Source: an uncultured bacterium
Lineage (GTDB): Bacteria; Cyanobacteriota; Vampirovibrionia; Gastranaerophilales; Gastranaerophilaceae
Direction of reading: 5' to 3'
Length of the DNA: 64,000 nt
Assembly: GCA_949282195.1 (NCBI GenBank)
Contig: CASDOW010000003.1
Span: 1 to 64,000 of the forward strand
The position numbers and the translations under genes were made by a program. The notes under the pieces are model-generated. The model saw only the letters and a program-made list of their open reading frames with translations, searched no databases and was not told the DNA's origin. Positions 1 to 64,000 of this stretch are shown piece by piece; within the stretch, counting starts at the first letter, position 1, and every line of letters starts with the position of its first letter.

Positions 1-1
1 C

Positions 2-238
2 GCACAAGATAATCCTGTACATGCTATACAAAAATTACTTGTGCATAATGTACAGTTTTCACCATACGCAGAACACTCTGTCGTAATATCAGAAACTGAA
101 CCTCCGCCGCCTAAAACAGAGTTAGAAAACTTTTTAGTAATTAACGGCGTAAAAGCAGCTGTGATACAAGAGATTACAATTAGACTTATCAAAAGTTCAA
201 CAAGCGAGAAACCTTTTTTCATGTTTAATATTCCATAG
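2..238 (+). CDS. C-terminal fragment of an unknown protein, cut by the window edge
   Basis: The frame is open from base 2 to the TAG at 236-238, giving about 78 residues. A GTG at 41 could be read as a start, but the frame continues upstream without a stop, so this is more likely the end of a longer gene. The visible part has a short acidic, proline-rich stretch (EPPPPKTE) followed by a segment alternating hydrophobic and polar residues. I recognise no family. The roughly 150 bases after it are very AT-rich and hold no gene. Confidence 0.5.
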   Translation, partial: AQDNPVHAIQKLLVHNVQFSPYAEHSVVISETEPPPPKTELENFLVINGVKAAVIQEITIRLIKSSTSEKPFFMFNIP

Positions 239-392
239 TTTATAATGTATAGTAATATATTTTTATTAAAAATATATTGTACTCTATTAATAATATAATA
301 TAATACATTAAATATCAAGAAAAAATATATATCATTATACTATTATTTTTTACTTTCTTATATTGCAAAATTAATAATATAAGGAGTGTATA

Positions 393-722
393 ATGAATGA
401 TTTAAAGAAACTTTTAGGCAGCAGAATAAAAAAAATCAGAAAAGCAAGAAATTTAACCCAAGAGCAATTGGCAGAATTCGTTAATATCGGTACGCCCAAC
501 ATAAGCTATATTGAAAACGGCAAATTTGCTCCTTCAATGGATACTTTGCAGAAAATTGCTTTAGCGCTAAAGGTTGAACCTTATGAACTATATAAATTTG
601 ATGATTATAAAACGCCTGAACAAATGAAAGAAGAATTGTTTAGTGCTTTTAATGACAATGAAGACATGTTAAAAATTTTTTATGAAATATTTTTAGCTTT
701 AAGATTTACGCTAAATAAATAG
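393..722 (+). CDS. XRE-family helix-turn-helix regulator
   Basis: A 109-residue protein with an N-terminal Cro/C1-type helix-turn-helix at about residues 9-63: SRIKKIRKARNLTQEQLAEF, then the recognition helix (VNIGTPNISYIENGK) and the usual tail (PSMDTLQKIALALKVEPYEL). This family binds DNA as dimers. The C-terminal 40 residues form a short acidic helical tail, perhaps for dimerisation. A good ribosome-binding site (AAGGAG, about 381-386) sets the ATG. The gene ends one base before the convergent cysK stop, so the two 3' ends abut. Its target is unknown; no clear operator palindrome is visible in the AT-rich upstream region. Confidence 0.85.
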   Translation: MNDLKKLLGSRIKKIRKARNLTQEQLAEFVNIGTPNISYIENGKFAPSMDTLQKIALALKVEPYELYKFDDYKTPEQMKEELFSAFNDNEDMLKIFYEIFLALRFTLNK

Positions 723-1634
723 TTAAAATATTTCTTCGGATAAATATCTCATGCCTGTGTCAGGCAGGATTGCTGTTATTATTTTATTTGATGAATTTTG
801 CGCAATTTTGATAGCTGCAGCTATTGCAGCACCTGAAGATATTCCTGCAAATATGCCTTCTTCTTTAGCGAGCTTTTTTGTATACTCAATTGCTTCATCA
901 TCGCTTATTGTTATAACTTCATCTATCAATGAGTTATCAAAATTTTTAGGAATAAAATTTGCGCCAATCCCTTGAATTTTGTGTTGTGCTGCAATATTTT
1001 TGGTTATCATCGGGGAAGAATTTGGCTCAAATCCGATTGCTTTAATTTTTGGGTTTAATTCTTTTAATTTTTTGGCGCAGCCTGTTATTGTGCCGCCTGT
1101 ACCAATTCCTGCCACAATTATATCGATTTTCCCGTCTGTATCATCCCATATTTCTTGTGCTGTTGTACTATAGTGTGTCATTGGGTTTGAAGGATTGTTA
1201 AATTGCTGTGGAATAAAGGAATTTTTTATTTCTTTTTTTAATTCATTTGCTTTATCTATTGCGCCTTGCATGCCTTTTTCTTTTGGTGTGAGTACAAGTT
1301 TTGCTCCATATGCACTCAGGATTGCTCTTCTTTCTTTGCTCATGGATTCAGGCATTGTTAAAATTAATTCATAGCCCATGCTCATGCACACAAGCGCAAG
1401 TCCAATACCTGTATTTCCGCTTGTGGGTTCAATTATTGTTGTTTTGTTTGGTGTTATAATCTTATTTTTTTCTGCTTCTTTAATCATTGATAATGCAACT
1501 CTGTCTTTAATTGAGGAGGCAGGGTTGAAAAATTCAACTTTAGCTAAAATGGTTGAATTGGTATTGTTAAGTTTGTTAATTCTAATTAAGGGAGTATTTC
1601 CGATTAAATCAACAATTGAGTTATAAATTTTCAC
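723..1634 (-). CDS. cysK: Cysteine synthase (O-acetylserine sulfhydrylase)
   Basis: A 303-residue PLP enzyme making L-cysteine from O-acetylserine and sulfide in the cytoplasm, of normal length for the family. The PLP lysine is K43 in NPASSIKDRVALSM. The substrate loop PTSGNTGIGLA follows at about 69-79, and the glycine-rich phosphate loop GIGTGGTITG at about 176-185. SSGAA near the end is also typical. The start is GTG, supported by GAGGTG just upstream; a TATAAT box lies on the minus strand at 1655-1660. No cysE is next to it. A cystathionine beta-synthase-like role is possible from family similarity, but length and motifs favour CysK/CysM. Confidence 0.93.
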   Translation of the reverse strand: MKIYNSIVDLIGNTPLIRINKLNNTNSTILAKVEFFNPASSIKDRVALSMIKEAEKNKIITPNKTTIIEPTSGNTGIGLALVCMSMGYELILTMPESMSKERRAILSAYGAKLVLTPKEKGMQGAIDKANELKKEIKNSFIPQQFNNPSNPMTHYSTTAQEIWDDTDGKIDIIVAGIGTGGTITGCAKKLKELNPKIKAIGFEPNSSPMITKNIAAQHKIQGIGANFIPKNFDNSLIDEVITISDDEAIEYTKKLAKEEGIFAGISSGAAIAAAIKIAQNSSNKIITAILPDTGMRYLSEEIF

Positions 1635-1715
1635 AAGACACCTCTTTTAATAAGATTATACAAAAAAATTTTTATTTTGTTTAGTTTGTTGTATAATATA
1701 TTTGAAATTTAATTT

Positions 1716-1789
1716 CGGGATGTAGCGCAGCTTGGTAGCGCACCGTGTTCGGGTCGCGGGGGCCGCAGGTTCGAATCCTGTCATCCCGA
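1716..1789 (+). tRNA. tRNA-Pro (anticodon CGG)
   Basis: A 74-base cloverleaf. The acceptor stem CGGGATG pairs with CATCCCG and the discriminator is A. The D arm is GCGC/GCGC. The anticodon stem CCGTG/CGCGG encloses loop TTCGGGT, giving anticodon CGG (codon CCG). The T arm GCAGG/CCTGT encloses TTCGAAT, with one G-T pair. The C1-G72 end is typical of bacterial tRNA-Pro. CCA is not encoded. A TATAAT box at 1692-1697 lies at a suitable distance upstream. Confidence 0.95.
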
Positions 1790-1811
1790 TTTTTATTGTG
1801 ATTTTTTGCAT

Positions 1812-1843
1812 AAAAAAATGACCGATTGAACGGTCATTTTTTT
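1812..1843. terminator. Bidirectional intrinsic terminator between tRNA-Pro and the prepilin gene
   Basis: Inverted repeat AAAAAATGACCG / CGGTCATTTTTT with a 5-base loop. A-tract and T-tract on the two sides let it work in both directions: for the tRNA on the plus strand and for the prepilin gene on the minus strand. Confidence 0.85.
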
Positions 1844-1859
1844 ATATTTGTTAAATTAA

Positions 1860-2615
1860 TTATTTTAAGTCAGAAACAATTCTACCTGTAACTGTTGATT
1901 TTTTAGAACCTGCAGTTGCACCGTCGATACCAATGTAGATATAGTATCTGTCACCTGTTAATGAGCTTAATGAAGTACCTGCGTCTAATGTAGATGAAAT
2001 TTGTGGTTCAATTTTGTTTGGACCGTTTGTTAAGCCGTTAACGTCTACAACAACGATAACACAAGCTTTTTCTTGAGCAGAATCATCAGCACCTGCTGAA
2101 TTGATGTCAAGCTTTGTTGAGCAACTAGTACCTTTTGCTTTTGTAACTAAATATGAAATGTTATCATCTGTTGTAATCCATGGTGAAATGTCGCCTATTA
2201 AACCAGCATTAAGTGTTTCGCCTGATTCATCAGAACTATCATCAGTTTCTGTTTGGTCTGCTGAAGTTGCAACGCTGAATTGAATAGCTGATCTAAATTG
2301 TGAAGCAGTGTATGTAGGTTCTGCATCAGATATCGATGCTGGAGCTGCCGCATAGTCTTTAACAGCCAAGTTTTGGTTTAATGATTGGAACATTTTACCT
2401 ACACCTGTTTTATCTGGTGTTGAAGGTAATTGACCTGCAATTCTTTCCATTGCAGTTAAGTTAACAACAGCGTTGTAAGCTTTTTTGTACGCTGTTTTCC
2501 ATTGTGATTCCGTAACACCTTTCATTAATGACGGAATTGTCATTGTAGCAATGGCACCGATAACCATTAATACAATCAAGATTTCTGCTAATGTAAAACC
2601 CTTTTTAAGTCTCAT
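1860..2615 (-). CDS. Type IV prepilin-like (pseudopilin) surface protein
   Basis: A 251-residue protein with a class III signal peptide. The basic leader MRLKKG is followed by FTLAEILIVLMVIGAIATM; prepilin peptidase would cut after G6, leaving F7 with the conserved glutamate at +5 (E11) and a hydrophobic assembly helix. The remaining ~215 residues are soluble and low in charge and contain DVNG and YYIYIGIDG, as in pseudopilin beta-sheet domains. The family forms pili or type II secretion pseudopili. No assembly genes are nearby, so it must rely on a machine encoded elsewhere. The promoter is a perfect sigma-70 consensus (2661-2689), which suggests strong expression. The exact role, pilus subunit or minor pseudopilin, cannot be told. 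Confidence 0.85.
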   Translation of the reverse strand: MRLKKGFTLAEILIVLMVIGAIATMTIPSLMKGVTESQWKTAYKKAYNAVVNLTAMERIAGQLPSTPDKTGVGKMFQSLNQNLAVKDYAAAPASISDAEPTYTASQFRSAIQFSVATSADQTETDDSSDESGETLNAGLIGDISPWITTDDNISYLVTKAKGTSCSTKLDINSAGADDSAQEKACVIVVVDVNGLTNGPNKIEPQISSTLDAGTSLSSLTGDRYYIYIGIDGATAGSKKSTVTGRIVSDLK

Positions 2616-2660
2616 AGTAATACTTCCTTCGTAAACTAATAAATTTTCTATCTTGTTTCA

Positions 2661-2689
2661 ATTATATTGTCTGTTTAGTCTCTTGTCAA
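2661..2689 (-). promoter_or_regulatory. Perfect consensus sigma-70 promoter of the prepilin gene
   Basis: Read on the minus strand: TTGACA, exactly 17 bases, then TATAAT. Transcription would start near 2654, leaving a leader of about 40 bases that carries an AGGAAG ribosome-binding site before the ATG at 2615. No other promoter in the window matches both boxes and spacing perfectly. Confidence 0.85.
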
Positions 2690-2713
2690 TTAAAAATAAT
2701 CTTTTCATATTAA

Positions 2714-3505
2714 TTAACTATTTTTAATGATTTTAAGTGTGTTTTTTTTGCGTGCTTTTATGTCTTTAATCTTGTGTATTTCATATATTCTGCCGACCAG
2801 TGACTTTGTTGCTTCTGAGTGCGGTTTGTTTGAAATATATTTCTTATAAAATCTTATTGCTTTTGTATATTTTTCAAGTTTATCAAAGCAAATCCCTAAT
2901 CCTAAATATGCTCTATAATATTCATCGTTAATTTTAAGTATTTTTTTAAAAAGCGAAATTGCTTTGTCGTATTTTTGATTTTCTATGTGCATGCTTGCTA
3001 AGTTTGCCATGGCGGGAATATAGTTGGGATTTTTTTCAATAATAGTGTTATATACCAGTTCTGCCATGTCTTCTTCGCCTGATAATTCATGCGTCAGGGC
3101 AAGCTTAATTTGCGCATTTTTATTATTTGGTTCTAATTTAATTGTTCTTATAAAATTCTTTTTTGCATTACAATTATCTGCGCTAAGAAGATAATTAAGC
3201 CCTAATTCATAATAAATTTCAGAGTCAAAGCCATAAACATTTCTTGCGCTTTTTAGATGTTTGATTGCTTTATCGTATTCTTTTAAATTTTTATATGCCT
3301 TTGATGCGCCTTTGTAGGCATATAGATTTTTTTTATCTATCATTAATGAAATTAAATATTCTTTTACGGCTTTTCTGTATTCATTTTTAAGCATGAAAGA
3401 ATCGCCAAGCGCACAGAAGAAATTTTTATCCTTCTTTGTCGGATTAGAAATAAAACGGCTTTGATTAAAATCTTTTGTTTTATCGTTTGTATATCTTAAA
3501 CTCAA
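2714..3505 (-). CDS. Tetratricopeptide repeat (TPR) protein
   Basis: A 263-residue soluble protein with about six TPR units from residue 28 to 240. Repeats such as YEIYYELGLNYLL, PAMANLASMHIENQKYDKAI and RAYLGLGICFDKLEKYTKAI show the W/L-G-Y-A-P spacing of 34-residue helical hairpins. TPRs are protein-binding scaffolds and do not by themselves define a function. There is no signal peptide. The basic C-terminal tail (IKDIKARKKNTLKIIK) is unusual. The gene diverges from the MscS-type channel gene and lies about 100 bases downstream of the prepilin promoter, with no obvious coupling. Confidence 0.8.
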   Translation of the reverse strand: MSLRYTNDKTKDFNQSRFISNPTKKDKNFFCALGDSFMLKNEYRKAVKEYLISLMIDKKNLYAYKGASKAYKNLKEYDKAIKHLKSARNVYGFDSEIYYELGLNYLLSADNCNAKKNFIRTIKLEPNNKNAQIKLALTHELSGEEDMAELVYNTIIEKNPNYIPAMANLASMHIENQKYDKAISLFKKILKINDEYYRAYLGLGICFDKLEKYTKAIRFYKKYISNKPHSEATKSLVGRIYEIHKIKDIKARKKNTLKIIKNS

Positions 3506-3577
3506 AATTTCCCCCTGTCATATTAAGTTTAGCCACTAAGTTAAAAAAACAGATTAATCGGAAGATGAATTTTAGTT

Positions 3578-3606
3578 TTGACCTAAAGGTTTATTTTTTT
3601 TATAAT
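3578..3606 (+). promoter_or_regulatory. Sigma-70 promoter of the MscS-type channel gene
   Basis: TTGACC, 17 bases, then TATAAT. The predicted start near 3613 leaves a short leader with a strong ribosome-binding site (GGGGGA) before the ATG at 3639. Confidence 0.75.
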
Positions 3607-3638
3607 TAAATTTACGATATTAATTTTCGGGGGATTTT

Positions 3639-4496
3639 ATGGAAGAATTTTTAAAGTTAGAATTTGCACAGCTAAGACCTGAATATGTTAAGATTATTGT
3701 TTTTATTTTTTCTTTTATAAAGTGTACTTTTTTATTTTTGTTGAGCATTAAAATCGTGAGAGTTTTTTCTTCTAAGTTAATCAATAAAATTAAGGATAAA
3801 CTTGATTCTCAGGAAAGAATTCAACAAGTTATTACCTTGAAAGTTATAATTGTTCATGCCCTTGAAGTTTTTATTGTTGCAATATATTTAATGAGCATTC
3901 TTTTTCTTATTGGTATTGATGTTAGACCTCTTTTAGCAACAGCAGGGGTTTTAGGGGTTGCAATCGGTTTTGGATCTAAAAAGCTTGTAGAAGATGTTAT
4001 TTCAGGTATTATTATACTACTAGAAGGGCAAATAAGAGTAGGGGATTATGTTGAAATTGGCGATATGAAGGGTGTGGTAGAAAAAATTACCTTGCCTTTG
4101 ATTACGGTTAGAACAATTGATACAGGTGCACTTTGTTTCATCAGAAGCGGTTATATTAATACAATTGTTAATCACACCATGGTTTATTCATATTCTTTCT
4201 TTGCTTTTGATGTTGCATATGGAACAGATATTGAGCATGTGCAAAATGTTATTAAAAAATCTTTTAATATTTTACTGGAAAATGATGAGTATAAAAATAT
4301 TGTTTTGTCTGATATTGAAATATTTGGGCTTGATGAATTTAAAGAAAGTTCGCTATGTATAAAATGTCGAGTAAAAACTCAACCAAAAGGACAATGGATA
4401 ATAAGAAGAGCATTTAATAAAATAATAAAAGAACAATTTGAAATTGAGAATATCGAAATACCATTCAACCAATTGGTTGTTACTAATAAGGCATAA
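3639..4496 (+). CDS. Small-conductance mechanosensitive channel (MscS family)
   Basis: A 285-residue inner-membrane protein, close to the length of E. coli MscS. Three hydrophobic segments lie at about residues 15-40, 70-90 and 95-125. The pore helix is glycine/alanine rich (ATAGVLGVAIGFGSKKLVED), followed by the beta-domain signature LLEGQIRVGDYVEIGDMKGVVEKI. The C-terminal alpha/beta domain is present. Such channels open on membrane tension and release solutes during hypo-osmotic shock. Its own promoter is at 3578-3606. The lipoprotein gene starts two bases after its stop, so the two are probably co-transcribed. Confidence 0.9.
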   Translation: MEEFLKLEFAQLRPEYVKIIVFIFSFIKCTFLFLLSIKIVRVFSSKLINKIKDKLDSQERIQQVITLKVIIVHALEVFIVAIYLMSILFLIGIDVRPLLATAGVLGVAIGFGSKKLVEDVISGIIILLEGQIRVGDYVEIGDMKGVVEKITLPLITVRTIDTGALCFIRSGYINTIVNHTMVYSYSFFAFDVAYGTDIEHVQNVIKKSFNILLENDEYKNIVLSDIEIFGLDEFKESSLCIKCRVKTQPKGQWIIRRAFNKIIKEQFEIENIEIPFNQLVVTNKA

Positions 4497-4498
4497 TT

Positions 4499-4786
4499 AT
4501 GGATAAGAAAATATTTATATTTTTATTTATTTTATTTTGTGGTTTAATGAGTTGTGTGCTTTGCGGTTGTCAAAATGGAAGTATACAATTTTATCGCGAA
4601 AGCAAGGTGCAGAAGGTTATAAAGGATGTTTTGCCGCAACAGAAGAAAGATGAAATAATTAAGTCTTCAGGTATTGTTATCTATCGAGATAACACATCGA
4701 ATAAACAAAATAGCACATCGGGAAATAGAGAAATACATTTCGGACCGAAAGATATAAATTTTGATTTGCCGATAAGAATAAAGTAA
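4499..4786 (+). CDS. Small predicted lipoprotein
   Basis: A 95-residue protein with a lipoprotein signal: MDKK, a hydrophobic stretch, then the lipobox LCGC with the acylated cysteine at about residue 24. The mature part is short (about 70 residues), polar and low-complexity, with no family I recognise. Two bases after the MscS-type gene, it is likely translated from the same message. Lgt, the enzyme that would modify it, is encoded at 31136-31945. Confidence 0.65.
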   Translation: MDKKIFIFLFILFCGLMSCVLCGCQNGSIQFYRESKVQKVIKDVLPQQKKDEIIKSSGIVIYRDNTSNKQNSTSGNREIHFGPKDINFDLPIRIK

Positions 4787-4812
4787 TTAACAACAAAAGA
4801 AAGGAATATGTT

Positions 4813-5166
4813 ATGTTATCTAAGCACGGAACGCTCGAAAGTGCAATATTGAGCACTCTTTGGAATCTTGAAAAAGACGGAGTCATGACTAATACAGTTA
4901 AAGATGTATATGAAATATTAGCAAAAAATGGTGCTGATAAAAGAGCATATACGACAATCAAGACTGTCATGGACAGATTATTTGAAAAAAATATTTTAAT
5001 GAGATATAAGCAAGGAAAAAAATTCTTTTACAGGACTGCTTTTTCAAACGATGAAATTGTTATTAATTCGCTAAAAGAAATTGCAAACAGGTATTGTAAC
5101 GGTGATTTATCAAGATTGTCAAATATTTTAAAAGCAATTGATAACGACCGTCTTGTTGGTGTATAG
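4813..5166 (+). CDS. BlaI/MecI/CopY-family transcriptional repressor
   Basis: A 117-residue winged-helix protein. The family signature is visible: ESAILSTLWNLEKDG at the N-terminus, VKDVYEILAKNG, the recognition region RAYTTIKTVMDRLFEKN and the wing YKQGKKFFYRTAFS; the C-terminal helices serve dimerisation. Relatives repress beta-lactamase, PBP2a or copper genes and are released by proteolysis or metal. No BlaR/MecR sensor protease and no beta-lactamase gene is nearby. Instead the gene heads a tight run into rsmH-ftsL-ftsI-murE, in the place mraZ often holds. The ATG at 4813 follows AAGGAA by a good distance. I see no TACA-TGTA operator close by. Confidence 0.85.
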   Translation: MLSKHGTLESAILSTLWNLEKDGVMTNTVKDVYEILAKNGADKRAYTTIKTVMDRLFEKNILMRYKQGKKFFYRTAFSNDEIVINSLKEIANRYCNGDLSRLSNILKAIDNDRLVGV

Positions 5167-5173
5167 TGAATTA

Positions 5174-5554
5174 ATGGAAAGCGAAAAGTTAAAAATATAC
5201 CAAAATAGGCTTTTAGTTGCTGATTTGATTAATGATGTCTTGTGTAACAAAAAAAGCGTGCAAGACGCGCTTTCGTTGTTTCCTGACGATAAGAACGACA
5301 TTAATATTAAATGTGCATTTGATGCTTTAATGCATAGAGAAGCAGACGAAGATTTAAGAGCCAAAATCAGGGATTATGCAATGGTTCAAGATGATTTTTT
5401 GGCTCAGATTGCCGAAATTTTAAAAGAAAATCAAAGACTGCCTAAAAATATCATTGCGTCTTATCTTAAATTTCATAGTGATGATTTAGTGTCTGAAAAG
5501 GAAAATAATTTAAAAACTGTTTTAAAAAAAATCAAAAGAATGATAAACTTTTAG
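5174..5554 (+). CDS. Unknown small protein in the division/cell-wall operon
   Basis: A 126-residue soluble, acidic, mostly helical protein if the ATG at 5174 is used. The frame is open back to 5138, but that start would overlap the BlaI-like gene by 29 bases; GTG at 5159 is another option, and no strong ribosome-binding site settles it. Visible features are LVADLINDVLCNKKSVQDAL, the charged stretch LMHREADEDLRAKI and a basic C-terminus (VLKKIKRMINF). I do not recognise the family. It lies 7 bases after the regulator and 2 bases before rsmH, so it is part of the operon. Its conservation only in this lineage is a guess. Confidence 0.7.
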   Translation: MESEKLKIYQNRLLVADLINDVLCNKKSVQDALSLFPDDKNDINIKCAFDALMHREADEDLRAKIRDYAMVQDDFLAQIAEILKENQRLPKNIIASYLKFHSDDLVSEKENNLKTVLKKIKRMINF

Positions 5555-5556
5555 TT

Positions 5557-6501
5557 ATGAGTGAAAATAATTTATCTGAAAAAAAAGAATTTGTGCACTA
5601 TACGGTCATGAAAAATGAAGTCGTAGATAGTTTAAATTGTTATAATTCAGATAAAATTTTTGTTGATTGTACTCTTGGCGGCGGCGGGCACAGCGAAGAA
5701 ATATTAAAAAGAATTTCTCCAAATGGCAGACTAATTTCTTTTGATGTGGATGATGATGCTATTAATCATGCTTCTAACAGATTGAAAGATTATAAAAATA
5801 TAACAATAATTAAAGGCAGTTATGCTGATATTGAGGCGCATTTACGCAATTTAGGTATAGAAAAGATTACAGGAGGCGTAATTTTTGATTTAGGGGCTTC
5901 ATATCACCAATTAACCAGTGCGCAGCGCGGGTTTAGTTTTATGAAAGATGCACCTTTGGATATGCGCTTTAATCAAGAACAGAATTTTAGCGCTTATGAT
6001 ATTGTTAATAAATATTCTGAAAAAGATTTGGTTGAGATATTTTCAAATTACGGCGAAGAAAGATTTTCTAAAAGAATTGCTAAAGCTATTGTTCAAAATC
6101 GACCGATTAAAACAACTCTTGAACTCGCGCAATTGATTATTAGTTCTACACCTAAAATTAAATCAAAAATTCATCCTGCAACAAGGGTATTTCAGGCTCT
6201 TAGGATTGAAGTTAATCATGAATTGTTAAATTTTGAAAATACATTATTAAAAGTTATAAATTTATGTGATGTTGGTGCTATAATAAGTCTGTTAACTTTC
6301 CATTCTTTGGAAGATCGACTAGCGAAACGAACTTTGAAATTATATTCTTCATGCAGGTGTGATAAGTATGCGCCCATATGTACATGCGGGGGTAAATTAT
6401 TAGAATTAGTTAATAAAAAGCCTATAATTGCAAGCGATGAAGAATTAAAAATTAATCCTCCATCAAGGAGTGCAAAGCTAAGAGTAGCAATGCGAGTGTA
6501 G
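5557..6501 (+). CDS. rsmH: 16S rRNA m4C1402 N4-methyltransferase
   Basis: A 314-residue SAM-dependent methyltransferase (MraW) that methylates N4 of C1402 in 16S rRNA. Signatures are HYTVMKNEVVDSL at the start, the SAM loop DCTLGGGGHSEEIL (about 37-50), GVIFDLGASYHQL, the GFSFMKDAPLDMRF motif and the C-terminal LTFHSLEDRLAKR. Length is normal. The ATG lies 2 bases after the preceding stop. It is the usual first enzyme gene of the division/cell-wall cluster. Confidence 0.95.
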   Translation: MSENNLSEKKEFVHYTVMKNEVVDSLNCYNSDKIFVDCTLGGGGHSEEILKRISPNGRLISFDVDDDAINHASNRLKDYKNITIIKGSYADIEAHLRNLGIEKITGGVIFDLGASYHQLTSAQRGFSFMKDAPLDMRFNQEQNFSAYDIVNKYSEKDLVEIFSNYGEERFSKRIAKAIVQNRPIKTTLELAQLIISSTPKIKSKIHPATRVFQALRIEVNHELLNFENTLLKVINLCDVGAIISLLTFHSLEDRLAKRTLKLYSSCRCDKYAPICTCGGKLLELVNKKPIIASDEELKINPPSRSAKLRVAMRV

Positions 6502-6511
6502 TGAGGTTATT

Positions 6512-7015
6512 TTGAATTTAAATAAAGATAAATATAAACAAGATAAAAATAAAGCTTTAAAAAAATCATCTAAAAATCAAAATAAACCAACGTTTAATAA
6601 AAATGATGATTTTTCTGCTCAAAACCCCATTGACAACAATAGTCAGATTATTAGCGGATATTTTTTGGATGAAAAGCCATATAAGGAAATGATTATCCAA
6701 AGAGTTAACAATTTTTTGTATGTTGTTTTGGGTGCATTGGTTTTATTTTGTTTGATTTGTTATTATTTTGTTTCCTGTAAAGAAGTTCAGCTAAATCAAA
6801 TTTCAAGAGAAACATTAGAGTTAAATTACGAAAACGAAGAACTTCAAAATAAAGTTGACTCGCTGCAATCGTATTACAACATCGATAAAGCGGTTTCCAA
6901 AACAAATCTTTTAGAAAGAGCAAAGCATGTTGTTGAAGTTGACGCCATTGATTTGCCTAATTTGAATTTTAATAAAGCAAACAAAAAGAAACATTCTTTA
7001 GTTGTAAGTTATTAG
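6512..7015 (+). CDS. ftsL: FtsL/DivIC-like cell-division protein
   Basis: A 167-residue bitopic membrane protein. A long basic, Asn/Lys-rich cytoplasmic tail (about 1-70) precedes one membrane segment (NFLYVVLGALVLFCLICYYF, about 69-90). An extracytoplasmic coiled coil follows (NYENEELQNKVDSLQSYY). The family binds FtsB and FtsW/FtsI at the division site. Sequence is poorly conserved, so the call rests on topology plus position between rsmH and the penicillin-binding protein gene. The start is TTG at 6512, preceded by GAGGTTA; the cytoplasmic tail is long for FtsL. Confidence 0.7.
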   Translation: MNLNKDKYKQDKNKALKKSSKNQNKPTFNKNDDFSAQNPIDNNSQIISGYFLDEKPYKEMIIQRVNNFLYVVLGALVLFCLICYYFVSCKEVQLNQISRETLELNYENEELQNKVDSLQSYYNIDKAVSKTNLLERAKHVVEVDAIDLPNLNFNKANKKKHSLVVSY

Positions 7016-7029
7016 TATCGGGTGAGAAG

Positions 7030-8736
7030 TTGAAAGAAAAAATACACAACAAAATTGACAGGCGCATTGGTTGTTTGCAATCATTGATATATATTGCATG
7101 TGCGGCTTTAGTTTTGTATTTGTTCTTGTTACAGGTTTTTGATATTAGACATTGTAAACAAAAGGCTAAATCCCAAAGAACTTCAAAAATGTATGTTTTA
7201 AGGGGTGAAATTGTAGATAGATACGGTTTTAAGCTTGCTGCCGATAAAACAACTTTTATTTTATATGCTCATCCAAATTATTACGATTATCCGCCGGAGA
7301 AATTGGCGGAAATTTTAGCGCCTTATTTAAAAATGTCTGTTTCTGAACTTACAAAGAAACTTTCTCAAACAAATAAAAAAATTATTACGGTTAAAAAGGA
7401 TTTAGACAGAAAAACTGTTCAAGAGATTAAGAAAAAAGGTCTTCGCGAGCTTTCTTACGAAGTTAAGAATAAAAGAGTATATCCTCAAGGAACACTGGCT
7501 TCTCATGTGCTTGGGTTTTATAATCCAAATGCTGATACGGCAGGAGGAATTGAATATAAAGCAAAAGATTACTTAGAGTATGTCGATAGAACAATAACAT
7601 ACGAAAAATCTGCCAATGGGGATATTATTTATAATATCAGCGTTGATCCTGCTGATGTGTCTGCCCCTGTTAAAGGTAAAACTCTTACATTAACTATTGA
7701 TAGCGCAGTTCAACATGTTTGTGAAAAATATCTTTTAAAAACAATTCAAAAGTTTCATGCACCACGCGCTGCTGCAATTGTTATGGAGCCTTCAAGCGGC
7801 GAAATTTTAGCTCTTGCCGTTGCACCAAATTATGACCCTAATCAATATGCAAAATATACAATGCAAGAAATGAAAAACTGGGCAATAACAGATGTTTATC
7901 CGCCAGGGTCTACATTTAAGATTATTACCGTTGCTTGTGGTTTTATGAATAAAAAAATAAACAAATATACCAAAATAAATGATACCGGCAAAATGAAAAT
8001 CGGCTGGTGGGATGTTGTAAATTACGATTACAAAACCAAAGGTGCCCCCGGTATGATAGATTTAGTATATTTATTTGAACATTCATCAAACATCGGTTCG
8101 ATTAAAATTTCTCAAATGATGACCGATAAAGAATTTTATGACAGTTTAAAATTGTTTAACTTTGGCGAGAAAACAGGCATTGATTTGCCGGGCGAATCTG
8201 TTGGTTTGTTGCCTGCGCCAAAATATTGGGATGTGGCTACCCATGGGGCAATGGGATATGGTTATGGCGCATCTGTAACTGCAATTCAAATGGTGAGTGC
8301 AGTTAGTGCTATTGCAAACGGAGGCACTTGGATTACTCCGCATTTAATTAAATATTCGCCCGAAGAAGCAGAAACAAAAATCGTCAAAAGAAGAATTTTA
8401 GAAGAACAAGACGCTAAAGATATAACAGAATTACTTGTTAAGTCTGTTGAAAATGGCAGAAATCCTGCAAAAATGGATGATTATTACATTGCAGCCAAAA
8501 CAGGTACTTCAAGAAAGCCAAACGCAAACGGAACAGGTTATTCAAATAAGCTTTATGCTTCTATGATTGGTTTTTTCCCTGCAACCAATCCAAAGGTTGT
8601 TCTTTATGTTGTTGTTGATTCTCCTTCAGGGGAAGGTATTTGGGGTTCAACTGTTGCTGCTCCTGTTTTTAAAGAAATATCAACAGAGTTGGTTAGGATT
8701 TTAAATCTAAATCCTGATAAAAATACTAAAAAATAA
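7030..8736 (+). CDS. ftsI: Class B penicillin-binding protein, division transpeptidase
   Basis: A 568-residue peptidoglycan transpeptidase. One N-terminal membrane segment (about 15-37) leads to the pedestal domain with RGEIVDRYGFKLA. The transpeptidase domain has the catalytic S294 in PGSTFK, the SSN motif (HSSNIGS, about 355) and KTGTS at K490. It cross-links septal peptidoglycan in the periplasm. There are no PASTA repeats. The start is TTG after GTGAGAAG. Position between ftsL-like and murE genes supports FtsI (PBP3) rather than the elongation enzyme PBP2. Confidence 0.92.
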   Translation: MKEKIHNKIDRRIGCLQSLIYIACAALVLYLFLLQVFDIRHCKQKAKSQRTSKMYVLRGEIVDRYGFKLAADKTTFILYAHPNYYDYPPEKLAEILAPYLKMSVSELTKKLSQTNKKIITVKKDLDRKTVQEIKKKGLRELSYEVKNKRVYPQGTLASHVLGFYNPNADTAGGIEYKAKDYLEYVDRTITYEKSANGDIIYNISVDPADVSAPVKGKTLTLTIDSAVQHVCEKYLLKTIQKFHAPRAAAIVMEPSSGEILALAVAPNYDPNQYAKYTMQEMKNWAITDVYPPGSTFKIITVACGFMNKKINKYTKINDTGKMKIGWWDVVNYDYKTKGAPGMIDLVYLFEHSSNIGSIKISQMMTDKEFYDSLKLFNFGEKTGIDLPGESVGLLPAPKYWDVATHGAMGYGYGASVTAIQMVSAVSAIANGGTWITPHLIKYSPEEAETKIVKRRILEEQDAKDITELLVKSVENGRNPAKMDDYYIAAKTGTSRKPNANGTGYSNKLYASMIGFFPATNPKVVLYVVVDSPSGEGIWGSTVAAPVFKEISTELVRILNLNPDKNTKK

Positions 8737-8778
8737 TCTTTTTGATAAAATATAATTGTAAATATCGAGGTAAGGAAT

Positions 8779-10239
8779 ATGGATTTAAGTAATATCATAA
8801 AAAACATTAAAGTTAAGGAAGTATTAAATTTCAAGGATGTTGACATAAAGGGTATTTCATATAATTCAAATACAATTAATTCTCATGAAATTTTTGTGTG
8901 TTTAAAAGGTGAACATGTTGACGGTCATGACTTTGCTCAAAATGCATTTGAAAAGGGTGCGGTTGCTTTAATGTGTGAAAGACCTTTGAATATTGAAATT
9001 CCTCAATTGATTGTTGAATCAACTCAAGAAAGTATTGCGGATTTAGCTGCAGTTTTTTATCATAATCCCTCATTTGAGCTTAATTTAATGGGCGTTACGG
9101 GTACTAACGGCAAAACTACGGTTGCACATTTAGTACAAAAAATATTTGAACAAGATAGAAAAAAATGTGCCTTAATCGGCACTTTAGGTTATAAATTTTC
9201 TTCAAAAGATGATTATCTTGAAGCAAAACACACAACTCCTCAGGCTCCTCAAATGCAAGAAACATTGCAAAAGATTTTAAAAGCTGATGTTTTAAATGTG
9301 ATAACGGAAGTTTCAAGTCATGCCCTTGAACAGTTTAGAGTGAAAAATTGCAATTTTTCTACTGCAATTTTTACAAATTTAACTCAGGATCACCTTGATT
9401 ATCATATTACAATGGATAATTATTTTAATGCTAAGGCAAAGTTGTTTAAGGGTTTAAAAAAAGGTAATAATGCAATTATTAACAATGATGATAAATATTC
9501 AAAAAGATTTTTAGATGTAATTGATAAAGAAGTTTCTATTATTACCTATGGTGTTAAAAATAAATCTGATTTAATGGCTAAAAATGTTGAATTTATGCAC
9601 GATGGCGTTGCGTTTGATTGTTGTTTTAAAGATGAAGTTCTTCCGTTTAAGCTTCATTTAAACGGAATGTTCAGTGTATATAATTCGCTTGCAGCAATCG
9701 GAGTAGGTTTATGTAACGGCATTTCTCTTAACGTTATTAAAGAAGCTCTTGAAGATACAAGAAGCGTTGCAGGTCGATTTGAAATTGTTAGAACAAATCC
9801 AATGGTGATTGTTGATTATGCACATACGCCGGATGGTTTAGAAAACATTTTAAGAGCAGCAAGGGAATTAACTCCAAAAAACGGTAATTTGATATGCATG
9901 TTTGGCTGCGGAGGAAACAGAGATTGCACAAAACGTCCTAAAATGGGTAAAATTGCGCAACAGTTATGCGACAAAATTATAATAACTTCCGATAACCCAA
10001 GACAAGAAGATCCACAGCAAATTATTACCGATATTTTATCAGGGTTAAGTTTGATAAATCCAAAAACTGTTTTTGTTGAAGCAGATAGACATCTTGCAAT
10101 TAAGCTTTTAAAAGATATTTCAACAGAAAATGATGTTTTGGTTTTGGCAGGAAAAGGGCATGAAGATTATCAAATCCTTGCTGATAAAACAATTCATTTT
10201 GATGATAGAGAAGAGGTTGTTAAAGTTTTTGGTATATAA
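8779..10239 (+). CDS. murE: UDP-MurNAc-tripeptide synthetase (meso-DAP-adding)
   Basis: A 486-residue Mur ligase that adds the third residue to UDP-MurNAc-L-Ala-D-Glu using ATP. The N-terminal domain binds the UDP-substrate. The central ATP loop is GVTGTNGKTTVAH. The C-terminal domain carries the amino-acid-selecting motif SDNPRQEDP; the DNPR form is known in meso-diaminopimelate enzymes, so the peptidoglycan is probably of the DAP type. VLAGKGHEDYQ near the end is typical. A TATAAT at 8749-8754 and a ribosome-binding site (GAGGTAAGGA) lie in the 42-base gap after ftsI, so it may have an extra promoter. Confidence 0.95.
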   Translation: MDLSNIIKNIKVKEVLNFKDVDIKGISYNSNTINSHEIFVCLKGEHVDGHDFAQNAFEKGAVALMCERPLNIEIPQLIVESTQESIADLAAVFYHNPSFELNLMGVTGTNGKTTVAHLVQKIFEQDRKKCALIGTLGYKFSSKDDYLEAKHTTPQAPQMQETLQKILKADVLNVITEVSSHALEQFRVKNCNFSTAIFTNLTQDHLDYHITMDNYFNAKAKLFKGLKKGNNAIINNDDKYSKRFLDVIDKEVSIITYGVKNKSDLMAKNVEFMHDGVAFDCCFKDEVLPFKLHLNGMFSVYNSLAAIGVGLCNGISLNVIKEALEDTRSVAGRFEIVRTNPMVIVDYAHTPDGLENILRAARELTPKNGNLICMFGCGGNRDCTKRPKMGKIAQQLCDKIIITSDNPRQEDPQQIITDILSGLSLINPKTVFVEADRHLAIKLLKDISTENDVLVLAGKGHEDYQILADKTIHFDDREEVVKVFGI

Positions 10240-10246
10240 ATAAAAA

Positions 10247-10272
10247 AAATGTTTGAACTTGGTCAAACATTT
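10247..10272 (+). terminator. Hairpin just after murE, possible weak terminator
   Basis: Perfect inverted repeat AAATGTTTGA / TCAAACATTT with loop ACTTGG, starting about 8 bases after the murE stop. It is not followed by a proper T-tract, so it may protect the 3' end rather than terminate. A second looser pairing, GAGGATA (10281-10287) with TATCCTC (10318-10324), follows it and encloses a T-run. The rest of the gap to 10478 shows only a 12-base palindrome at 10429-10440. Confidence 0.45.
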
Positions 10273-10478
10273 ATAAACACGAGGATATCAAGAGAGAGAG
10301 TAAAATACTTTTTTTATTATCCTCAATATATTTAATTTTTAGCGTCGTTATTCTCGATTAAGTTTTCCTTATTTCTTATATTCTAATAAAGTTTATTCGG
10401 CGAAAAAAATTGACTTTTTCATTTATTCTTTGTTAACAAAACTTAATAATTGGCTTATATTTAGGTTATAGCTTAGTC

Positions 10479-11186
10479 ATGAACTCAAATTTGATAATTA
10501 TTCCGACATATAATGAAGTGTTAAATATCTCAAATTTAATTGACGATATTGAAAATATATTGTCGGGTTTAAGCTTTTCAATTTTAGTTGTTGATGATAA
10601 TTCTTCTGACGGCACAATTGATGCTATAGAAAAGCAAATGCAGGTATATGACAATCTTTTTATTTTAAAAAGAAAATCTAAACTAGGACTCGCTTCTGCT
10701 TATATTGAAGGTTTTAAATATGCCTTAAATCATGGCTATAAAAATATTGTTCAAATTGATGCAGATTATTCTCATAATCCTAACAATTTACCTTTTATGA
10801 TTAGTAAATTAAATGAATACGATTTAGTTATTGCTTCGAGAAATATTAAAGGTGGAAGTGTTTTAAGGTGGAGTGTTTTAAGAAATTTAATTTCGAAAGG
10901 CGGTTCCTTGTATTCAAGATTGGTTTTAGCTTGCCCAATATATGATTTAACAGGTGGGTTTAACGCATGGAAAGCTGAAACGGTAAAAAAAATAAATTTG
11001 AATAATATCATATCCAAGGGGTTTTGTTTTCAAATTGAGATGAAGTATCGAGCTTATAAAAATAAATCAAAAATTCTTGAATTTCCTTTTACTTTTCAAA
11101 ATCGAAAGCTTGGAAAGTCAAAAATGAATAAAAGAATATTTTTTGAGGCATTGCTTAATATTTTAAAACTAAAATTTATGATATAA
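10479..11186 (+). CDS. Family 2 glycosyltransferase, dolichyl-phosphate-mannose synthase-like
   Basis: A 235-residue GT-A fold enzyme. The N-terminus NSNLIIIPTYNEVLNISNLI and the nucleotide-sugar site VVDDNSSDGT are classic, followed by QIDADYSHNP (the DxD-like motif), TGGFNAWK and FCFQIEMKYRAY, then EFPFTFQNRKLGKSKM. These match bacterial Dpm1-like enzymes that move a sugar from a nucleotide to a polyprenyl phosphate. There are no C-terminal membrane segments, so it is the short soluble type. It stands alone between murE and the convergent valS. No strong ribosome-binding site precedes the ATG. The sugar used cannot be told. Confidence 0.88.
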   Translation: MNSNLIIIPTYNEVLNISNLIDDIENILSGLSFSILVVDDNSSDGTIDAIEKQMQVYDNLFILKRKSKLGLASAYIEGFKYALNHGYKNIVQIDADYSHNPNNLPFMISKLNEYDLVIASRNIKGGSVLRWSVLRNLISKGGSLYSRLVLACPIYDLTGGFNAWKAETVKKINLNNIISKGFCFQIEMKYRAYKNKSKILEFPFTFQNRKLGKSKMNKRIFFEALLNILKLKFMI

Positions 11187-11193
11187 AATAAAA

Positions 11194-11215
11194 GACCTTG
11201 GAATAATCCAAGGTC
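11194..11215 (-). terminator. Intrinsic terminator of valS
   Basis: Perfect 9-base stem GACCTTGGA / TCCAAGGTC with loop ATAA. On the minus strand it is followed by TTTTATTTTAT, so it fits valS, which ends at 11224. It may also stop the convergent glycosyltransferase transcript. Confidence 0.75.
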
Positions 11216-11223
11216 AAGAAGTT

Positions 11224-13839
11224 TTATGATAATTTTTTAATTGTTTCTTTTATTAAATTAATTTCAGCATTAAGTTCGTCTTTTCTTGTTTTTGTTTTTT
11301 CCACGACATCTTTTGGTGCGCTTTGAACAAATTTTTCGTTATTTAATCTTGCTTCAATAGATTTTAATTCATTTTCAAGCTTATCTATTTTCTTTTGCTG
11401 ACGAGCAATTTCTTGATTTAAATCAATTAAATCTTCCAATGGAATTGTGATTTTAGTATCTCCTACTGTGCAATAAGCACTCTTTGATATTTTTGTATCT
11501 TTTTCAAATTTAATTGAATTAACTTTAGCAAGACGTTTTAAATAAGGGATAATTTGTGTGTATAGCTCTTCGTTATTATCGATAATAATATCAATTGTTG
11601 AGCCAAGCGGAATGTTAAATTCTGCTCTTAAATTCCTTAAGGCTTTAATGGTTTCAAAAACTGTTTCCATTTTTTTAGCGTCATTATTAAAGTTTAATTT
11701 TTCATCGTATTTTGGATATTGAGCAAATAATATGCCTTTTGACTGTTTATTAACGGGCATTTTTTGCCATATTGCTTCAGTTATGTGGGGCATAATCGGA
11801 TGCAGCAATCTTAAGAAATTATCTAAAATGTATACCAATACTGATTCATTTTTTTCAATTTTTGATAGTTCTACATACCAATCGCAATATTTATTCCAGA
11901 AAAATTCATATAAAATAGAAGCAACTTCGCCTATTCTATAATTTTCAAGATTTTCATTAACTAATTTTGTTACTTCGTTTAATTCGTTCAAAATCCATTT
12001 ATCTGAAATTGAGAGTTTGTTTAAATCAAGCTCTAATTCATCTTTTGATTTTGTTATGTTCATTAAGACAAATCTTGAAGCGTTCCAGATTTTATTTGAG
12101 AAGTTTCTACCAAATTCAAATTTTTCATCACTTATTTTTATATCCTGACCGCCATATGTACAAAGATATGTTAATGTAAATCTTAGGGCGTCACATCCGT
12201 ATTTTTCGATTAAATTAACAGGGTCAATTGTATTTCCTTTTGATTTAGACATTTTTTGACCATGTTCGTCACGAATTAAGCCATGGATATAAACTGTTGA
12301 AAATGGCGGTTGTTTAGTGAATTCTAATCCCATTGTTATCATTCTTGCAACCCAGAAGAATATAATATCAAACCCTGTTACAAGCGTATTTGTAGGATAG
12401 AATTTTTTATAGTCAGAACTGTTTGTATCGGGCCAGCCCATTGTTTCAAAGGGCCATAAACCTGATGAGAACCAAGTGTCTAAAACATCTGTTTCTTGAG
12501 TGTAGTTATTAACATCAGGGTTTTCAAGTGCAACAACCATTTCACCTGTTTTATTGTGATAATATGCGGGAATTTGATGACCCCACCACAACTGACGCGA
12601 GATACACCAGTCACGAATATTTTCCATCCACATTAAGTAGTTCTTTTCCCATCTTTTTGGGATGAATTTAATTGCGCCGGATTTAACCGCTTCAATTGCA
12701 GGTTTAGCTAAAGGTTCCATTCTGACAAACCATTGTCTTGATAATAAAGGTTCAATTGTAGTATTGCATCTTTGACATTTGCCAACATTGTGAATATGTT
12801 GAGAAACCTTAACTAATACTTCATTTTCCTCAAGCATTTTAACAGTTTTTTCTCTTGCTTCTTCTCTTGTTAAACCTTGTAATTGAGGCGGAACATATTC
12901 ATTTCTCATCATGCAGCCTTTTTCGTCAATTACTTTGATTTGAGGAAGATTGTGGCGCATACCCACTTCAAAATCATTCGGGTCGTGAGCAGGCGTAATT
13001 TTAAGAGCACCTGTTCCAAAAGATTTATCAACATAATCATCGGCAATAATAGGAATTGTTCTGCCTGTTAGGGGCATTACGCAATATTTACCGATTAAAT
13101 CTTTGTATTTGTAGTCGTTAGGATTAACAGCAATTGCAACATCTCCAAACATGGTTTCAGGTCTTGTTGTTGCAATAACAATTGCGCCCATTTCATCTTT
13201 TAGTGCGTAAGATATTTCCCATAAGTGTCCGGGTTCTGTTTCATAGTTTGTTTCAACATCTGATATTGCGCTTTGACACCTTGGGCACCAGTTTACAATA
13301 TAATTTCCTTTATATATTAAACCTTTATTGTATAAATCAACAAAAACTTTTTTAACGGCATTTGAGCAACCTTCATCAAGGGTAAATCTTTTTCTTGAAA
13401 GGTCAAAGCTTGCGCCTAAAAGCTTGAATTGTTCCAAAATTCTGTTTTTGTGTTCGTTTGCCCAATCCCAAGTTATTTCAAGGAAATCTTTGCGGCCTAT
13501 GTCATGACGAGATTTACCTTCTTTTGCAAGATTTTTTTCTATAACATTTTGAGTCGCAATTCCTGCATGGTCACATCCTGGCATCCATAAAACTTCTTTT
13601 TGTAACATTCTGTTGTATCTAACCAAAATGTCTTGCAAGGTGCCGTCTAATGCATGACCCATATGCAACACTCCTGTTACATTTGGAGGAGGTATGACAA
13701 TTGAATAAGGTTCTTTTTTTGAATTTGAATCAGCTTTAAAAAATTCATTATCTTCCCAGAATTTATATATTTCTTTTTCTGTTTCTCTTGCATTATATAC
13801 TGTTGCCAAGCTGTTTTGATTGTTTATTGTATCTGTCAT
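11224..13839 (-). CDS. valS: Valyl-tRNA synthetase
   Basis: An 871-residue class I aminoacyl-tRNA synthetase that charges tRNA-Val with valine. The ATP motif is HMGH (residues 59-62, after PPPNVTGVL) and the second class I motif is KMSKSKGN. The large editing domain lies between them with ATTRPETMFGDVA. Two zinc-binding-like CxxC pairs are seen (WCPRCQ, KCQRC). The C-terminal coiled coil (EIARQQKKIDKLENELKSIE) is typical of ValS. Length is normal for bacteria. It has no T-box leader in the short upstream gap. Confidence 0.97.
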   Translation of the reverse strand: MTDTINNQNSLATVYNARETEKEIYKFWEDNEFFKADSNSKKEPYSIVIPPPNVTGVLHMGHALDGTLQDILVRYNRMLQKEVLWMPGCDHAGIATQNVIEKNLAKEGKSRHDIGRKDFLEITWDWANEHKNRILEQFKLLGASFDLSRKRFTLDEGCSNAVKKVFVDLYNKGLIYKGNYIVNWCPRCQSAISDVETNYETEPGHLWEISYALKDEMGAIVIATTRPETMFGDVAIAVNPNDYKYKDLIGKYCVMPLTGRTIPIIADDYVDKSFGTGALKITPAHDPNDFEVGMRHNLPQIKVIDEKGCMMRNEYVPPQLQGLTREEAREKTVKMLEENEVLVKVSQHIHNVGKCQRCNTTIEPLLSRQWFVRMEPLAKPAIEAVKSGAIKFIPKRWEKNYLMWMENIRDWCISRQLWWGHQIPAYYHNKTGEMVVALENPDVNNYTQETDVLDTWFSSGLWPFETMGWPDTNSSDYKKFYPTNTLVTGFDIIFFWVARMITMGLEFTKQPPFSTVYIHGLIRDEHGQKMSKSKGNTIDPVNLIEKYGCDALRFTLTYLCTYGGQDIKISDEKFEFGRNFSNKIWNASRFVLMNITKSKDELELDLNKLSISDKWILNELNEVTKLVNENLENYRIGEVASILYEFFWNKYCDWYVELSKIEKNESVLVYILDNFLRLLHPIMPHITEAIWQKMPVNKQSKGILFAQYPKYDEKLNFNNDAKKMETVFETIKALRNLRAEFNIPLGSTIDIIIDNNEELYTQIIPYLKRLAKVNSIKFEKDTKISKSAYCTVGDTKITIPLEDLIDLNQEIARQQKKIDKLENELKSIEARLNNEKFVQSAPKDVVEKTKTRKDELNAEINLIKETIKKLS

Positions 13840-13973
13840 TTTAAATCCTCATTATTACGACTTAATTATAATTTAACATAAAAATATTTTTATATTTAAT
13901 TTTCTTGGATTAAATCTTTGTACTAGCCTATGAAGTTATTATTATTGATATTACTATTCGATAAAATAATTCA

Positions 13974-15428
13974 ATGCGAATAGTGTATTGTCTTATATTA
14001 ATTATTTGTGTGTTTGTTAATCAAAGTATTGCAAAGGATATTTTGTTTGAAAGCCCAATTGAGTTTACTGTAAATAACAATAAATGTAGTTTTGATAAAT
14101 TTTGTGAAAAATACATTAATGATGTTGAGATTGAGAAGTTTATAAAAAATGAATTAAAAGAAGATTATGTCGTTGTAAGTTTAGATGAGTGCATTGATGT
14201 TGCTCTCAAGAACAATTTTAATATTGAAATTAAAAACCATGATTATAAAAGTTCAAAATATGAATTTCAAAATGCGCTTTCAAAATTCATGCCGACACTT
14301 AATACAACAGCCTATATAGCGGATTATCAAGGGCAAATCCTTGTAGGCGGAGTTTTAAACGATAAATTCCATGAAACTGCAATATCAGTTAATATTACCG
14401 CGGAACATAAATTAACCGAAGGAGGAAAACAAATATTTGAAGCAAAAGCGGCAAAATATTTTGAAAAATCCAAAAAACACGAATTTAATTTTTCTAAATC
14501 AAATACGGTTTATTTAACTGCAAGATATTATTATGAAATGCTTTTAGCAAAGCTTGAAATAGAAATTTATTACAGAAATTTGATAGAAAGAAATGCGCAG
14601 TTAGCCTATGCGGTTAGTCTTGAAAAATCAGGTTTTGGAACAATTTTTGATGTTGTCAGATCTAAAAATGAAAGTGCTATTGCAAAAGCAAAACTCTTAA
14701 GGGCGTTGAATGATTTTAAATTATCTCAAGCAAGATTAGCAAATATTATGGGAATAAAGGTTGAAACGCCTATAATGCCTTGTGAAAAAGATGTTATAGG
14801 GGTTGATTATTTAGACAAAAAGCTGTCTATGGAAACATTATTTGATTATGCAAGAACAAAAAGAGAGGATATGTTAGCTTATAAGGACATAATTTCTTAT
14901 GAAAAACAGGTCAAAAATGTTTATTATACTGAATTTATGCCAAAACCATTGATTAATTTTCAACAACAATTTCAAGGTACAGTAAACGCAGGTGTAAGAC
15001 CAAACTATATTGCAGCTGCATATATGACTTGGGCTCCGGGTGAAAATGTTATAGTGGGCACTGTTACCAAGATTAAAGCCCAAAAAGAAAGAATTCAAGC
15101 AAAAATTCTTGAATATCAAAATCAATTAAGGAATATTCAACAAGAGATAGTTTCAAGTTTTTCTACCATGCAATTAACCCAAAGAGAATTGCCAATTTTG
15201 AAAAATAGAGTAGATTATTCAAAAAAGAGTGTTGAGCTTGCCATGTTAAGATTTAACGGCGGAAAAGGTATATTATTGGATGTTATACAAGCACAGAGTA
15301 CTTTAGTTGAAGCCAATGTTGAATATAATACTTCAATTATCAGGTATAATATTTCGCAATTAGAATTATTATATGAATCCGGAATAATTAGTTATGAAAC
15401 TATTCAAGAAAAGTATAAAAATAAATAA
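13974..15428 (+). CDS. TolC-like outer-membrane efflux protein
   Basis: A 484-residue protein with an N-terminal signal peptide (MRIVYCLILIICVFVNQSIA). Two related halves are mainly long helices: the first starts near SLDECIDVALKNNFNIEIK, the second ends with LAMLRFNGGKGILLDVIQAQSTL, the two hallmark segments of the OEP (TolC) family. Trimers form an outer-membrane and periplasmic channel for type I secretion or efflux, which supports a diderm envelope. No membrane-fusion protein or transporter gene is next to it, so its partners are elsewhere. A TAAAAT box ends 6 bases before the ATG and there is no ribosome-binding site, so the message may be leaderless. Confidence 0.85.
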   Translation: MRIVYCLILIICVFVNQSIAKDILFESPIEFTVNNNKCSFDKFCEKYINDVEIEKFIKNELKEDYVVVSLDECIDVALKNNFNIEIKNHDYKSSKYEFQNALSKFMPTLNTTAYIADYQGQILVGGVLNDKFHETAISVNITAEHKLTEGGKQIFEAKAAKYFEKSKKHEFNFSKSNTVYLTARYYYEMLLAKLEIEIYYRNLIERNAQLAYAVSLEKSGFGTIFDVVRSKNESAIAKAKLLRALNDFKLSQARLANIMGIKVETPIMPCEKDVIGVDYLDKKLSMETLFDYARTKREDMLAYKDIISYEKQVKNVYYTEFMPKPLINFQQQFQGTVNAGVRPNYIAAAYMTWAPGENVIVGTVTKIKAQKERIQAKILEYQNQLRNIQQEIVSSFSTMQLTQRELPILKNRVDYSKKSVELAMLRFNGGKGILLDVIQAQSTLVEANVEYNTSIIRYNISQLELLYESGIISYETIQEKYKNK

Positions 15429-15503
15429 GACACATATTCAGCTTGCCAAAATTGATAATTTTTTATATACTCAAAGATGTATTTTTAATGAAGGAGATAT
15501 TAA

Positions 15504-15683
15504 ATGAAAGTTACTATCGAAGACGGTTGCATAGGTTGCGGAGCTTGCGAATCATTCTGCTCTGACGTATTTAAAGTAGAAGATGTATGCGTTGTTGATG
15601 AATCTAAAATAGCAGGTAATGAAGATTGCGTTAAAGAAGCAGCTGATGCTTGCCCTGTAAGCGTAATTAATGTTGCTGAATAA
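15504..15683 (+). CDS. Small single-cluster [4Fe-4S] ferredoxin
   Basis: A 59-residue protein preceded by a good ribosome-binding site (AAGGAG at 15491-15496). Cysteines at 9, 12, 15 and 50 form the cluster pattern CIGCGAC...CP. Two more, C19 and C42, match the positions of the disulfide-forming pair in Thermotoga maritima ferredoxin as I recall it; the sequence also shares SFCSDVFKV-like spacing. It carries one low-potential electron in the cytoplasm, for example between pyruvate:ferredoxin oxidoreductase and hydrogenase, though no such partner is encoded here. The gene is monocistronic, with a strong terminator 15 bases after its stop. Confidence 0.92.
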   Translation: MKVTIEDGCIGCGACESFCSDVFKVEDVCVVDESKIAGNEDCVKEAADACPVSVINVAE

Positions 15684-15697
15684 TAATTTTATTAATT

Positions 15698-15733
15698 AAA
15701 AACACACAAGTGTTATGCTTGTGTGTTTTTTTG
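15698..15733. terminator. Bidirectional terminator after the ferredoxin gene
   Basis: Inverted repeat AAAAACACACAAG / CTTGTGTGTTTTT with loop TGTTATG, flanked by A and T tracts. It ends the ferredoxin transcript and overlaps the last codons of the convergent gene at 15713, so that coding end doubles as one arm. Confidence 0.85.
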
Positions 15734-16831
15734 TTCTTTATTTTGTTGAAATTTATCTACCGCCATGGTAATTAAATTAGCTGTTTGTGAGGCAATCTGA
15801 CCAGTTGCTAAGCCAAATATCAATGATTTTAATCCGCTTAAAAGTTTAACTGTACCATAGATTTGTGTTGCAAGGGTTGCAATTAGAGGAATTCCAAGAT
15901 TAATAATTATAGATTTTTTCTCTTTTTTATCATCTTCCATTACAACAGCGCCTGCAAGGGCTCCTGTTGACGCTAATATTGTAATTAAGTCTGTTGGAGC
16001 ATTACCGGCATTTATGTCTCTTAATTTCGGGATTAGCTCTTCGGCCGTTTTTAATTTGATTTCATTGAATTTACTTAATGCTTCTTGGGCTTCTTTTGTT
16101 ATGTTTGCATCTGGCTGAATTTTTTCAAAAGCTTTTTTTATGCAATCAAGATTGTTAATGCTTGTATCCGCAACTGTTTGATTGATTATTTTATCGAAAA
16201 ATCCTTTTTTGAAAAACAGATATTCGCTTATTCTTTCGCCTTCAACATGTAATTTTGAATTTATTTCTGAGTCTAATTTTCTAAATAGGGTGTCAAAATC
16301 TTCTAAGCCTGATAAATTTAGTGCATTTGGATATTTTTCAAGGAGTTCTTTATAAGCTTTATCATATTGTTGTGATAAAGATGATTTATATACCCATTTT
16401 TTGTATAAATTTGTCATTCTTTGACCTATGGAATCAATAAAACCTAACGGAGTTCCTACCGTTTTTTTAGAAACTCTGTCCCATAAATCATCTTTAATAT
16501 TAGTAAAGTTGCAGCTTAAGTTTGCAATTTTATCTTTAATTTTTAAATCTTTTAATTTGCCTTCTGGCATATGCAATTTTTGCAGGATATTAAAATTTTT
16601 GCCTTTTGGTATGGTATTTAATACTATCGCTGCGGTTGAGATTGCAACAAGCGCCAAAGACATTGCAACTTTATATTTTTTCTTTTCGTTTTTTTGCGGA
16701 TCATTATAATATAGTACTTTTTGATTTCCGTAAGCATAAGAAAGGTAATCTCTGTTTGATGAGAGATTAACATTGGAAAATTTATTAAAATTATTTTGCG
16801 GATTTATGCCAAAGTTGCCTTCAGTTATCAT
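15713..16831 (-). CDS. Unknown membrane protein
   Basis: A 372-residue protein of no family I recognise. The first 50 residues are Asn-rich (NPQNNFNKFSNVNLSSNRD). A hydrophobic segment follows (VAMSLALVAISTAAIVLNTI, about 55-75), then a long helical, charged region to about residue 275. At least two further hydrophobic segments follow (ITILASTGALAGAVVM; NLGIPLIATLATQIYG), and the tail is basic and Gln-rich. There is no cleavable signal. It starts 23 bases downstream of the secreted unknown gene at 16855-18018 and is probably co-transcribed with it. The last codons form part of the terminator shared with the ferredoxin gene. Confidence 0.65.
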   Translation of the reverse strand: MITEGNFGINPQNNFNKFSNVNLSSNRDYLSYAYGNQKVLYYNDPQKNEKKKYKVAMSLALVAISTAAIVLNTIPKGKNFNILQKLHMPEGKLKDLKIKDKIANLSCNFTNIKDDLWDRVSKKTVGTPLGFIDSIGQRMTNLYKKWVYKSSLSQQYDKAYKELLEKYPNALNLSGLEDFDTLFRKLDSEINSKLHVEGERISEYLFFKKGFFDKIINQTVADTSINNLDCIKKAFEKIQPDANITKEAQEALSKFNEIKLKTAEELIPKLRDINAGNAPTDLITILASTGALAGAVVMEDDKKEKKSIIINLGIPLIATLATQIYGTVKLLSGLKSLIFGLATGQIASQTANLITMAVDKFQQNKEQKNTQA

Positions 16832-16854
16832 ATTCCAATAAAAACAAAAACAAA

Positions 16855-18018
16855 TTATTTATTGCCTTTTTTTTGTTGTTTTTTTAATTCTTCTTTATTT
16901 TTTGCTAGTTTTTTTAAATCAATTTTTGCGTTATCAATTGAATATTTAGCAACCGGTCTTTTGGTTTTTCTGTCGTAAAATATTAGCCAGTGCTTTGCTT
17001 TTTTATCTTTAATATTAAAAGATAATTTTCCAACTACTCTTTCACCTGGTGCAATTGTTTTAAACCATAGTGACGTATCGCCAAATGGGCTTGGGAAAAA
17101 TACCTGTTCTGTGTTTGATGCCAAAGCAATATCAAATGTCGAAAAGGTGTAATCGGTATAATTATCAATACCAAGAGATATTGTAAGAGTATTTTCTTCT
17201 CCAAAAGGGTCTTTTTCAAGGGTGATAGAATTTATTCTGACTTTAAGACCGTCCAAGAAAAGTTCATCCTGTCTAAAGGCGTCAGGAGAAAATACAGGCA
17301 TATCTATACCTGTTTCAACTTTGATTTTAAGTTCATCACCGGGTTTTATCATAAAACCCTTTCCTTTTCTTATTATTGCAGCCGTAAGCCCGATTACACC
17401 TCCAACAGCTGCACCACCTGCTATTGTATAACCGTTTGAAGCAATTGCTGCACCCAAGCCAAGTGTATTTAGAGCAAAGAAACCGCCGGCAACTCCGCCT
17501 AAAAGTGTGTATCCTGCATGGGTTGCAATGGTTTTAGCTGCACCTTTAACAAGATTGTCTTTGGTCGTTAGAGAAGCTTGAATTGGAATTTCTCTGCCGT
17601 CAGGGGTAACCATGTAATCAAAATCTATATTTACATATCCGTCACGCCCCATGTTTTTAGGGTTTTCAATAAATTTTACTATGCCATGGGCGATTGTACC
17701 TGAAGGAATTATAACCCCTTTGTCGCCTTCAACATCAGATGTAACTTCTGCAAAAAATTCATCACCTTCAAGGGTGTAGCCCGAGCTTAAAACCTGTGAT
17801 ACGGTTAATTTAATAACATCATGTCCGTCAAGTTTATCGATTTCGCCTGTGAACATTTTTTTATCAAGTTCTTTTTGGGCATTTTCATCTTTTTGAATAT
17901 GCCCTGAAATTGGCGCGCAAAATGCTGTTTGCATATTTATAAACGCAAACAATAAAATCAGGCATACGATTTTTTTAACAAAATTCCCCATGGTAACATT
18001 AAATATTATAATACGCAT
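16855..18018 (-). CDS. Unknown exported protein with a glycine-zipper segment
   Basis: A 387-residue protein. A signal peptide is visible (VKKIVCLILLFAFINMQTAFCA), so it is exported; a second ATG at residue 10 (17991) is an equally good start and neither has a clear ribosome-binding site. Residues about 40-150 look like a beta-rich domain (GTIAHGIVKF, DGYVNIDFDYMVTPDGREIP). A Gly/Ala-rich hydrophobic stretch follows (about 165-215: GGVAGGFFALNTLGLGAAIA, GGAAVGGVIGLTAAII), resembling glycine-zipper membrane segments. A second beta-rich domain of the DUF4352 or Ig-like type may follow (LDGLKVRINSITLEKD, LSLGIDNYTDY, APGERVVGKLSF). I assign no function. Confidence 0.7.
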   Translation of the reverse strand: MRIIIFNVTMGNFVKKIVCLILLFAFINMQTAFCAPISGHIQKDENAQKELDKKMFTGEIDKLDGHDVIKLTVSQVLSSGYTLEGDEFFAEVTSDVEGDKGVIIPSGTIAHGIVKFIENPKNMGRDGYVNIDFDYMVTPDGREIPIQASLTTKDNLVKGAAKTIATHAGYTLLGGVAGGFFALNTLGLGAAIASNGYTIAGGAAVGGVIGLTAAIIRKGKGFMIKPGDELKIKVETGIDMPVFSPDAFRQDELFLDGLKVRINSITLEKDPFGEENTLTISLGIDNYTDYTFSTFDIALASNTEQVFFPSPFGDTSLWFKTIAPGERVVGKLSFNIKDKKAKHWLIFYDRKTKRPVAKYSIDNAKIDLKKLAKNKEELKKQQKKGNK

Positions 18019-18095
18019 TTTTTATAAATAAAATTATTTTCATAATTTTTCATATTTTTAATTTATAATTTTATTAACAAAAGGAGAAATGAAGC

Positions 18096-18404
18096 ATGGA
18101 AAATTGTATTTTTTGCAAAATTTTGAACAAGGAAATTCCTTCAAAATTTATTTATGAAGACGAAAATTGCTTTGCAATAAACGACATTAACCCAAAAGCT
18201 AAAAAACATATTTTGGTTATTCCAAAAGCACATGTTGAATCCTTGGCGCAAGTTGAAGACATGGAGCTTGTTAAAAAAATGTTCGAAGCAATTAAAAAAA
18301 TTAATAAACAGGAAGGTATTGTTGATTTTAAAACATTGATAAATACAGGTAAATCAGCGGGTCAAGAAGTAATGCATCTTCACATCCATATTTTAGCCGA
18401 TTAA
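18096..18404 (+). CDS. HIT-family nucleotide-binding protein
   Basis: A 102-residue histidine-triad protein, the short bacterial type. It starts with the zinc-associated CIFCKI and ends with the triad HLHIHIL, which provides the catalytic histidines for hydrolysing or transferring nucleoside monophosphates (HinT-like purine phosphoramidase activity). NDINPKAKKHILVIPKAH is the usual substrate-side segment. AAGGAG precedes the ATG. The next gene begins one base after its stop, so the two are coupled. The natural substrate of such proteins is generally uncertain. Confidence 0.92.
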   Translation: MENCIFCKILNKEIPSKFIYEDENCFAINDINPKAKKHILVIPKAHVESLAQVEDMELVKKMFEAIKKINKQEGIVDFKTLINTGKSAGQEVMHLHIHILAD

Positions 18405-18405
18405 T

Positions 18406-18948
18406 ATGATAAATACACTTGATAAAACAACATTAAGAAAAAAAGCGCTCGAAAAACGCATGAACGCCGAGTTTATAGGCGATAACTCAAGATGTTCTAA
18501 AAGAATTTTGTCAAAAATTCTGAGTTCGTCTGACTTTGTCTTGGCAAAAAATGTTGCGCTATATTTTCCTATAAAAAACGAGATAGATATTACTCCTCTA
18601 TTGAAAATTAAAGAAAAAAATTTTTACTTACCAAGGTGTAATAATAATGACCTTGAGTTTGCCAAATTTATTTCATATGATTGTTTAAAGCTTTCAAAAT
18701 GGAATATTTTAGAGCCTTTAGGCGAAAAAATAAACCCAGAAATATTGGATGTTATATATATTCCTGCCCTAATGGCTAATATAGAAGGATATAGGATAGG
18801 TTACGGCAAGGGCTTTTATGACAGATTCTTTAATAAATATAAGCTAAAGGCAAAAAAAGTTATCGTAATAAGTGATAGATTTATATCTGAAATCGGGTTT
18901 CAAGAGTCTAATGATGTTAAATGTGATTATTTAATTTCAGATAATTAG
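18406..18948 (+). CDS. 5-formyltetrahydrofolate cyclo-ligase family protein
   Basis: A 180-residue protein of the 5-FTHF cyclo-ligase family (YgfA/Fau), which converts 5-formyl-THF to 5,10-methenyl-THF with ATP. Signatures are KTTLRKKALEKR at the start, NVALYFPIKNEIDITPLL, the PALMANIEGYRIGYGKGFYD loop with the conserved GxGxGxYD pattern, and KCDYLISDN at the end. Length is normal. It follows the HIT gene with a one-base gap. Folate work fits with the ThyX in this window, but no direct link is shown. Confidence 0.9.
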   Translation: MINTLDKTTLRKKALEKRMNAEFIGDNSRCSKRILSKILSSSDFVLAKNVALYFPIKNEIDITPLLKIKEKNFYLPRCNNNDLEFAKFISYDCLKLSKWNILEPLGEKINPEILDVIYIPALMANIEGYRIGYGKGFYDRFFNKYKLKAKKVIVISDRFISEIGFQESNDVKCDYLISDN

Positions 18949-18967
18949 GTTTAATATACTAAATTAT

Positions 18968-18996
18968 TTGCTTTAATTTGAAAAATCTTTTAAAAT
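18968..18996 (+). promoter_or_regulatory. Promoter of the PilZ gene, apparently giving a leaderless message
   Basis: TTGCTT, 17 bases, then TAAAAT at 18991-18996. Six bases separate the -10 box from the ATG at 19003, so the predicted start of transcription falls on the A of the start codon. There is no ribosome-binding site in between. Confidence 0.6.
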
Positions 18997-19002
18997 CGTT
19001 TT

Positions 19003-19596
19003 ATGAATGAAATAAGAGTAGCGCAAAAATTACAAATTAAACTTAAAGACGACTCTTTTATCCATGGCAAAGTTTTGGATTATACTTTTGACCGCATAAT
19101 GATTAAGATAGATATGCCTGATATCCTCCTTGCAAAAAGGCTTAAGGAATTGGACGATATTTATTTAATTATTTCAACTCACCTTGGTGTTAAATATATG
19201 CATTCTTCAATTATTACTGAATTAAATAAGAATAATTGTATTATAGTTGAAGCTAATCAGTTTGTTGCAGTTGAGCAAAAAAGAGAGTTTGTAAGGGTTA
19301 TAAGCAATCTTTGTTTTGATATTTTAATTGAAAATAAGACTGTTCCTTGTGTTGCAATAGATATTTCAGCAGGCGGAATTGCTTTCAGTGCAAATGATTA
19401 TAAGTTTAAAAAAAATGAAAAAATAAAAATTATATTTCATGAAAAAGATTTAGGTAAAAATATATCTTGTGATGCTATAATTATTAAAGTACAGCAAGAT
19501 AGAATTGTTGCTCAATATGATAATTTAAGCCCCTATGATGAGGATAAAATCACAGGTTACGTATTTAAATTAATAACATATAAAGATGAAAAATAA
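19003..19596 (+). CDS. PilZ-domain protein (probable cyclic di-GMP receptor)
   Basis: A 197-residue cytoplasmic protein. The N-terminal ~90 residues form a beta domain like the YcgR N-terminus (QKLQIKLKDDSFIHGKVLDY). The PilZ domain follows with both ligand motifs: RxxxR in KREFVRV and DxSxxG in AIDISAGGI. These residues bind c-di-GMP in characterised members, so ligand binding is likely. YcgR-like proteins control flagella or pili; with prepilins in this window and no flagellar genes, pili or secretion are more likely targets. The gene is coupled to the TPR gene that follows. A leaderless promoter sits directly before the ATG. Confidence 0.88.
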   Translation: MNEIRVAQKLQIKLKDDSFIHGKVLDYTFDRIMIKIDMPDILLAKRLKELDDIYLIISTHLGVKYMHSSIITELNKNNCIIVEANQFVAVEQKREFVRVISNLCFDILIENKTVPCVAIDISAGGIAFSANDYKFKKNEKIKIIFHEKDLGKNISCDAIIIKVQQDRIVAQYDNLSPYDEDKITGYVFKLITYKDEK

Positions 19597-19609
19597 ATCG
19601 GGAGTTATT

Positions 19610-21202
19610 TTGGAAGACATTAAAAAAATTGATAAAAAATTAAGTAAATTGACTAAAAAAGGTGATATTCAGCATGCAATCGAATACTGTCAGAGTTTAT
19701 TAATGAATGAGCCCACCGATACTAATTTACATATAAGATTAGGAGATTTATATCTTGATTGGCATTTAGATATCTACCAAGCAAAACAATATATTGATGA
19801 AGCTATAACCGAATATCAAAAAGCTGCTGAAGTTATGATAGATAATGGTCTTATTTATTATAAAATCGGTTTAGCGTTGTTTCATAAAGGTGAATTGGAT
19901 AAAGCGATTAATTATTTTAATATTGCTATCGATAAAAACGCCCCTAAAGCGCAATGTTATTACATGATTTCAAATTGTTTAAAAAAGAAAGACAGATTTC
20001 AAGATGCCTTAGAATATGTTAATTTAGCTTTAAAACATACTTTTTTGAATTCATCAAGAATACATTATTCAAAGTTTAGGCTTTTAAATTCTTTATATTT
20101 TATTGATAAAAGAAAAAAAATGTCTGCAATTGGCGAGTTGATTTTATCTTATTTAACTTTGCCTTTTGATAAAGAAGCAATTAAAACTCTTAAAAATAAG
20201 GCAAAGTGGCTGAAAATTATTCCTGTACTTTTAAAAGCCGACGGTTATATGGCAACGGGCGATATTGAAAAAGCTTTTCAATGTTACAGTGAAGCAATAG
20301 ATAAAATGCCCGGGTTTTCCGTATTATATACATTATTGGGTGATGCATACAGAAAGGCAGGAAAACTGGAAGAATCAATCGTTGAATATAAAATGTCATT
20401 ATGGATTGATTCTCTAAATTACAGTGCCTATTCCGGAATTGTTCAAGCATATGAGGAATTAGGAGATTATGATAATGCAATAATGTATTATAAAAAATAT
20501 ATTAAAATTCATCCTAATAATGCTGTATTGCACTCTAATATTGCTAATTTGTATTTTATGAAAGGTGAGGCACAAAAGGCAATTTCTCACTATCAAGCAG
20601 CAATTACAATTAATCCTAAACCTGATTGGACAAGCATTGTTGCTCAAACATTAGGTTATATTCAGCAAAATGTGCTTAAAAATACTGATTCTGCAATTGG
20701 AAATTATCATTTAGCTAATGTATTATCGCCAAAAGAAATTGATGTTTATATTTCTCTTGGAAGTGCGTTTTATGATAACGAAGATTATAAAAACGCTTTA
20801 ATTGTATATCGAAGAGCGCTTGAGCTTGACCCTAAAAATTCAAAAATACATTGCAACTTAGGATATTTATACTGGGGCATGGGTGATATTGATGAAGCTA
20901 TTAAAGAATATCAACTCTCAATTAAGTTTGATCCGACCTATGATATTGCACACAACAACCTTGGAGTTATATATCTTGATGATTTAGTTCAAATTCAAAA
21001 CGCAATTGATTGTTTTGATAGAGCGGTTGATTGTAATCCTAACTATGCACTGGCATATTATAATCTTGGAAGATGTTATGCTCTAAAAGGCGAAAATGTT
21101 GAAGCGGCAAAATATTTCCAACAGGCAATGGACGTAAATAATATTACAAATGAAATTGATCCATCTGATATTCAAGAAAGATTAAATAACCTATTTAACT
21201 AA
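19610..21202 (+). CDS. Large TPR protein coupled to the PilZ gene
   Basis: About 530 residues, nearly all TPR: roughly 11-12 hairpins, for example YYKIGLALFHKGELDKAINY, YTLLGDAYRKAGKLEESIVE and AHNNLGVIYLDDLVQIQNAI. The frame is open back to ATG 19586, which would overlap the PilZ gene by 11 bases. I prefer TTG at 19610 because GGGAG at 19600-19604 is correctly spaced for it and poorly for the ATG. No signal or membrane segment is seen. It is probably a cytoplasmic scaffold working with the PilZ receptor, for example in pilus or secretion control. This is inferred from gene order only. Confidence 0.82.
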   Translation: MEDIKKIDKKLSKLTKKGDIQHAIEYCQSLLMNEPTDTNLHIRLGDLYLDWHLDIYQAKQYIDEAITEYQKAAEVMIDNGLIYYKIGLALFHKGELDKAINYFNIAIDKNAPKAQCYYMISNCLKKKDRFQDALEYVNLALKHTFLNSSRIHYSKFRLLNSLYFIDKRKKMSAIGELILSYLTLPFDKEAIKTLKNKAKWLKIIPVLLKADGYMATGDIEKAFQCYSEAIDKMPGFSVLYTLLGDAYRKAGKLEESIVEYKMSLWIDSLNYSAYSGIVQAYEELGDYDNAIMYYKKYIKIHPNNAVLHSNIANLYFMKGEAQKAISHYQAAITINPKPDWTSIVAQTLGYIQQNVLKNTDSAIGNYHLANVLSPKEIDVYISLGSAFYDNEDYKNALIVYRRALELDPKNSKIHCNLGYLYWGMGDIDEAIKEYQLSIKFDPTYDIAHNNLGVIYLDDLVQIQNAIDCFDRAVDCNPNYALAYYNLGRCYALKGENVEAAKYFQQAMDVNNITNEIDPSDIQERLNNLFN

Positions 21203-21239
21203 TTAATATAAAATAAAGATTGTAGTAGGATTATTTAAA

Positions 21240-22205
21240 ATGAGTACTTGGGTATATATTTTAAAAAGATTGCTTGGTGCAATTCCAATATTATTTATAG
21301 TGTCTTTAATCAGTTTTTTCTTGATTAGATTATCACCTGTTGACCCTTTAGCACAGCTGAAATTAAATCCTGCAATCAGCGCTGAAACAATCGAAAAAGA
21401 AACTAAAAGATTGGGGCTTGATAAACCTGTAATTGTCCAATATGGACTATGGGCAAAAAATTTTATAAGCGGAAATTTGGGTTATTGCATAGATAACACA
21501 AAGGTTTCAACTAAGATAAAAGGCAGAATATTAAATACTCTTTTATTATCGAGCGTTGTAATATTGTCAAGTTGGCTTATTGCTATTCCTCTTGGGGTTT
21601 TAGGGGCGGTTTATTACAATTCTTTGTTTGATAAAATGCTGACCGTTTTATCAAGCGTCGGTATGGCAATTCCTTCTTTTTTCTTTGCAATCTTACTGTT
21701 ACTATTTGCGCAGCATACAGGCTGGTTTCCGATTGGCGGGCTTACAAGCGTTGATTTTTCATCTATGAATTTTATCAATAAAATACTTGATATATTGTGG
21801 CATTTATTTTTACCTGCTTTTGTTTTAACTACAATTTCTCTTTCATCATTAACCAGACAAATGCGAGCTAATTTATTAGATGTATTAAATTCTGAATATG
21901 TTAAATTTGCATATGCAAAAGGTTTGCCAAAAGCCAAAGTTATAATTAAGCATGCTTTTAGAAATGCAATAAACCCAATTATTACCCTATTGGGTTTTGA
22001 ATTTGCAGGTTTATTATCAGGAGCTGCCTTAACTGAATATGTATTTCAATATCCGGGCTTGGGAAAATTAATCTTAGAAGCGGTTATGCAATCAGATATT
22101 AATTTAGTTATGGCAAGCTTAATGTTTGGCTCTATTATGTTAATTGTCGGTAATATTCTGGCTGATATTTTATTAAAATTAACAGACCCGAGAGTGAGGG
22201 TTTAG
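21240..22205 (+). CDS. ABC transporter permease, DppB/OppB type
   Basis: A 321-residue inner-membrane protein with six hydrophobic segments, starting with WVYILKRLLGAIPILFIVSL. The permease signature EAA loop is EYVKFAYAKGLPKAKVIIKH (about residues 219-238), and ALTEYVFQYPGLGKL is typical of DppB/OppB. These proteins form half the channel of dipeptide, oligopeptide or nickel importers. The partner permease follows after two bases. No ATPase or solute-binding protein gene is next to the pair, which is unusual for this family. Confidence 0.9.
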   Translation: MSTWVYILKRLLGAIPILFIVSLISFFLIRLSPVDPLAQLKLNPAISAETIEKETKRLGLDKPVIVQYGLWAKNFISGNLGYCIDNTKVSTKIKGRILNTLLLSSVVILSSWLIAIPLGVLGAVYYNSLFDKMLTVLSSVGMAIPSFFFAILLLLFAQHTGWFPIGGLTSVDFSSMNFINKILDILWHLFLPAFVLTTISLSSLTRQMRANLLDVLNSEYVKFAYAKGLPKAKVIIKHAFRNAINPIITLLGFEFAGLLSGAALTEYVFQYPGLGKLILEAVMQSDINLVMASLMFGSIMLIVGNILADILLKLTDPRVRV

Positions 22206-22207
22206 GA

Positions 22208-23272
22208 ATGAAATTAAGTGACTTTTTTATTAAAATCAAAAAAGATAAAATTCCGTTTATCGCTCTGATTGTGCTTTTGTTAATGTATTTTTTAATTTTG
22301 TTTGCGGATTTTTTTGCAATTTATCCTTCAACCTATGCAAATAGAAAACTGGCATATCAGCCGCCAAGCAATATCTATGCAATAGATAAAGATAATAAAA
22401 TAGTCAAACACCCCTATACATACAATTACACGAAAACATTCAATAAAGATTATTTAACAATTGAATATAAACAAAATAGAGATAAAAAATATCCGATAAG
22501 CCTTTTTGGCAAAGGATATGAATATAAATTATTCGGAATTTTTAAAACAAATATCCATTTAATTTCTAAACCTGATGACTGTAATTTATTTTTATTAGGT
22601 ACGGATATAAATGGCCATGATGTATATTCAAGACTCTTTTTCGGGGGAAGAATATCTCTTACAATCGGATTTTTGGCGTTATTGATTTCTTTTCCGATTG
22701 GTGCAATTTATGGCGGAATTTCTGGATATCTTGGAGGCAAAATTGATAAGGTTTTAATGCGTTGTGCTGAGGCTATTATGTCTATACCGAGTTTTTATTT
22801 GCTTATAATTCTTGCGTCAATTTTGCCTTCAAATATGACTTCTATTCAAAGATTTACTTTAATTACGGCGATTTTAGCTTTAATCGGTTGGGCAGGTTTT
22901 TCAAGGGTAATCAGGGGCATGGTTTTATCTCTTAAAAATCAAGAATATATAAAATCAATTGAGACAATTGGAGCCTCAAGAAAAAGAATAATTTTAAAAC
23001 ATATTCTTCCTCAAACATCAAGCTATGTTATTATTGCAATAACTTTATCAGTTCCTTCTTATATTTTGGCGGAATCAGGTTTGAGCTTTTTGGGGCTTGG
23101 CATACAATTGCCGGACGCAAGCTGGGGCAATATGCTTCGAGAAGCACAAGAATTCGCAAATATAATATATCGCCCTTGGCTTTTGACTCCTGGTTTTTTA
23201 ATTTTTATTGCAGTTTTGTCTTTTAATGTCTTGGGCGATAAAATAAGAGATATACTTGATCCAAAAGCTTAG
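22208..23272 (+). CDS. ABC transporter permease, DppC/OppC type
   Basis: A 354-residue inner-membrane protein. The N-terminal membrane segment is followed by a longer than usual extracytoplasmic loop (about 40-125), then GTDINGHDVYSRLFFGGRIS, the DppC hallmark just before segment 2. The EAA loop is EYIKSIETIGASRKRIILKH, and the tail LGDKIRDILDPK is characteristic. It would pair with the DppB-like protein encoded two bases upstream. Substrate is probably a peptide or similar small molecule. ATPase subunits must come from another locus. Confidence 0.9.
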   Translation: MKLSDFFIKIKKDKIPFIALIVLLLMYFLILFADFFAIYPSTYANRKLAYQPPSNIYAIDKDNKIVKHPYTYNYTKTFNKDYLTIEYKQNRDKKYPISLFGKGYEYKLFGIFKTNIHLISKPDDCNLFLLGTDINGHDVYSRLFFGGRISLTIGFLALLISFPIGAIYGGISGYLGGKIDKVLMRCAEAIMSIPSFYLLIILASILPSNMTSIQRFTLITAILALIGWAGFSRVIRGMVLSLKNQEYIKSIETIGASRKRIILKHILPQTSSYVIIAITLSVPSYILAESGLSFLGLGIQLPDASWGNMLREAQEFANIIYRPWLLTPGFLIFIAVLSFNVLGDKIRDILDPKA

Positions 23273-23292
23273 TTTATATAGGAAAAATTAAA

Positions 23293-23991
23293 GTGGAAGT
23301 AACAAACGTTGATCCAAATATTATAATACTGTTTAGAATAATTTTAGCTACATTATTGGCTTTTATTCCCGGAATCGAAAGAGAACTTACGGGAAAATTT
23401 GCAGGACTTAGAACGCACATTTTAGTTTCTCTTGGGGCTTGTGTTTTTACCATTTTATCTATTTACGGTTTTAAAATGCATATAGCTGTTGGCGTGGTAG
23501 GTACAAATGATCCGGCTCGTATTGCTGCACAAGTTATAACAGGTATTGGTTTTATCGGTGCAGGTACGGTTATGCGCCATGGCACAAGTGTATCAGGTAT
23601 TACTACTGCTGCAACTTTATGGATTTGTGCCGCTATTGGAATGTCATGTGGTTGTGGTGAATATATGACCGCGATTTTAGCTTCATTGGTGACTTTAGTT
23701 GTATTGATTTTAATAAGAAGATTGGAGAAAAATTTTCTTTCTAAAAGAAAAATATTTTATACGCTTTTTGAAGTAACAATCTGTGCTTCTTTGGATGAAT
23801 GTGAAAAAATTCAAGAAATATTTGAATGTAATTTTCATAAAATATTTAAATTTAATAAAAAGTTGATAAATTCTAATGAACTTCGCTTTAATGGGGTCAT
23901 TTCAACAAAAAAATCTATTAAAGATATAAATGATTTATTCAGACAGGTTAATAATATAGATTCTATTGAAATTAGAGAATATTATGAATAA
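23293..23991 (+). CDS. MgtC/SapB-family membrane protein
   Basis: A 232-residue protein with an N-terminal MgtC domain: GIERELTGKFAGLRTHILVS with conserved acidic and arginine residues, then GIGFIGAGTVMRHGTSVSGI and TAATLWICAAIGM, in about four or five membrane segments. The C-terminal ~85 residues resemble the soluble ACT-like domain of longer MgtC proteins. Family members affect magnesium homeostasis and ATP synthase, though the mechanism is not settled. The start is GTG. There is no magnesium riboswitch in the 20-base gap upstream. Confidence 0.88.
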   Translation: MEVTNVDPNIIILFRIILATLLAFIPGIERELTGKFAGLRTHILVSLGACVFTILSIYGFKMHIAVGVVGTNDPARIAAQVITGIGFIGAGTVMRHGTSVSGITTAATLWICAAIGMSCGCGEYMTAILASLVTLVVLILIRRLEKNFLSKRKIFYTLFEVTICASLDECEKIQEIFECNFHKIFKFNKKLINSNELRFNGVISTKKSIKDINDLFRQVNNIDSIEIREYYE

Positions 23992-25246
23992 AAAACACAA
24001 CTACATTAAAGAATATGTTTTAACCTTTATTATTGCAACTTTGGTTGTTGTAACATTTTGTTTGTGTTTTGAATTGAATTTGCTTTTTGTTTCTGAAAAA
24101 AAGGTTAATCAAGAAGAGCTCAATATGGCAAATTTATCTAAATTCTGTACTATTAGTGAGCTTGAAAAAAGGCGTATAGCGCAACCTTCAGATTATTTAG
24201 TAGATATTAAGCTGGCTCAAATTTATGAATCTTTAGAAAAATTCGATAAGGCAAATGAATTTTATCTTTCTGCATTGAAAAAATCCGCTAGATCAGATTT
24301 TTCGCTTTATTCATATGCAATGTTTTGCGCTAATCATTCTTTATATGGTACGGCGGCAACCGTGGCTGAAGAATTAAGCTCAAATAATAAATATCATAAT
24401 TTATATAAAGCAAAAATATATGAAAGTCTTGGCGATAATTTAGAGAAAGAAAATCAAATTTTAGCTGCCAATAAAGCTTTTCAGGTTTCTTATAAATATG
24501 CAAAAGCTCTCGATGATGATGAATATATAAAATTAATCACTGAAAAATTTGCAAAATCATATATAGGAGTTGCTGATTATAATATCCAATTAAAGAATTT
24601 GCAAGATGCAATTTTAAATTTAAACAATTCAATAAGAATTTTAGATACACCGCTTGCAAGATATAAACTTGGCTTAATTAACATAGATATAGATAAAATC
24701 GAAGCTGACAGGTTTATTTCTTCTGCTTTTGATGAAAATCCGTATCTTGTAAATCCTTATATTTATAATAAACTTTTAAACGATTTAATATCTGAAGCAA
24801 AATCAGCAAATAAGCAAAGCAGTTTAAACTATTATTCAATGAAATTGAACAGGTTTAAAAAGCAATTGTTAAAATATTATATCTATAAAGATGATATTTT
24901 TATCGAAAATGTTAAAATAGCTCAAAGTAAAAAACTTTTTTCTAAAAATGAGAAGTATATATTGTCTTTTGATTTGAAAAATAATACAAAGTTTAGCTTA
25001 AATTCATTATTTATGAAACTTGAAATAGCTATAAATTCAAAAACATATACAATTGAAAAAAAGCTTTTAACATACGGCAAAAGTCTTGGTTACTATGAAA
25101 AACTGGAACAAATTCAATTTGAATTGCCCAAAGATGCAACGTTTATTACAGTTCCGTTTAAAAACGATGTTATAGTCAAATTTTACGCCAAGAAAAGAAA
25201 AAACGCCCCTTGGACATTAATAGGAATTGAACAATTAAATTTTTAG
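23984..25246 (+). CDS. Membrane-anchored TPR-like protein
   Basis: About 420 residues. ATG 23984 overlaps the MgtC-like stop by eight bases; an upstream ATG at 23966 in the same frame is less likely. One membrane anchor (about YVLTFIIATLVVVTFCLCFE) is followed by TPR-like helices: LVDIKLAQIYESLEKFDKAN, LYSYAMFCANHSLYG and NKAFQVSYKYAKAL. The last ~110 residues look beta-rich (YILSFDLKNNTKFSLNSLFM, KNDVIVKFYAKK), perhaps an Ig-like fold. It is probably held in the inner membrane with its bulk outside. No known family is recognised beyond the TPRs. Confidence 0.72.
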   Translation: MNKKHNYIKEYVLTFIIATLVVVTFCLCFELNLLFVSEKKVNQEELNMANLSKFCTISELEKRRIAQPSDYLVDIKLAQIYESLEKFDKANEFYLSALKKSARSDFSLYSYAMFCANHSLYGTAATVAEELSSNNKYHNLYKAKIYESLGDNLEKENQILAANKAFQVSYKYAKALDDDEYIKLITEKFAKSYIGVADYNIQLKNLQDAILNLNNSIRILDTPLARYKLGLINIDIDKIEADRFISSAFDENPYLVNPYIYNKLLNDLISEAKSANKQSSLNYYSMKLNRFKKQLLKYYIYKDDIFIENVKIAQSKKLFSKNEKYILSFDLKNNTKFSLNSLFMKLEIAINSKTYTIEKKLLTYGKSLGYYEKLEQIQFELPKDATFITVPFKNDVIVKFYAKKRKNAPWTLIGIEQLNF

Positions 25247-25265
25247 ACTGTACTAAATAGTATGC

Positions 25266-25294
25266 TTGTGTTATTTTATAGTTAAGTATATTAT
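25266..25294 (+). promoter_or_regulatory. Probable promoter of infB-rbfA-truB
   Basis: TTGTGT, 17 bases, then TATTAT. The predicted start near 25301 leaves a 15-base leader with a GGAG ribosome-binding site before the infB ATG at 25316. Confidence 0.6.
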
Positions 25295-25315
25295 CCGAAA
25301 ATAAAATGGAGCGCT

Positions 25316-27811
25316 ATGAGAGTACACGAACTTGCAAAAGAATTAAATATATCTTCAAAAGAATTGATTGAAAAAGCTAATGAAGCCTTAGGTTTGTCGC
25401 TTAAGTCCCACAGTTCGACTGTAGGTGATAATTATATTTCAAAAATTAAGGCTTTATATACTAAAGCTCCGCAAAAAACTTCGGTTAAGCCTAAGGCATT
25501 TATTGTTAAAAAACAAAAAACAAATGAGGAAACCAGACCGGAAGTTAAAGAAGAACCAAAAGCACCCGTAATGAAAACAGTTTCTAAATTGGAAATAGTT
25601 AGAAGTGCAACAAAGACATCTGAAAGTAAATTGCAAGCTCAAAAAGATAAGCCAAAAGCAGAAATTAAACAAGAGGCAATAAAACAGCCTGAAGTCAATA
25701 AACCTCAATTTGAAAATTCTACAGATAAGCTTTCAAGCCTCCCTTCTATGACAAGAAAGAATTTTTCAAAACAACCAAAACCTCAGGAAACAAAGCCTGA
25801 AAAGCAAGATAAGAAATCTAAACCTCAAAGGGAGCCTCAGCAAAATCAACCAATTAAAAGGCACATTATTTCTCAGGAAATGTATGCAAATCAGTCAAGA
25901 GGTGGCAAAAAAAAGAAAAAAGACTACAATAATTCTAATAAAAGAGAAGAACAAGAAAGAATTAGTCTTGAAAAAACGGTTCAAAATAAACACAAAAAAC
26001 ATACGCAAGAAACTGCTGCCGTTGAAGAAGTTACATCAGTAGTTATTAATAGACCCATGACAGTCGGAGAATTAAGCGATAAAATCAAGAAAACTCCTGC
26101 TGAAATTATTAAATTTTTAATGCTTGAAGGTATCATGGTTACTGTTAATACACCAATTGATACCGATACAGCCAAAAAAGTTGCACAAAACTTTAATCTT
26201 GAAGTTTTAGAAGAAGATATTGAAGCGTTCATTGCTCAAGAAGAAGAAAAAGAAGAAGTTAACAAATATCTTCTAAATGCAAAACCGGAAGATATTGTTA
26301 AACGTGCACCGGTTGTGACAGTTATGGGGCACGTTGACCATGGTAAAACAACATTACTTGATTCAATCAGGGCTTCAAAACATAAAATTGTTCATACCGA
26401 AGTTGGCGGCATAACTCAAAGTATTGGTGCTTATACCGTTTGGTTAGATAAAAGAAAAATTGTATTTATTGATACTCCCGGTCACGAAGCGTTCACCCAA
26501 ATGCGCTTAAGAGGAGCGCAATCAACAGATATTGCTGTTCTTGTTGTTGCTGCTGATGACGGCGTTATGCCACAAACCATCGAAAGTATTTCGCATGCGC
26601 GCTCTGCGGGTGTACCAATTATTGTTGCAATTAATAAAATGGATAAGCCTGATGCTAATCCTGATAAAGTTTTACAAGAATTAACAGAACACAATTTAAT
26701 TCCTGAAAAATGGGGCGGAGATACAATTTGTGTTCCTGTATCAGCTTTACAAAAAACAGGTATAGATGATTTATTGGAATATATTTTGCTTGTTGCTGAC
26801 ATGCAAGAACTAAAAGCAGTTGAAAAATGTCCAGCTTCTGGTGTAATTATTGAAGCAAACTTGGATAAGGGCAAAGGCCCTGTTGCAACTATGCTTGTAC
26901 AAAATGGTACCTTGAAGGTTGGCGATTCAATTGTTGCAGGTACTGTTGGCGGCAAAGTTAGAGCATTGTTGGATGATTCAGGCAAAAGAGTTCGAACAGC
27001 CGGACCTTCAACTCCTGTTGAAATTTTGGGCTTAAATGAAGTACCTCAAGCAGGTGATTTGTTTGAAGTTGTAAAAAATGAAAAAGTTATGAAACAAATT
27101 GTTGAAGAACGCAAACAACAAGAACGTTCAACCCGCCTTGAAGCAATGACTGCTGCACACGTTCAAAAAGAAGCAATGGCAGACAATGAAGTTACTAATT
27201 TAAATTTAATTATTAAAGCAAATACAAATGGTTCTGCTGAAGCGGTTTCACACGCAATTCAAAATGTTAAATCTTCAAAAGTTGTGCCAAAAATTGTGCA
27301 TGCCGGCGTAGGTGATATTTCTGAAGCGGATGTAATGCTTGCAAGTGCTTCAAATGCAATTATTCTTGGTTTTACTGTTAAAGAAGATTTAAATGCACTT
27401 ATTTCAGCTCAAAAAGAAGGCGTAAAAATCAAAAAATACGATATTATCTACCAGGTATTAGAAGATATCGAAAAAACTATGCTTTCACTTCTTTCTCCTG
27501 AAATTGAAGATGTTGAACTTGGCAAGGCTGAAGTTAGAGCCGTATTTACAATTGGCAAAACAACAAAAATTGCAGGCTGCTATGTAACCGAAGGTAAAAT
27601 TGTACGCTCTAAAACTGCTCATTTAATAAGAAACGGCGAAGTTATTTTTAAAGGTGAAATTGATCAATTAAAACGCTTCAAAGATGATGTTAAGGAAGTT
27701 AAAGAAGGCTTTGAATGCGGTATATCATTCTCTAAATTCAACGATATCCAAGAAGGCGATATAATTGAAGTTTCTACAACAAAAGAGGTTGAACCCCAAA
27801 CACTTGTATAA
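25316..27811 (+). CDS. infB: Translation initiation factor IF-2
   Basis: An 831-residue GTPase that brings fMet-tRNA to the 30S subunit and promotes subunit joining. The N-terminus has the small IF2-N domain (RVHELAKELNISSKELIEKA), then a long Lys/Glu/Pro/Gln-rich linker (about 60-240), and a second IF2-N domain (MTVGELSDKIKKTPAEIIKF). The GTPase motifs are GHVDHGKT (338-345), DTPGHEAF and NKMD. Domains II, III and IV complete the protein. rbfA and truB follow within 15 bases. nusA and rimP, which commonly precede infB, are absent. Confidence 0.97.
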   Translation: MRVHELAKELNISSKELIEKANEALGLSLKSHSSTVGDNYISKIKALYTKAPQKTSVKPKAFIVKKQKTNEETRPEVKEEPKAPVMKTVSKLEIVRSATKTSESKLQAQKDKPKAEIKQEAIKQPEVNKPQFENSTDKLSSLPSMTRKNFSKQPKPQETKPEKQDKKSKPQREPQQNQPIKRHIISQEMYANQSRGGKKKKKDYNNSNKREEQERISLEKTVQNKHKKHTQETAAVEEVTSVVINRPMTVGELSDKIKKTPAEIIKFLMLEGIMVTVNTPIDTDTAKKVAQNFNLEVLEEDIEAFIAQEEEKEEVNKYLLNAKPEDIVKRAPVVTVMGHVDHGKTTLLDSIRASKHKIVHTEVGGITQSIGAYTVWLDKRKIVFIDTPGHEAFTQMRLRGAQSTDIAVLVVAADDGVMPQTIESISHARSAGVPIIVAINKMDKPDANPDKVLQELTEHNLIPEKWGGDTICVPVSALQKTGIDDLLEYILLVADMQELKAVEKCPASGVIIEANLDKGKGPVATMLVQNGTLKVGDSIVAGTVGGKVRALLDDSGKRVRTAGPSTPVEILGLNEVPQAGDLFEVVKNEKVMKQIVEERKQQERSTRLEAMTAAHVQKEAMADNEVTNLNLIIKANTNGSAEAVSHAIQNVKSSKVVPKIVHAGVGDISEADVMLASASNAIILGFTVKEDLNALISAQKEGVKIKKYDIIYQVLEDIEKTMLSLLSPEIEDVELGKAEVRAVFTIGKTTKIAGCYVTEGKIVRSKTAHLIRNGEVIFKGEIDQLKRFKDDVKEVKEGFECGISFSKFNDIQEGDIIEVSTTKEVEPQTLV

Positions 27812-27825
27812 ATGAAAGAAATAAT

Positions 27826-28176
27826 ATGTCATTAAGAAATGAACGAGTAAGAAAAGCATTAATGAGAGAAATCTCTGATATTATTTTTCGAGAAATAAAA
27901 GACCCTGCAATTTGCGGAATGGTTTCCATTGTTGATGTTGATGTTTCATCTGATAATTCTGCTGCAAGGGTTTTTTATAGTGTATATGGTTCAGAAGAAC
28001 AAAAAAGAAAAACCTCTCAGGCTCTTGAGCGTCATACTGGGCAAATTCGTCATGAAGTTGGTAAAAGAATTAGGTTGAGAAAAACCCCAAGCTTGTTGTT
28101 TATTTTAGATGATTCTTTGGAACATGGCGCAAAAATGATGGATTTGATAAATAAAATTGAGCGCGGCGAGTTATAG
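27826..28176 (+). CDS. rbfA: Ribosome-binding factor A
   Basis: A 116-residue KH-fold protein needed for late 30S subunit maturation and cold adaptation. Signatures are RNERVRKALMREISDIIFRE at the start, DPAICGMVSIVDVDVS, and the C-terminal RIRLRKTPSLLFILDDSLEH. Length is normal. It lies 14 bases after infB and directly abuts truB, the usual order. Confidence 0.95.
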   Translation: MSLRNERVRKALMREISDIIFREIKDPAICGMVSIVDVDVSSDNSAARVFYSVYGSEEQKRKTSQALERHTGQIRHEVGKRIRLRKTPSLLFILDDSLEHGAKMMDLINKIERGEL

Positions 28177-29025
28177 ATGTATCTTCTTAACATTAACAAA
28201 CCAAAAGGTATAACTTCTTTTGATGTTATTAGAAAATTAAGAAAAAAATTAAACATCAGACAAATTGGACACTCTGGCACCTTAGACCCTTTAGCATGGG
28301 GTGTTATGCAAGTTGGTGTCGGTTCTGCTACAAAATTACTTGATTTTTTGCCTTCTGATAAAGAATATATTGCTGAGATAAAATTTGGTTTTGAAACAAC
28401 AACATACGATGAAGAGGGCGAAAAGTTTTTTATAAAAAAACCTGATTTCACTTTTGACGAGCTAAATATTGCCCTTAAATCATTTCTTGGAAAAACCATG
28501 CAAATTCCGCCAAAATATTCTGCCATAAAATCAGGTGGCAAAAAATTATGCGATATGGCAAGGAATAATGCCGTAATTGATTTATCTGATTATATAAGAC
28601 CCATAGAAATCTATTCTATTGATATTTTAAAATTCAACGGCTATGATGAGTTGCAATTAAAAATTTCTTGTAAAAAAGGAGCGTATATTCGCTCTTTTGT
28701 TTTTGACTTAGGTCGTAAGCTATCTTGTGGAGCGTATTTAGTTAACTTAGAAAGAACAAAAGCGGGCAATTTTTCAATTGAATTTTCAAATAATCTTGAT
28801 GATGAAGAATATAATTATATTAATCCTTTAAATGTGTTATCTTTTCCTAAATATGAATTGAACGAATTAGAATTTCAGAAAATATTGAATGGAAATTTTA
28901 TAAATACAGATATTAAATTTAATGACGATAAAATACTATTAACAAAAAATAATAAACTTGTATCTATTGCGGTTTTATCGGATAATCTAATTAAGCCAAA
29001 AAAACTATTTAAGGATAATTTATAA
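28177..29025 (+). CDS. truB: tRNA pseudouridine-55 synthase
   Basis: A 282-residue enzyme that isomerises U55 in the T loop of tRNAs. The catalytic aspartate is D37 in GHSGTLDPLAWGVM. NKPKGITSFDVIRKLR at the start and the KYSAIKSGGKKLCDMAR segment are typical. The C-terminal part is short and lacks a clear PUA domain signature. The start codon directly follows the rbfA stop, and the stop overlaps the next ATG by one base (TAATG), showing translational coupling. Confidence 0.95.
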   Translation: MYLLNINKPKGITSFDVIRKLRKKLNIRQIGHSGTLDPLAWGVMQVGVGSATKLLDFLPSDKEYIAEIKFGFETTTYDEEGEKFFIKKPDFTFDELNIALKSFLGKTMQIPPKYSAIKSGGKKLCDMARNNAVIDLSDYIRPIEIYSIDILKFNGYDELQLKISCKKGAYIRSFVFDLGRKLSCGAYLVNLERTKAGNFSIEFSNNLDDEEYNYINPLNVLSFPKYELNELEFQKILNGNFINTDIKFNDDKILLTKNNKLVSIAVLSDNLIKPKKLFKDNL

Positions 29026-29654
29026 TGAATACTTTTTTTAAAACTTTTTTTATCTGTCTAATTGCAGCATTAGGCTTTTTGTTCTATCAATATGTTTCAA
29101 CAGATAGTTATAGCGGCTTAAAAGTATCGTCTAATAATCCAATTTTTGGCGTACAAAAAGATGAACCAAGCGAAAATAAGGTAAGTGTTCCAATAGATAC
29201 TCAAACAAATGTTAAAGAACAAAAAAATGTTGCAGCTGAAAAAAAAGAACAAAAAAAAGTTGAACATTATTATTCTAAAGTTTATTTCTTTAATTCAAAA
29301 GGTAAATTGAGCCTTGTAAAGCGTGAATTTCAAAATCCAGTGAATTTGAATAAGGCTATTAATATTCTTCTTAGAGGCCCTATAATTTCTGAAACAAAAA
29401 GCGGATATTATTCAGAAATTCCTTCTAATGTGGATTTAATTTCGATTAATAGTCAAAACAACAGCGTTATTGTTAATTTATCGTCTAATTTTGGTAATGG
29501 CGGCGGCACTCAAAGTATTGAAAACAGGGTTATGCAGCTATCAAAAACCGTTAAACTATACGAACCAAACAAAAACATTTATCTGTATATTGACGGCAAA
29601 CAGGTTGAATATTTAGGCGGTGACGGCGTTTATATTAAGCAGCCGCTTGATTAA
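29025..29654 (+). CDS. GerMN-domain protein with membrane anchor
   Basis: A 209-residue protein. An N-terminal membrane segment (FFICLIAALGFLFYQYV) leads to a Lys/Glu-rich linker (about 45-90) and a C-terminal GerMN domain: KVYFFNSKGKLSLVKREF, NLNKAINILLRGP, YYSEIPSNVDLISINSQNNS and VIVNLSSNFGNGGG. GerMN was named from spore germination protein GerM but also occurs in cyanobacteria and other non-sporulating groups, often with cell-wall functions. It is probably anchored in the inner membrane facing out. It is coupled to truB. The function is unknown. Confidence 0.8.
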   Translation: MNTFFKTFFICLIAALGFLFYQYVSTDSYSGLKVSSNNPIFGVQKDEPSENKVSVPIDTQTNVKEQKNVAAEKKEQKKVEHYYSKVYFFNSKGKLSLVKREFQNPVNLNKAINILLRGPIISETKSGYYSEIPSNVDLISINSQNNSVIVNLSSNFGNGGGTQSIENRVMQLSKTVKLYEPNKNIYLYIDGKQVEYLGGDGVYIKQPLD

Positions 29655-30449
29655 CTATATTGCAATCCAATTTAGGGGTTTGTTTTTAACTTTTAGATTT
29701 TTATCAAATGTTTTAAGATAATAGTCTTTGTTGTTGAGCATAATTGCCCAAAAAATGATTGAATAAGATGACGGGGAATTAATTAAAATTTTATGTTTGC
29801 AAGTTGCAAGAAAATAAAATTGTTCTTTCCAGTCTTTTAAATCGATATATTTTACAGGAATTATTGTATTAATTTTTTCTTCAATATTTTTAGATGTAAA
29901 AACATATAATATTGGTTTTTTAATATATTTATTAAGTCTTTTGATTGAATTTTCTATATACTGCCAATCGACTTTTTGGCTTATTATATCGTTTTCGTTG
30001 ATATATAGACCAATTGAATTATTTGTTGAAATTTCTTCTAGTAAATCATAATTTTTGACAAAGTTGTAATTGTTAAATTCAATTGACTTTAAGATATCTT
30101 GCGTAATATATTCAATATCATCTATCTTGAAATGTTTGAGATTTAAAATTTTATTGTTTTTAATTTTTTTTGATTTGATTTCTTTGTTTATTTTTTTCTC
30201 ATCAACAAGAATTCGATTATAGTTTAGCGCATCTTTTGCAATACTTTTCACTTTCCCTGTGGAAATATAACCACACTCAAGATTAAAATTCGACATTGTG
30301 TTTTCAAATTCTACTCTTTTTTTGGTGTTATTTTCATAAAAACACTTTCTTTTCTGGTGTTTTTCAAGGATTTTTCCGTATGCATAAATAGATAAATTGT
30401 CCGCAAAATTTTCTTGATATTCTAGTATTAATAATCCGCTATTATCCAT
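29655..30449 (-). CDS. Divergent GT11-like (alpha-1,2-fucosyltransferase-like) protein
   Basis: A 264-residue protein. The opening (about residues 12-55: NFADNLSIYAYGKILEKHQK, then KKRVEFENTMSNFNLE) parallels the GT11 start, where GGLGNQMFQYA is followed by a short strand and FELxxFN. The late segment CKHKILINSPSSYSIIFWAI parallels the GT11 donor motif CxHxIIANSSFSWWGAWL. The glycine-rich loop and the WW are lost here, so activity is doubtful. The middle is Lys/Asn/Ile-rich. It stands alone, with convergent gerMN-like and divergent TPR lipoprotein neighbours. The assignment is by eye only. Confidence 0.5.
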   Translation of the reverse strand: MDNSGLLILEYQENFADNLSIYAYGKILEKHQKRKCFYENNTKKRVEFENTMSNFNLECGYISTGKVKSIAKDALNYNRILVDEKKINKEIKSKKIKNNKILNLKHFKIDDIEYITQDILKSIEFNNYNFVKNYDLLEEISTNNSIGLYINENDIISQKVDWQYIENSIKRLNKYIKKPILYVFTSKNIEEKINTIIPVKYIDLKDWKEQFYFLATCKHKILINSPSSYSIIFWAIMLNNKDYYLKTFDKNLKVKNKPLNWIAI

Positions 30450-30563
30450 AATAAATTCCGTACAAAAAATTAATCATATGAATGATTTACATTTTAATTT
30501 ATCACAAATAAGCTTATATTATTAAATCTTTATAAAACTTTTACATTATCAGAGAGTGAAAAT

Positions 30564-31127
30564 ATGAGAAAATTATTTGTATTTGTTTCTGTTTTATTCA
30601 CTGCAATGTTCACAAGTGCTTGTATTCATACGCTTGCCGTTCAAGAATTAAACCAAATTGCAGCTAAATATCTTGATGACGGAGATATTCCCAGCGCTAT
30701 TTCAAGATTAGAATCTTCAATTGATTTAGACCCTAATATTTATGAATCCCGATATAATTTAGCTGTTGCATATATAAAAGTAAATGCTTGTGAAAAAGCG
30801 ATTTTACAAGCCGAGGAAGCAAAAAAACTAATCAAAGAAGAACCCGCAATAAATTACACTCTTGGGGTTGCATATGATTGCGCTGCACATCAAATTTTTG
30901 AAAAAGAAAACGACGACGGCGAAATTGAAGAAATAACTTATAGTAACCCTGATGAAGATTATAAAATGGGTACTAAATTTATTGATTATTTAGAAAAAGC
31001 AAACGATAACTACAAAATTTACACTCAGCTTGTGCCAAGTGCTGATGATGCTGATGAAGTTTTAAGGACAATTTCGCAAAATGATGAAAAATTGTCCGAA
31101 ATGAAGCAAAAATATAATCATAATTAA
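30564..31127 (+). CDS. TPR lipoprotein
   Basis: A 187-residue protein with a lipoprotein signal: MRKLFVFVSVLFTAMFTSAC, the lipobox cysteine being C20. Two to three TPR units follow (IPSAISRLESSIDLDP; YESRYNLAVAYIKVNACEKA; PAINYTLGVAYDCAAHQI), with an acidic insert (EKENDDGEIEEITYSNPDED). It is likely anchored to a membrane on the periplasmic side as a scaffold, loosely like the TPR lipoproteins of pilus or secretion systems. It ends 8 bases before lgt, the lipoprotein acyl-transferase gene, and probably shares its message. The exact role is unknown. Confidence 0.78.
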   Translation: MRKLFVFVSVLFTAMFTSACIHTLAVQELNQIAAKYLDDGDIPSAISRLESSIDLDPNIYESRYNLAVAYIKVNACEKAILQAEEAKKLIKEEPAINYTLGVAYDCAAHQIFEKENDDGEIEEITYSNPDEDYKMGTKFIDYLEKANDNYKIYTQLVPSADDADEVLRTISQNDEKLSEMKQKYNHN

Positions 31128-31135
31128 CAAAGAAT

Positions 31136-31945
31136 ATGTCTTTAATTATTTCACAACCAATTAACTCAATTGCATTTCATATATTTAATTATCCTGTTAA
31201 ATATTATGGGTTGCTTTTGACTTTAGCTATTTTTGTCGGGCTTGTTGTTTCTTATTTTCTTTTAAAAAAAAGATTTAATATTATTTTAGCTCAAGATTTT
31301 GTTGATATTTCTCCCTTTATGATATTAATATCGTTAATTGGCGCAAGATTTTTTTATGTTTTAGGCGATTGGGAATTTTATTCACTTTATCCTAGAGAAA
31401 TTTTTTTTATAAACCATGGCGGGCTCTCGATTTATGGCGCTATTTTTAGCGGAATTATATTTTTTATTTTTTATTGCAAAAGAAGAAATATTTCTTTTTT
31501 ATCATTCTGCGACTGCTTAGCTGTTGTTATGCCTATTTGTCAATCAATTGGAAGATGGGGAAATTATTTTAATCAAGAGGCGTTTGGAACTCCTACAGAA
31601 GGATTTATTAAATTATATGTTGATGAAATATATAGACCCTTGGAATATAAAAATTTTCAATATTTTCACCCTGCTTTTTTATATGAAGGCATTTTAAATC
31701 TGTTGTTGTTTTTATTTCTTCTTTTTCTTTTTATCAAATTTAAAAACATCAAAAAAGGTTTAATTTTTTCTTTGTATTTAATTTTTTATGCATCAATAAG
31801 ATTATTGATTGAAAATATTAGGCTTGATAGCGTGATGAATATTTATAGTATACATGTTGCTTCAATAATTAGTATTGTAATTCTTTTATATGGTTTAATT
31901 AATCTTATTTATATATATTTTTTCAACAAAAAAACTGAAAGGTAA
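31136..31945 (+). CDS. lgt: Prolipoprotein diacylglyceryl transferase
   Basis: A 269-residue inner-membrane enzyme with about seven membrane segments. It transfers diacylglycerol from phosphatidylglycerol to the lipobox cysteine of prolipoproteins. Signatures are GLSIYGAIFSGI, the core QSIGRWGNYFNQEAFG with its essential arginine, and HPAFLYEGILNLLLF. The tail has IRLLIENIRLDS. It would act on the lipoproteins encoded at 4499 and 30564. A terminator overlaps its end. Confidence 0.95.
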   Translation: MSLIISQPINSIAFHIFNYPVKYYGLLLTLAIFVGLVVSYFLLKKRFNIILAQDFVDISPFMILISLIGARFFYVLGDWEFYSLYPREIFFINHGGLSIYGAIFSGIIFFIFYCKRRNISFLSFCDCLAVVMPICQSIGRWGNYFNQEAFGTPTEGFIKLYVDEIYRPLEYKNFQYFHPAFLYEGILNLLLFLFLLFLFIKFKNIKKGLIFSLYLIFYASIRLLIENIRLDSVMNIYSIHVASIISIVILLYGLINLIYIYFFNKKTER

Positions 31946-31960
31946 AACCTTTCAGTTTTT
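31929..31960. terminator. Terminator between lgt and gpmI
   Basis: Inverted repeat AAAAACTGAAAGG / CCTTTCAGTTTTT with loop TAAAA, including the last codons and the stop of lgt. A and T tracts on both sides make it usable for the convergent gpmI too, which ends at 31977. Confidence 0.85.
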
Positions 31961-31976
31961 GATATTAAACCATATT

Positions 31977-33515
31977 TTATTTTACTGCCATTTGTTTAAT
32001 CATTGAATGACCTGTCATTTCGTCTGGTTTTTTTAGATTTAATATATCTAAAATTGTTGGTGCAATGTCACAAAGTGCACCTTCATTATTTAGTTCATAT
32101 TTATCTTTTGAAACAATAATGAATGGCACAACATTTGTTGTATGTGCTGTTTGAGGTGCGTGGGTTTGTTCGTTGTACATCCATTCCGCATTACCATGGT
32201 CAGCTGTAATAATCATTGTTACATCATTTTCAAGTGCTTTTTGTGCAATTTTTCCTACACATTCATCCACTGCTTGACATGCTTTGATTGCAGCGTCCAT
32301 AACACCTGTGTGACCTACCATATCAGGATTTGCAAAATTAACAAGTATAAATCCGTATTCAGGATTATCAATTGCTTTTAATACATTGTCGCAGACTTCA
32401 TAAGCACTCATTTCCGGTTTTAAGTCGTATGTTGCAACTTTTGGAGAATTTACAAGTGCTCTTGTTTCAAGTTTGCCTGATTTTTCAACTCCGCCGTTGA
32501 AGAAAAATGTAATATGGGCATATTTTTCAGTTTCTGCTGTTCTAAATTGATTAATTCCGTTTTCATCAAGAACATCGCCTAAGATATTAACAAGAGTTTG
32601 CGGTTTAAACGCTACAGGAACATCAAAAGTTTCATCATATTGAGTCATGCAAACATAATAAAGATTGTTTATGACTTTTTTTCTGTAGAAACCGTCAAAG
32701 TTTTCATCTGTGAAAGCTCTTGTTATTTCACGTGCCCTATCGGGTCTATAGTTAAAGAAAATAACAGCGTCATTATCATTTATTCTTTTTCCGCCTATAA
32801 CAGTTGGCTCAACAAATTCATCAGTTACATTGTTTTTATATGAATTTTCAATTGATATATTAGAATTTTCTTCTTTAATTCCTTCGCCTAATGTAAGACA
32901 ATCATAGGCTCTTTCAACTCTTTCCCAGCGTTTATCTCTGTCCATTGCCCAATATCTGCCAATGATTGAAGCAATTTTTGGCAAGCTGTACTGTTTTAAA
33001 ACTTCTTCCGTTTGAGCTAAATATTCAACAGCGGATGACGGCGGAGTATCTCTGCCGTCAAGAAAAGCATGGATATAGACATCCTTAAGCCCGTTATCTG
33101 ACATCATTTTAATTAATGCATTTAAATGTTTCATTGAGCTATGAACTCCGCCCGGGGAAACAAGCCCGTAGATATGCATTGATGAATTATTTTTCTTAAC
33201 ATGATTTATGGCATTCAAAAATTCTTCATTTTTGAAAAAATCACCTTCGTCAATTGCTTTATTTATTCTTGTTAATTCTTGATATACAACCCTTCCAGCG
33301 CCGATATTTAAGTGTCCAACTTCAGAATTTCCCATTTGTCCTTCCGGAAGTCCGACATTTAGCCCGTCAGCATGGATAGTTGTAGAAGGCATTTGATTAA
33401 AATATTTATCAAAATTTGGAGTATTGGCAGAATATACTGCATTATATTTTGTATCTTTTGAAATACCCCATCCGTCTAAAATGCATAATAATGCTCTTTT
33501 TTTAGTGTTTGTCAT
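31977..33515 (-). CDS. gpmI: Cofactor-independent phosphoglycerate mutase
   Basis: A 512-residue metalloenzyme interconverting 3- and 2-phosphoglycerate in glycolysis. Signatures are LLCILDGWGISKD at the start, GQMGNSEVGHLNIGAGRVVY with the phospho-serine site (NSEVGH), HAFLDGRDTPP, FFNYRPDRAREITRAF and the metal-site segment TADHGNAEWM. The frame is open to 33557, but I choose the ATG at 33515 because AGAGGT lies 5 bases before it and homologous proteins begin there. Confidence 0.95.
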   Translation of the reverse strand: MTNTKKRALLCILDGWGISKDTKYNAVYSANTPNFDKYFNQMPSTTIHADGLNVGLPEGQMGNSEVGHLNIGAGRVVYQELTRINKAIDEGDFFKNEEFLNAINHVKKNNSSMHIYGLVSPGGVHSSMKHLNALIKMMSDNGLKDVYIHAFLDGRDTPPSSAVEYLAQTEEVLKQYSLPKIASIIGRYWAMDRDKRWERVERAYDCLTLGEGIKEENSNISIENSYKNNVTDEFVEPTVIGGKRINDNDAVIFFNYRPDRAREITRAFTDENFDGFYRKKVINNLYYVCMTQYDETFDVPVAFKPQTLVNILGDVLDENGINQFRTAETEKYAHITFFFNGGVEKSGKLETRALVNSPKVATYDLKPEMSAYEVCDNVLKAIDNPEYGFILVNFANPDMVGHTGVMDAAIKACQAVDECVGKIAQKALENDVTMIITADHGNAEWMYNEQTHAPQTAHTTNVVPFIIVSKDKYELNNEGALCDIAPTILDILNLKKPDEMTGHSMIKQMAVK

Positions 33516-33638
33516 GGTAACCTCTTTTGTTAATTTTTCACTAACACATTTTATCAAGAAAAATTATCGCTAACAAGGTGGATTTTATTTAATTTTTGTT
33601 TATATTAATATATTTAATTAATACGAGGACATAATATA

Positions 33639-35258
33639 ATGAAATACTCAAAATATAACGTGGCAATAATAGGAAGCGGAATAAGCGGTTTGTTTCTAGC
33701 AAATAAACTGGCACAAAACAAAGAATTTAGCGATGGTATTGTCATAATTACAAAAGGAGAGCTTTTTTCAGGTTCCTCCTCTTTAGCACAAGGCGGAATT
33801 GTCAGTGTCATTCCTGAAATAAATATCAAAGATTCAATTGAATCACACATAAAAGATACAATTGATGCAGGATGCGGCTTGAATAATATTTCTGTTGTTC
33901 AATATGTTTCAAAACAATCATCCAAAGTTACACAAGATTTAATTAACTTTGGTGTAAAATTTGATGAAAATGATAAACATCAATTAAATTTTACTCTTGA
34001 AGGCGCACACAGCTATCCAAGAATACTACATGCTCAAGGTGATTCAACAGGCAGAGTTATAGAAGAAGCTTTATGTAAACAATTGGAAAAAGCAAACAAT
34101 GTAGATTTATATGATAATACTATGGCACTTGAGCTATTGGTTGATGATGATAACTCTATAAAGGGTGTTATTGTCTACAATTGGCAAAATGATACTTATG
34201 AAGTAATTTATACAAGTAATATTGTTATTGCAACCGGTGGCATAGGGCAAATTTATAAAAATACAACAAACCCGATTGAATCAACAGCAGACGGGATAGC
34301 ACTTGCATTTAAAGCGGGTGCTGAAGTAAAAGACATGGAATTTGTACAGTTTCATCCAACAGCCCTTTATGTAAAAAATAAAAAAACAAGTCCTCTTGTT
34401 TCTGAATCTGTTCGAGGTGAAGGCGCAAAATTAGTTAATAAAAACGGTGAATACTTTGCAAAAAATTATCATTATCTTGCCGATTTAGCGCCCCGTGATG
34501 TTGTTGCTCGCGCAATTAGACAAGAGATGATTAATACAAAATCCGAATTTGTTAATTTGGATATTTCTCAAATTGGTATAGAAAAATTTAAGAAAAGATT
34601 TCCGACAATCACAAAATTATGTGAAGAGAACAATATAAGCCTTGAGAGCGGATTAATTCCTGTTGTTCCTTGTGAACATTACTTTATGGGCGGAATAAAA
34701 ACTGATTTATCTTCTAAAACGTCAATTAATAATCTCTATGCAATTGGAGAGTGTGCTTCAACAGGGCTGCATGGAGCTAACAGATTGGCTTCAAATTCAT
34801 TGTTAGAATGTGCAGTTTTTGCTGATTCTTTGGCTGATGAATTAATTCATACACATATTGCTCCTCCTAAAAAACATGGGGCAAAAGTAATGAATATCAT
34901 TGATAAATATATCAATAACGAAATTGATTCTTGTGATGAAATAGAAAAAATTCAAAAATTATTTGATAAATTAAAAGATACTATGAGTAAAAATGTAGGC
35001 ATAGTGAGAAATCAAACATCACTTGATTTAGCAAATAAAAAAATAGACGAGATAAATTTTGCTTTAAGTGAATTAAACGCATCTAATTCAAGATTAAAGT
35101 ATGAATTACAAAATGCAATTTGTGTTGCAAAACTAATTATTAACGCTGCTATATCTAGAAAAGATTCAATTGGTGCTCATTTTAGAGATGATTCCCCTAA
35201 AAAAGAAAGACAAAATCAAGAAAGAAAAGGAAAATATGAAACAATATTGGTTAAATAA
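33639..35258 (+). CDS. nadB: L-aspartate oxidase
   Basis: A 539-residue FAD flavoprotein that oxidises aspartate to iminoaspartate, the first step of NAD synthesis from aspartate. The FAD site is AIIGSGISGLFLANKLA at the start. SSSLAQGGIVSVI, GGIGQIYKNTTNP, the catalytic HPTALYV region, and GANRLASNSLLECAVFA are family hallmarks. The C-terminal helical domain ends in RKDSIGAHFRDDSP. nadC overlaps its 3' end. nadA, the quinolinate synthase gene, is not in the window. Confidence 0.95.
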   Translation: MKYSKYNVAIIGSGISGLFLANKLAQNKEFSDGIVIITKGELFSGSSSLAQGGIVSVIPEINIKDSIESHIKDTIDAGCGLNNISVVQYVSKQSSKVTQDLINFGVKFDENDKHQLNFTLEGAHSYPRILHAQGDSTGRVIEEALCKQLEKANNVDLYDNTMALELLVDDDNSIKGVIVYNWQNDTYEVIYTSNIVIATGGIGQIYKNTTNPIESTADGIALAFKAGAEVKDMEFVQFHPTALYVKNKKTSPLVSESVRGEGAKLVNKNGEYFAKNYHYLADLAPRDVVARAIRQEMINTKSEFVNLDISQIGIEKFKKRFPTITKLCEENNISLESGLIPVVPCEHYFMGGIKTDLSSKTSINNLYAIGECASTGLHGANRLASNSLLECAVFADSLADELIHTHIAPPKKHGAKVMNIIDKYINNEIDSCDEIEKIQKLFDKLKDTMSKNVGIVRNQTSLDLANKKIDEINFALSELNASNSRLKYELQNAICVAKLIINAAISRKDSIGAHFRDDSPKKERQNQERKGKYETILVK

Positions 35259-36099
35259 TTTTGCAATTGATGATTTTATCGTATCAGCCTTAAAAGAAGA
35301 TATGTATTTTGGGGATATTACAACGGACAGCGTTTGTTGCAGCCTCAATAATCCTATTTTTGAACTTTATTTAACCACAAGAAATGACGGTGTTTTGTGT
35401 GGAAAAGATGTGTTTAAAAGAGTTTTTCAATTGCTTTGTGAAAATAAAGTTAATATTGAATTTTATTTTAATGACGGTGACGAAATAAAAAAAGGCGATA
35501 AGATTGCAAAAATTAACGGTGAAGCAAGATACATCCTTACAGGCGAAAGACTTGCGCTTAACTTTGTACAAAAAATGTCAGGAATAGCAACGTATACACG
35601 CAAGTTTCAATCAAAGATTGAAAAATACGGAGTTAGAATTGTCGACACAAGGAAAAACACGCCTAACTTTCGTCTTTTTGAAAAATATTCTGTTAAAGTA
35701 GGCGGTAATTACCTTCACAGATTTAATTTATCCGATTGTGTAATGTTAAAAGATAATCATATTGCTCTGTTGGGTGGTTCAATAACAAATGCTGTTAATG
35801 AAGTTCGAAAAAATATTTCCCATGCACATAAAATAGAAGTAGAATGTGACACAAAAGAGCAGGTTATTGAAGCACTTGCAAATAACGTCGATATAATAAT
35901 GCTTGATAATATGACTATTGATGAAATGCGCGAGTGTGTGAGAATTGTTAATAAACAAGCAATTGTTGAAGCTTCAGGATGTGTAACTATTGATAATGTC
36001 GAAGAAATTGCAAAAACAGGCGTTGATGTTATTTCTACGAGCGCAATAGTTATGAAAGCGCCAACATTGGATTTAGCTTTTGACTATATAAAAAAATAA
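35236..36099 (+). CDS. nadC: Nicotinate-nucleotide pyrophosphorylase
   Basis: A 287-residue enzyme converting quinolinate and PRPP to nicotinate mononucleotide. Signatures are ALKEDMYFGDITTDSV, ERLALNFVQKMSGIATYTRK, VDTRKNTPNFR, the KVGGNYLHRFNLSD segment and KDNHI. The frame is open from 35170, but AAGGAAA before the ATG at 35236 and the family's usual start point decide for 35236. The gene overlaps nadB by 23 bases, indicating co-translation. Its stop lies one base from the convergent gene's stop. Confidence 0.95.
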   Translation: MKQYWLNNFAIDDFIVSALKEDMYFGDITTDSVCCSLNNPIFELYLTTRNDGVLCGKDVFKRVFQLLCENKVNIEFYFNDGDEIKKGDKIAKINGEARYILTGERLALNFVQKMSGIATYTRKFQSKIEKYGVRIVDTRKNTPNFRLFEKYSVKVGGNYLHRFNLSDCVMLKDNHIALLGGSITNAVNEVRKNISHAHKIEVECDTKEQVIEALANNVDIIMLDNMTIDEMRECVRIVNKQAIVEASGCVTIDNVEEIAKTGVDVISTSAIVMKAPTLDLAFDYIKK

Positions 36100-36100
36100 A

Positions 36101-36976
36101 TTAATTAAAATAAATTTGTTTAATATAATCAATTGTCTTCATAAGACCGCTTTGAAGCGATGTATTTAGAGTGATATTATTATCGTTTAAATATGTCAGC
36201 TCCGGTATATAAGTTGGAAAGATTTTTTTGTCATTAAGAACTATAATTTTTGATTTAGACTTTGTGTAGTTTGTGATTAATTTTGCAATGCTTTTATCAA
36301 GATAAATGCTTGAAGTTGAAATATCAATAATGGTGTCAATTGAAATATTATTCATAATTTTAATCATAGCTGAAGCTATATCTTCGCAATATGTTAAATA
36401 CAAACCTCTGTTATAAACAATTATATCTTTATTGTTTAGTGCACTAAATATCATTTTTGCAACAAAATTATTTGAATTTAATACTGTATTAATACCGTAT
36501 AATTCACTTATTCTGACAAGTTGAATATCGGTTTTATAGGTTTGTTTAAAGTTATTAATTAAATCAACAATGAGCTTAATTAAATTATAATATTCAAAAA
36601 AGTCTTTATTGCTTTCATCAAAATCGCAAAAAGGAAGCATAACTAAGAGTTTTGAGCCTGAATTTTTTGTATAAGATAAAATATTTTTTATTTTCTCAAG
36701 CTGATTAAAAGAGTATTCATATTTATTTTCAAAATAATTATCCAAATTACAGCAATCGAGCCAATAGATATAATCGACTGTCGGTAAATTTTGGCTATTA
36801 ATTTTTTCATCAATTAAATTGAAACAATTATTTTTCAACAACCCGCAAATATTGGAAAATTGTCTGCCATTTTCAGCGCTTGGCGCAAATATGGTTAAAT
36901 TTTCGTCTTTTAATAGTTCAAATGCAAGAGTGGTGCTTAAAATACCGCCGACTTTTGATACTAATACCTTATCCAT
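36101..36976 (-). CDS. Degenerate NAD-dependent epimerase/dehydratase-like (SDR) protein
   Basis: A 291-residue protein with the outline of an extended SDR. The start DKVLVSKVGGILSTTLAFEL sits where the Rossmann glycine loop should be but lacks the regular GxxGxxG. LVMLPFCDFDESNKDFFEYYN is followed by YNLIK, the YxxxK-like pair, then VRISELYGINTVL in place of the RxxNVYGP segment. The neighbouring gene upstream encodes a TOPRIM protein 18 bases away, so the two likely form an operon. Loss of the glycine motif makes normal cofactor binding uncertain. Sugar-nucleotide epimerase ancestry is the most likely origin. Confidence 0.55.
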   Translation of the reverse strand: MDKVLVSKVGGILSTTLAFELLKDENLTIFAPSAENGRQFSNICGLLKNNCFNLIDEKINSQNLPTVDYIYWLDCCNLDNYFENKYEYSFNQLEKIKNILSYTKNSGSKLLVMLPFCDFDESNKDFFEYYNLIKLIVDLINNFKQTYKTDIQLVRISELYGINTVLNSNNFVAKMIFSALNNKDIIVYNRGLYLTYCEDIASAMIKIMNNISIDTIIDISTSSIYLDKSIAKLITNYTKSKSKIIVLNDKKIFPTYIPELTYLNDNNITLNTSLQSGLMKTIDYIKQIYFN

Positions 36977-36994
36977 ATGTATATTTTAATTGTT

Positions 36995-37954
36995 TTATAT
37001 GTATTTGACAATTGTTTCAATTTCTGTGTTATTAAAATCTTCTTTAGTTGTAAAGTTTTCAATATATTTTTTTAATTCTTGAGCAAATTGCGCTTTCTTA
37101 AATTCGCCAAAACCATATTTTTTATATATATTTTCAAGGTTTAAGACCATTGAACTCTGATTGTTAAAATCATCAAATATGCAATTATATTCATTTTTGT
37201 GGATAAAATTAATTGCTTTTAATAATACATTTATTGGTATTAAATCTTCAAATTCGCCGCTTTTAATCAGATAAATTTTGTCTTTATTTCTTAGCTTAGG
37301 TTCTATTAGGGATTTTGTTTGAGAAGCATCTTTATCTAATAAAATAAAAAACGGAAGTTTTATATATTCAGTCATTGAATAGTATTTTCTTGCAACCTGA
37401 TTTTTGCCTCCTGCAGGGATAACTATTACGCCGATTTTATCAAGATTTATGTCAAATAGCTTAAACATTGTGTTTAGCAGGGTATATTCTGTTTGCCCTT
37501 CGCAAAGTATTATTTTTTCAATAGGATATAATAGTGAATACTTATTTCTCAAGGTTTTTATATTTATTCTTTCAGAATTTAATTTTTTTATCCAAAGCAA
37601 ATTTTTTAAATCAATGCCGTTTTCAGAAATCTCATTAATCATTGCTGATATATTCAATCGGCTCGATAGGTATTGATAAGATATTTCATTTTTTGTAAAA
37701 TAATTTTCTTCAAGCTCTTCTATAACATTGTTTACAAAATAATCGTTATTAACTTCTTTAAGAGAAGAATTAAAAATTTCTTCAACAATATGAATTTTAG
37801 AATTTAAGTCTAAGTCTTTACAGTTAAAATCTAAGCAAAATTTATTTATAATATCATCAAAAACCCTGCTATAGCGAATATATGCAGGTTCAAACCTTGT
37901 CAGACGGTCTAGTATTGTTATAAAATAATCCTTTGGAATTCTTTTAAATTTCAT
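36995..37954 (-). CDS. Stand-alone TOPRIM-domain protein (OLD-nuclease-like)
   Basis: A 319-residue protein. The first ~145 residues are helical and unassigned. From about 146 a TOPRIM fold is visible: KIILCEGQTEYTLLN with the catalytic-type E152, then VIVIPAGGKNQVARKYY, then FFILLDKDA with D207 and D209, then IYLIKSGEFEDLIP. This order (E, GGK, DxD, GEFED) matches the TOPRIM nuclease half of OLD-family proteins. The ATPase half is missing and none is encoded nearby. Roles in DNA repair or phage defence are known for OLD relatives; for this protein they are only a possibility. It precedes the SDR-like gene by 18 bases. Confidence 0.65.
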   Translation of the reverse strand: MKFKRIPKDYFITILDRLTRFEPAYIRYSRVFDDIINKFCLDFNCKDLDLNSKIHIVEEIFNSSLKEVNNDYFVNNVIEELEENYFTKNEISYQYLSSRLNISAMINEISENGIDLKNLLWIKKLNSERINIKTLRNKYSLLYPIEKIILCEGQTEYTLLNTMFKLFDINLDKIGVIVIPAGGKNQVARKYYSMTEYIKLPFFILLDKDASQTKSLIEPKLRNKDKIYLIKSGEFEDLIPINVLLKAINFIHKNEYNCIFDDFNNQSSMVLNLENIYKKYGFGEFKKAQFAQELKKYIENFTTKEDFNNTEIETIVKYI

Positions 37955-37970
37955 ACTAAAATACTATCAT

Positions 37971-38005
37971 AAAAAATGGCGGTTAATTTTTATAACCGCC
38001 ATTTT
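37971..38005 (-). terminator. Terminator after the small membrane protein gene
   Basis: Stem TAACCGCC / GGCGGTTA extended by AAAAT/ATTTT pairs, with a 7-base AT-rich loop. On the minus strand a T-run follows, and it begins just after the gene ending at 38007. Confidence 0.8.
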
Positions 38006-38006
38006 G

Positions 38007-38318
38007 TTAATTTGTTTTATTATCATTTTTTTTACTGTTTTTAATTTTATCAATGAGAATGTAAGCACCTGATAAAACTGCCCCTAAAAGTGCCGAACAA
38101 CCAGCAGAATAAGCAACAGATTTGGGAATTGTTTTTAAAAAAACATCTGCACTTCCTGAATTCTTTAGTGCATTTGAGTTTTTTACATAATAACCTAAAT
38201 CATAAATTCCTTGGACACCTGCACCTAAACATGCGCTCACTGCTGCACATTTTGCAACGTATGATGAATTTGGATTTTTGGATCCAATGATATGACCAAT
38301 AGAAAATATTTTAGGCAT
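38007..38318 (-). CDS. Small hydrophobic protein of unknown function
   Basis: A 103-residue protein starting at MPKIFSIG; a strong ribosome-binding site (GGAGG) 7 bases before this ATG rules out the upstream start at 38348. It is rich in Ala, Gly and Ser with two hydrophobic stretches: AKCAAVSACLGAGVQGIYDL and SVAYSAGCSALLGAVLSGAY. Two helices in a membrane, or packed in a hydrophobic core, are plausible. The end is basic (DKIKNSKKNDNKTN). The gene has its own terminator and faces away from adhE. No family is recognised. Confidence 0.6.
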   Translation of the reverse strand: MPKIFSIGHIIGSKNPNSSYVAKCAAVSACLGAGVQGIYDLGYYVKNSNALKNSGSADVFLKTIPKSVAYSAGCSALLGAVLSGAYILIDKIKNSKKNDNKTN

Positions 38319-38397
38319 ACAATCCTCCTTTTTTTTATTATAACACACCTGAATAAATTTAGTTGCTATATACTACATAAAAGTTAATAGTGTATTA

Positions 38398-38425
38398 TTG
38401 ACATTTATTGATTTTGATGTAGAAT
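38398..38425 (+). promoter_or_regulatory. Promoter of adhE with overlapping imperfect palindrome
   Basis: TTGACA (38398-38403), 16 bases, then TAGAAT. It fits a start near 38432 and a leader with AAGGAG before the ATG at 38465. The imperfect inverted repeat GTTAATAGTG/TATTATTGAC (38383-38402) overlaps the -35 box. Rex, encoded just downstream of adhE, could bind here, but the repeat does not match the known Rex consensus well. Confidence 0.6.
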
Positions 38426-38464
38426 TTAAATAGAGATTTTTTTCACGAAAAGGAGAATTAAAAT

Positions 38465-41089
38465 ATGACAGCTACTGAAGAAAAGAAAACAACCGAATTG
38501 GTTGAAACTGTTGAACAGTTAGAAGCTCTTATCGACAGAGTTGCCGCAGCTCAAAAAGAATATGCAACATTCTCTCAAGAACAAGTTGATAAAATTTTTA
38601 AAGCAGCAGCAACTGCAGCAGACAAGGCTCGTATTCCTCTTGCAAGAATGGCTCATGAGGAAACAGGAATGGGTATTGTAGAAGATAAAGTTATCAAAAA
38701 TCACTTTGCATCTGAATACATATACAACAAACATAAAAACACCAAAACTTGCGGTGTTATTGAAGAAGATAAAGCAAACGGAATTAAAATTGTTGCTGAA
38801 CCTTTGGGAATTTTAGCAGGTATTGTTCCTACTACTAACCCTACTTCAACAGCTATTTTTAAATCATTAATTGCTCTTAAAACAAGAAATGCAATCATTT
38901 TTTCACCACACCCAAGAGCAAAAGAATGTACAATTGCAGCTGCTAAAATCGTTTTAGATGCTGCTGTTAAAGCTGGTGCTCCTAAAGATATTATCGGTTG
39001 GATTGACGTACCTTCAATCGAATTATCTGGCTATTTAATGAAAGATAAGAAAATTTCTTGTATTTTAGCTACAGGCGGTCCAGGTATGGTTACCGCTGCT
39101 TATTCATCAGGAAACCCTGCATTAGGTGTTGGTCCTGGTAATACATCAGCTGTTATTGATGAAACTGCTGATATTAAAATGGCAGTTTCTTCTGTTCTAA
39201 TGTCTAAAACATTTGATAATGGTATGATTTGTGCTTCTGAACAATCAGTTGTTGTTGTTGACAGCGTATATGAAGAAGTTAGAAAAGAATTTGCATACAG
39301 AGGAGCATATTTATTAAGTGATTCAGAAATGCAAAAACTTATTGACCTTCCATTTATCGATCCTCAAAGAGGTACTGCTCATCCTAAAATCGTTGGTCAA
39401 AGCGCGCACACTATTGCTAAATTAGCAGGTTTTGAAGTTCCTGAAAATGCAAAAGTTCTAATCGCTCAAAGACCTTCTGTTGATTGGGCTGACCCATTCT
39501 CAAGAGAAAAATTATCTCCAATTTTAGCTATGTATAGAGCAGAAAATTTTGAACAAGCTGCTGATATGGCTTATACACTTGTTTCAAAAGGCGGCGCAGG
39601 TCACACTTCTGTTTTATATACAGATGAACGCAAAAAAGATAGAATTGATACATATGCAAAGAAAATGCCTTCTTGCAGAGTATTAATCAATCAACCTTCA
39701 AGCCAAGGCGGTATCGGTGACTTATACAACTTCCGCATGGAACCGTCATTAACATTGGGTTGCGGTTCTTGGGGTAAAAACTCAGTTTCCGGTAATGTTG
39801 GTGTTAAAGACTTATTGAACTACAAGAGAGTTGCTGAAAGGAGAGAAAACATGCTTTGGTTTAAGGTTCCTCAAAAAGTTTACTTCAAACGCGGTGCTAC
39901 TGATTTAGCTTTACGTGAATTACAAGGTAGAAAGAAAGCATTCATTGTTACAGACAGATTTTTATTCAATTCAGGTGCTGCTGATCAAATTATCAAAGTT
40001 CTTGATGAAATCGGAATTGACCATGAAGTATTCTTTGATGTAAAACCGGATCCGACTTTATCTACAATCGAAGATGCGTATGCAATTATGAAACCGTTTG
40101 AACCTGATGTAATCATTGCGTTAGGTGGTGGTTCTCCAATGGATGCAGCTAAAATCTTGTGGTTAAAATATGAACAACCTGATACAGTATTTGAAGATAT
40201 TGCAATGAGATTTATGGATATCAGAAAGAGAATTTGTCAGCTTCCTGAACTTGGTAAAAAAGCACTTATGGTTGCTATTCCTACAACATCAGGTACTGGT
40301 TCAGAAGTTACACCATTCTCTATCATTACTGATGATAAATCAGGTGTTAAATATGCAATCGCAGATTACGCTTTAACTCCTTCTATGGCTATTGTTGATC
40401 CTAACTTTGTTGACGGTATGCCAAAAGGTTTAACTGCTGCTTCTGGTATTGACGCTCTAGTTCACGCTATTGAAGCCTATGTATCTTGTATGGCAACTAA
40501 CTTTACTAATTCAAACGCTCTTGAAGCAACAAAATTAGTATTTAAATATTTAGGTCGTTCATACCATGAAGGTGCTAATGATCCTATTGCAAGAGAAAAA
40601 ATGCACTATGCAGCTACAATTGCAGCTATGGCATTTGCTAATGCTTTCTTAGGATTATGTCACTCAATGGCACACAAACTTGGTGCTATGTTCCACGTAC
40701 CACATGGTGTTGCTAATGCATTATTAATCAGACAAGTTATCAAATATAACGCAACTGATTGTCCTAAAAAACAAGCAACATTCCCTCAATATAAATATCC
40801 ATGTGCAGTTGAAAGATACGCTCAAATTGCAGATGAATTAAAATTGGGTGGTTCATCAAACGAAGAAAAAACTCAATTATTAATCGATGCTATCGATAAA
40901 TTAATGAGTGATGTTCAACTTCCAAAATCAATCAAAGAATTTGGCGTAACAGAAGAAGACTTCTATGCTAAATTAGATGAAATGGTTGAATTGGCATTTG
41001 ACGATCAATGTACTGGTGCAAACCCTGTATATCCTCTAATGGAAGATATGAAACAATTATACATTGACGCATTCAATGGCAATGTGTAA
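38465..41089 (+). CDS. adhE: Bifunctional aldehyde/alcohol dehydrogenase
   Basis: An 874-residue fusion enzyme that reduces acetyl-CoA to acetaldehyde and then ethanol, regenerating NAD+ in fermentation. The N-terminal half is a CoA-acylating aldehyde dehydrogenase with the catalytic C256 in NGMICASEQ. The C-terminal half (from about 460) is an iron alcohol dehydrogenase with GGGSPMDAAK, TSGTGSEVTPFSI and the metal-binding histidines in CHSMAHKLGAMFHVPHG. Length matches E. coli AdhE, whose subunits form spirosome filaments. It has a strong promoter and is followed by the redox regulator gene rex. Confidence 0.97.
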   Translation: MTATEEKKTTELVETVEQLEALIDRVAAAQKEYATFSQEQVDKIFKAAATAADKARIPLARMAHEETGMGIVEDKVIKNHFASEYIYNKHKNTKTCGVIEEDKANGIKIVAEPLGILAGIVPTTNPTSTAIFKSLIALKTRNAIIFSPHPRAKECTIAAAKIVLDAAVKAGAPKDIIGWIDVPSIELSGYLMKDKKISCILATGGPGMVTAAYSSGNPALGVGPGNTSAVIDETADIKMAVSSVLMSKTFDNGMICASEQSVVVVDSVYEEVRKEFAYRGAYLLSDSEMQKLIDLPFIDPQRGTAHPKIVGQSAHTIAKLAGFEVPENAKVLIAQRPSVDWADPFSREKLSPILAMYRAENFEQAADMAYTLVSKGGAGHTSVLYTDERKKDRIDTYAKKMPSCRVLINQPSSQGGIGDLYNFRMEPSLTLGCGSWGKNSVSGNVGVKDLLNYKRVAERRENMLWFKVPQKVYFKRGATDLALRELQGRKKAFIVTDRFLFNSGAADQIIKVLDEIGIDHEVFFDVKPDPTLSTIEDAYAIMKPFEPDVIIALGGGSPMDAAKILWLKYEQPDTVFEDIAMRFMDIRKRICQLPELGKKALMVAIPTTSGTGSEVTPFSIITDDKSGVKYAIADYALTPSMAIVDPNFVDGMPKGLTAASGIDALVHAIEAYVSCMATNFTNSNALEATKLVFKYLGRSYHEGANDPIAREKMHYAATIAAMAFANAFLGLCHSMAHKLGAMFHVPHGVANALLIRQVIKYNATDCPKKQATFPQYKYPCAVERYAQIADELKLGGSSNEEKTQLLIDAIDKLMSDVQLPKSIKEFGVTEEDFYAKLDEMVELAFDDQCTGANPVYPLMEDMKQLYIDAFNGNV

Positions 41090-41103
41090 TTAAATAATTA
41101 TAA

Positions 41104-41137
41104 AGCAAGGCTTGATTAATATTGAGCCTTGCTTTTT
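41104..41137 (+). terminator. Intrinsic terminator of adhE
   Basis: Stem AGCAAGGCT / AGCCTTGCT, 12-base loop, then a T-tract. It lies 15 bases after the adhE stop and 20 bases before rex, so rex is read through or has its own start within this short gap. Confidence 0.85.
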
Positions 41138-41157
41138 TAATATAAAGGTGTTTAAAA

Positions 41158-41781
41158 ATGAAAAGCGCACTTTCGCAACGCACAATAAACAGATTAACGC
41201 AATATTATACGATATTAAGAGATTATTCAAAAAAAGAAATTCAAAATATTACCTCGTCGCAAATTTCACAACTTCTTGATATTGATGAAACTCAAGTTCG
41301 AAAAGATATAAAAAGCATAAATTGCAAAGGTAAATGCAAAGTAGGATACTCTGTTTCTGAACTTAAAGGCATAATTGAAGATGTATTAGATTATAAGGTA
41401 ATAAAAAAAGCTTTTGTAATTGGCGCAGGTAATCTTGGAGTGGCGCTTTCAAAATATTCAAAATTTAGCGAATTTGGGCTTCAAATCGAATGTCTTTTTG
41501 ATGCCGATAAAAATAAAATCGGTAATACAATTGACGGAAAAGAAATTTTTGATATAAAGCTATTAAAGCAAAAAGTTCAAAAATCAGGAATAAACATTGC
41601 AATATTAACAACGCCAAACAAGGTCGCTCAAGAAGTATGTGATTTTTTGGTTGATTGCGGTATTAAATACATCTGGAATTTTGCGCCAAGTATATTAATA
41701 GTGCCTAAAAGTGTTAAAGTATGGCATGAAAATTTAATTGGCAGTTTTATTCAATTTTGCGCGGTTGAAAATATTACTTAG
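41158..41781 (+). CDS. rex: Redox-sensing transcriptional repressor Rex
   Basis: A 207-residue regulator that binds DNA when NAD+ is high and lets go when NADH rises. The N-terminal winged helix is visible (ALSQRTINRLTQYYTILRDY; SSQISQLLDIDETQVRKDIK). The NADH-binding Rossmann domain has FVIGAGNLGVAL. NFAPSILIVPKSVKVWHENL near the end is typical. Rex usually controls fermentation genes; adhE directly upstream is its classic target. AAAGGTG precedes the ATG. Confidence 0.95.
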   Translation: MKSALSQRTINRLTQYYTILRDYSKKEIQNITSSQISQLLDIDETQVRKDIKSINCKGKCKVGYSVSELKGIIEDVLDYKVIKKAFVIGAGNLGVALSKYSKFSEFGLQIECLFDADKNKIGNTIDGKEIFDIKLLKQKVQKSGINIAILTTPNKVAQEVCDFLVDCGIKYIWNFAPSILIVPKSVKVWHENLIGSFIQFCAVENIT

Positions 41782-41864
41782 TTTTAGGAAACTGATAATA
41801 TTAATATTTGTAAACCATTTATTTTTTTTCTTGCAAAAAAATATTTTTCCGATAACATAGATAA

Positions 41865-41993
41865 TGCACCTAAATTATAGATACGTAATTTAGTAAAAAA
41901 AAACCGAATTTGAATACATTTCAAAACCGGTTATATAATGAGTCTTGTATCGTTAGTAAATCTTAAAGCCCGATTATTATTGGGCTTTTTTTT
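41865..41993 (+). ncRNA. Candidate small structured RNA
   Basis: About 130 bases without a gene between rex and the convergent rhodanese-like gene hold a run of folded elements. A perfect 8-base hairpin is at 41870-41893 (CTAAATTA / TAATTTAG). A longer two-part hairpin is at 41902-41932 (AACCG/CGGTT outside, TTTGAA/TTCAAA inside). The end is an intrinsic terminator at 41965-41993. A possible promoter, TTGCAA - 16 bases - TAACAT (41831-41858), precedes it. No open reading frame is plausible. It could instead be the rex 3' untranslated region. I recognise no known RNA family. Confidence 0.45.
41965..41993 (+). terminator. Intrinsic terminator of the candidate small RNA
   Basis: Stem AAAGCCC / GGGCTTT, loop GATTATTATT, followed by a run of eight T. 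It lies 184 bases after the rex stop, far for a simple rex terminator, and faces the plus strand. Confidence 0.8.
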
Positions 41994-42066
41994 AACATTT
42001 TTTATTATACTACGCGCTACAATTATAGAAATACTACATATATACTATTTATCTTCTAAAAGATAA

Positions 42067-42456
42067 TTATTCTGCGGTTTTAACCGTATCATAGCCCATT
42101 TTTTCCCATGTTCTGTATCCTCCGGCCAAAACCTTTACCATATAGCCTTTTTTAGCTATCTCATAGGCTGTTTTATGCGCTAATTGGCACAATTGGCTGT
42201 AACAATATACAATATTTAGCTTATGTTTTTCAAACATTATCAAATGTTCTTCAAGGCTGTCATAAGGCACATGGATAGCATATGGAATATGCCCTTCGAT
42301 ATAATCATCATATTTTCTTACATCAACAATATTTAAATCTTCAATTTTATTTTCAATTTGTCTTTTTAAATCAAATGGTGACACAATAAATGATAGTTCA
42401 TTTAAGAAAAATTCTTCAGCCTTTTTTGTATTTTCGGTTATGTAATTTATTTCCAT
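42067..42456 (-). CDS. Rhodanese-like domain protein
   Basis: A 129-residue single-domain rhodanese. An N-terminal helical extension (about 1-40) precedes the fold: LNIVDVRKYDDYIEGHIPYA, the active-site strand LNIVYCYSQLCQLAHKTAYE with a candidate catalytic cysteine in YCYS, and MVKVLAGGYRTWEKMGYD. Rhodaneses carry sulfur as persulfide. The active loop has an extra cysteine instead of the common GxRS, so specificity may differ. It is followed on the minus strand by nothing and preceded by the response regulator gene. Confidence 0.85.
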   Translation of the reverse strand: MEINYITENTKKAEEFFLNELSFIVSPFDLKRQIENKIEDLNIVDVRKYDDYIEGHIPYAIHVPYDSLEEHLIMFEKHKLNIVYCYSQLCQLAHKTAYEIAKKGYMVKVLAGGYRTWEKMGYDTVKTAE

Positions 42457-42538
42457 TTTTTTCTCCTTATTTCTATCTATTCGATTGATAACGATAATAT
42501 ATGCAATATCATACTAATAGATTGGTATTGATAATATA

Positions 42539-43228
42539 TTAAACAATTCCTTCTCTTATTGCTTTAACAGCGGCTTGAGTTCTGTCATCAACAACCAATT
42601 TTTGAATAATATTGCATACATGGGCTTTTGATGTATGTTCTGAAATATTTAATTCATCGGCGATTTGCTGATTGGATTTGCCTTCTACAACTAATTTCAA
42701 GACTTCATATTCGCGAGCGGTCAAGTTTGCATGGGTTTGTTTGAAATTAGAACGGCTGACCTGAGTATTAGGAACAACATTTGGGTTTAATTCCCTTAAA
42801 ATTTGAACCGCTTTTTTATCAATCCACATAGCCCCTCTTGAAACAGATTGCACAATCAAATCCAATAATTCTGTATTTATATCTTTTAAAATATATCCGT
42901 AAATACCCATTTTCATTGCTTTGTTGATAACATGTTCATTTATGTGTGATGTTAAGATTGCAAATTTAACATTAGGCTTTTGAGCTGATACTTTTTCAAT
43001 TAAATCCAGACCGTTTATATCGCCAAGCTCTAAATCTAAAAGTACAACATCAGGATTTTGAGCTACAATTTTACTTATACCTTCTTTTCCGTTTGAAGCT
43101 TCAGCCACAACGCAAACACAAGGCGAGTTTTTAAAAAGTGATTTTATACCGCAGCGAAAAAGTTTATGATCATCAACAATCATTAATCTTATTTTTTCTT
43201 CGGTATTATTTAAAATAGTATTTTGCAT
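42539..43228 (-). CDS. NarL/LuxR-type response regulator
   Basis: A 229-residue two-component regulator. The receiver domain has the acidic pocket D19-D20 (MIVDDHKLF), the phosphorylation site D65 (VVLLDLELGD), the switch threonine in FAILTSH and the lysine in YGYILKDI. The C-terminal LuxR-type helix-turn-helix is LTAREYEVLKLVVEGKSNQQ followed by IADELNISEHTSKAHVCNII. No histidine kinase gene is adjacent, so it is an orphan here. Upstream lies a 363-base gap that may hold its own promoter. Targets are unknown; the adjacent rhodanese gene is one candidate. Confidence 0.92.
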   Translation of the reverse strand: MQNTILNNTEEKIRLMIVDDHKLFRCGIKSLFKNSPCVCVVAEASNGKEGISKIVAQNPDVVLLDLELGDINGLDLIEKVSAQKPNVKFAILTSHINEHVINKAMKMGIYGYILKDINTELLDLIVQSVSRGAMWIDKKAVQILRELNPNVVPNTQVSRSNFKQTHANLTAREYEVLKLVVEGKSNQQIADELNISEHTSKAHVCNIIQKLVVDDRTQAAVKAIREGIV

Positions 43229-43591
43229 ATTTTCTCCTTATTTTTTAATCAGATTATCAGTATATTTTTTAAAATTCATTATATTGACTAAAATAAGAGG
43301 AATAATTATAGGATAAATTTAAATTTGAAGTCTGCTTTATATTAAGGTTTAAATACGATTTAAGGATTAAATATGACCTTCGAGATTAAGTTTTAAGGGG
43401 GGTTGAATTGCTTTTTGGTATAATTAATCATCTACATAAATATAATAGCTTGTTACATAATATACATTATCACAACCAATCGATTAACATGGATATAGCA
43501 TTTAAACTCACGTATACTTAAGAATTATGTTTTAAGTTAAATTAATCTAAAAAACCGAATTATTATTTTTTAAAAATGTTATAATAACTTT
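43229..43591. other. Intergenic region between the response regulator and the FAD oxidoreductase genes
   Basis: These 363 bases hold no plausible gene. The plus strand has an extended -10 box, TGGTATAAT (43416-43424), about 170 bases before the oxidoreductase, and a second TATAAT at 43580-43585 whose predicted start falls on the ATG at 43592. The region is AT-rich with G-runs near 43396-43402. No perfect long palindrome is seen. Confidence 0.5.
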
Positions 43592-44884
43592 ATGGAAAAT
43601 CAAGCAAAATATGACGTTGTAATTATCGGCGGAGGCACATCTGGCTGCGCTTGCGCATATATTTCAAGCATGCTCAATTTAAAAACTCTTTTAGTTGAGA
43701 AAAATAATTTTTTTGGCGGCTTGATGACTGCAGGGTTGGTTGTGCCGGTTATGAAATCTTCGGTTGTTGAATACAATTGCGATTATTATCACAAACTTGT
43801 TTCAACTGCGAAAAAATACAATGCTCAAATTACATACAAAGATAAAAATGACGGCTGGTTCAATCCTGAACTTTTAAAAATAGTTCTTGATGAAATTTTA
43901 TCTAACTCAAAAAATCTCGACATTTTATTTGAAACAAATGTTTTAGACGTTATAAAAAAAGATAATTCTATATGTTCTATTATTTTAAATTCTAACTTAT
44001 TATCAATACCAGTCGAAGCGAATTATTTTATAGACGCAACAGGCTCAGGAGAATTTTCACGTCTTTGCGGTTGCAGTTTTTTAAAGGATACAAATACTAA
44101 GCAGCAAAATTCGCTAAGATTTATTTTAGGTAATGTTGATATAGAAAAGTTTTGTAATTTTATAAAATCTATTGATTTTGATGAGGATATTACCAATACC
44201 TATCGAAACGAAATAGATACAAATAACGAACTTCATTTTACTACAGCTTCCACTTGGGATACTTCAAAATATTGGGCTTTAGATAAAATCTTACAACAAG
44301 GAGTTAAAGACTGCATCTTAGAAGAAAAAGACAGAAGCTACTTTCAAATCTTTTCAATTGCCGGTGCAAAAGGCGAAGTTGCCTTTAATTGCCCTAGAAT
44401 GTCTAATTCTTTAGGTAATCCTTTTAAACATTCAAATGATATTGTTGAGGCTCGAAAAGCTATATATCGACTTTACAATTTTGTTAAAAAATATTTTGAA
44501 GGTTTTGAAAATTCGATAATTGTTAATATTGCCCAACAAACAGGTATTAGAGAGCAAAATCGGATTAAATCAAAATATATCTACAAAAAAGATGATATTT
44601 TTTCGGCTAAAAAATTTAAAAACCCAGTTTTAGAAGCCAATTACCCTATTGATATTCATTCCGATAAAAAGAATGGTTCTATATTAACAAAAACCTTAAA
44701 TTACCAATTGCCGATTGAATCATTGATGAGCGATGAAATAGATAATCTTTATGCAATCGGCAAATTAGTCGGTGCGGAGTTTAAAACACACAGCGCTCTT
44801 AGAGTTCAAAAAAGCTGTATGTCAATGGGTGAAGCTGTTGCAAAACATATTAAACAAAGATTACTTGCCGATACAGAAGTTTGA
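43592..44884 (+). CDS. FAD-dependent oxidoreductase
   Basis: A 430-residue flavoprotein of the large FAD-dependent oxidoreductase group (PF12831-like). The FAD-binding start is YDVVIIGGGTSGCACAYISS (GxGxxG), then LLVEKNNFFGGLMTAGLVVP; the second FAD segment is YFIDATGSGEFSRLCG, and the late one NLYAIGKLVGAEFKTHSALR. FNCPRMS and QTGIREQNRI are shared with proteins of this group. Substrate is not evident. There is no ribosome-binding site; a TATAAT just upstream suggests a leaderless message. The 3' end overlaps the convergent mnmE by 24 bases. Confidence 0.85.
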   Translation: MENQAKYDVVIIGGGTSGCACAYISSMLNLKTLLVEKNNFFGGLMTAGLVVPVMKSSVVEYNCDYYHKLVSTAKKYNAQITYKDKNDGWFNPELLKIVLDEILSNSKNLDILFETNVLDVIKKDNSICSIILNSNLLSIPVEANYFIDATGSGEFSRLCGCSFLKDTNTKQQNSLRFILGNVDIEKFCNFIKSIDFDEDITNTYRNEIDTNNELHFTTASTWDTSKYWALDKILQQGVKDCILEEKDRSYFQIFSIAGAKGEVAFNCPRMSNSLGNPFKHSNDIVEARKAIYRLYNFVKKYFEGFENSIIVNIAQQTGIREQNRIKSKYIYKKDDIFSAKKFKNPVLEANYPIDIHSDKKNGSILTKTLNYQLPIESLMSDEIDNLYAIGKLVGAEFKTHSALRVQKSCMSMGEAVAKHIKQRLLADTEV

Positions 44885-46189
44885 AAATATATTATCTAAA
44901 ATGCTATCAGTTAAAACTTCTCCTGTAATTTCATCTAAAGATAATATTGCGCCTTTTAAATCCATTGCATATAAATCAGCTAAATCGGTTTCTTTTGAAG
45001 TTAAAATCACATTTTCAAGAGATTCTTTTGCTCTTAATAAACACGTCTGCTGGCGTTTGTTGGTTGTGTAATTAGTATCTTCTATAACAAGATTTTTTAT
45101 AATTGAAGAAATTTTGTCTTTTAATTTATCTATTCCAAACCCGCTTTTAGAACTTATTTCAATTGAATCGATATTATCGTTTTTAGGTGTAATATCGGCT
45201 TTTGTTTTAATATATATTACTTGTTTATTTTTTGCTAAATCAATTAATTCTTGATTAATTTCAGAAAAATCATTTTCATATAAAAACAAAATAATATCTG
45301 ATTGTTTTATCGCTTCAATAGAATTATCGATACCTATTTGTTCAACTAAATCTGCTTTATTTTTATCTCTTATTCCTGCTGTATCAACAAAATTTATGAT
45401 ATATCCGTCTAAATTTACGGATTCTTTTATTGTATCTCTTGTTGTGCCTGCAATATCTGTTACAATTGCGCGTGAGTAGTTTAAAAGGGAATTAAACAAA
45501 GAACTTTTACCAACATTAGGCACACCAATTAAGCATGCACTTAATCCGTCTCTAATAAAATCGTGACTTTTGGCATTTTTTAATATTTCATTTATTTCTT
45601 GAATTTTATCACTACATATCGAAACGATTGCTTTATTATCAACTTCAGCAACATCTTCAGGAAAATCAATTGACGCAATGACTTTTGAATAAATTTCAAC
45701 TAAATCATTCTTTATCAAATTGATTTTTTCTTTTAAATATCCTCCTAGATTATTTAGCGCATTTTGAGCTGATTTTGTACTTTTAGCTTGAATTACATCT
45801 AAGACTGCTTCTGCTTGTGAAAGGTCAATTCGATGATTTAAAAAGGCACGTTTTGTAAATTCGCCTCTTTGAGCTATTCTTGCACCTTTAGATAAAATTA
45901 ATTCCAATATTGAATTTATAATTGAAGGATTTCCATGGGTTTGTATTTCAACAACATCTTCTCCTGTATAGCTATGAGGAGCAATAAACGGCAACAATAT
46001 TACTTCATCCAGCTTGTTATTATTATCATCTAAAACAAAGCCATAGTTAATTTTTTTTATTTCAATATCTTTTGAAAATATTTTTTTAGCTATTTCAATG
46101 GCTTTATCGCCTGATATTCTTATAATCCCGACAGCAGAGAGGGCTTGAGGGGTTAATGTTGCACAAATTGTATCAAAATTATTTTCCAT
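44861..46189 (-). CDS. mnmE: tRNA modification GTPase MnmE
   Basis: A 442-residue GTPase that, with MnmG, forms the carboxymethylaminomethyl group on wobble uridine 34. The folate-binding N-domain has ICATLTPQALSAVGIIRISG and SYTGEDVVEIQTHGN. The G domain has GVPNVGKSSLFN, AGTTRDTIKE and DTAGIRD. The C-terminus ends in CIGK, the essential cysteine motif. Length is normal. A TAAAAT box lies 6 bases before the ATG on the minus strand and there is no ribosome-binding site. Confidence 0.96.
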   Translation of the reverse strand: MENNFDTICATLTPQALSAVGIIRISGDKAIEIAKKIFSKDIEIKKINYGFVLDDNNNKLDEVILLPFIAPHSYTGEDVVEIQTHGNPSIINSILELILSKGARIAQRGEFTKRAFLNHRIDLSQAEAVLDVIQAKSTKSAQNALNNLGGYLKEKINLIKNDLVEIYSKVIASIDFPEDVAEVDNKAIVSICSDKIQEINEILKNAKSHDFIRDGLSACLIGVPNVGKSSLFNSLLNYSRAIVTDIAGTTRDTIKESVNLDGYIINFVDTAGIRDKNKADLVEQIGIDNSIEAIKQSDIILFLYENDFSEINQELIDLAKNKQVIYIKTKADITPKNDNIDSIEISSKSGFGIDKLKDKISSIIKNLVIEDTNYTTNKRQQTCLLRAKESLENVILTSKETDLADLYAMDLKGAILSLDEITGEVLTDSILDNIFSNFCIGK

Positions 46190-46263
46190 ATGATAATTTT
46201 AGCATGTTTATAGTAAAATTAAACTTATAATTTAGACTTTTAATTTTTAACGAGGAGAATATA

Positions 46264-47376
46264 ATGGATTTCGTAACATTAACAATAGAAATTTTAAACA
46301 AACTAGCCTCTTTTGCAGGTTCCTACGGCATGGCGATTATAATTTTCACTATTTTAATGCGTCTATGTTTATGGCCGATTAATGTATCTCAACAACGTTC
46401 TATGAAAAATATGCAAACACTTACCCCTAAAATGAAAATGATACAAGAAAAATATAAAAATAATCCGCAAGTAATGCAGCAAAAAATGATGGAATTCTAT
46501 AAAGAACATAACTTTAATCCGACTGCGGGTTGTTTACCTATGTTAATTCAAATCCCCGTATTTATTATGCTATATAGTGCTCTTATGAGTCCTCAATTTA
46601 TTCAAATGGCAGGAAATACTAATTTCTTATTCATAAATCGCCTGGACGCAACAATTAAATCAAATGCTGGTGTTTCTCTTGACGGAAAATTTTCCGTAGG
46701 CAAAAATGCACAATTCCAAGCAGGGAAGTCCGCTAAAGTATATTTAGCAAATAATCAAGTAATTGAAAATGTAAAAATAGAAAAACCTCAAAAAGCAGTA
46801 TCAATTCAAGGCGAAATCGAACAAGATAAGCCAATCGAGCTTAAAATCTCTCTTGACAGTTTAAATCTTAAATTTGCTCAGCTAGATAAAATTCAAAAAG
46901 CAGATTTATCTGTTATGAATATTATGACAAAAGAAACAGAAAATGTTGAATTTATTAGACGCGGCGATATTTTAGTTGCATCCGTACCAACAATTCCTGC
47001 TCAAAATGCAATTCATTATGATGTTATTGTTTTAGTTGCCTTGTTTGGCTTAACAATCTGGCTTTCTCAAAAAGTTATGATGGCTACAACAAAATCAAAA
47101 AATCAAGACGCTACTCAAGAAGCAATACAAAAATCAATGGGCACAATTATGCCTGTGATGATTATTTTGACATTTGTATTTATTCCTATTCCTGCAGGTG
47201 CCTTGTTGTATCTTGTTACAAGTAATATTTTCCAAATAGCTCAAACAGTTATAATAAATAAACAGCTTGAATTTGAGGAAAACAAAAAAGAACAACAATC
47301 AAATGAACAAAAAGGAATAATCGACGCTAAAGTTATTGATTCAAAAGTTGTCGAAAAAAAAGAAGATAAGCAATAA
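46264..47376 (+). CDS. yidC: Membrane protein insertase YidC/Oxa1, with large insert
   Basis: A 370-residue inner-membrane insertase. Membrane segment 1 holds the conserved R33 (SYGMAIIIFTILMRLCLWPI), then the cytoplasmic hairpin (QQRSMKNMQTLTPKMKMIQE), then segment 2 (PMLIQIPVFIMLYSALM). Segments 3-5 start near 253. Between 2 and 3, at about 130-250, is an extra beta-rich extracytoplasmic domain (GKFSVGKNAQFQAG; IQGEIEQDKPIELKISLDSL). I recall a comparable insert in Synechocystis YidC; the E. coli protein instead has its large domain between segments 1 and 2. GAGGAG precedes the ATG. The tail is basic. Confidence 0.93.
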   Translation: MDFVTLTIEILNKLASFAGSYGMAIIIFTILMRLCLWPINVSQQRSMKNMQTLTPKMKMIQEKYKNNPQVMQQKMMEFYKEHNFNPTAGCLPMLIQIPVFIMLYSALMSPQFIQMAGNTNFLFINRLDATIKSNAGVSLDGKFSVGKNAQFQAGKSAKVYLANNQVIENVKIEKPQKAVSIQGEIEQDKPIELKISLDSLNLKFAQLDKIQKADLSVMNIMTKETENVEFIRRGDILVASVPTIPAQNAIHYDVIVLVALFGLTIWLSQKVMMATTKSKNQDATQEAIQKSMGTIMPVMIILTFVFIPIPAGALLYLVTSNIFQIAQTVIINKQLEFEENKKEQQSNEQKGIIDAKVIDSKVVEKKEDKQ

Positions 47377-47462
47377 ATATCCTACAAAAATTTTATTTTT
47401 TGTCTGTATGCTTTAAAATATCCGTATTTTATAATAAAATCAGTTAGAAAAGGGTAATTGCT

Positions 47463-48779
47463 TTGAGCGAAAAATTAGTTATAAAAGGTCAAATTCCAAC
47501 AAAAGGTGAAGTTTCTGTTAGCGGTGCTAAAAACTCAGTATTAAAGCTAATGGCGGCTTCTCTTTTGTGTAAAGATACTTGTGTAATCTATAATGTGCCT
47601 TGTTTGTCCGATGTTGAAATAATGCTTGAAGTTTTATCTGAACTTGGCGCTAAATGTATTTATGATAAAAAACTAAAAAAAGTTGAAATTGATTCTTCTA
47701 ATCTTACAAATTGCACTGCTTCAAAAGAATTTGTTTCTAAAATGCGCGCAAGTTTTTGCGTTTTGGGTTCATTAGTCGGAAGATTAAACGAAGCAAAAGT
47801 CGCTCTCCCTGGCGGTTGCAAAATTGGTGAAAGAAGAGTTAATTTTCATATTAAAGGTTTAGAAGCATTAGGCTGTACTTGTAAGATTGATGACGGCTAT
47901 GTTATAGCAAAAGCCTCTAAATTATCAGGCGCAACGGTATGTTTTGACATTCCTTCCGTTGGTGCCACAGAAAACGTCATGATGGCTGCAGTATTGGCAC
48001 AAGGTACTACTATAATTCAAAATGCAGCGCAAGAACCTGAAATTGTAGATTTGGCAAATTTCCTTAAATCAATGGGTGCTCAAATTGAAGGTGCAGGTAC
48101 AAATCAGATTGTTATAACAGGTGTAAACCAATCCGATTTAAAAGGATGTGAATATACAACTCTGCCCGATAGAATTGAAGCAGGAACATATATGAGTATA
48201 ATTATTGCTTCAAGAGGTGAAGGCATTATAAGAAATATTTTCCCAAATCATCTTACTTTGTTTACGGGAAAATTATTAGAAATGGGAGCTAAAATTAAAC
48301 TAATTGATCCTAATACAATGGAAGTTTCCAATAATCAACGCTTAAAAGCAATGAATTTCATTACTCAGCCATACCCTGGCTTTCCAACTGACCTTCAAGC
48401 GTTAGCTATGGCGCTTTTATGCTGTGCAGACGGGATTTCAGTTGTAACAGAAAGTTTATATGAAAATCGCTTTATGCATATTCCTGAGTTATGGAAAATG
48501 GGCGCAAACATAATTGTAAATAAAAAACATGCAATCATAAAAGGGGTTGATTGTTTAGGGGGCACTAAAGTTCAATCAACAGATTTAAGAGCAGGCGCTG
48601 CACTTGTTACAGCGGCAGTTATGGCGCGTGGAGAAACAGAAATCAGCGGATTAAACCATATAGATAGAGGTTATGAAAATTTTGTTGACAAGCTTCGCGG
48701 TTTGAATTTGGATGTTGTTAGAATAAATGATAATTCGGCGGATTTAATGACAGGAGAAATTAATGGCACAAGATTATAA
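47463..48779 (+). CDS. murA: UDP-GlcNAc enolpyruvyl transferase
   Basis: A 438-residue enzyme starting peptidoglycan synthesis by adding enolpyruvate from PEP to UDP-GlcNAc. KNSVLKLMAASLL at the start, the catalytic C119 in LPGGCKIGERRVNFH (the fosfomycin target), TLPDRIEAGTY and DLRAGAALV are hallmarks. A cysteine rather than aspartate at 119 predicts fosfomycin-sensitive chemistry. The start is TTG after AAAGGG. The 3' end overlaps the next gene by 17 bases. Confidence 0.96.
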   Translation: MSEKLVIKGQIPTKGEVSVSGAKNSVLKLMAASLLCKDTCVIYNVPCLSDVEIMLEVLSELGAKCIYDKKLKKVEIDSSNLTNCTASKEFVSKMRASFCVLGSLVGRLNEAKVALPGGCKIGERRVNFHIKGLEALGCTCKIDDGYVIAKASKLSGATVCFDIPSVGATENVMMAAVLAQGTTIIQNAAQEPEIVDLANFLKSMGAQIEGAGTNQIVITGVNQSDLKGCEYTTLPDRIEAGTYMSIIIASRGEGIIRNIFPNHLTLFTGKLLEMGAKIKLIDPNTMEVSNNQRLKAMNFITQPYPGFPTDLQALAMALLCCADGISVVTESLYENRFMHIPELWKMGANIIVNKKHAIIKGVDCLGGTKVQSTDLRAGAALVTAAVMARGETEISGLNHIDRGYENFVDKLRGLNLDVVRINDNSADLMTGEINGTRL

Positions 48780-49086
48780 AAGGTGGTACGACCATGATCC
48801 TCTCTTATTAAAAGTTATTAACATGTTAAGAGATTATCAGACCGAATTAAGAGAACAAGCAATTGAGTTTTTGGACTCAATTGAAAAAAAAGTTTCAAAA
48901 GAAGCCATTGAAAAATTTTATCAATTGGTTAAGCCCATAAATGGCGGCTCAAGGTGGTATGACAAAGACCCTGTTATATCAAGAACGGTTGAGCTTCTTA
49001 GAGTTGTTCCTCCTGAAGTACAGAAAAAAGCTGCTCAAATGTTTATAGATACACTTAAGAAAAACGGTATCTCTATTGAAGAATAA
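48763..49086 (+). CDS. Unknown protein with two RWYDxDP repeats
   Basis: A 107-residue soluble helical protein made of two similar units: residues 7-40 start RWYDHDPLLLKVINMLRDYQ, and residues 64-98 start RWYDKDPVISRTVELLRVVP. Each ends in an AxxFLDxL or AQMFIDTL helix. The two are linked by KKVSKEAIEKFYQLVKPING. I do not know the family. The start lies inside the end of murA (17-base overlap), so it is translated with MurA. The last 108 bases are overlapped on the other strand by the gene ending at 48979. Confidence 0.75.
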   Translation: MAQDYKRWYDHDPLLLKVINMLRDYQTELREQAIEFLDSIEKKVSKEAIEKFYQLVKPINGGSRWYDKDPVISRTVELLRVVPPEVQKKAAQMFIDTLKKNGISIEE

Positions 49087-49326
49087 TTCTTCCTGCATAT
49101 TTACCAGTATTTTTTGAGTTGTTCTTTCAGCATTATTTCTTAATTTACATTTTACTTGTTTAATTGAATTAGAAATTTTATAGAATTCAAAGCATTTTTG
49201 GTAAGTATACTCTTTAATCATTATTGAATTTGCAATTCTTGCTTCATAGTTAAGTAATTGCGAAGGGTTCATTTCTTCGTCATAATATTCATTGATTTTA
49301 TTTTCAAGCGCACCTGTTGATATCAT
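48979..49326 (-). CDS. Possible anti-sigma factor following the ECF sigma gene
   Basis: A 115-residue protein whose ATG comes one base after the sigma factor stop, with AGAGGT as ribosome-binding site. The start, LENKINEYYDEEMNPSQLLN, resembles the opening of anti-sigma proteins (a short helix with DGEL-like acidic residues), and the next ~45 residues are helical with one Cys. There is no HxxxCxxC zinc motif and no membrane segment. The call rests mainly on position. The last 36 codons run antisense to the RWYDxDP gene, and this tail (FFLYFRRNNSKKLNRS) looks like a read-through extension. Confidence 0.5.
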   Translation of the reverse strand: MISTGALENKINEYYDEEMNPSQLLNYEARIANSIMIKEYTYQKCFEFYKISNSIKQVKCKLRNNAERTTQKILVNMQEELFFNRDTVFLKCIYKHLSSFFLYFRRNNSKKLNRS

Positions 49327-49327
49327 T

Positions 49328-49894
49328 TTAACCTCTTGAATATTTATTTATGTCGTCTTTGATAATTGCTCGTGCTCTGGCAATTCTTGATTTAACCGTT
49401 CCTATTGTTGTATTTGTTATGTTAGATATTTCATCATAACTTAAGCCTTGAATTTCTCTTAAAGTAATAGGAATTTTATAATGCAGGGGAAGATTTTCAA
49501 TTGAAGTTTTAATTATTAAATCAAGTTCGTTATTTAATATTGTTTCTTGGGGATTTGAATCATAATCTGGTACTTCAATAGCAGATGAGTCATCATTTTT
49601 AATCAAAGGTATTTCTTGCGATTTTTTCTTATTTTTTCTTAAGTAGTCATAATATGAATTTAATATTATTTGATTAAGCCAAGTTTTAAAATATTTTGGA
49701 TTTTTTAACTGAGTTATTTTTTTACTTAATTTGATTAGAACATTTTGCATAATATCAGCGATATCATTTTCATCCTTTTTAAGATAATACAGTGTTGTAT
49801 AGATGTTATTTTGTTCTTGTTTAATTAATTCAATTAATGCTAGTTTATCAGAGTTAATTGCTCTTTTTATAATTTCAATTTTATCTTCATTCAT
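49328..49894 (-). CDS. ECF-type RNA polymerase sigma factor
   Basis: A 188-residue sigma-70 family protein of extracytoplasmic-function size. Region 2 is visible (NDIADIMQNVLIKLSKKI; FKTWLNQIILNSYYDYLRKN), as is region 4 (LPLHYKIPITLREIQGLSYD; ISNITNTTIGTVKSRIARAR). They are joined by an acidic linker with no region 3. It would direct RNA polymerase to a small stress or envelope regulon. The possible anti-sigma gene follows with a one-base gap. It diverges from thiE, with about 70 bases between the start codons. The signal it responds to is unknown. Confidence 0.9.
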   Translation of the reverse strand: MNEDKIEIIKRAINSDKLALIELIKQEQNNIYTTLYYLKKDENDIADIMQNVLIKLSKKITQLKNPKYFKTWLNQIILNSYYDYLRKNKKKSQEIPLIKNDDSSAIEVPDYDSNPQETILNNELDLIIKTSIENLPLHYKIPITLREIQGLSYDEISNITNTTIGTVKSRIARARAIIKDDINKYSRG

Positions 49895-49963
49895 AAATTA
49901 AGACTATTAAATTTTGTCTTATTTCGCTATAATCTGATATATATAGTCATCAAGGTAATATTT

Positions 49964-50992
49964 ATGTATTTTAGAATTATAGACGCAAATTTAAATAGAG
50001 CCACTGAAGGATTAAGAAATGTTGAAGAGTACACAAGATTTATTTTAAATAATAAAGCTATTTCAACCCAATTGAAAAATTTGCGCCATGAAATTACAAT
50101 GTTTTTTGAAAAGGATTATAATAAACTTGTAAACTCAAGAGATACAAAAAACGACATCGGAATAAACATCCAAAACATAACTAAAAATAGCAATAATCAA
50201 AATGTCCTTAGAGCGAATATCAAAAGAACACAACAAGCATTAAGAGTTTTAAATGAATACGGCTCACTTGACGATTATTACAGATATAAAATGTATGAAA
50301 TAGAAAAAGAAATCATGGATTTAATTAACACAGAAAAAAAGACAAATATTAAAAATGCGCTTTTGAATAATAAAAATATTTATCTCATTACTTCTCAAAA
50401 CGGATTTGAAGATAATAACGCATTTATTGATAGAATTGCACAAATTTTAAACTCAGGCGTTAAGTTAATTCAATATCGAGAAAAAAATAAATCAGCAAAA
50501 GAGATAATTTCAATTGCTTCTAAATTGCGCCAGCTTTGTTCTATGTATGACGCTCTTTTAATCATTAATGACAGAGTAGATATTGCAAAAATTGTGGACG
50601 CAGACGGGGTACACCTAGGGCAAGACGATATCGACATCAATTTAGCGAGAAAAATAATAGGCGAAGATAAAATTATCGGAATTTCAACACACAAACCTGA
50701 TGACGCAATTATAGCGCAAGATATGGGTGCAGATTATATTGGAGTTGGACCTGTTTTTAAAACGCCCACAAAACCAAGCACAATTCCTGTTGGGCTTGAA
50801 TATGTCAAATGGGTAAGCCAAAATATCAATATTCCTTTTTATGCAATAGGTTCAATTGATGAAAACAATATTAAGCAAGTCATAGACGCAGGTGCTACAA
50901 AAATTGCAGCAATTCGCTCTTTAATGAATTCAAATGATATCAATAACACAATTTCAATTTTTAATGAGGCTTTAAATCGTGGCAGTAATTAA
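49964..50992 (+). CDS. thiE: Thiamine-phosphate synthase with N-terminal ThiD2-like domain
   Basis: A 342-residue protein in two parts. Residues about 1-125 (FRIIDANLNRATEGLRNVEE; NIKRTQQALRVLNEYGSL) match the extra domain of cyanobacterial ThiE, which is related to the ThiD2 HMP-P kinase family. From about 130 comes ThiE, joining HMP-PP and thiazole phosphate: LIQYREKNKSAKEI, INDRVDIAKIVDADGVHLGQ, and GADYIGVGPVFKTPTKPS. The fusion may both phosphorylate and couple HMP-P. The short upstream gap holds a TATAAT (49928-49933) but no TPP riboswitch. It overlaps the NUDIX gene by 14 bases. Confidence 0.93.
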   Translation: MYFRIIDANLNRATEGLRNVEEYTRFILNNKAISTQLKNLRHEITMFFEKDYNKLVNSRDTKNDIGINIQNITKNSNNQNVLRANIKRTQQALRVLNEYGSLDDYYRYKMYEIEKEIMDLINTEKKTNIKNALLNNKNIYLITSQNGFEDNNAFIDRIAQILNSGVKLIQYREKNKSAKEIISIASKLRQLCSMYDALLIINDRVDIAKIVDADGVHLGQDDIDINLARKIIGEDKIIGISTHKPDDAIIAQDMGADYIGVGPVFKTPTKPSTIPVGLEYVKWVSQNINIPFYAIGSIDENNIKQVIDAGATKIAAIRSLMNSNDINNTISIFNEALNRGSN

Positions 50993-51563
50993 TTCAACTA
51001 AATTTTTAGATTTTAAATCTACAATTTCCCCTTCAGGGCAAGATTGGTACTATGTAAAAAGGACAAATGACAAGCCAAATCATGATAGTGCAGTTGCAAT
51101 AACAACGCTTGTAAAAATAAATGGCGAATATAATTTTCTTTTTATCAAGACAAATAGACCGCCAATTTTATCGGAAAATAAAGCAAAATACTGCCTTGAA
51201 TCTCCTGCGGGACTGATTGCTGATATAGATAAGGATGAAACTTTATCAGATTGCATTAAAAAAGAACTTTTAGAAGAAACAGGTCTTGTTGCAGATGAAA
51301 TATATATCGAACTTAAAAATTCATCTACAAGCGCTGGTTTATCAAGCGAAACTTTAACTTATGTTACTGCAATTTGCAATTCATATAATATCATTCAAAA
51401 GCCTGTTTCTGACGGCGGAATAATATTAGAAAGATTTTTTATTCCGATAAATTCAATTAACAGATATTTAACAACGATTAATCAAAGCGAAATATCCGTG
51501 GCTGCCGCACTTGTTTGCGGAGTTTATTATGCATTATTGAGGGTTAATTCTCTCCAAAAATAA
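50979..51563 (+). CDS. NUDIX hydrolase (ADP-ribose pyrophosphatase-like)
   Basis: A 194-residue hydrolase of nucleoside diphosphate derivatives. The Nudix box is ESPAGLIADIDKDETLSDCI then KKELLEETGLVADE, with K where the consensus has R; the metal-binding EExG core is intact. TSAGLSSETLTYVTAIC downstream resembles the ADP-ribose pyrophosphatase subgroup. It starts with GTG inside the thiE 3' end and ends overlapping the convergent XRE gene by 20 bases. Thi-adjacent NUDIX enzymes sometimes clean up thiamine intermediates; that role here is only suggested by position. Confidence 0.88.
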   Translation: MAVINSTKFLDFKSTISPSGQDWYYVKRTNDKPNHDSAVAITTLVKINGEYNFLFIKTNRPPILSENKAKYCLESPAGLIADIDKDETLSDCIKKELLEETGLVADEIYIELKNSSTSAGLSSETLTYVTAICNSYNIIQKPVSDGGIILERFFIPINSINRYLTTINQSEISVAAALVCGVYYALLRVNSLQK

Positions 51564-51768
51564 GCAATTTTTCTATATTTACATTTAAAAATTTTGATAA
51601 TTCATAAATCTTAGCTAAAGACATGTTTGCCTTACCGCGCTCAATATTTGCTATATAATTTTGTGATACATTCATAATTTCGGCAAGTTGTTCTTGCGTT
51701 AAGTCTTTCTTAATGCGCTCAATTTTAACATTTTTGCCGAATTTTTTTAATAAAATTTCTTTATCCAT
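51544..51768 (-). CDS. Small XRE-family repressor
   Basis: A 74-residue protein that is essentially one helix-turn-helix: VKIERIKKDLTQEQLAEIMN, recognition helix QNYIANIERGKANMSLAKIY, then ELSKFLNVNIEKLL. Such small proteins act as dimers on palindromes. It is divergently transcribed from the large prepilin-like gene, and the 89 bases between hold dense ACTTATAA-type inverted repeats, probably its operators. That suggests control of itself and of the prepilin-like gene. Confidence 0.85.
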   Translation of the reverse strand: MDKEILLKKFGKNVKIERIKKDLTQEQLAEIMNVSQNYIANIERGKANMSLAKIYELSKFLNVNIEKLLIFGEN

Positions 51769-51769
51769 A

Positions 51770-51848
51770 TTTATAAGTATATAAATATTGACTTATAAAT
51801 TTAAGAGTGTTATAAGTTATAATATATAACTTATAAATTATAACTTAT
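51770..51848. promoter_or_regulatory. Operator array of ACTTATAA palindromes with promoter
   Basis: Two perfect inverted repeats lie in this divergent region: ATTTATAAGT (51770-51779) with ACTTATAAAT (51791-51800), and TTATAAGTTATA (51810-51821) with TATAACTTATAA (51825-51836). A further partial copy (ATAACTTATT) is near 51839-51848. The plus-strand promoter TTGACT - 17 bases - TATAAG (51788-51816) runs through them. This is what a cooperatively bound repressor site looks like; the XRE protein is the obvious candidate binder. Confidence 0.7.
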
Positions 51849-51857
51849 TGGGGAATT

Positions 51858-54068
51858 ATGAAACACAAAAATTTTTCATGCCAAAAATTTGGCTTTTCTA
51901 TGGTGGAATTAATGATATCACTTATTGCGATTAGTTGTATCACGGCTGCTTTTACGCCGTTGATTACTAAAAAGTTTGCTACAAACATCGGCTTTGGCGG
52001 CGGCGGAGGAACTACTCCTTCAATTAGTTCTGATTGTAGTTCAAGATATTCATCTGATTGTTTATTATGTACATCAAGCGAATGTTTGAGTTGTTCTAAA
52101 ACGTGTCCAGAAGGTCAATGTCAAGATTCAACAAATTGTTCTTGTAAGGATTGTCCTGAAAGTGAATATCCTAATTGTATTAAATTTACAAATACAGCTT
52201 GTATACAATGTAAGAATGGTTATAGGTTAGTTGATAGTACTTGTATAGAGTGTCCTAACGGAAAATATTCGGATAACGGAAAAGAATGTAAGTATTGTGA
52301 AATAGGTTATTGGCCTAATGATGATAAAACAGCTTGTGTGGAATGTCCTAAGGGGTATATTTGTAATCAAGATACACAGGTAAAATGTAGCGGTACAACA
52401 ACACCAAAAATTGAAGAAAACCTTGGAGGTATTTTAGGTAAATCTCATATTTGCGCTCCATGTCCAGCAGGGTCTTATTGCGTAAATGGTATTGAAACAA
52501 AATGCCCTGAAGGAACATATTCAGAAGGTAATAAATCACAATGTTCAACATGTCCAGATAATGAACATCCAAATGAAGATCAAAGTGCTTGCACAAGTTG
52601 CCCGACAGGTTATTATTGTTCAGGCGGTCAACAAGTATCATGTAGCGAAAAATGGAGAAATTGTGCTGAATGTGATTCAACGGGCTGTACTAAATGTAAG
52701 GAAAATTTTAATTTTTCAAATGGTCAATGTGAAAGCTTATCTCCTGTTACAATGAAGGTCGGAAATCTTTATGTAACAAAATATAATATGGGCGATAGAG
52801 ATGAGCTTCCTATTCCATCAACTATTACTTTATTAAATTATAACGAAAAATGTCCTACAAATGGAAGATGCTGCTGGCAGGGGCAAACTGCAAATGGTAG
52901 CTATTGTGATGCTGAAAATGGTGGATATAGCGGTTGTAAAAGAACGGTTTGCAATTGGGACGCAGCAAGAGAAGTTTGTGCCAGACTTGATTTAGACGGA
53001 TTTAACTGGAGGTTACCCGCATATTCTGAAATGAGCAGTTGGTATTCATATTCTGCTCTTATGTCTGCAAACGGGTTACAGTTGTGTAATGGTTACGATG
53101 GAAGTTCTAAAAATTGGTCACGTTGCTATCCACAATACAGCAACTGCGGAAATTATGTAAATTATTCTTATATAGGATCATTAGCATGTTATCCAAGTTA
53201 CTTGTGGACAAGAAACTATTATAACAGCGATAACGCATACTACTACTATTTAAGTGGTTCAAATGGTTATTGGAGTTATGCATCAACATACAAAAGATAT
53301 GCTGCTTCTGTTCGTTGTGTGGCTGAAGAATCAAATACTTGTCCTGCAGGCACATATAAAAGCAATAATGATTGTCTTGATTGTTCTAATAAATACCCAA
53401 ACTGCAGTCTTTGTGATGATCAATTGTGTCATTTATGTCAAACTGGATATGAATTCCATAGAGGAACAGGTAAATGTGTTAAATCACTAGAAAATGCTCT
53501 TCCTGTAGATAATTTTTATGTAACAAAATATAACATGGGTGATAATGGTCTACCAATACCTTCAACTGTTACAATACTTCCAATTAACGGTACTTGTACA
53601 TCAATTAGATGTTGTTGGCAGGGTCAAACTGCAAATGGTAGCTATTGTGACGCATTTTATAATGGGTATAGCGGATGTAATAGAACAGTGTGCAATTTTG
53701 AAGCAGCAAAAGAAATATGTAATCAATACACAGGTGGTAATAAAACTTGGAGACTGCCTAAATACTCCGAAATGAGCAGTTGGTATCAAACGTATTCATC
53801 TAATTATGCGGATATATTTGGATTGCAATTATGCAATGGCTACGATGAAAAAAGTTATAATTGGCCCAGGTGCTATCCCAAATACGGTTCTTGCAAAGGA
53901 ACCTACTCAGATGCGTGTTACTCCAGTTATATATGGACACAAAATACATCTAATATTAATAGCTCATACTATTACTATTTGAGCGGATCTAACGGATATT
54001 GGAATTATGCAATCACTTACAATCTTGAAGCTTTTTCTGTTCGCTGTATAACCGATAGAGTTGATTAG
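51858..54068 (+). CDS. Prepilin-anchored Cys-rich protein with two FISUMP/lectin-like domains
   Basis: A 736-residue surface protein. It begins with a prepilin signal: KFG then FSMVELMISLIAISCITAAF, cut after G12, E17 at +5. A Gly-rich stretch leads to a Cys-rich stalk (about 55-295) with repeats like CPEGTYSEGNKSQCSTCP, resembling furin/EGF-like or GCC2_GCC3 modules. Two similar ~185-residue domains follow (about 301-490 and 550-733), each with YVTKYNMGD, CCWQGQTANGSYCD, WRLPxYSEMSSWY, YYYYLSGSNGYW and SVRC. They look like the FISUMP/DUF1566 C-type-lectin-like fold. A Cys-rich linker joins them. Adhesion is likely; the ligand is unknown. Confidence 0.82.
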   Translation: MKHKNFSCQKFGFSMVELMISLIAISCITAAFTPLITKKFATNIGFGGGGGTTPSISSDCSSRYSSDCLLCTSSECLSCSKTCPEGQCQDSTNCSCKDCPESEYPNCIKFTNTACIQCKNGYRLVDSTCIECPNGKYSDNGKECKYCEIGYWPNDDKTACVECPKGYICNQDTQVKCSGTTTPKIEENLGGILGKSHICAPCPAGSYCVNGIETKCPEGTYSEGNKSQCSTCPDNEHPNEDQSACTSCPTGYYCSGGQQVSCSEKWRNCAECDSTGCTKCKENFNFSNGQCESLSPVTMKVGNLYVTKYNMGDRDELPIPSTITLLNYNEKCPTNGRCCWQGQTANGSYCDAENGGYSGCKRTVCNWDAAREVCARLDLDGFNWRLPAYSEMSSWYSYSALMSANGLQLCNGYDGSSKNWSRCYPQYSNCGNYVNYSYIGSLACYPSYLWTRNYYNSDNAYYYYLSGSNGYWSYASTYKRYAASVRCVAEESNTCPAGTYKSNNDCLDCSNKYPNCSLCDDQLCHLCQTGYEFHRGTGKCVKSLENALPVDNFYVTKYNMGDNGLPIPSTVTILPINGTCTSIRCCWQGQTANGSYCDAFYNGYSGCNRTVCNFEAAKEICNQYTGGNKTWRLPKYSEMSSWYQTYSSNYADIFGLQLCNGYDEKSYNWPRCYPKYGSCKGTYSDACYSSYIWTQNTSNINSSYYYYLSGSNGYWNYAITYNLEAFSVRCITDRVD
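52875..52909 (+). repeat. Direct repeat, copy 1 (lectin-like domain 1)
   Basis: 35 bases matching 53616-53650 at 34 of 35 positions, encoding WQGQTANGSYCD. Identity at silent sites is higher than elsewhere in the two domains, so a recent duplication or gene conversion is likely. Confidence 0.75.
53616..53650 (+). repeat. Direct repeat, copy 2 (lectin-like domain 2)
   Basis: Second copy of the 35-base repeat at 52875-52909; the one mismatch is G/T. A second short match, GAAATGAGCAGTTGGTAT, is shared by the domains near 53030 and 53770. Confidence 0.75.
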
Positions 54069-54099
54069 ATTTATGTTATTTTTTGTGTTTTGATATCTT

Positions 54100-54125
54100 A
54101 AGGGGGCAATTGCTCCCTTTTTTTT
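54100..54125 (+). terminator. Terminator of the prepilin-anchored protein gene
   Basis: Stem AAGGGGGC / GCTCCCTT (one G-T pair), loop AATT, followed by a run of eight T. It lies 31 bases after the stop. Confidence 0.85.
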
Positions 54126-54130
54126 ACACA

Positions 54131-54159
54131 AAAAAAGTCCGCATTTAGTCGGACTTTTG
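54131..54159 (-). terminator. Terminator of lepA
   Basis: Perfect stem AAAAGTCCG / CGGACTTTT with an 8-base loop. On the minus strand it is followed by a T-run, and it sits 20 bases beyond the lepA stop. Confidence 0.8.
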
Positions 54160-54178
54160 CAACAAATAAAATATTAAT

Positions 54179-55981
54179 TTATTCCTCATTTAAAGATAAT
54201 ACTGCCATAAATGCTTCTTGCGGAATTTCGACTCTGCCTACTGATTTCATACGTTTTTTGCCGCGTTTTTGTTTTTCCAATAACTTTCTTTTTCTTGAAA
54301 TATCGCCGCCATAACATTTATCTAAAACAGATTTTCTTAGGGCTTTAATATTTGTTCTTGCGATAACTCTGCCGCCGATTGCCGCTTGAATTGCAACTTC
54401 AAACATTTGTCTTGGAATAATTTCTTTTAGTTTATTAGTTAATTTTTGACCGATATTATAAGCGCTATCTTTATGACAAATTACAGACAAAGCGTCAACT
54501 ATCTCATTTGCAAGTAAAATATCCATTTTAACTAAATCGGATTTTTTATAATCGCAAAATTCATAATCCAAAGAAGCATAACCGCGCGAACGAGATTTTA
54601 ATTGATCATAAAAATCTGTAATAACTTCAGACAAAGGTAATTGATATTCAAGATTTACCCTTATATCATCAATATATTGCATATTAATGAATATACCTCT
54701 TTTATCTTGACATAATTCCATTAAGGTGCCGACATAGTCGTTTGGAGTAAAAATATTAACTCTAACATAAGGCTCTTCAATATATTCCCTATATTGTGGA
54801 GCCGGAAGCTCAGCAGGGTTATCGATTTCAACCATGGAGCCGTCTGTTTTATAGACTCTATAAATAACAGAAGGTGCCGTTGTGATTAACGATAAATCAT
54901 ATTCACGCTCTAAGCGCTCTTGAGCTATTTCCATATGGAGCATACCCAAAAAACCACATCTAAAACCAAAACCAAGCGCATTAGATGTTTCAGGTTCATA
55001 GGTAATTGAACTGTCTGACAATTTTAATTTTTCTAAAGCTTCTTTTAATTCTTGATAATCTTCATTATTTACAGGATACAAGCCCGAAAAAACCATTGGT
55101 TTTGCTTCTTTGTAACCTTCAAGAGGTTCAATTGCAGAATTTTCAACATGCGTTATAGTATCACCTACAAAGCGCGTTATTTCTTTTATTGAACCTGCAA
55201 AATACCCAACTTCGCCTGTTTTTAATTCATTGACTTGATTTCTGTGAGGATTTAAAAAACCAAGCTCAATAACTTCAAATTCCCTGCCTGTTGCCATGAA
55301 TTTAATTTTGTCGCCAAGCTTAATTGATCCGTCTACGACTTTAAAAAAGCAAATTGTCCCTAAATAAGCGTCATATGCACTATCAAAAACCAAAGCTCTT
55401 AAAGGTTTATCGGATGTATCAATTGGGGCAGGAACATATTTAACAATTGCCTCTAAAACTTCATCTATTCCTTGTCCTGTTTTTGCGCTAACAGGAATTG
55501 CCATTGAAGCATCAATTCCTAAAACGTCTTCAATTTCTCTTTTAACTCTTTCAACATCAGCAGAAGGTAAATCAATTTTATTAATTATCGGAATAATTTC
55601 AAGATTTTGTTCCATTGCAAGATAAACATTTGCCAATGTTTGAGCTTCAACACCTTGAGTTGCGTCAACAATCAAAAGCGCACCTTCGCAAGCTGCCAAA
55701 GAACGAGATACTTCATAGGAAAAATCAACGTGCCCAGGGGTATCGATTAAATTTAATATGTATTCTTTGCCGTCTTTTGATTTATAATTCATTTTTGCGG
55801 CATTAAGCTTAATCGTTATACCTCTTTCGCGCTCAATATCCATGGTGTCAAGCAATTGATCTTGCATTTCTCTTTTTGAAATAGTATTTGTTGCTTCTAA
55901 AAGCCTGTCGGCAAGTGTGGATTTTCCATGGTCAATATGAGCTATTATGCTAAAATTTCTAATATTATCAAGTTTTTTCAT
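54179..55981 (-). CDS. lepA: Elongation factor 4 (back-translocase)
   Basis: A 600-residue translational GTPase that remodels stalled ribosomes and aids 30S assembly. G motifs are [22 protein letters not shown] and NKIDLP. The LepA-specific C-terminal domain ends with [20 protein letters not shown] then [14 protein letters not shown], which separates it from EF-G. Length is normal for the family. It stands alone, divergent from rpmE. Confidence 0.97.
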
Positions 55982-56043
55982 AGTTTTTATTATACAATAA
56001 ACATAAGTTAATAAAAATATTTTTTTATGCTTGAAAATTATTT

Positions 56044-56071
56044 TTGAGCACCGTAAAATAATTAATATAAG
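56044..56071 (+). promoter_or_regulatory. Probable promoter of rpmE
   Basis: TTGAGC, 16 bases, then TATAAG. The predicted start near 56078 leaves a 19-base leader with AAGGGAAG before the ATG at 56097. Confidence 0.55.
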
Positions 56072-56096
56072 ATATTATCACTAAAAGGGAAGAACA

Positions 56097-56297
56097 ATGA
56101 AAAAAGGTATTCACCCAGATTACAAAAAAACAACTATAAAATGTGTATGCGGAAACGAAATCGAAACCGGTTCTGTTGAAGAAAACATCACAGTTGAAAT
56201 TTGTAACGCTTGTCATCCTTTCTATACAGGAAATCAAAAAATTCTTGACTCTGAAGGTAGAGTTGAAAGATTTAAAAAACGTTACGAAAAAAAATAG
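56097..56297 (+). CDS. rpmE: 50S ribosomal protein L31 (zinc-binding form)
   Basis: A 66-residue ribosomal protein. [20 protein letters not shown] begins it, and CVC with [12 protein letters not shown] gives the cysteines of the zinc form; [10 protein letters not shown] ends it. The zinc (C+) type has its zinc-free paralogue, RpmE2, used under zinc shortage; none is in this window. A hairpin follows the stop. Confidence 0.96.
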
Positions 56298-56310
56298 TTG
56301 CAAAATTAAA

Positions 56311-56335
56311 TTTGGCTGGCTAATTACCAGCCAAA
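56311..56335 (+). terminator. Hairpin after rpmE
   Basis: Perfect 9-base stem TTTGGCTGG / CCAGCCAAA, loop CTAATTA, 13 bases after the rpmE stop. The T-tract after it is poor, so it may be a weak terminator that lets thyX be read through. Confidence 0.5.
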
Positions 56336-56380
56336 AATTTATATAAATCTTTTGTTTGAATTAGCTTGTGGGAGTAAATT

Positions 56381-57076
56381 ATGCCAAAAAAACAACTTGA
56401 AGTTTCACTAATTTCTATACCTGACAATTTATTGGATGTAATTTACACCGCATGTAGAACTTGCTATAGTCCTGACGGCGCTGTTGATATATACGAAAAT
56501 ATAACAACAGATGAAGAAAAAAAATTAGCATTAATTAAAAAAGTTATTTCATCAGGACATTACTCTACAATTGAACATATTCAGGTTACTTTTGCAATAA
56601 ACAATATTTCAAGAGCGGCAACTCATCAATTAGTTCGCCATAGACATGCAAGCTTCTCTCAAAAATCTCAAAGATATGTCAAAGAGAAAGGCGAATTTGA
56701 TTTTATTGTACCTCCTGCAATTGAGGCAAAAAAAGATTTGTACGATAAATTTTTAACTCATATGAATTTAACATCAATGCTTTATGAAGAGTTTTTGCAA
56801 AGCGGCATAAAAAGCGAAGATGCAAGAGCAATTTTACCAAACGCAACAACAAGCTCAATGGTTGTGAGCTTAAATTTAAGAGAGCTGATACATCTTGCTA
56901 ATTTAAGACTTTGCACCAGAGCGCAACTTGAAATTAGGCTTGCGGTTAAAAGAATGTGTGCGCTTGTTGAAGAAAAAGAGCCTTGGCTTAAAGAACATCT
57001 TGTTCCAAAATGCGAAAGATTAGGCTATTGCGACGAAGAAAAATCATGTGGAAGGATGAAAACTAAAAATGGATAA
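56381..57076 (+). CDS. thyX: Flavin-dependent thymidylate synthase
   Basis: A 231-residue FAD enzyme that methylates dUMP to dTMP with methylene-THF and NAD(P)H. The ThyX signature [14 protein letters not shown] lies at 86-99. [20 protein letters not shown] and [19 protein letters not shown] then [10 protein letters not shown] are also characteristic. ThyX yields THF rather than DHF, so cells with it need little dihydrofolate reductase. Its stop overlaps the prfA ATG by 8 bases. Confidence 0.96.
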
Positions 57077-58160
57077 TTCAATGTTTGAAAAAGTTGAAAA
57101 AATTGAAAAAAGATACCAAGAGCTTGGTGTCACTTTGTCAAAACCTGAAATTATCCAAGATTATGAAAAATTCCGTGATTTATCCAAACAAAGAAAAACC
57201 ATGGAAGAAACCGTAAATATTTATTATCAATATAAAGAGGCGGTTGAAGCTATCAAAGAAGCCAAGGAAATGCTCCATGGTGAAAAAGATTCTTCCATGA
57301 GGGAATTTTTAAACAACGAAATATCTTCAAATGAAAATAAAATCACAGAGTTTGAACATCGCTTAAAAGTTTTATTACTTCCAAAAGATCCAATGGATGA
57401 AAAAGATATCATGCTTGAAATCAGAGGCTCAGCAGGCGGAGATGAAGCTAACATTTTTGCAGGCGACTTAATGAGAATGTATCTTAGATATGCTCAAGCA
57501 AAAGGTTGGCAGACAAAAATTTTATCGATAAATGAATGTGAAGCCGGCGGTGTTTCCGAAGTAGTTATTTCCGTTAAAGGCGGCGATGACATATATTCAA
57601 GGCTAAAATACGAATCAGGGGTTCACAGAGTTCAAAGGGTTCCTCAAACAGAATCTCAAGGCAGAGTTCATACGTCTACTGCCACTGTTGCGGTTATGCC
57701 AGAAGTTGATGATGTTGAAATCGAACTTAACATGAACGATATTGAAATCACAACTGCTCGTTCAGGCGGCGCAGGTGGTCAAAACGTAAATAAAGTTGAA
57801 ACTGCGGCCAGAGTTTTCCATAAACCTACTGGTATAATGATTTTCTGTACTGAAGAACGTTCTCAACTTCAAAATAAAGAAAGAGCTTTACAAATTTTAA
57901 AAGCAAAACTTTACGACATAGAAGTTCAAAAACAAATGCAAGAAGTTACCGACTTAAGACGTTCACAAGTCGGAACAGGCGACAGAAGCGAACGTATCAG
58001 AACATATAACTTCCCTCAAGGCAGATTGACTGACCACAGAATTGGTCAAAATTTTGACGTTAGGGAAGTTATTGAAGGCAATTTAGACAAATTAATTGAT
58101 ATGTTAACTGAATATGACCAAAAATTAAAACTAGAAAAACTAGCTGAAGTCGACGAATAA
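57069..58160 (+). CDS. prfA: Peptide chain release factor 1
   Basis: A 363-residue class I release factor reading UAA and UAG. The catalytic GGQ sits in [36 protein letters not shown] contains the stop-recognition PxT tripeptide as PQT (often PAT or PVT in other bacteria), and the absence of SPF rules out RF2. [20 protein letters not shown] is the usual late motif. The frame begins at 57069 inside thyX; an ATG at 57081 is an alternative. Confidence 0.96.
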
Positions 58161-58190
58161 AATTCATTTTATAAAAAATTAATTTTTACC

Positions 58191-61100
58191 CTATATTGAG
58201 AATATATCTTTAATATCTTGATATGTAAGAGATTTAACAATATTTCTATCGATTGAAATTACGCTATCAACCAATGAGCGCTTTTTAGACTTCAGCGCTT
58301 GGATTTTTTCTTCAACAGTGTTTTTAGTAATTAAGCGATAAACAAATACTTTCTTCGTTTGCCCGATACGATAGGCTCTATCGGTTGCTTGGTCTTCAAC
58401 GGCAGGATTCCACCATGGGTCATAATGTATAACATAATCTGCCCCTGTAAGATTTAAGCCGGTACCACCCGCTTTTAGAGAAACAAGCATAATAGGTATT
58501 GTAGGATCATCGTTAAATCTTTCAACAACAGCTTGACGGTCTTTTGTTTTGCCTGATAAATATTCGTGTTTAATACCTTTCTTTTCAAGCCATTCTTGAA
58601 TTATATCCAACATTCCGACAAATTGAGAGAATAAAAGTATTCTGTGTTTTTCTGAAATTATTTCTTCTAACATTGATTGAAGTTGTTCAAATTTACCAGA
58701 ATCATTAATTCCTAATTTACCTTCTTTGTCATACAAACGAGGGTGGCAGCAAATTTGTCTTAAGCGTAATAACGCAGAGAAAATTGACATTCTTGATTTT
58801 TCAAGTCCAACTGTTTCAATTGATTTAAATAATTCCTCTTTAGTTGAATCAAGAACTTGTAAATATAAATCTTTTTGCTCGGGCGTAAGTTCGCAATATG
58901 CAACAGATTCAATTTTATCGGGTAAATCTTTTGCAACATCTCTTTTCATACGCCTTAAAATAAACGGATAAATTTGTGATTTAAGGCGTTTTTGAACTTC
59001 TGTATCTTCATTTTCAACAATAGGTGTAACAAATCTATGTGTAAATTCATTTGAATCAAATAAAAAGCCGGGCATAAGAAAATCAAAAACAGACCACAAT
59101 TCTTCAAGTTTATTTTCGATAGGCGTACCGGAGAGCGCTAATCTATGTTTTGAATTAAGCATTTTGCAGGCTTTTGATGTTTGACTTTGAGAATTTTTAA
59201 TATTTTGAGATTCATCTAAAATTACATATCTGAATGTTTGTTTTTTTAATTCATCAATATCACGTCTAACAAGAGCATAACTTGTTATTACAACATCATA
59301 TTTAGAAATTTCGGAAAACTTTTTCTTTCGCTCAGTGCCTGAAAGAGTTACATATTTTAAATTTGGGGCAAATTTTTCGATTTCCTTTTCCCAGTTGAAT
59401 ACAACACTTGTCGGGCAAATAACCAAGCTTGGTTCTTTTTGGTCTTTTTCTTTAGCTTTTTGTAATAATGCTAGTGTTTGAACTGTTTTTCCAAGCCCCA
59501 TATCATCAGCTAAAACACCATTTAAACCGTATTTATATAAAAACCAAAGCCAGCTAAAACCCTTTAATTGATATTCACGTAAATCAGCCTTAAGAGCCTT
59601 GGGAAGCGTTGTTGTATCGAGAGTTGAAAAAGTTGAAATTTCTTTCCAAAACTTAGAAAAAGAACGGCTCATTTTGAGATTTATGCCCATTTTTTCCATT
59701 TCAGACACAACGCCAGCGCGATAAGTCTTTACAATATATTTATCTTCATCATTTTTATAAACATCATAAGTGTTAAAAGATTTTAATAACGATAAAACAT
59801 CATCAACAGGTATTGTTACTTGTCCGCCTTGAGGAATATTGTAGTATTTTGCGCCTTCATAAGTCAAATCGATTATTTTTTCAAAATCAACTTCCCTATC
59901 ATCTGCTTGCCCTTTCAACTTAATCTCAAATTTATCTGTTCCGTCTTGAGAAAAGTCTATATCAGCAATTAATTTAAGTCCCTTTTTATTTAGTTTATAG
60001 AAAGATAAGTCATCTTTTTCTATAAACTCCCAACCTTCACCTGCTTTTGAAATATAGTAGTTATAAAAATCGATTGCATATTCTTTATCAAGAGCTAAAT
60101 TATTTGATTGAACAGGCGCAAACCTGCAAGCTAAAAGCATTTGATATGCGGCTTGCTCAAATTGCATATCTCTTTTTATCCAATATAATAAATCTTTTTG
60201 CGGGTCTTTAATAGTAACATAAGGGCTTTTATATTGTTTTTGATAGGGTACTCGAACGCCGTCATATTCAAATTCCAAAGAAGCCTTTAGTGACTGATCA
60301 TAATCAACCCCTAATTCAACAACACATTTTGGAGGTCGTTTTTCAAAGGTTAATTTTTCCATTTCTTCTGACATATTAACTGTCATAACTTCTTTTAATT
60401 TTGGCAATTCTTCGTACACAAATTTTCCGCCGTCAGCATCTTTAATATCTGAAAAGCTTGCCTTTGTTAAATTTTGAGGTACAACACTAACAGGTGTATC
60501 GCACTGGAAAATGACATCTTTATATCTTCCCCATTTTAATTGACGAGAAAAATATCGAACTTCTTCAAAAGGATAAATTTCATCAATGTCGTTTCTTTTC
60601 CAGTATAAGCTCAATAAAACGTTTCCAACATAAGAAACATTTACATCTAAACACAAATTCCAAATCGAATCGCTAAAGCGAATTTTTTTATGGGTTTTTG
60701 CGTCAATTACATCATCCATTTTAGAGAGCATTCTAAAAAATTCATCAAATTTGTTTATTTGAACATCATACCAGCCTGATTTTTTATCCAGTCTTGATTG
60801 ACTTAACAGCATTTTAAACATGACAACTTCAAGCTTTTGAGAATTGTTTAATTCAAAATTTTCTTCTTCTCTTTGCCTTTGGATAATTTGTTTAAAAACA
60901 GCCTCTAAATCTCTGATAACCTTTTTGGTGTGTCTGTTCATTACGAGAATTGAAAAGAAATTTTGCCTTCTTTTTGGATTGAAATGAAAAATAAAATCTC
61001 CCATAGGATTTTCATTCATGGGCAATTCTTCATCAGTTAAATTAGGTTCAATATCGAATTTTTCATACAAATATTCATCCCAAAAATGATTTTTTAAAGA

Positions 61101-61358
61101 CGCAAACCCGAGAGCAACAGCATGTTTACACCATGGTTCATCCAAAGGACAGTTGCAAGTAGGTTTTGCGCCTGCTTTTGTAAATTTAATCCCTGTTTCA
61201 TAGTAAGGCTTAAAATTACCTTTAATTTTCGCCCTGACAATGTTTTCGTTGAATTTCAAATCTTCAACCATGCCTTTTTGAAAAGTTTCATATCCTCTAC
61301 GATACGAACCGGGTTTTGAGTTATCTTTTAAATATTTATTATTAAACGTGTACTTCAC
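58191..61358 (-). CDS. SWI2/SNF2-family helicase with SWIM zinc finger
   Basis: A 1055-residue ATP-dependent DNA translocase. A SWIM zinc finger is near the start: C68, C70, C77 and H79 in TCNCPLDEPWCKHAVAL. A long middle region (about 100-580), the bacterial SNF2 N-terminal type, precedes the motor: ADDMGLGKTVQT at about 620, LDESQNIKN (DExx box), ALSGTPIENKLEELWSVFDF, and in lobe 2 LFSQFVGMLD, SLKAGGTGLNLTGADYVIHY, DRAYRIGQTKKVFVYRLI. Bacterial members are linked to transcription recycling or repair (RapA/HepA-like). It is monocistronic here. Specific role unknown. Confidence 0.93.
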   Translation of the reverse strand: MKYTFNNKYLKDNSKPGSYRRGYETFQKGMVEDLKFNENIVRAKIKGNFKPYYETGIKFTKAGAKPTCNCPLDEPWCKHAVALGFASLKNHFWDEYLYEKFDIEPNLTDEELPMNENPMGDFIFHFNPKRRQNFFSILVMNRHTKKVIRDLEAVFKQIIQRQREEENFELNNSQKLEVVMFKMLLSQSRLDKKSGWYDVQINKFDEFFRMLSKMDDVIDAKTHKKIRFSDSIWNLCLDVNVSYVGNVLLSLYWKRNDIDEIYPFEEVRYFSRQLKWGRYKDVIFQCDTPVSVVPQNLTKASFSDIKDADGGKFVYEELPKLKEVMTVNMSEEMEKLTFEKRPPKCVVELGVDYDQSLKASLEFEYDGVRVPYQKQYKSPYVTIKDPQKDLLYWIKRDMQFEQAAYQMLLACRFAPVQSNNLALDKEYAIDFYNYYISKAGEGWEFIEKDDLSFYKLNKKGLKLIADIDFSQDGTDKFEIKLKGQADDREVDFEKIIDLTYEGAKYYNIPQGGQVTIPVDDVLSLLKSFNTYDVYKNDEDKYIVKTYRAGVVSEMEKMGINLKMSRSFSKFWKEISTFSTLDTTTLPKALKADLREYQLKGFSWLWFLYKYGLNGVLADDMGLGKTVQTLALLQKAKEKDQKEPSLVICPTSVVFNWEKEIEKFAPNLKYVTLSGTERKKKFSEISKYDVVITSYALVRRDIDELKKQTFRYVILDESQNIKNSQSQTSKACKMLNSKHRLALSGTPIENKLEELWSVFDFLMPGFLFDSNEFTHRFVTPIVENEDTEVQKRLKSQIYPFILRRMKRDVAKDLPDKIESVAYCELTPEQKDLYLQVLDSTKEELFKSIETVGLEKSRMSIFSALLRLRQICCHPRLYDKEGKLGINDSGKFEQLQSMLEEIISEKHRILLFSQFVGMLDIIQEWLEKKGIKHEYLSGKTKDRQAVVERFNDDPTIPIMLVSLKAGGTGLNLTGADYVIHYDPWWNPAVEDQATDRAYRIGQTKKVFVYRLITKNTVEEKIQALKSKKRSLVDSVISIDRNIVKSLTYQDIKDIFSI

Positions 61359-61482
61359 AAATTATCCGTGATAAACTACTTGCTACGTATAAATAAGCAC
61401 TTAAAACTTAAAACCAAACCAGAATATCCCATCCAGTGTCGGTAATTATAAGATATCATTAATACTTACAAAATGCAAGCGG

Positions 61483-64000
<2,518 letters not shown>

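What the first reader, a model, noticed from the sequence alone, without database searches (positions are those of the whole stretch)
51858..54068. Pilin-anchored surface protein: Cys-rich stalk with two lectin-like heads
One protein joins a prepilin peptidase signal, a ~240-residue Cys-rich EGF/furin-like stalk and two FISUMP/DUF1566-like domains. Stalks of this kind are usual in eukaryotic surface receptors and unusual on a pseudopilin. A pilus-displayed or anchored adhesin that binds host or prey glycans would fit a gut- or predator-associated lineage. It is also controlled by what looks like a dedicated repressor. This is the strongest candidate in the window for an undescribed system.
Basis: partly seen in the sequence, partly recalled or inferred. 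Interest (0 to 1): 0.68.

Follow-up and report, generated by a model that had tools for sequence, protein, structure and literature searches.

The report
Swappable lectin surface proteins, each with repressor
This gut relative of cyanobacteria carries about fourteen pilin-anchored, lectin-tipped surface proteins, nearly every one beside its own dedicated regulator gene, and their coding parts are swapped between loci and species, with a DNA-editing retroelement aimed at the same kind of tips in sister species; this looks like an undescribed way to keep a changing set of adhesins.

Summary
The ORF at 51858-54068 (736 aa) has a prepilin-type signal-anchor, a 36-Cys stalk and two heads that model with high confidence as C-type-lectin-like Lcl_C domains (pLDDT 92; closest to Legionella Lcl and Bdellovibrio Bd2740). 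It is not a single curiosity. The genome, a Candidatus Gastranaerophilales relative, has 14 such N-termini, and 13 of 14 have a divergently transcribed helix-turn-helix gene next door; the 9 ordinary pilin-like genes have none. The pairing recurs in six sister species (68 of 77 N-termini overall). Regulators and upstream DNA are orthologous locus by locus (91% identity), but within about 30-60 nt inside the anchor codons the signal flips: nearest neighbours go from same locus (84%) to same species (86-89%). So coding sequences behave as cassettes, exchanged or homogenised at fixed, individually regulated loci. Head regions can be nearly identical between species (synonymous difference near 0, background 0.57). 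In sister species DGRs (bAvd, reverse transcriptase, template repeat) target heads of this kind, mutating almost only at template adenines. The own assembly lacks an RT, but a contig ends near the syntenic DGR site. Glycan binding, pilus display and one-at-a-time expression remain inference.

The parts
51544..51768 (-). 74-aa XRE/HTH_3 regulator gene, divergent to the surface-protein gene
   Evidence: HTH_3 E 1.5e-15; orthologues beside the same locus in G017, G021 and G010
51769..51857 (.). Shared divergent promoter/operator region; near-perfect palindrome TTATAAGTTATAATATATAACTTATAA at 51810-51836
   Evidence: 12+12-bp arms; region almost unchanged in G017, G021 and G010 although the ORF behind it differs in G021 and G010; TRF array at 51810-51848
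51858..51893 (+). Prepilin-type leader, residues 1-12, cleavage expected after G12 (locus-specific sequence)
   Evidence: Sequence; leader and upstream DNA follow the locus, not the species
51894..51977 (+). Signal-anchor helix, residues 13-40; the seam where locus-specific sequence gives way to species-homogenised sequence
   Evidence: Nearest-neighbour switch within codons 1-22 of the mature protein
52035..52736 (+). Cys-rich stalk, residues 60-293, 36 Cys
   Evidence: full-length model matches Cys-rich receptor and mastigoneme modules
52746..53330 (+). Head 1, Lcl_C / C-type-lectin-like
   Evidence: Pfam; AlphaFold2 pLDDT 92.4; VIA-align Z 12.2 to Lcl
53331..53495 (+). Second short Cys-rich stalk, 8 Cys
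53496..54059 (+). Head 2, Lcl_C / C-type-lectin-like
   Evidence: Pfam best stretch 587-731; 63% identical to head 1 in alignment A2
51858..54068 (+). Whole surface-protein gene
1..318 (-). Second family copy (FSNS type), cut by the contig start
   Evidence: Window = contig C3 from base 1; (L051)
393..719 (+). XRE/HTH_3 regulator divergent to that second copy
   Evidence: HTH_3 E 5.2e-17

Best explanation
This is one member of a genus-wide repertoire of surface adhesins. Each protein is anchored by a prepilin-type signal helix, raised on a Cys-rich stalk and tipped with one or more Lcl_C/C-type-lectin-like heads. Nearly every one sits at a fixed chromosomal locus beside its own divergently transcribed HTH regulator, which most likely binds the shared palindromic region and represses or switches the gene (inferred). 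Regulator, operator and leader stay with the locus. From the anchor codons onward the coding sequence is exchanged or homogenised among the loci of a genome, and sometimes between species, by homologous recombination (pattern shown; the near-identical anchor sequence as one recombination arm, and the enzymes, are inferred). In sister species a DGR also mutates heads of this kind at template adenines. The likely purpose is a changing set of individually regulated binding tips for glycans or other ligands on gut surfaces or neighbouring cells (inferred).
For: 14 N-termini in the own genome, 13 with a divergent HTH gene against 0 of 9 ordinary pilin-like genes; 68 of 77 in seven species. Regulators 0.91 identical at the same locus across species, 0.31 between loci within a species. 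Nearest neighbours switch from same locus (0.84 upstream) to same species (0.86-0.89) inside the anchor codons, permutation p under 0.001. Same locus holds an 87% identical protein in G017 but a 30% identical one in G021. F-locus head region at synonymous difference about 0.0-0.1 over some 330 codons against 0.55-0.57 in three neighbouring genes of the A locus. Head fold. DGRs in G017 and G005 with 24/26 and 19/20 mismatches at template A. Type IV pilus ATPases and one prepilin peptidase present.
Against: No expression, binding or localisation data. The C9:55066 copy has no HTH neighbour. No pilin globular domain was modelled (residues 1-54 pLDDT under 50). The own assembly has no RT, and the A-locus heads show no DGR pattern. 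Each species is represented by one draft genome, so exchange is inferred from comparison and not seen between strains.
Confidence: 0.68

Rival explanations
1. Ordinary paralogous adhesin family: lineage-specific expansion with purifying selection on a shared anchor; regulators are conserved because the loci are old, and no special exchange takes place.
For: Stalk and head framework are under purifying selection (dN/dS 0.01-0.11 for most segments of the A locus).
Against: Selection on protein does not explain synonymous homogenisation within species, the seam within tens of bases, near-zero synonymous difference of heads between species, or unrelated proteins behind the same regulator.
Confidence: 0.15
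2. The variation of the heads is mainly the work of a DGR, in this genome too, and the RT was lost only in assembly.
For: DGRs beside heads in sister species; contig C32 ends near the syntenic site; own FSNS heads differ from the G017 template with an A bias, 23/38, 24/43 and 30/47; variable columns coincide with template AAY codons.
Against: No RT in the assembly. FATN heads, this gene included, carry many synonymous framework differences and length changes that a DGR does not make.
Confidence: 0.12
3. The HTH genes are antitoxin-like or prophage-like selfish regulators that happen to sit beside surface genes and do not control them.
For: Some resemble HipB/RstR-type regulators and CI-like S24 repressors.
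Against: Divergent and mostly within 70-400 bp in seven species; conserved locus by locus; operator-like palindrome conserved at the A locus while the ORF changes; no toxin partner seen in the flanks read.
Confidence: 0.05

Closest known systems
Modular type IV pilins (Streptococcus sanguinis PilB, PilC; PMC8179133, PMC9934059)
   Same: Prepilin signal joined to an added adhesive or lectin module.
   Different: Here no pilin domain is seen between anchor and stalk; a long Cys-rich stalk, two heads, many paralogues, each with its own regulator.
Legionella Lcl and the Lcl_C domain (PMC11162425; PDB 8q4e)
   Same: Head family by Pfam and closest fold (Z 12.2); Lcl binds sulphated glycosaminoglycans.
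   Different: Lcl has a collagen-like stalk and is a peripheral surface protein; here a Cys-rich stalk and a signal-anchor.
Bdellovibrio MAT fibre repertoire (Bd2740; PMC10769870)
   Same: A repertoire of surface fibres with varied tips, one with the same C-type lectin fold (Z 12.1).
   Different: MAT proteins are beta-prism trimers without prepilin anchor; no dedicated regulator per gene or DGR known to me.
Diversity-generating retroelements with C-type-lectin targets (Mtd, TvpA; survey PMC8144416)
   Same: Same fold class; complete avd-RT-TR beside heads of this kind in sister species, A-specific mismatches.
   Different: This gene shows no template of its own; its heads vary with synonymous and length changes. 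The survey text does not mention pilins.
Neisseria pilE/pilS pilin variation (from my own knowledge)
   Same: Conserved prepilin N-terminus with recombined downstream parts.
   Different: No silent cassettes feeding one expression site; many complete loci, each with its own divergent promoter and regulator.

Membership tests
Lcl_C (PF07603) | Profile score over the Pfam gathering cut-off | tested here: met
   41.8 vs 34.9 bits, two stretches
Lcl_C (PF07603) | C-type-lectin-like fold | tested here: met
   Model pLDDT 92.4; Z 12.2, rmsd 2.8 over 107 residues to 8q4e
Legionella Lcl-type adhesin | Collagen-like repeat stalk | tested here: not met
   Sequence shows a Cys-rich stalk with 36 Cys and no Gly-X-Y repeats
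FISUMP (TIGR02145) | Profile score over the NCBIfam cut-off | tested here: not met
   25.8 vs 41.65 bits
Type IV (modular) pilin | Class III signal with G at -1 and E at +5 | tested here: met
   Sequence; N_methyl under cut-off for this copy but over it for the 13 paralogues
Type IV (modular) pilin | Pilin globular domain after the helix | tested here: inconclusive
   Residues 1-54 modelled at pLDDT under 50; stalk begins at about residue 60
Type IV (modular) pilin | Assembly ATPase and prepilin peptidase in the genome | tested here: met
   PF00437 and PF01478 matches over cut-off
Type IV (modular) pilin | Incorporation into a filament | not testable with these tools
   Needs microscopy or purified pili
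DGR target (this gene) | RT and template repeat in the genome | tested here: inconclusive
   No RT in the assembly, but contig C32 ends near the syntenic DGR site
DGR target (this gene) | Differences confined to template adenines | tested here: not met
   Head C-halves differ between G000 and G017 at synonymous sites too, 0.54-0.88, and by indels
DGR target (sister-species members) | avd, RT and A-biased template/target mismatches | tested here: met
   G017 24/26 and G005 19/20 mismatches at template A; bAvd and RVT_1 for G017
LexA/CI-type self-cleaving repressor (S24 neighbours) | Ser-Lys catalytic dyad | tested here: not met
   By eye: the Ser position reads GDTM in L055 and YDM in L056; the Lys is kept

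The most novel reading that the evidence does not exclude
A two-layer surface-variation system: many fixed loci, each with a dedicated repressor that switches one adhesin, are fed by recombination that swaps everything after a conserved signal-anchor sequence, while a DGR hypermutates the lectin tips of part of the family.
Probability: 0.35. Interest if true: 0.85.

Novelty: new variant of a known kind. Interest (0 to 1): 0.7.

Why it matters
Little is published on how Gastranaerophilales, uncultured non-photosynthetic cyanobacterial relatives of animal guts, touch their surroundings. A family of nearly always individually regulated, exchangeable, lectin-tipped proteins, joined in sister species to a DGR, would give a direct handle on what they bind and how they vary. 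It would also be an example of a conserved signal-anchor sequence acting as the seam for cassette exchange while the regulators stay put, which long-read sequencing of strains can test.

Tried and rejected
A DGR inside the own genome: no RT, left open because of the contig end. Silent cassettes as the sole source of variation: nearly all N-termini sit at loci with their own regulator, so this is not a copy of the pilE/pilS scheme. SOS-type control through the S24 repressors: the catalytic Ser position is changed. The G010 template/target pair (L131) gave 12 of 16 mismatches at T and 1 at A of the presumed template, so it is not counted as clean DGR evidence; G019 is only partly clean. Two 'HTH: True' flags in the control set come from a 243-aa pilin-like protein and are false positives of E-values scaled to a tiny database; I count the control as 0 of 9. 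In one search the F-locus comparison used wrong coordinates and failed; one search replaces it. No sequence match of the head profile in the PDB, so fold comparison was needed. No viral-structure match at E 0.001. Literature: no paper in the library joins DGRs with Melainabacteria; Gastranaerophilales with pilin, adhesin or reverse transcriptase gave no paper whose title or abstract describes such a system (those papers were not read in full). Many subscription papers are not held.

Full report
What is there. The ORF at 51858-54068 encodes 736 aa: a 12-residue leader ending in Gly, a signal-anchor helix with Glu at +5, a Gly linker, a stalk with 36 Cys, head 1, a short Cys-rich stalk and head 2. 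Pfam Lcl_C is over its cut-off; FISUMP and N_methyl are below theirs for this copy. A head model built on 82 aligned heads has pLDDT 92.4 and pTM 0.90. VIA-align puts it nearest the Legionella Lcl C-terminal domain (Z 12.2) and Bdellovibrio Bd2740 (Z 12.1), then animal C-type lectins, with the DGR proteins TvpA (9.9) and Mtd (9.2) further down. The full-length model is weaker (pLDDT 69.3). Its best matches are Cys-rich proteins: algal mastigonemes, Elapor1, and further down CaSR/mGlu5 and TNF receptors. 'EGF/furin-like' is therefore better read as TNFR-like or GPCR-Cys-rich-like, without claiming ancestry.

A family, not a single gene. The own genome (2.1 Mb, 73 contigs) holds 14 N-termini: seven of a FATN type, this gene among them, and seven of an FSNS type, named for the residues after the helix. 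Many copies lie at contig ends, and several of these ends share 40-55 identical bases, which is how repeats break an assembly. The closest named relative is a MAG labelled Candidatus Gastranaerophilales, 87-88% identical at this locus. The family occurs in 23 of 23 same-genus genomes searched and, marginally (E about 6e-4 to 7e-4), in 2 of 15 from other families of the order.

A dedicated regulator at nearly every copy. In the own genome 13 of 14 N-termini have a divergent HTH gene: XRE types of 74 to 126 aa and two S24-bearing repressors. The exception is the C9:55066 copy. The nine other pilin-like genes have none (with two flags discounted as explained under Tried and rejected). In seven species, 67 of 77 N-termini have one, plus one MerR at the same place; a few of these assignments are weak, such as L110. 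The genome has 33 HTH_3 genes over the cut-off, so chance pairing is negligible: P about 1e-22 if some 2000 genes are assumed, and Fisher p 1.2e-5 against the nine controls. At the locus of this gene the intergenic region, with a 12+12-bp palindrome, is nearly unchanged in G017, G021 and G010, although the protein behind it is different in G021 and G010. That the regulator acts on the gene is inference.

Locus stays, coding part moves. Across the trio G000, G017 and G021, regulators are 0.91 identical at the same locus between species and 0.31 between loci within a species. Upstream DNA behaves likewise. From the anchor codons onward this reverses. A nearest-neighbour test makes the seam plain: upstream, 0.84 of neighbours share the locus; in codons 11-22, 0.86 share the species and 0.04 the locus, with permutation p under 0.001 for each leading label. 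At the locus of this gene the G017 protein is 87% identical but the G021 protein 30%. Between G000 and G017, synonymous difference is a mosaic: 0.14-0.88 in this gene, and mostly 0.00-0.10 over about 330 codons of the F-locus protein, with one window at 0.48, against 0.55-0.57 in LepA, the Nudix gene and the XRE gene beside this one. Low values point to recent transfer between species, high values to import of divergent segments. In G021 this regulator's protein is followed by a SulP gene and not lepA, as if the 3' flank had been exchanged too; this is a single case.

Head variation. In G014 the C-terminal half of nine related heads has dN/dS 0.81 against 0.27 in the N-terminal half. In five species variability is concentrated at columns that align with AAY codons of a DGR template. 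RTs are present in 12 of 28 same-genus genomes; not all of them are DGR RTs. In G017 a bAvd gene, an RT and a template repeat lie beside a head of the FSNS kind; 24 of 26 template/target mismatches are at template adenines. In G005 it is 19 of 20, and there the target ORF itself carries the prepilin signal. The own genome has no RT, but contig C32 ends about 140 bp after the aldolase gene that flanks the G017 DGR, so presence cannot be judged. Its FSNS heads differ from the G017 template with an A bias. The heads of this gene do not show a DGR pattern.

Most likely working. Shown: anatomy, predicted fold, pairing, locus conservation, exchange pattern, DGRs in relatives. Inferred: repression by the neighbour, export by the type IV pilus route (ATPases and peptidase present), recombination with the anchor as one arm, and glycan or surface binding. 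What it works like: a modular pilin-type adhesin repertoire with cassette exchange. What it is a member of: Lcl_C by sequence and fold. Membership among true pilins is open because no pilin domain is seen, and membership of this gene among DGR targets is not supported.

Limits. One draft genome per species, no strain-level data, background synonymous rates taken from three genes, E-values and assignments for the more distant species weaker than for the trio, and a literature library without most subscription papers.

Noticed in passing
   Followed up: yes
L066 (G000:C23), about 415-531 (-): One family copy has lost about 29 bases after FSNSVL, which shifts the frame; pseudogene, off state or assembly error.
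   Followed up: no
L074 (G021) downstream of the ORF; L055 (G000:C16) 1499-3157: The same regulator is followed by lepA in two species and by a SulP transporter gene in a third, which suggests a rearrangement through family copies.
   Followed up: partly
L136 (G016:C1) 3874-4417 and 4561-4680: A phage-like DGR with about four tandem template-like repeats between the RT and the tail-protein target.
   Followed up: no
L134 (G039:C12) 2319-3040 (-): Two tandem template-like copies, 88% identical over 381 bp, behind a DGR reverse transcriptase.
   Followed up: no
L055 (G000:C16) about 700-1520: Tandem repeat of about 161 bp downstream of an FSNS-type head, with similar DNA behind the heads on C27 and C18.
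   Followed up: no
window 49964-50992 (+): Thiamine-phosphate synthase with a ThiD2-family domain at its N-terminus.
   Followed up: no
L128, L129, L130 (G008): In G008 two pilin-like N-termini of the family follow each other in tandem, in L129 and L130 behind one divergent HTH gene.
   Followed up: no
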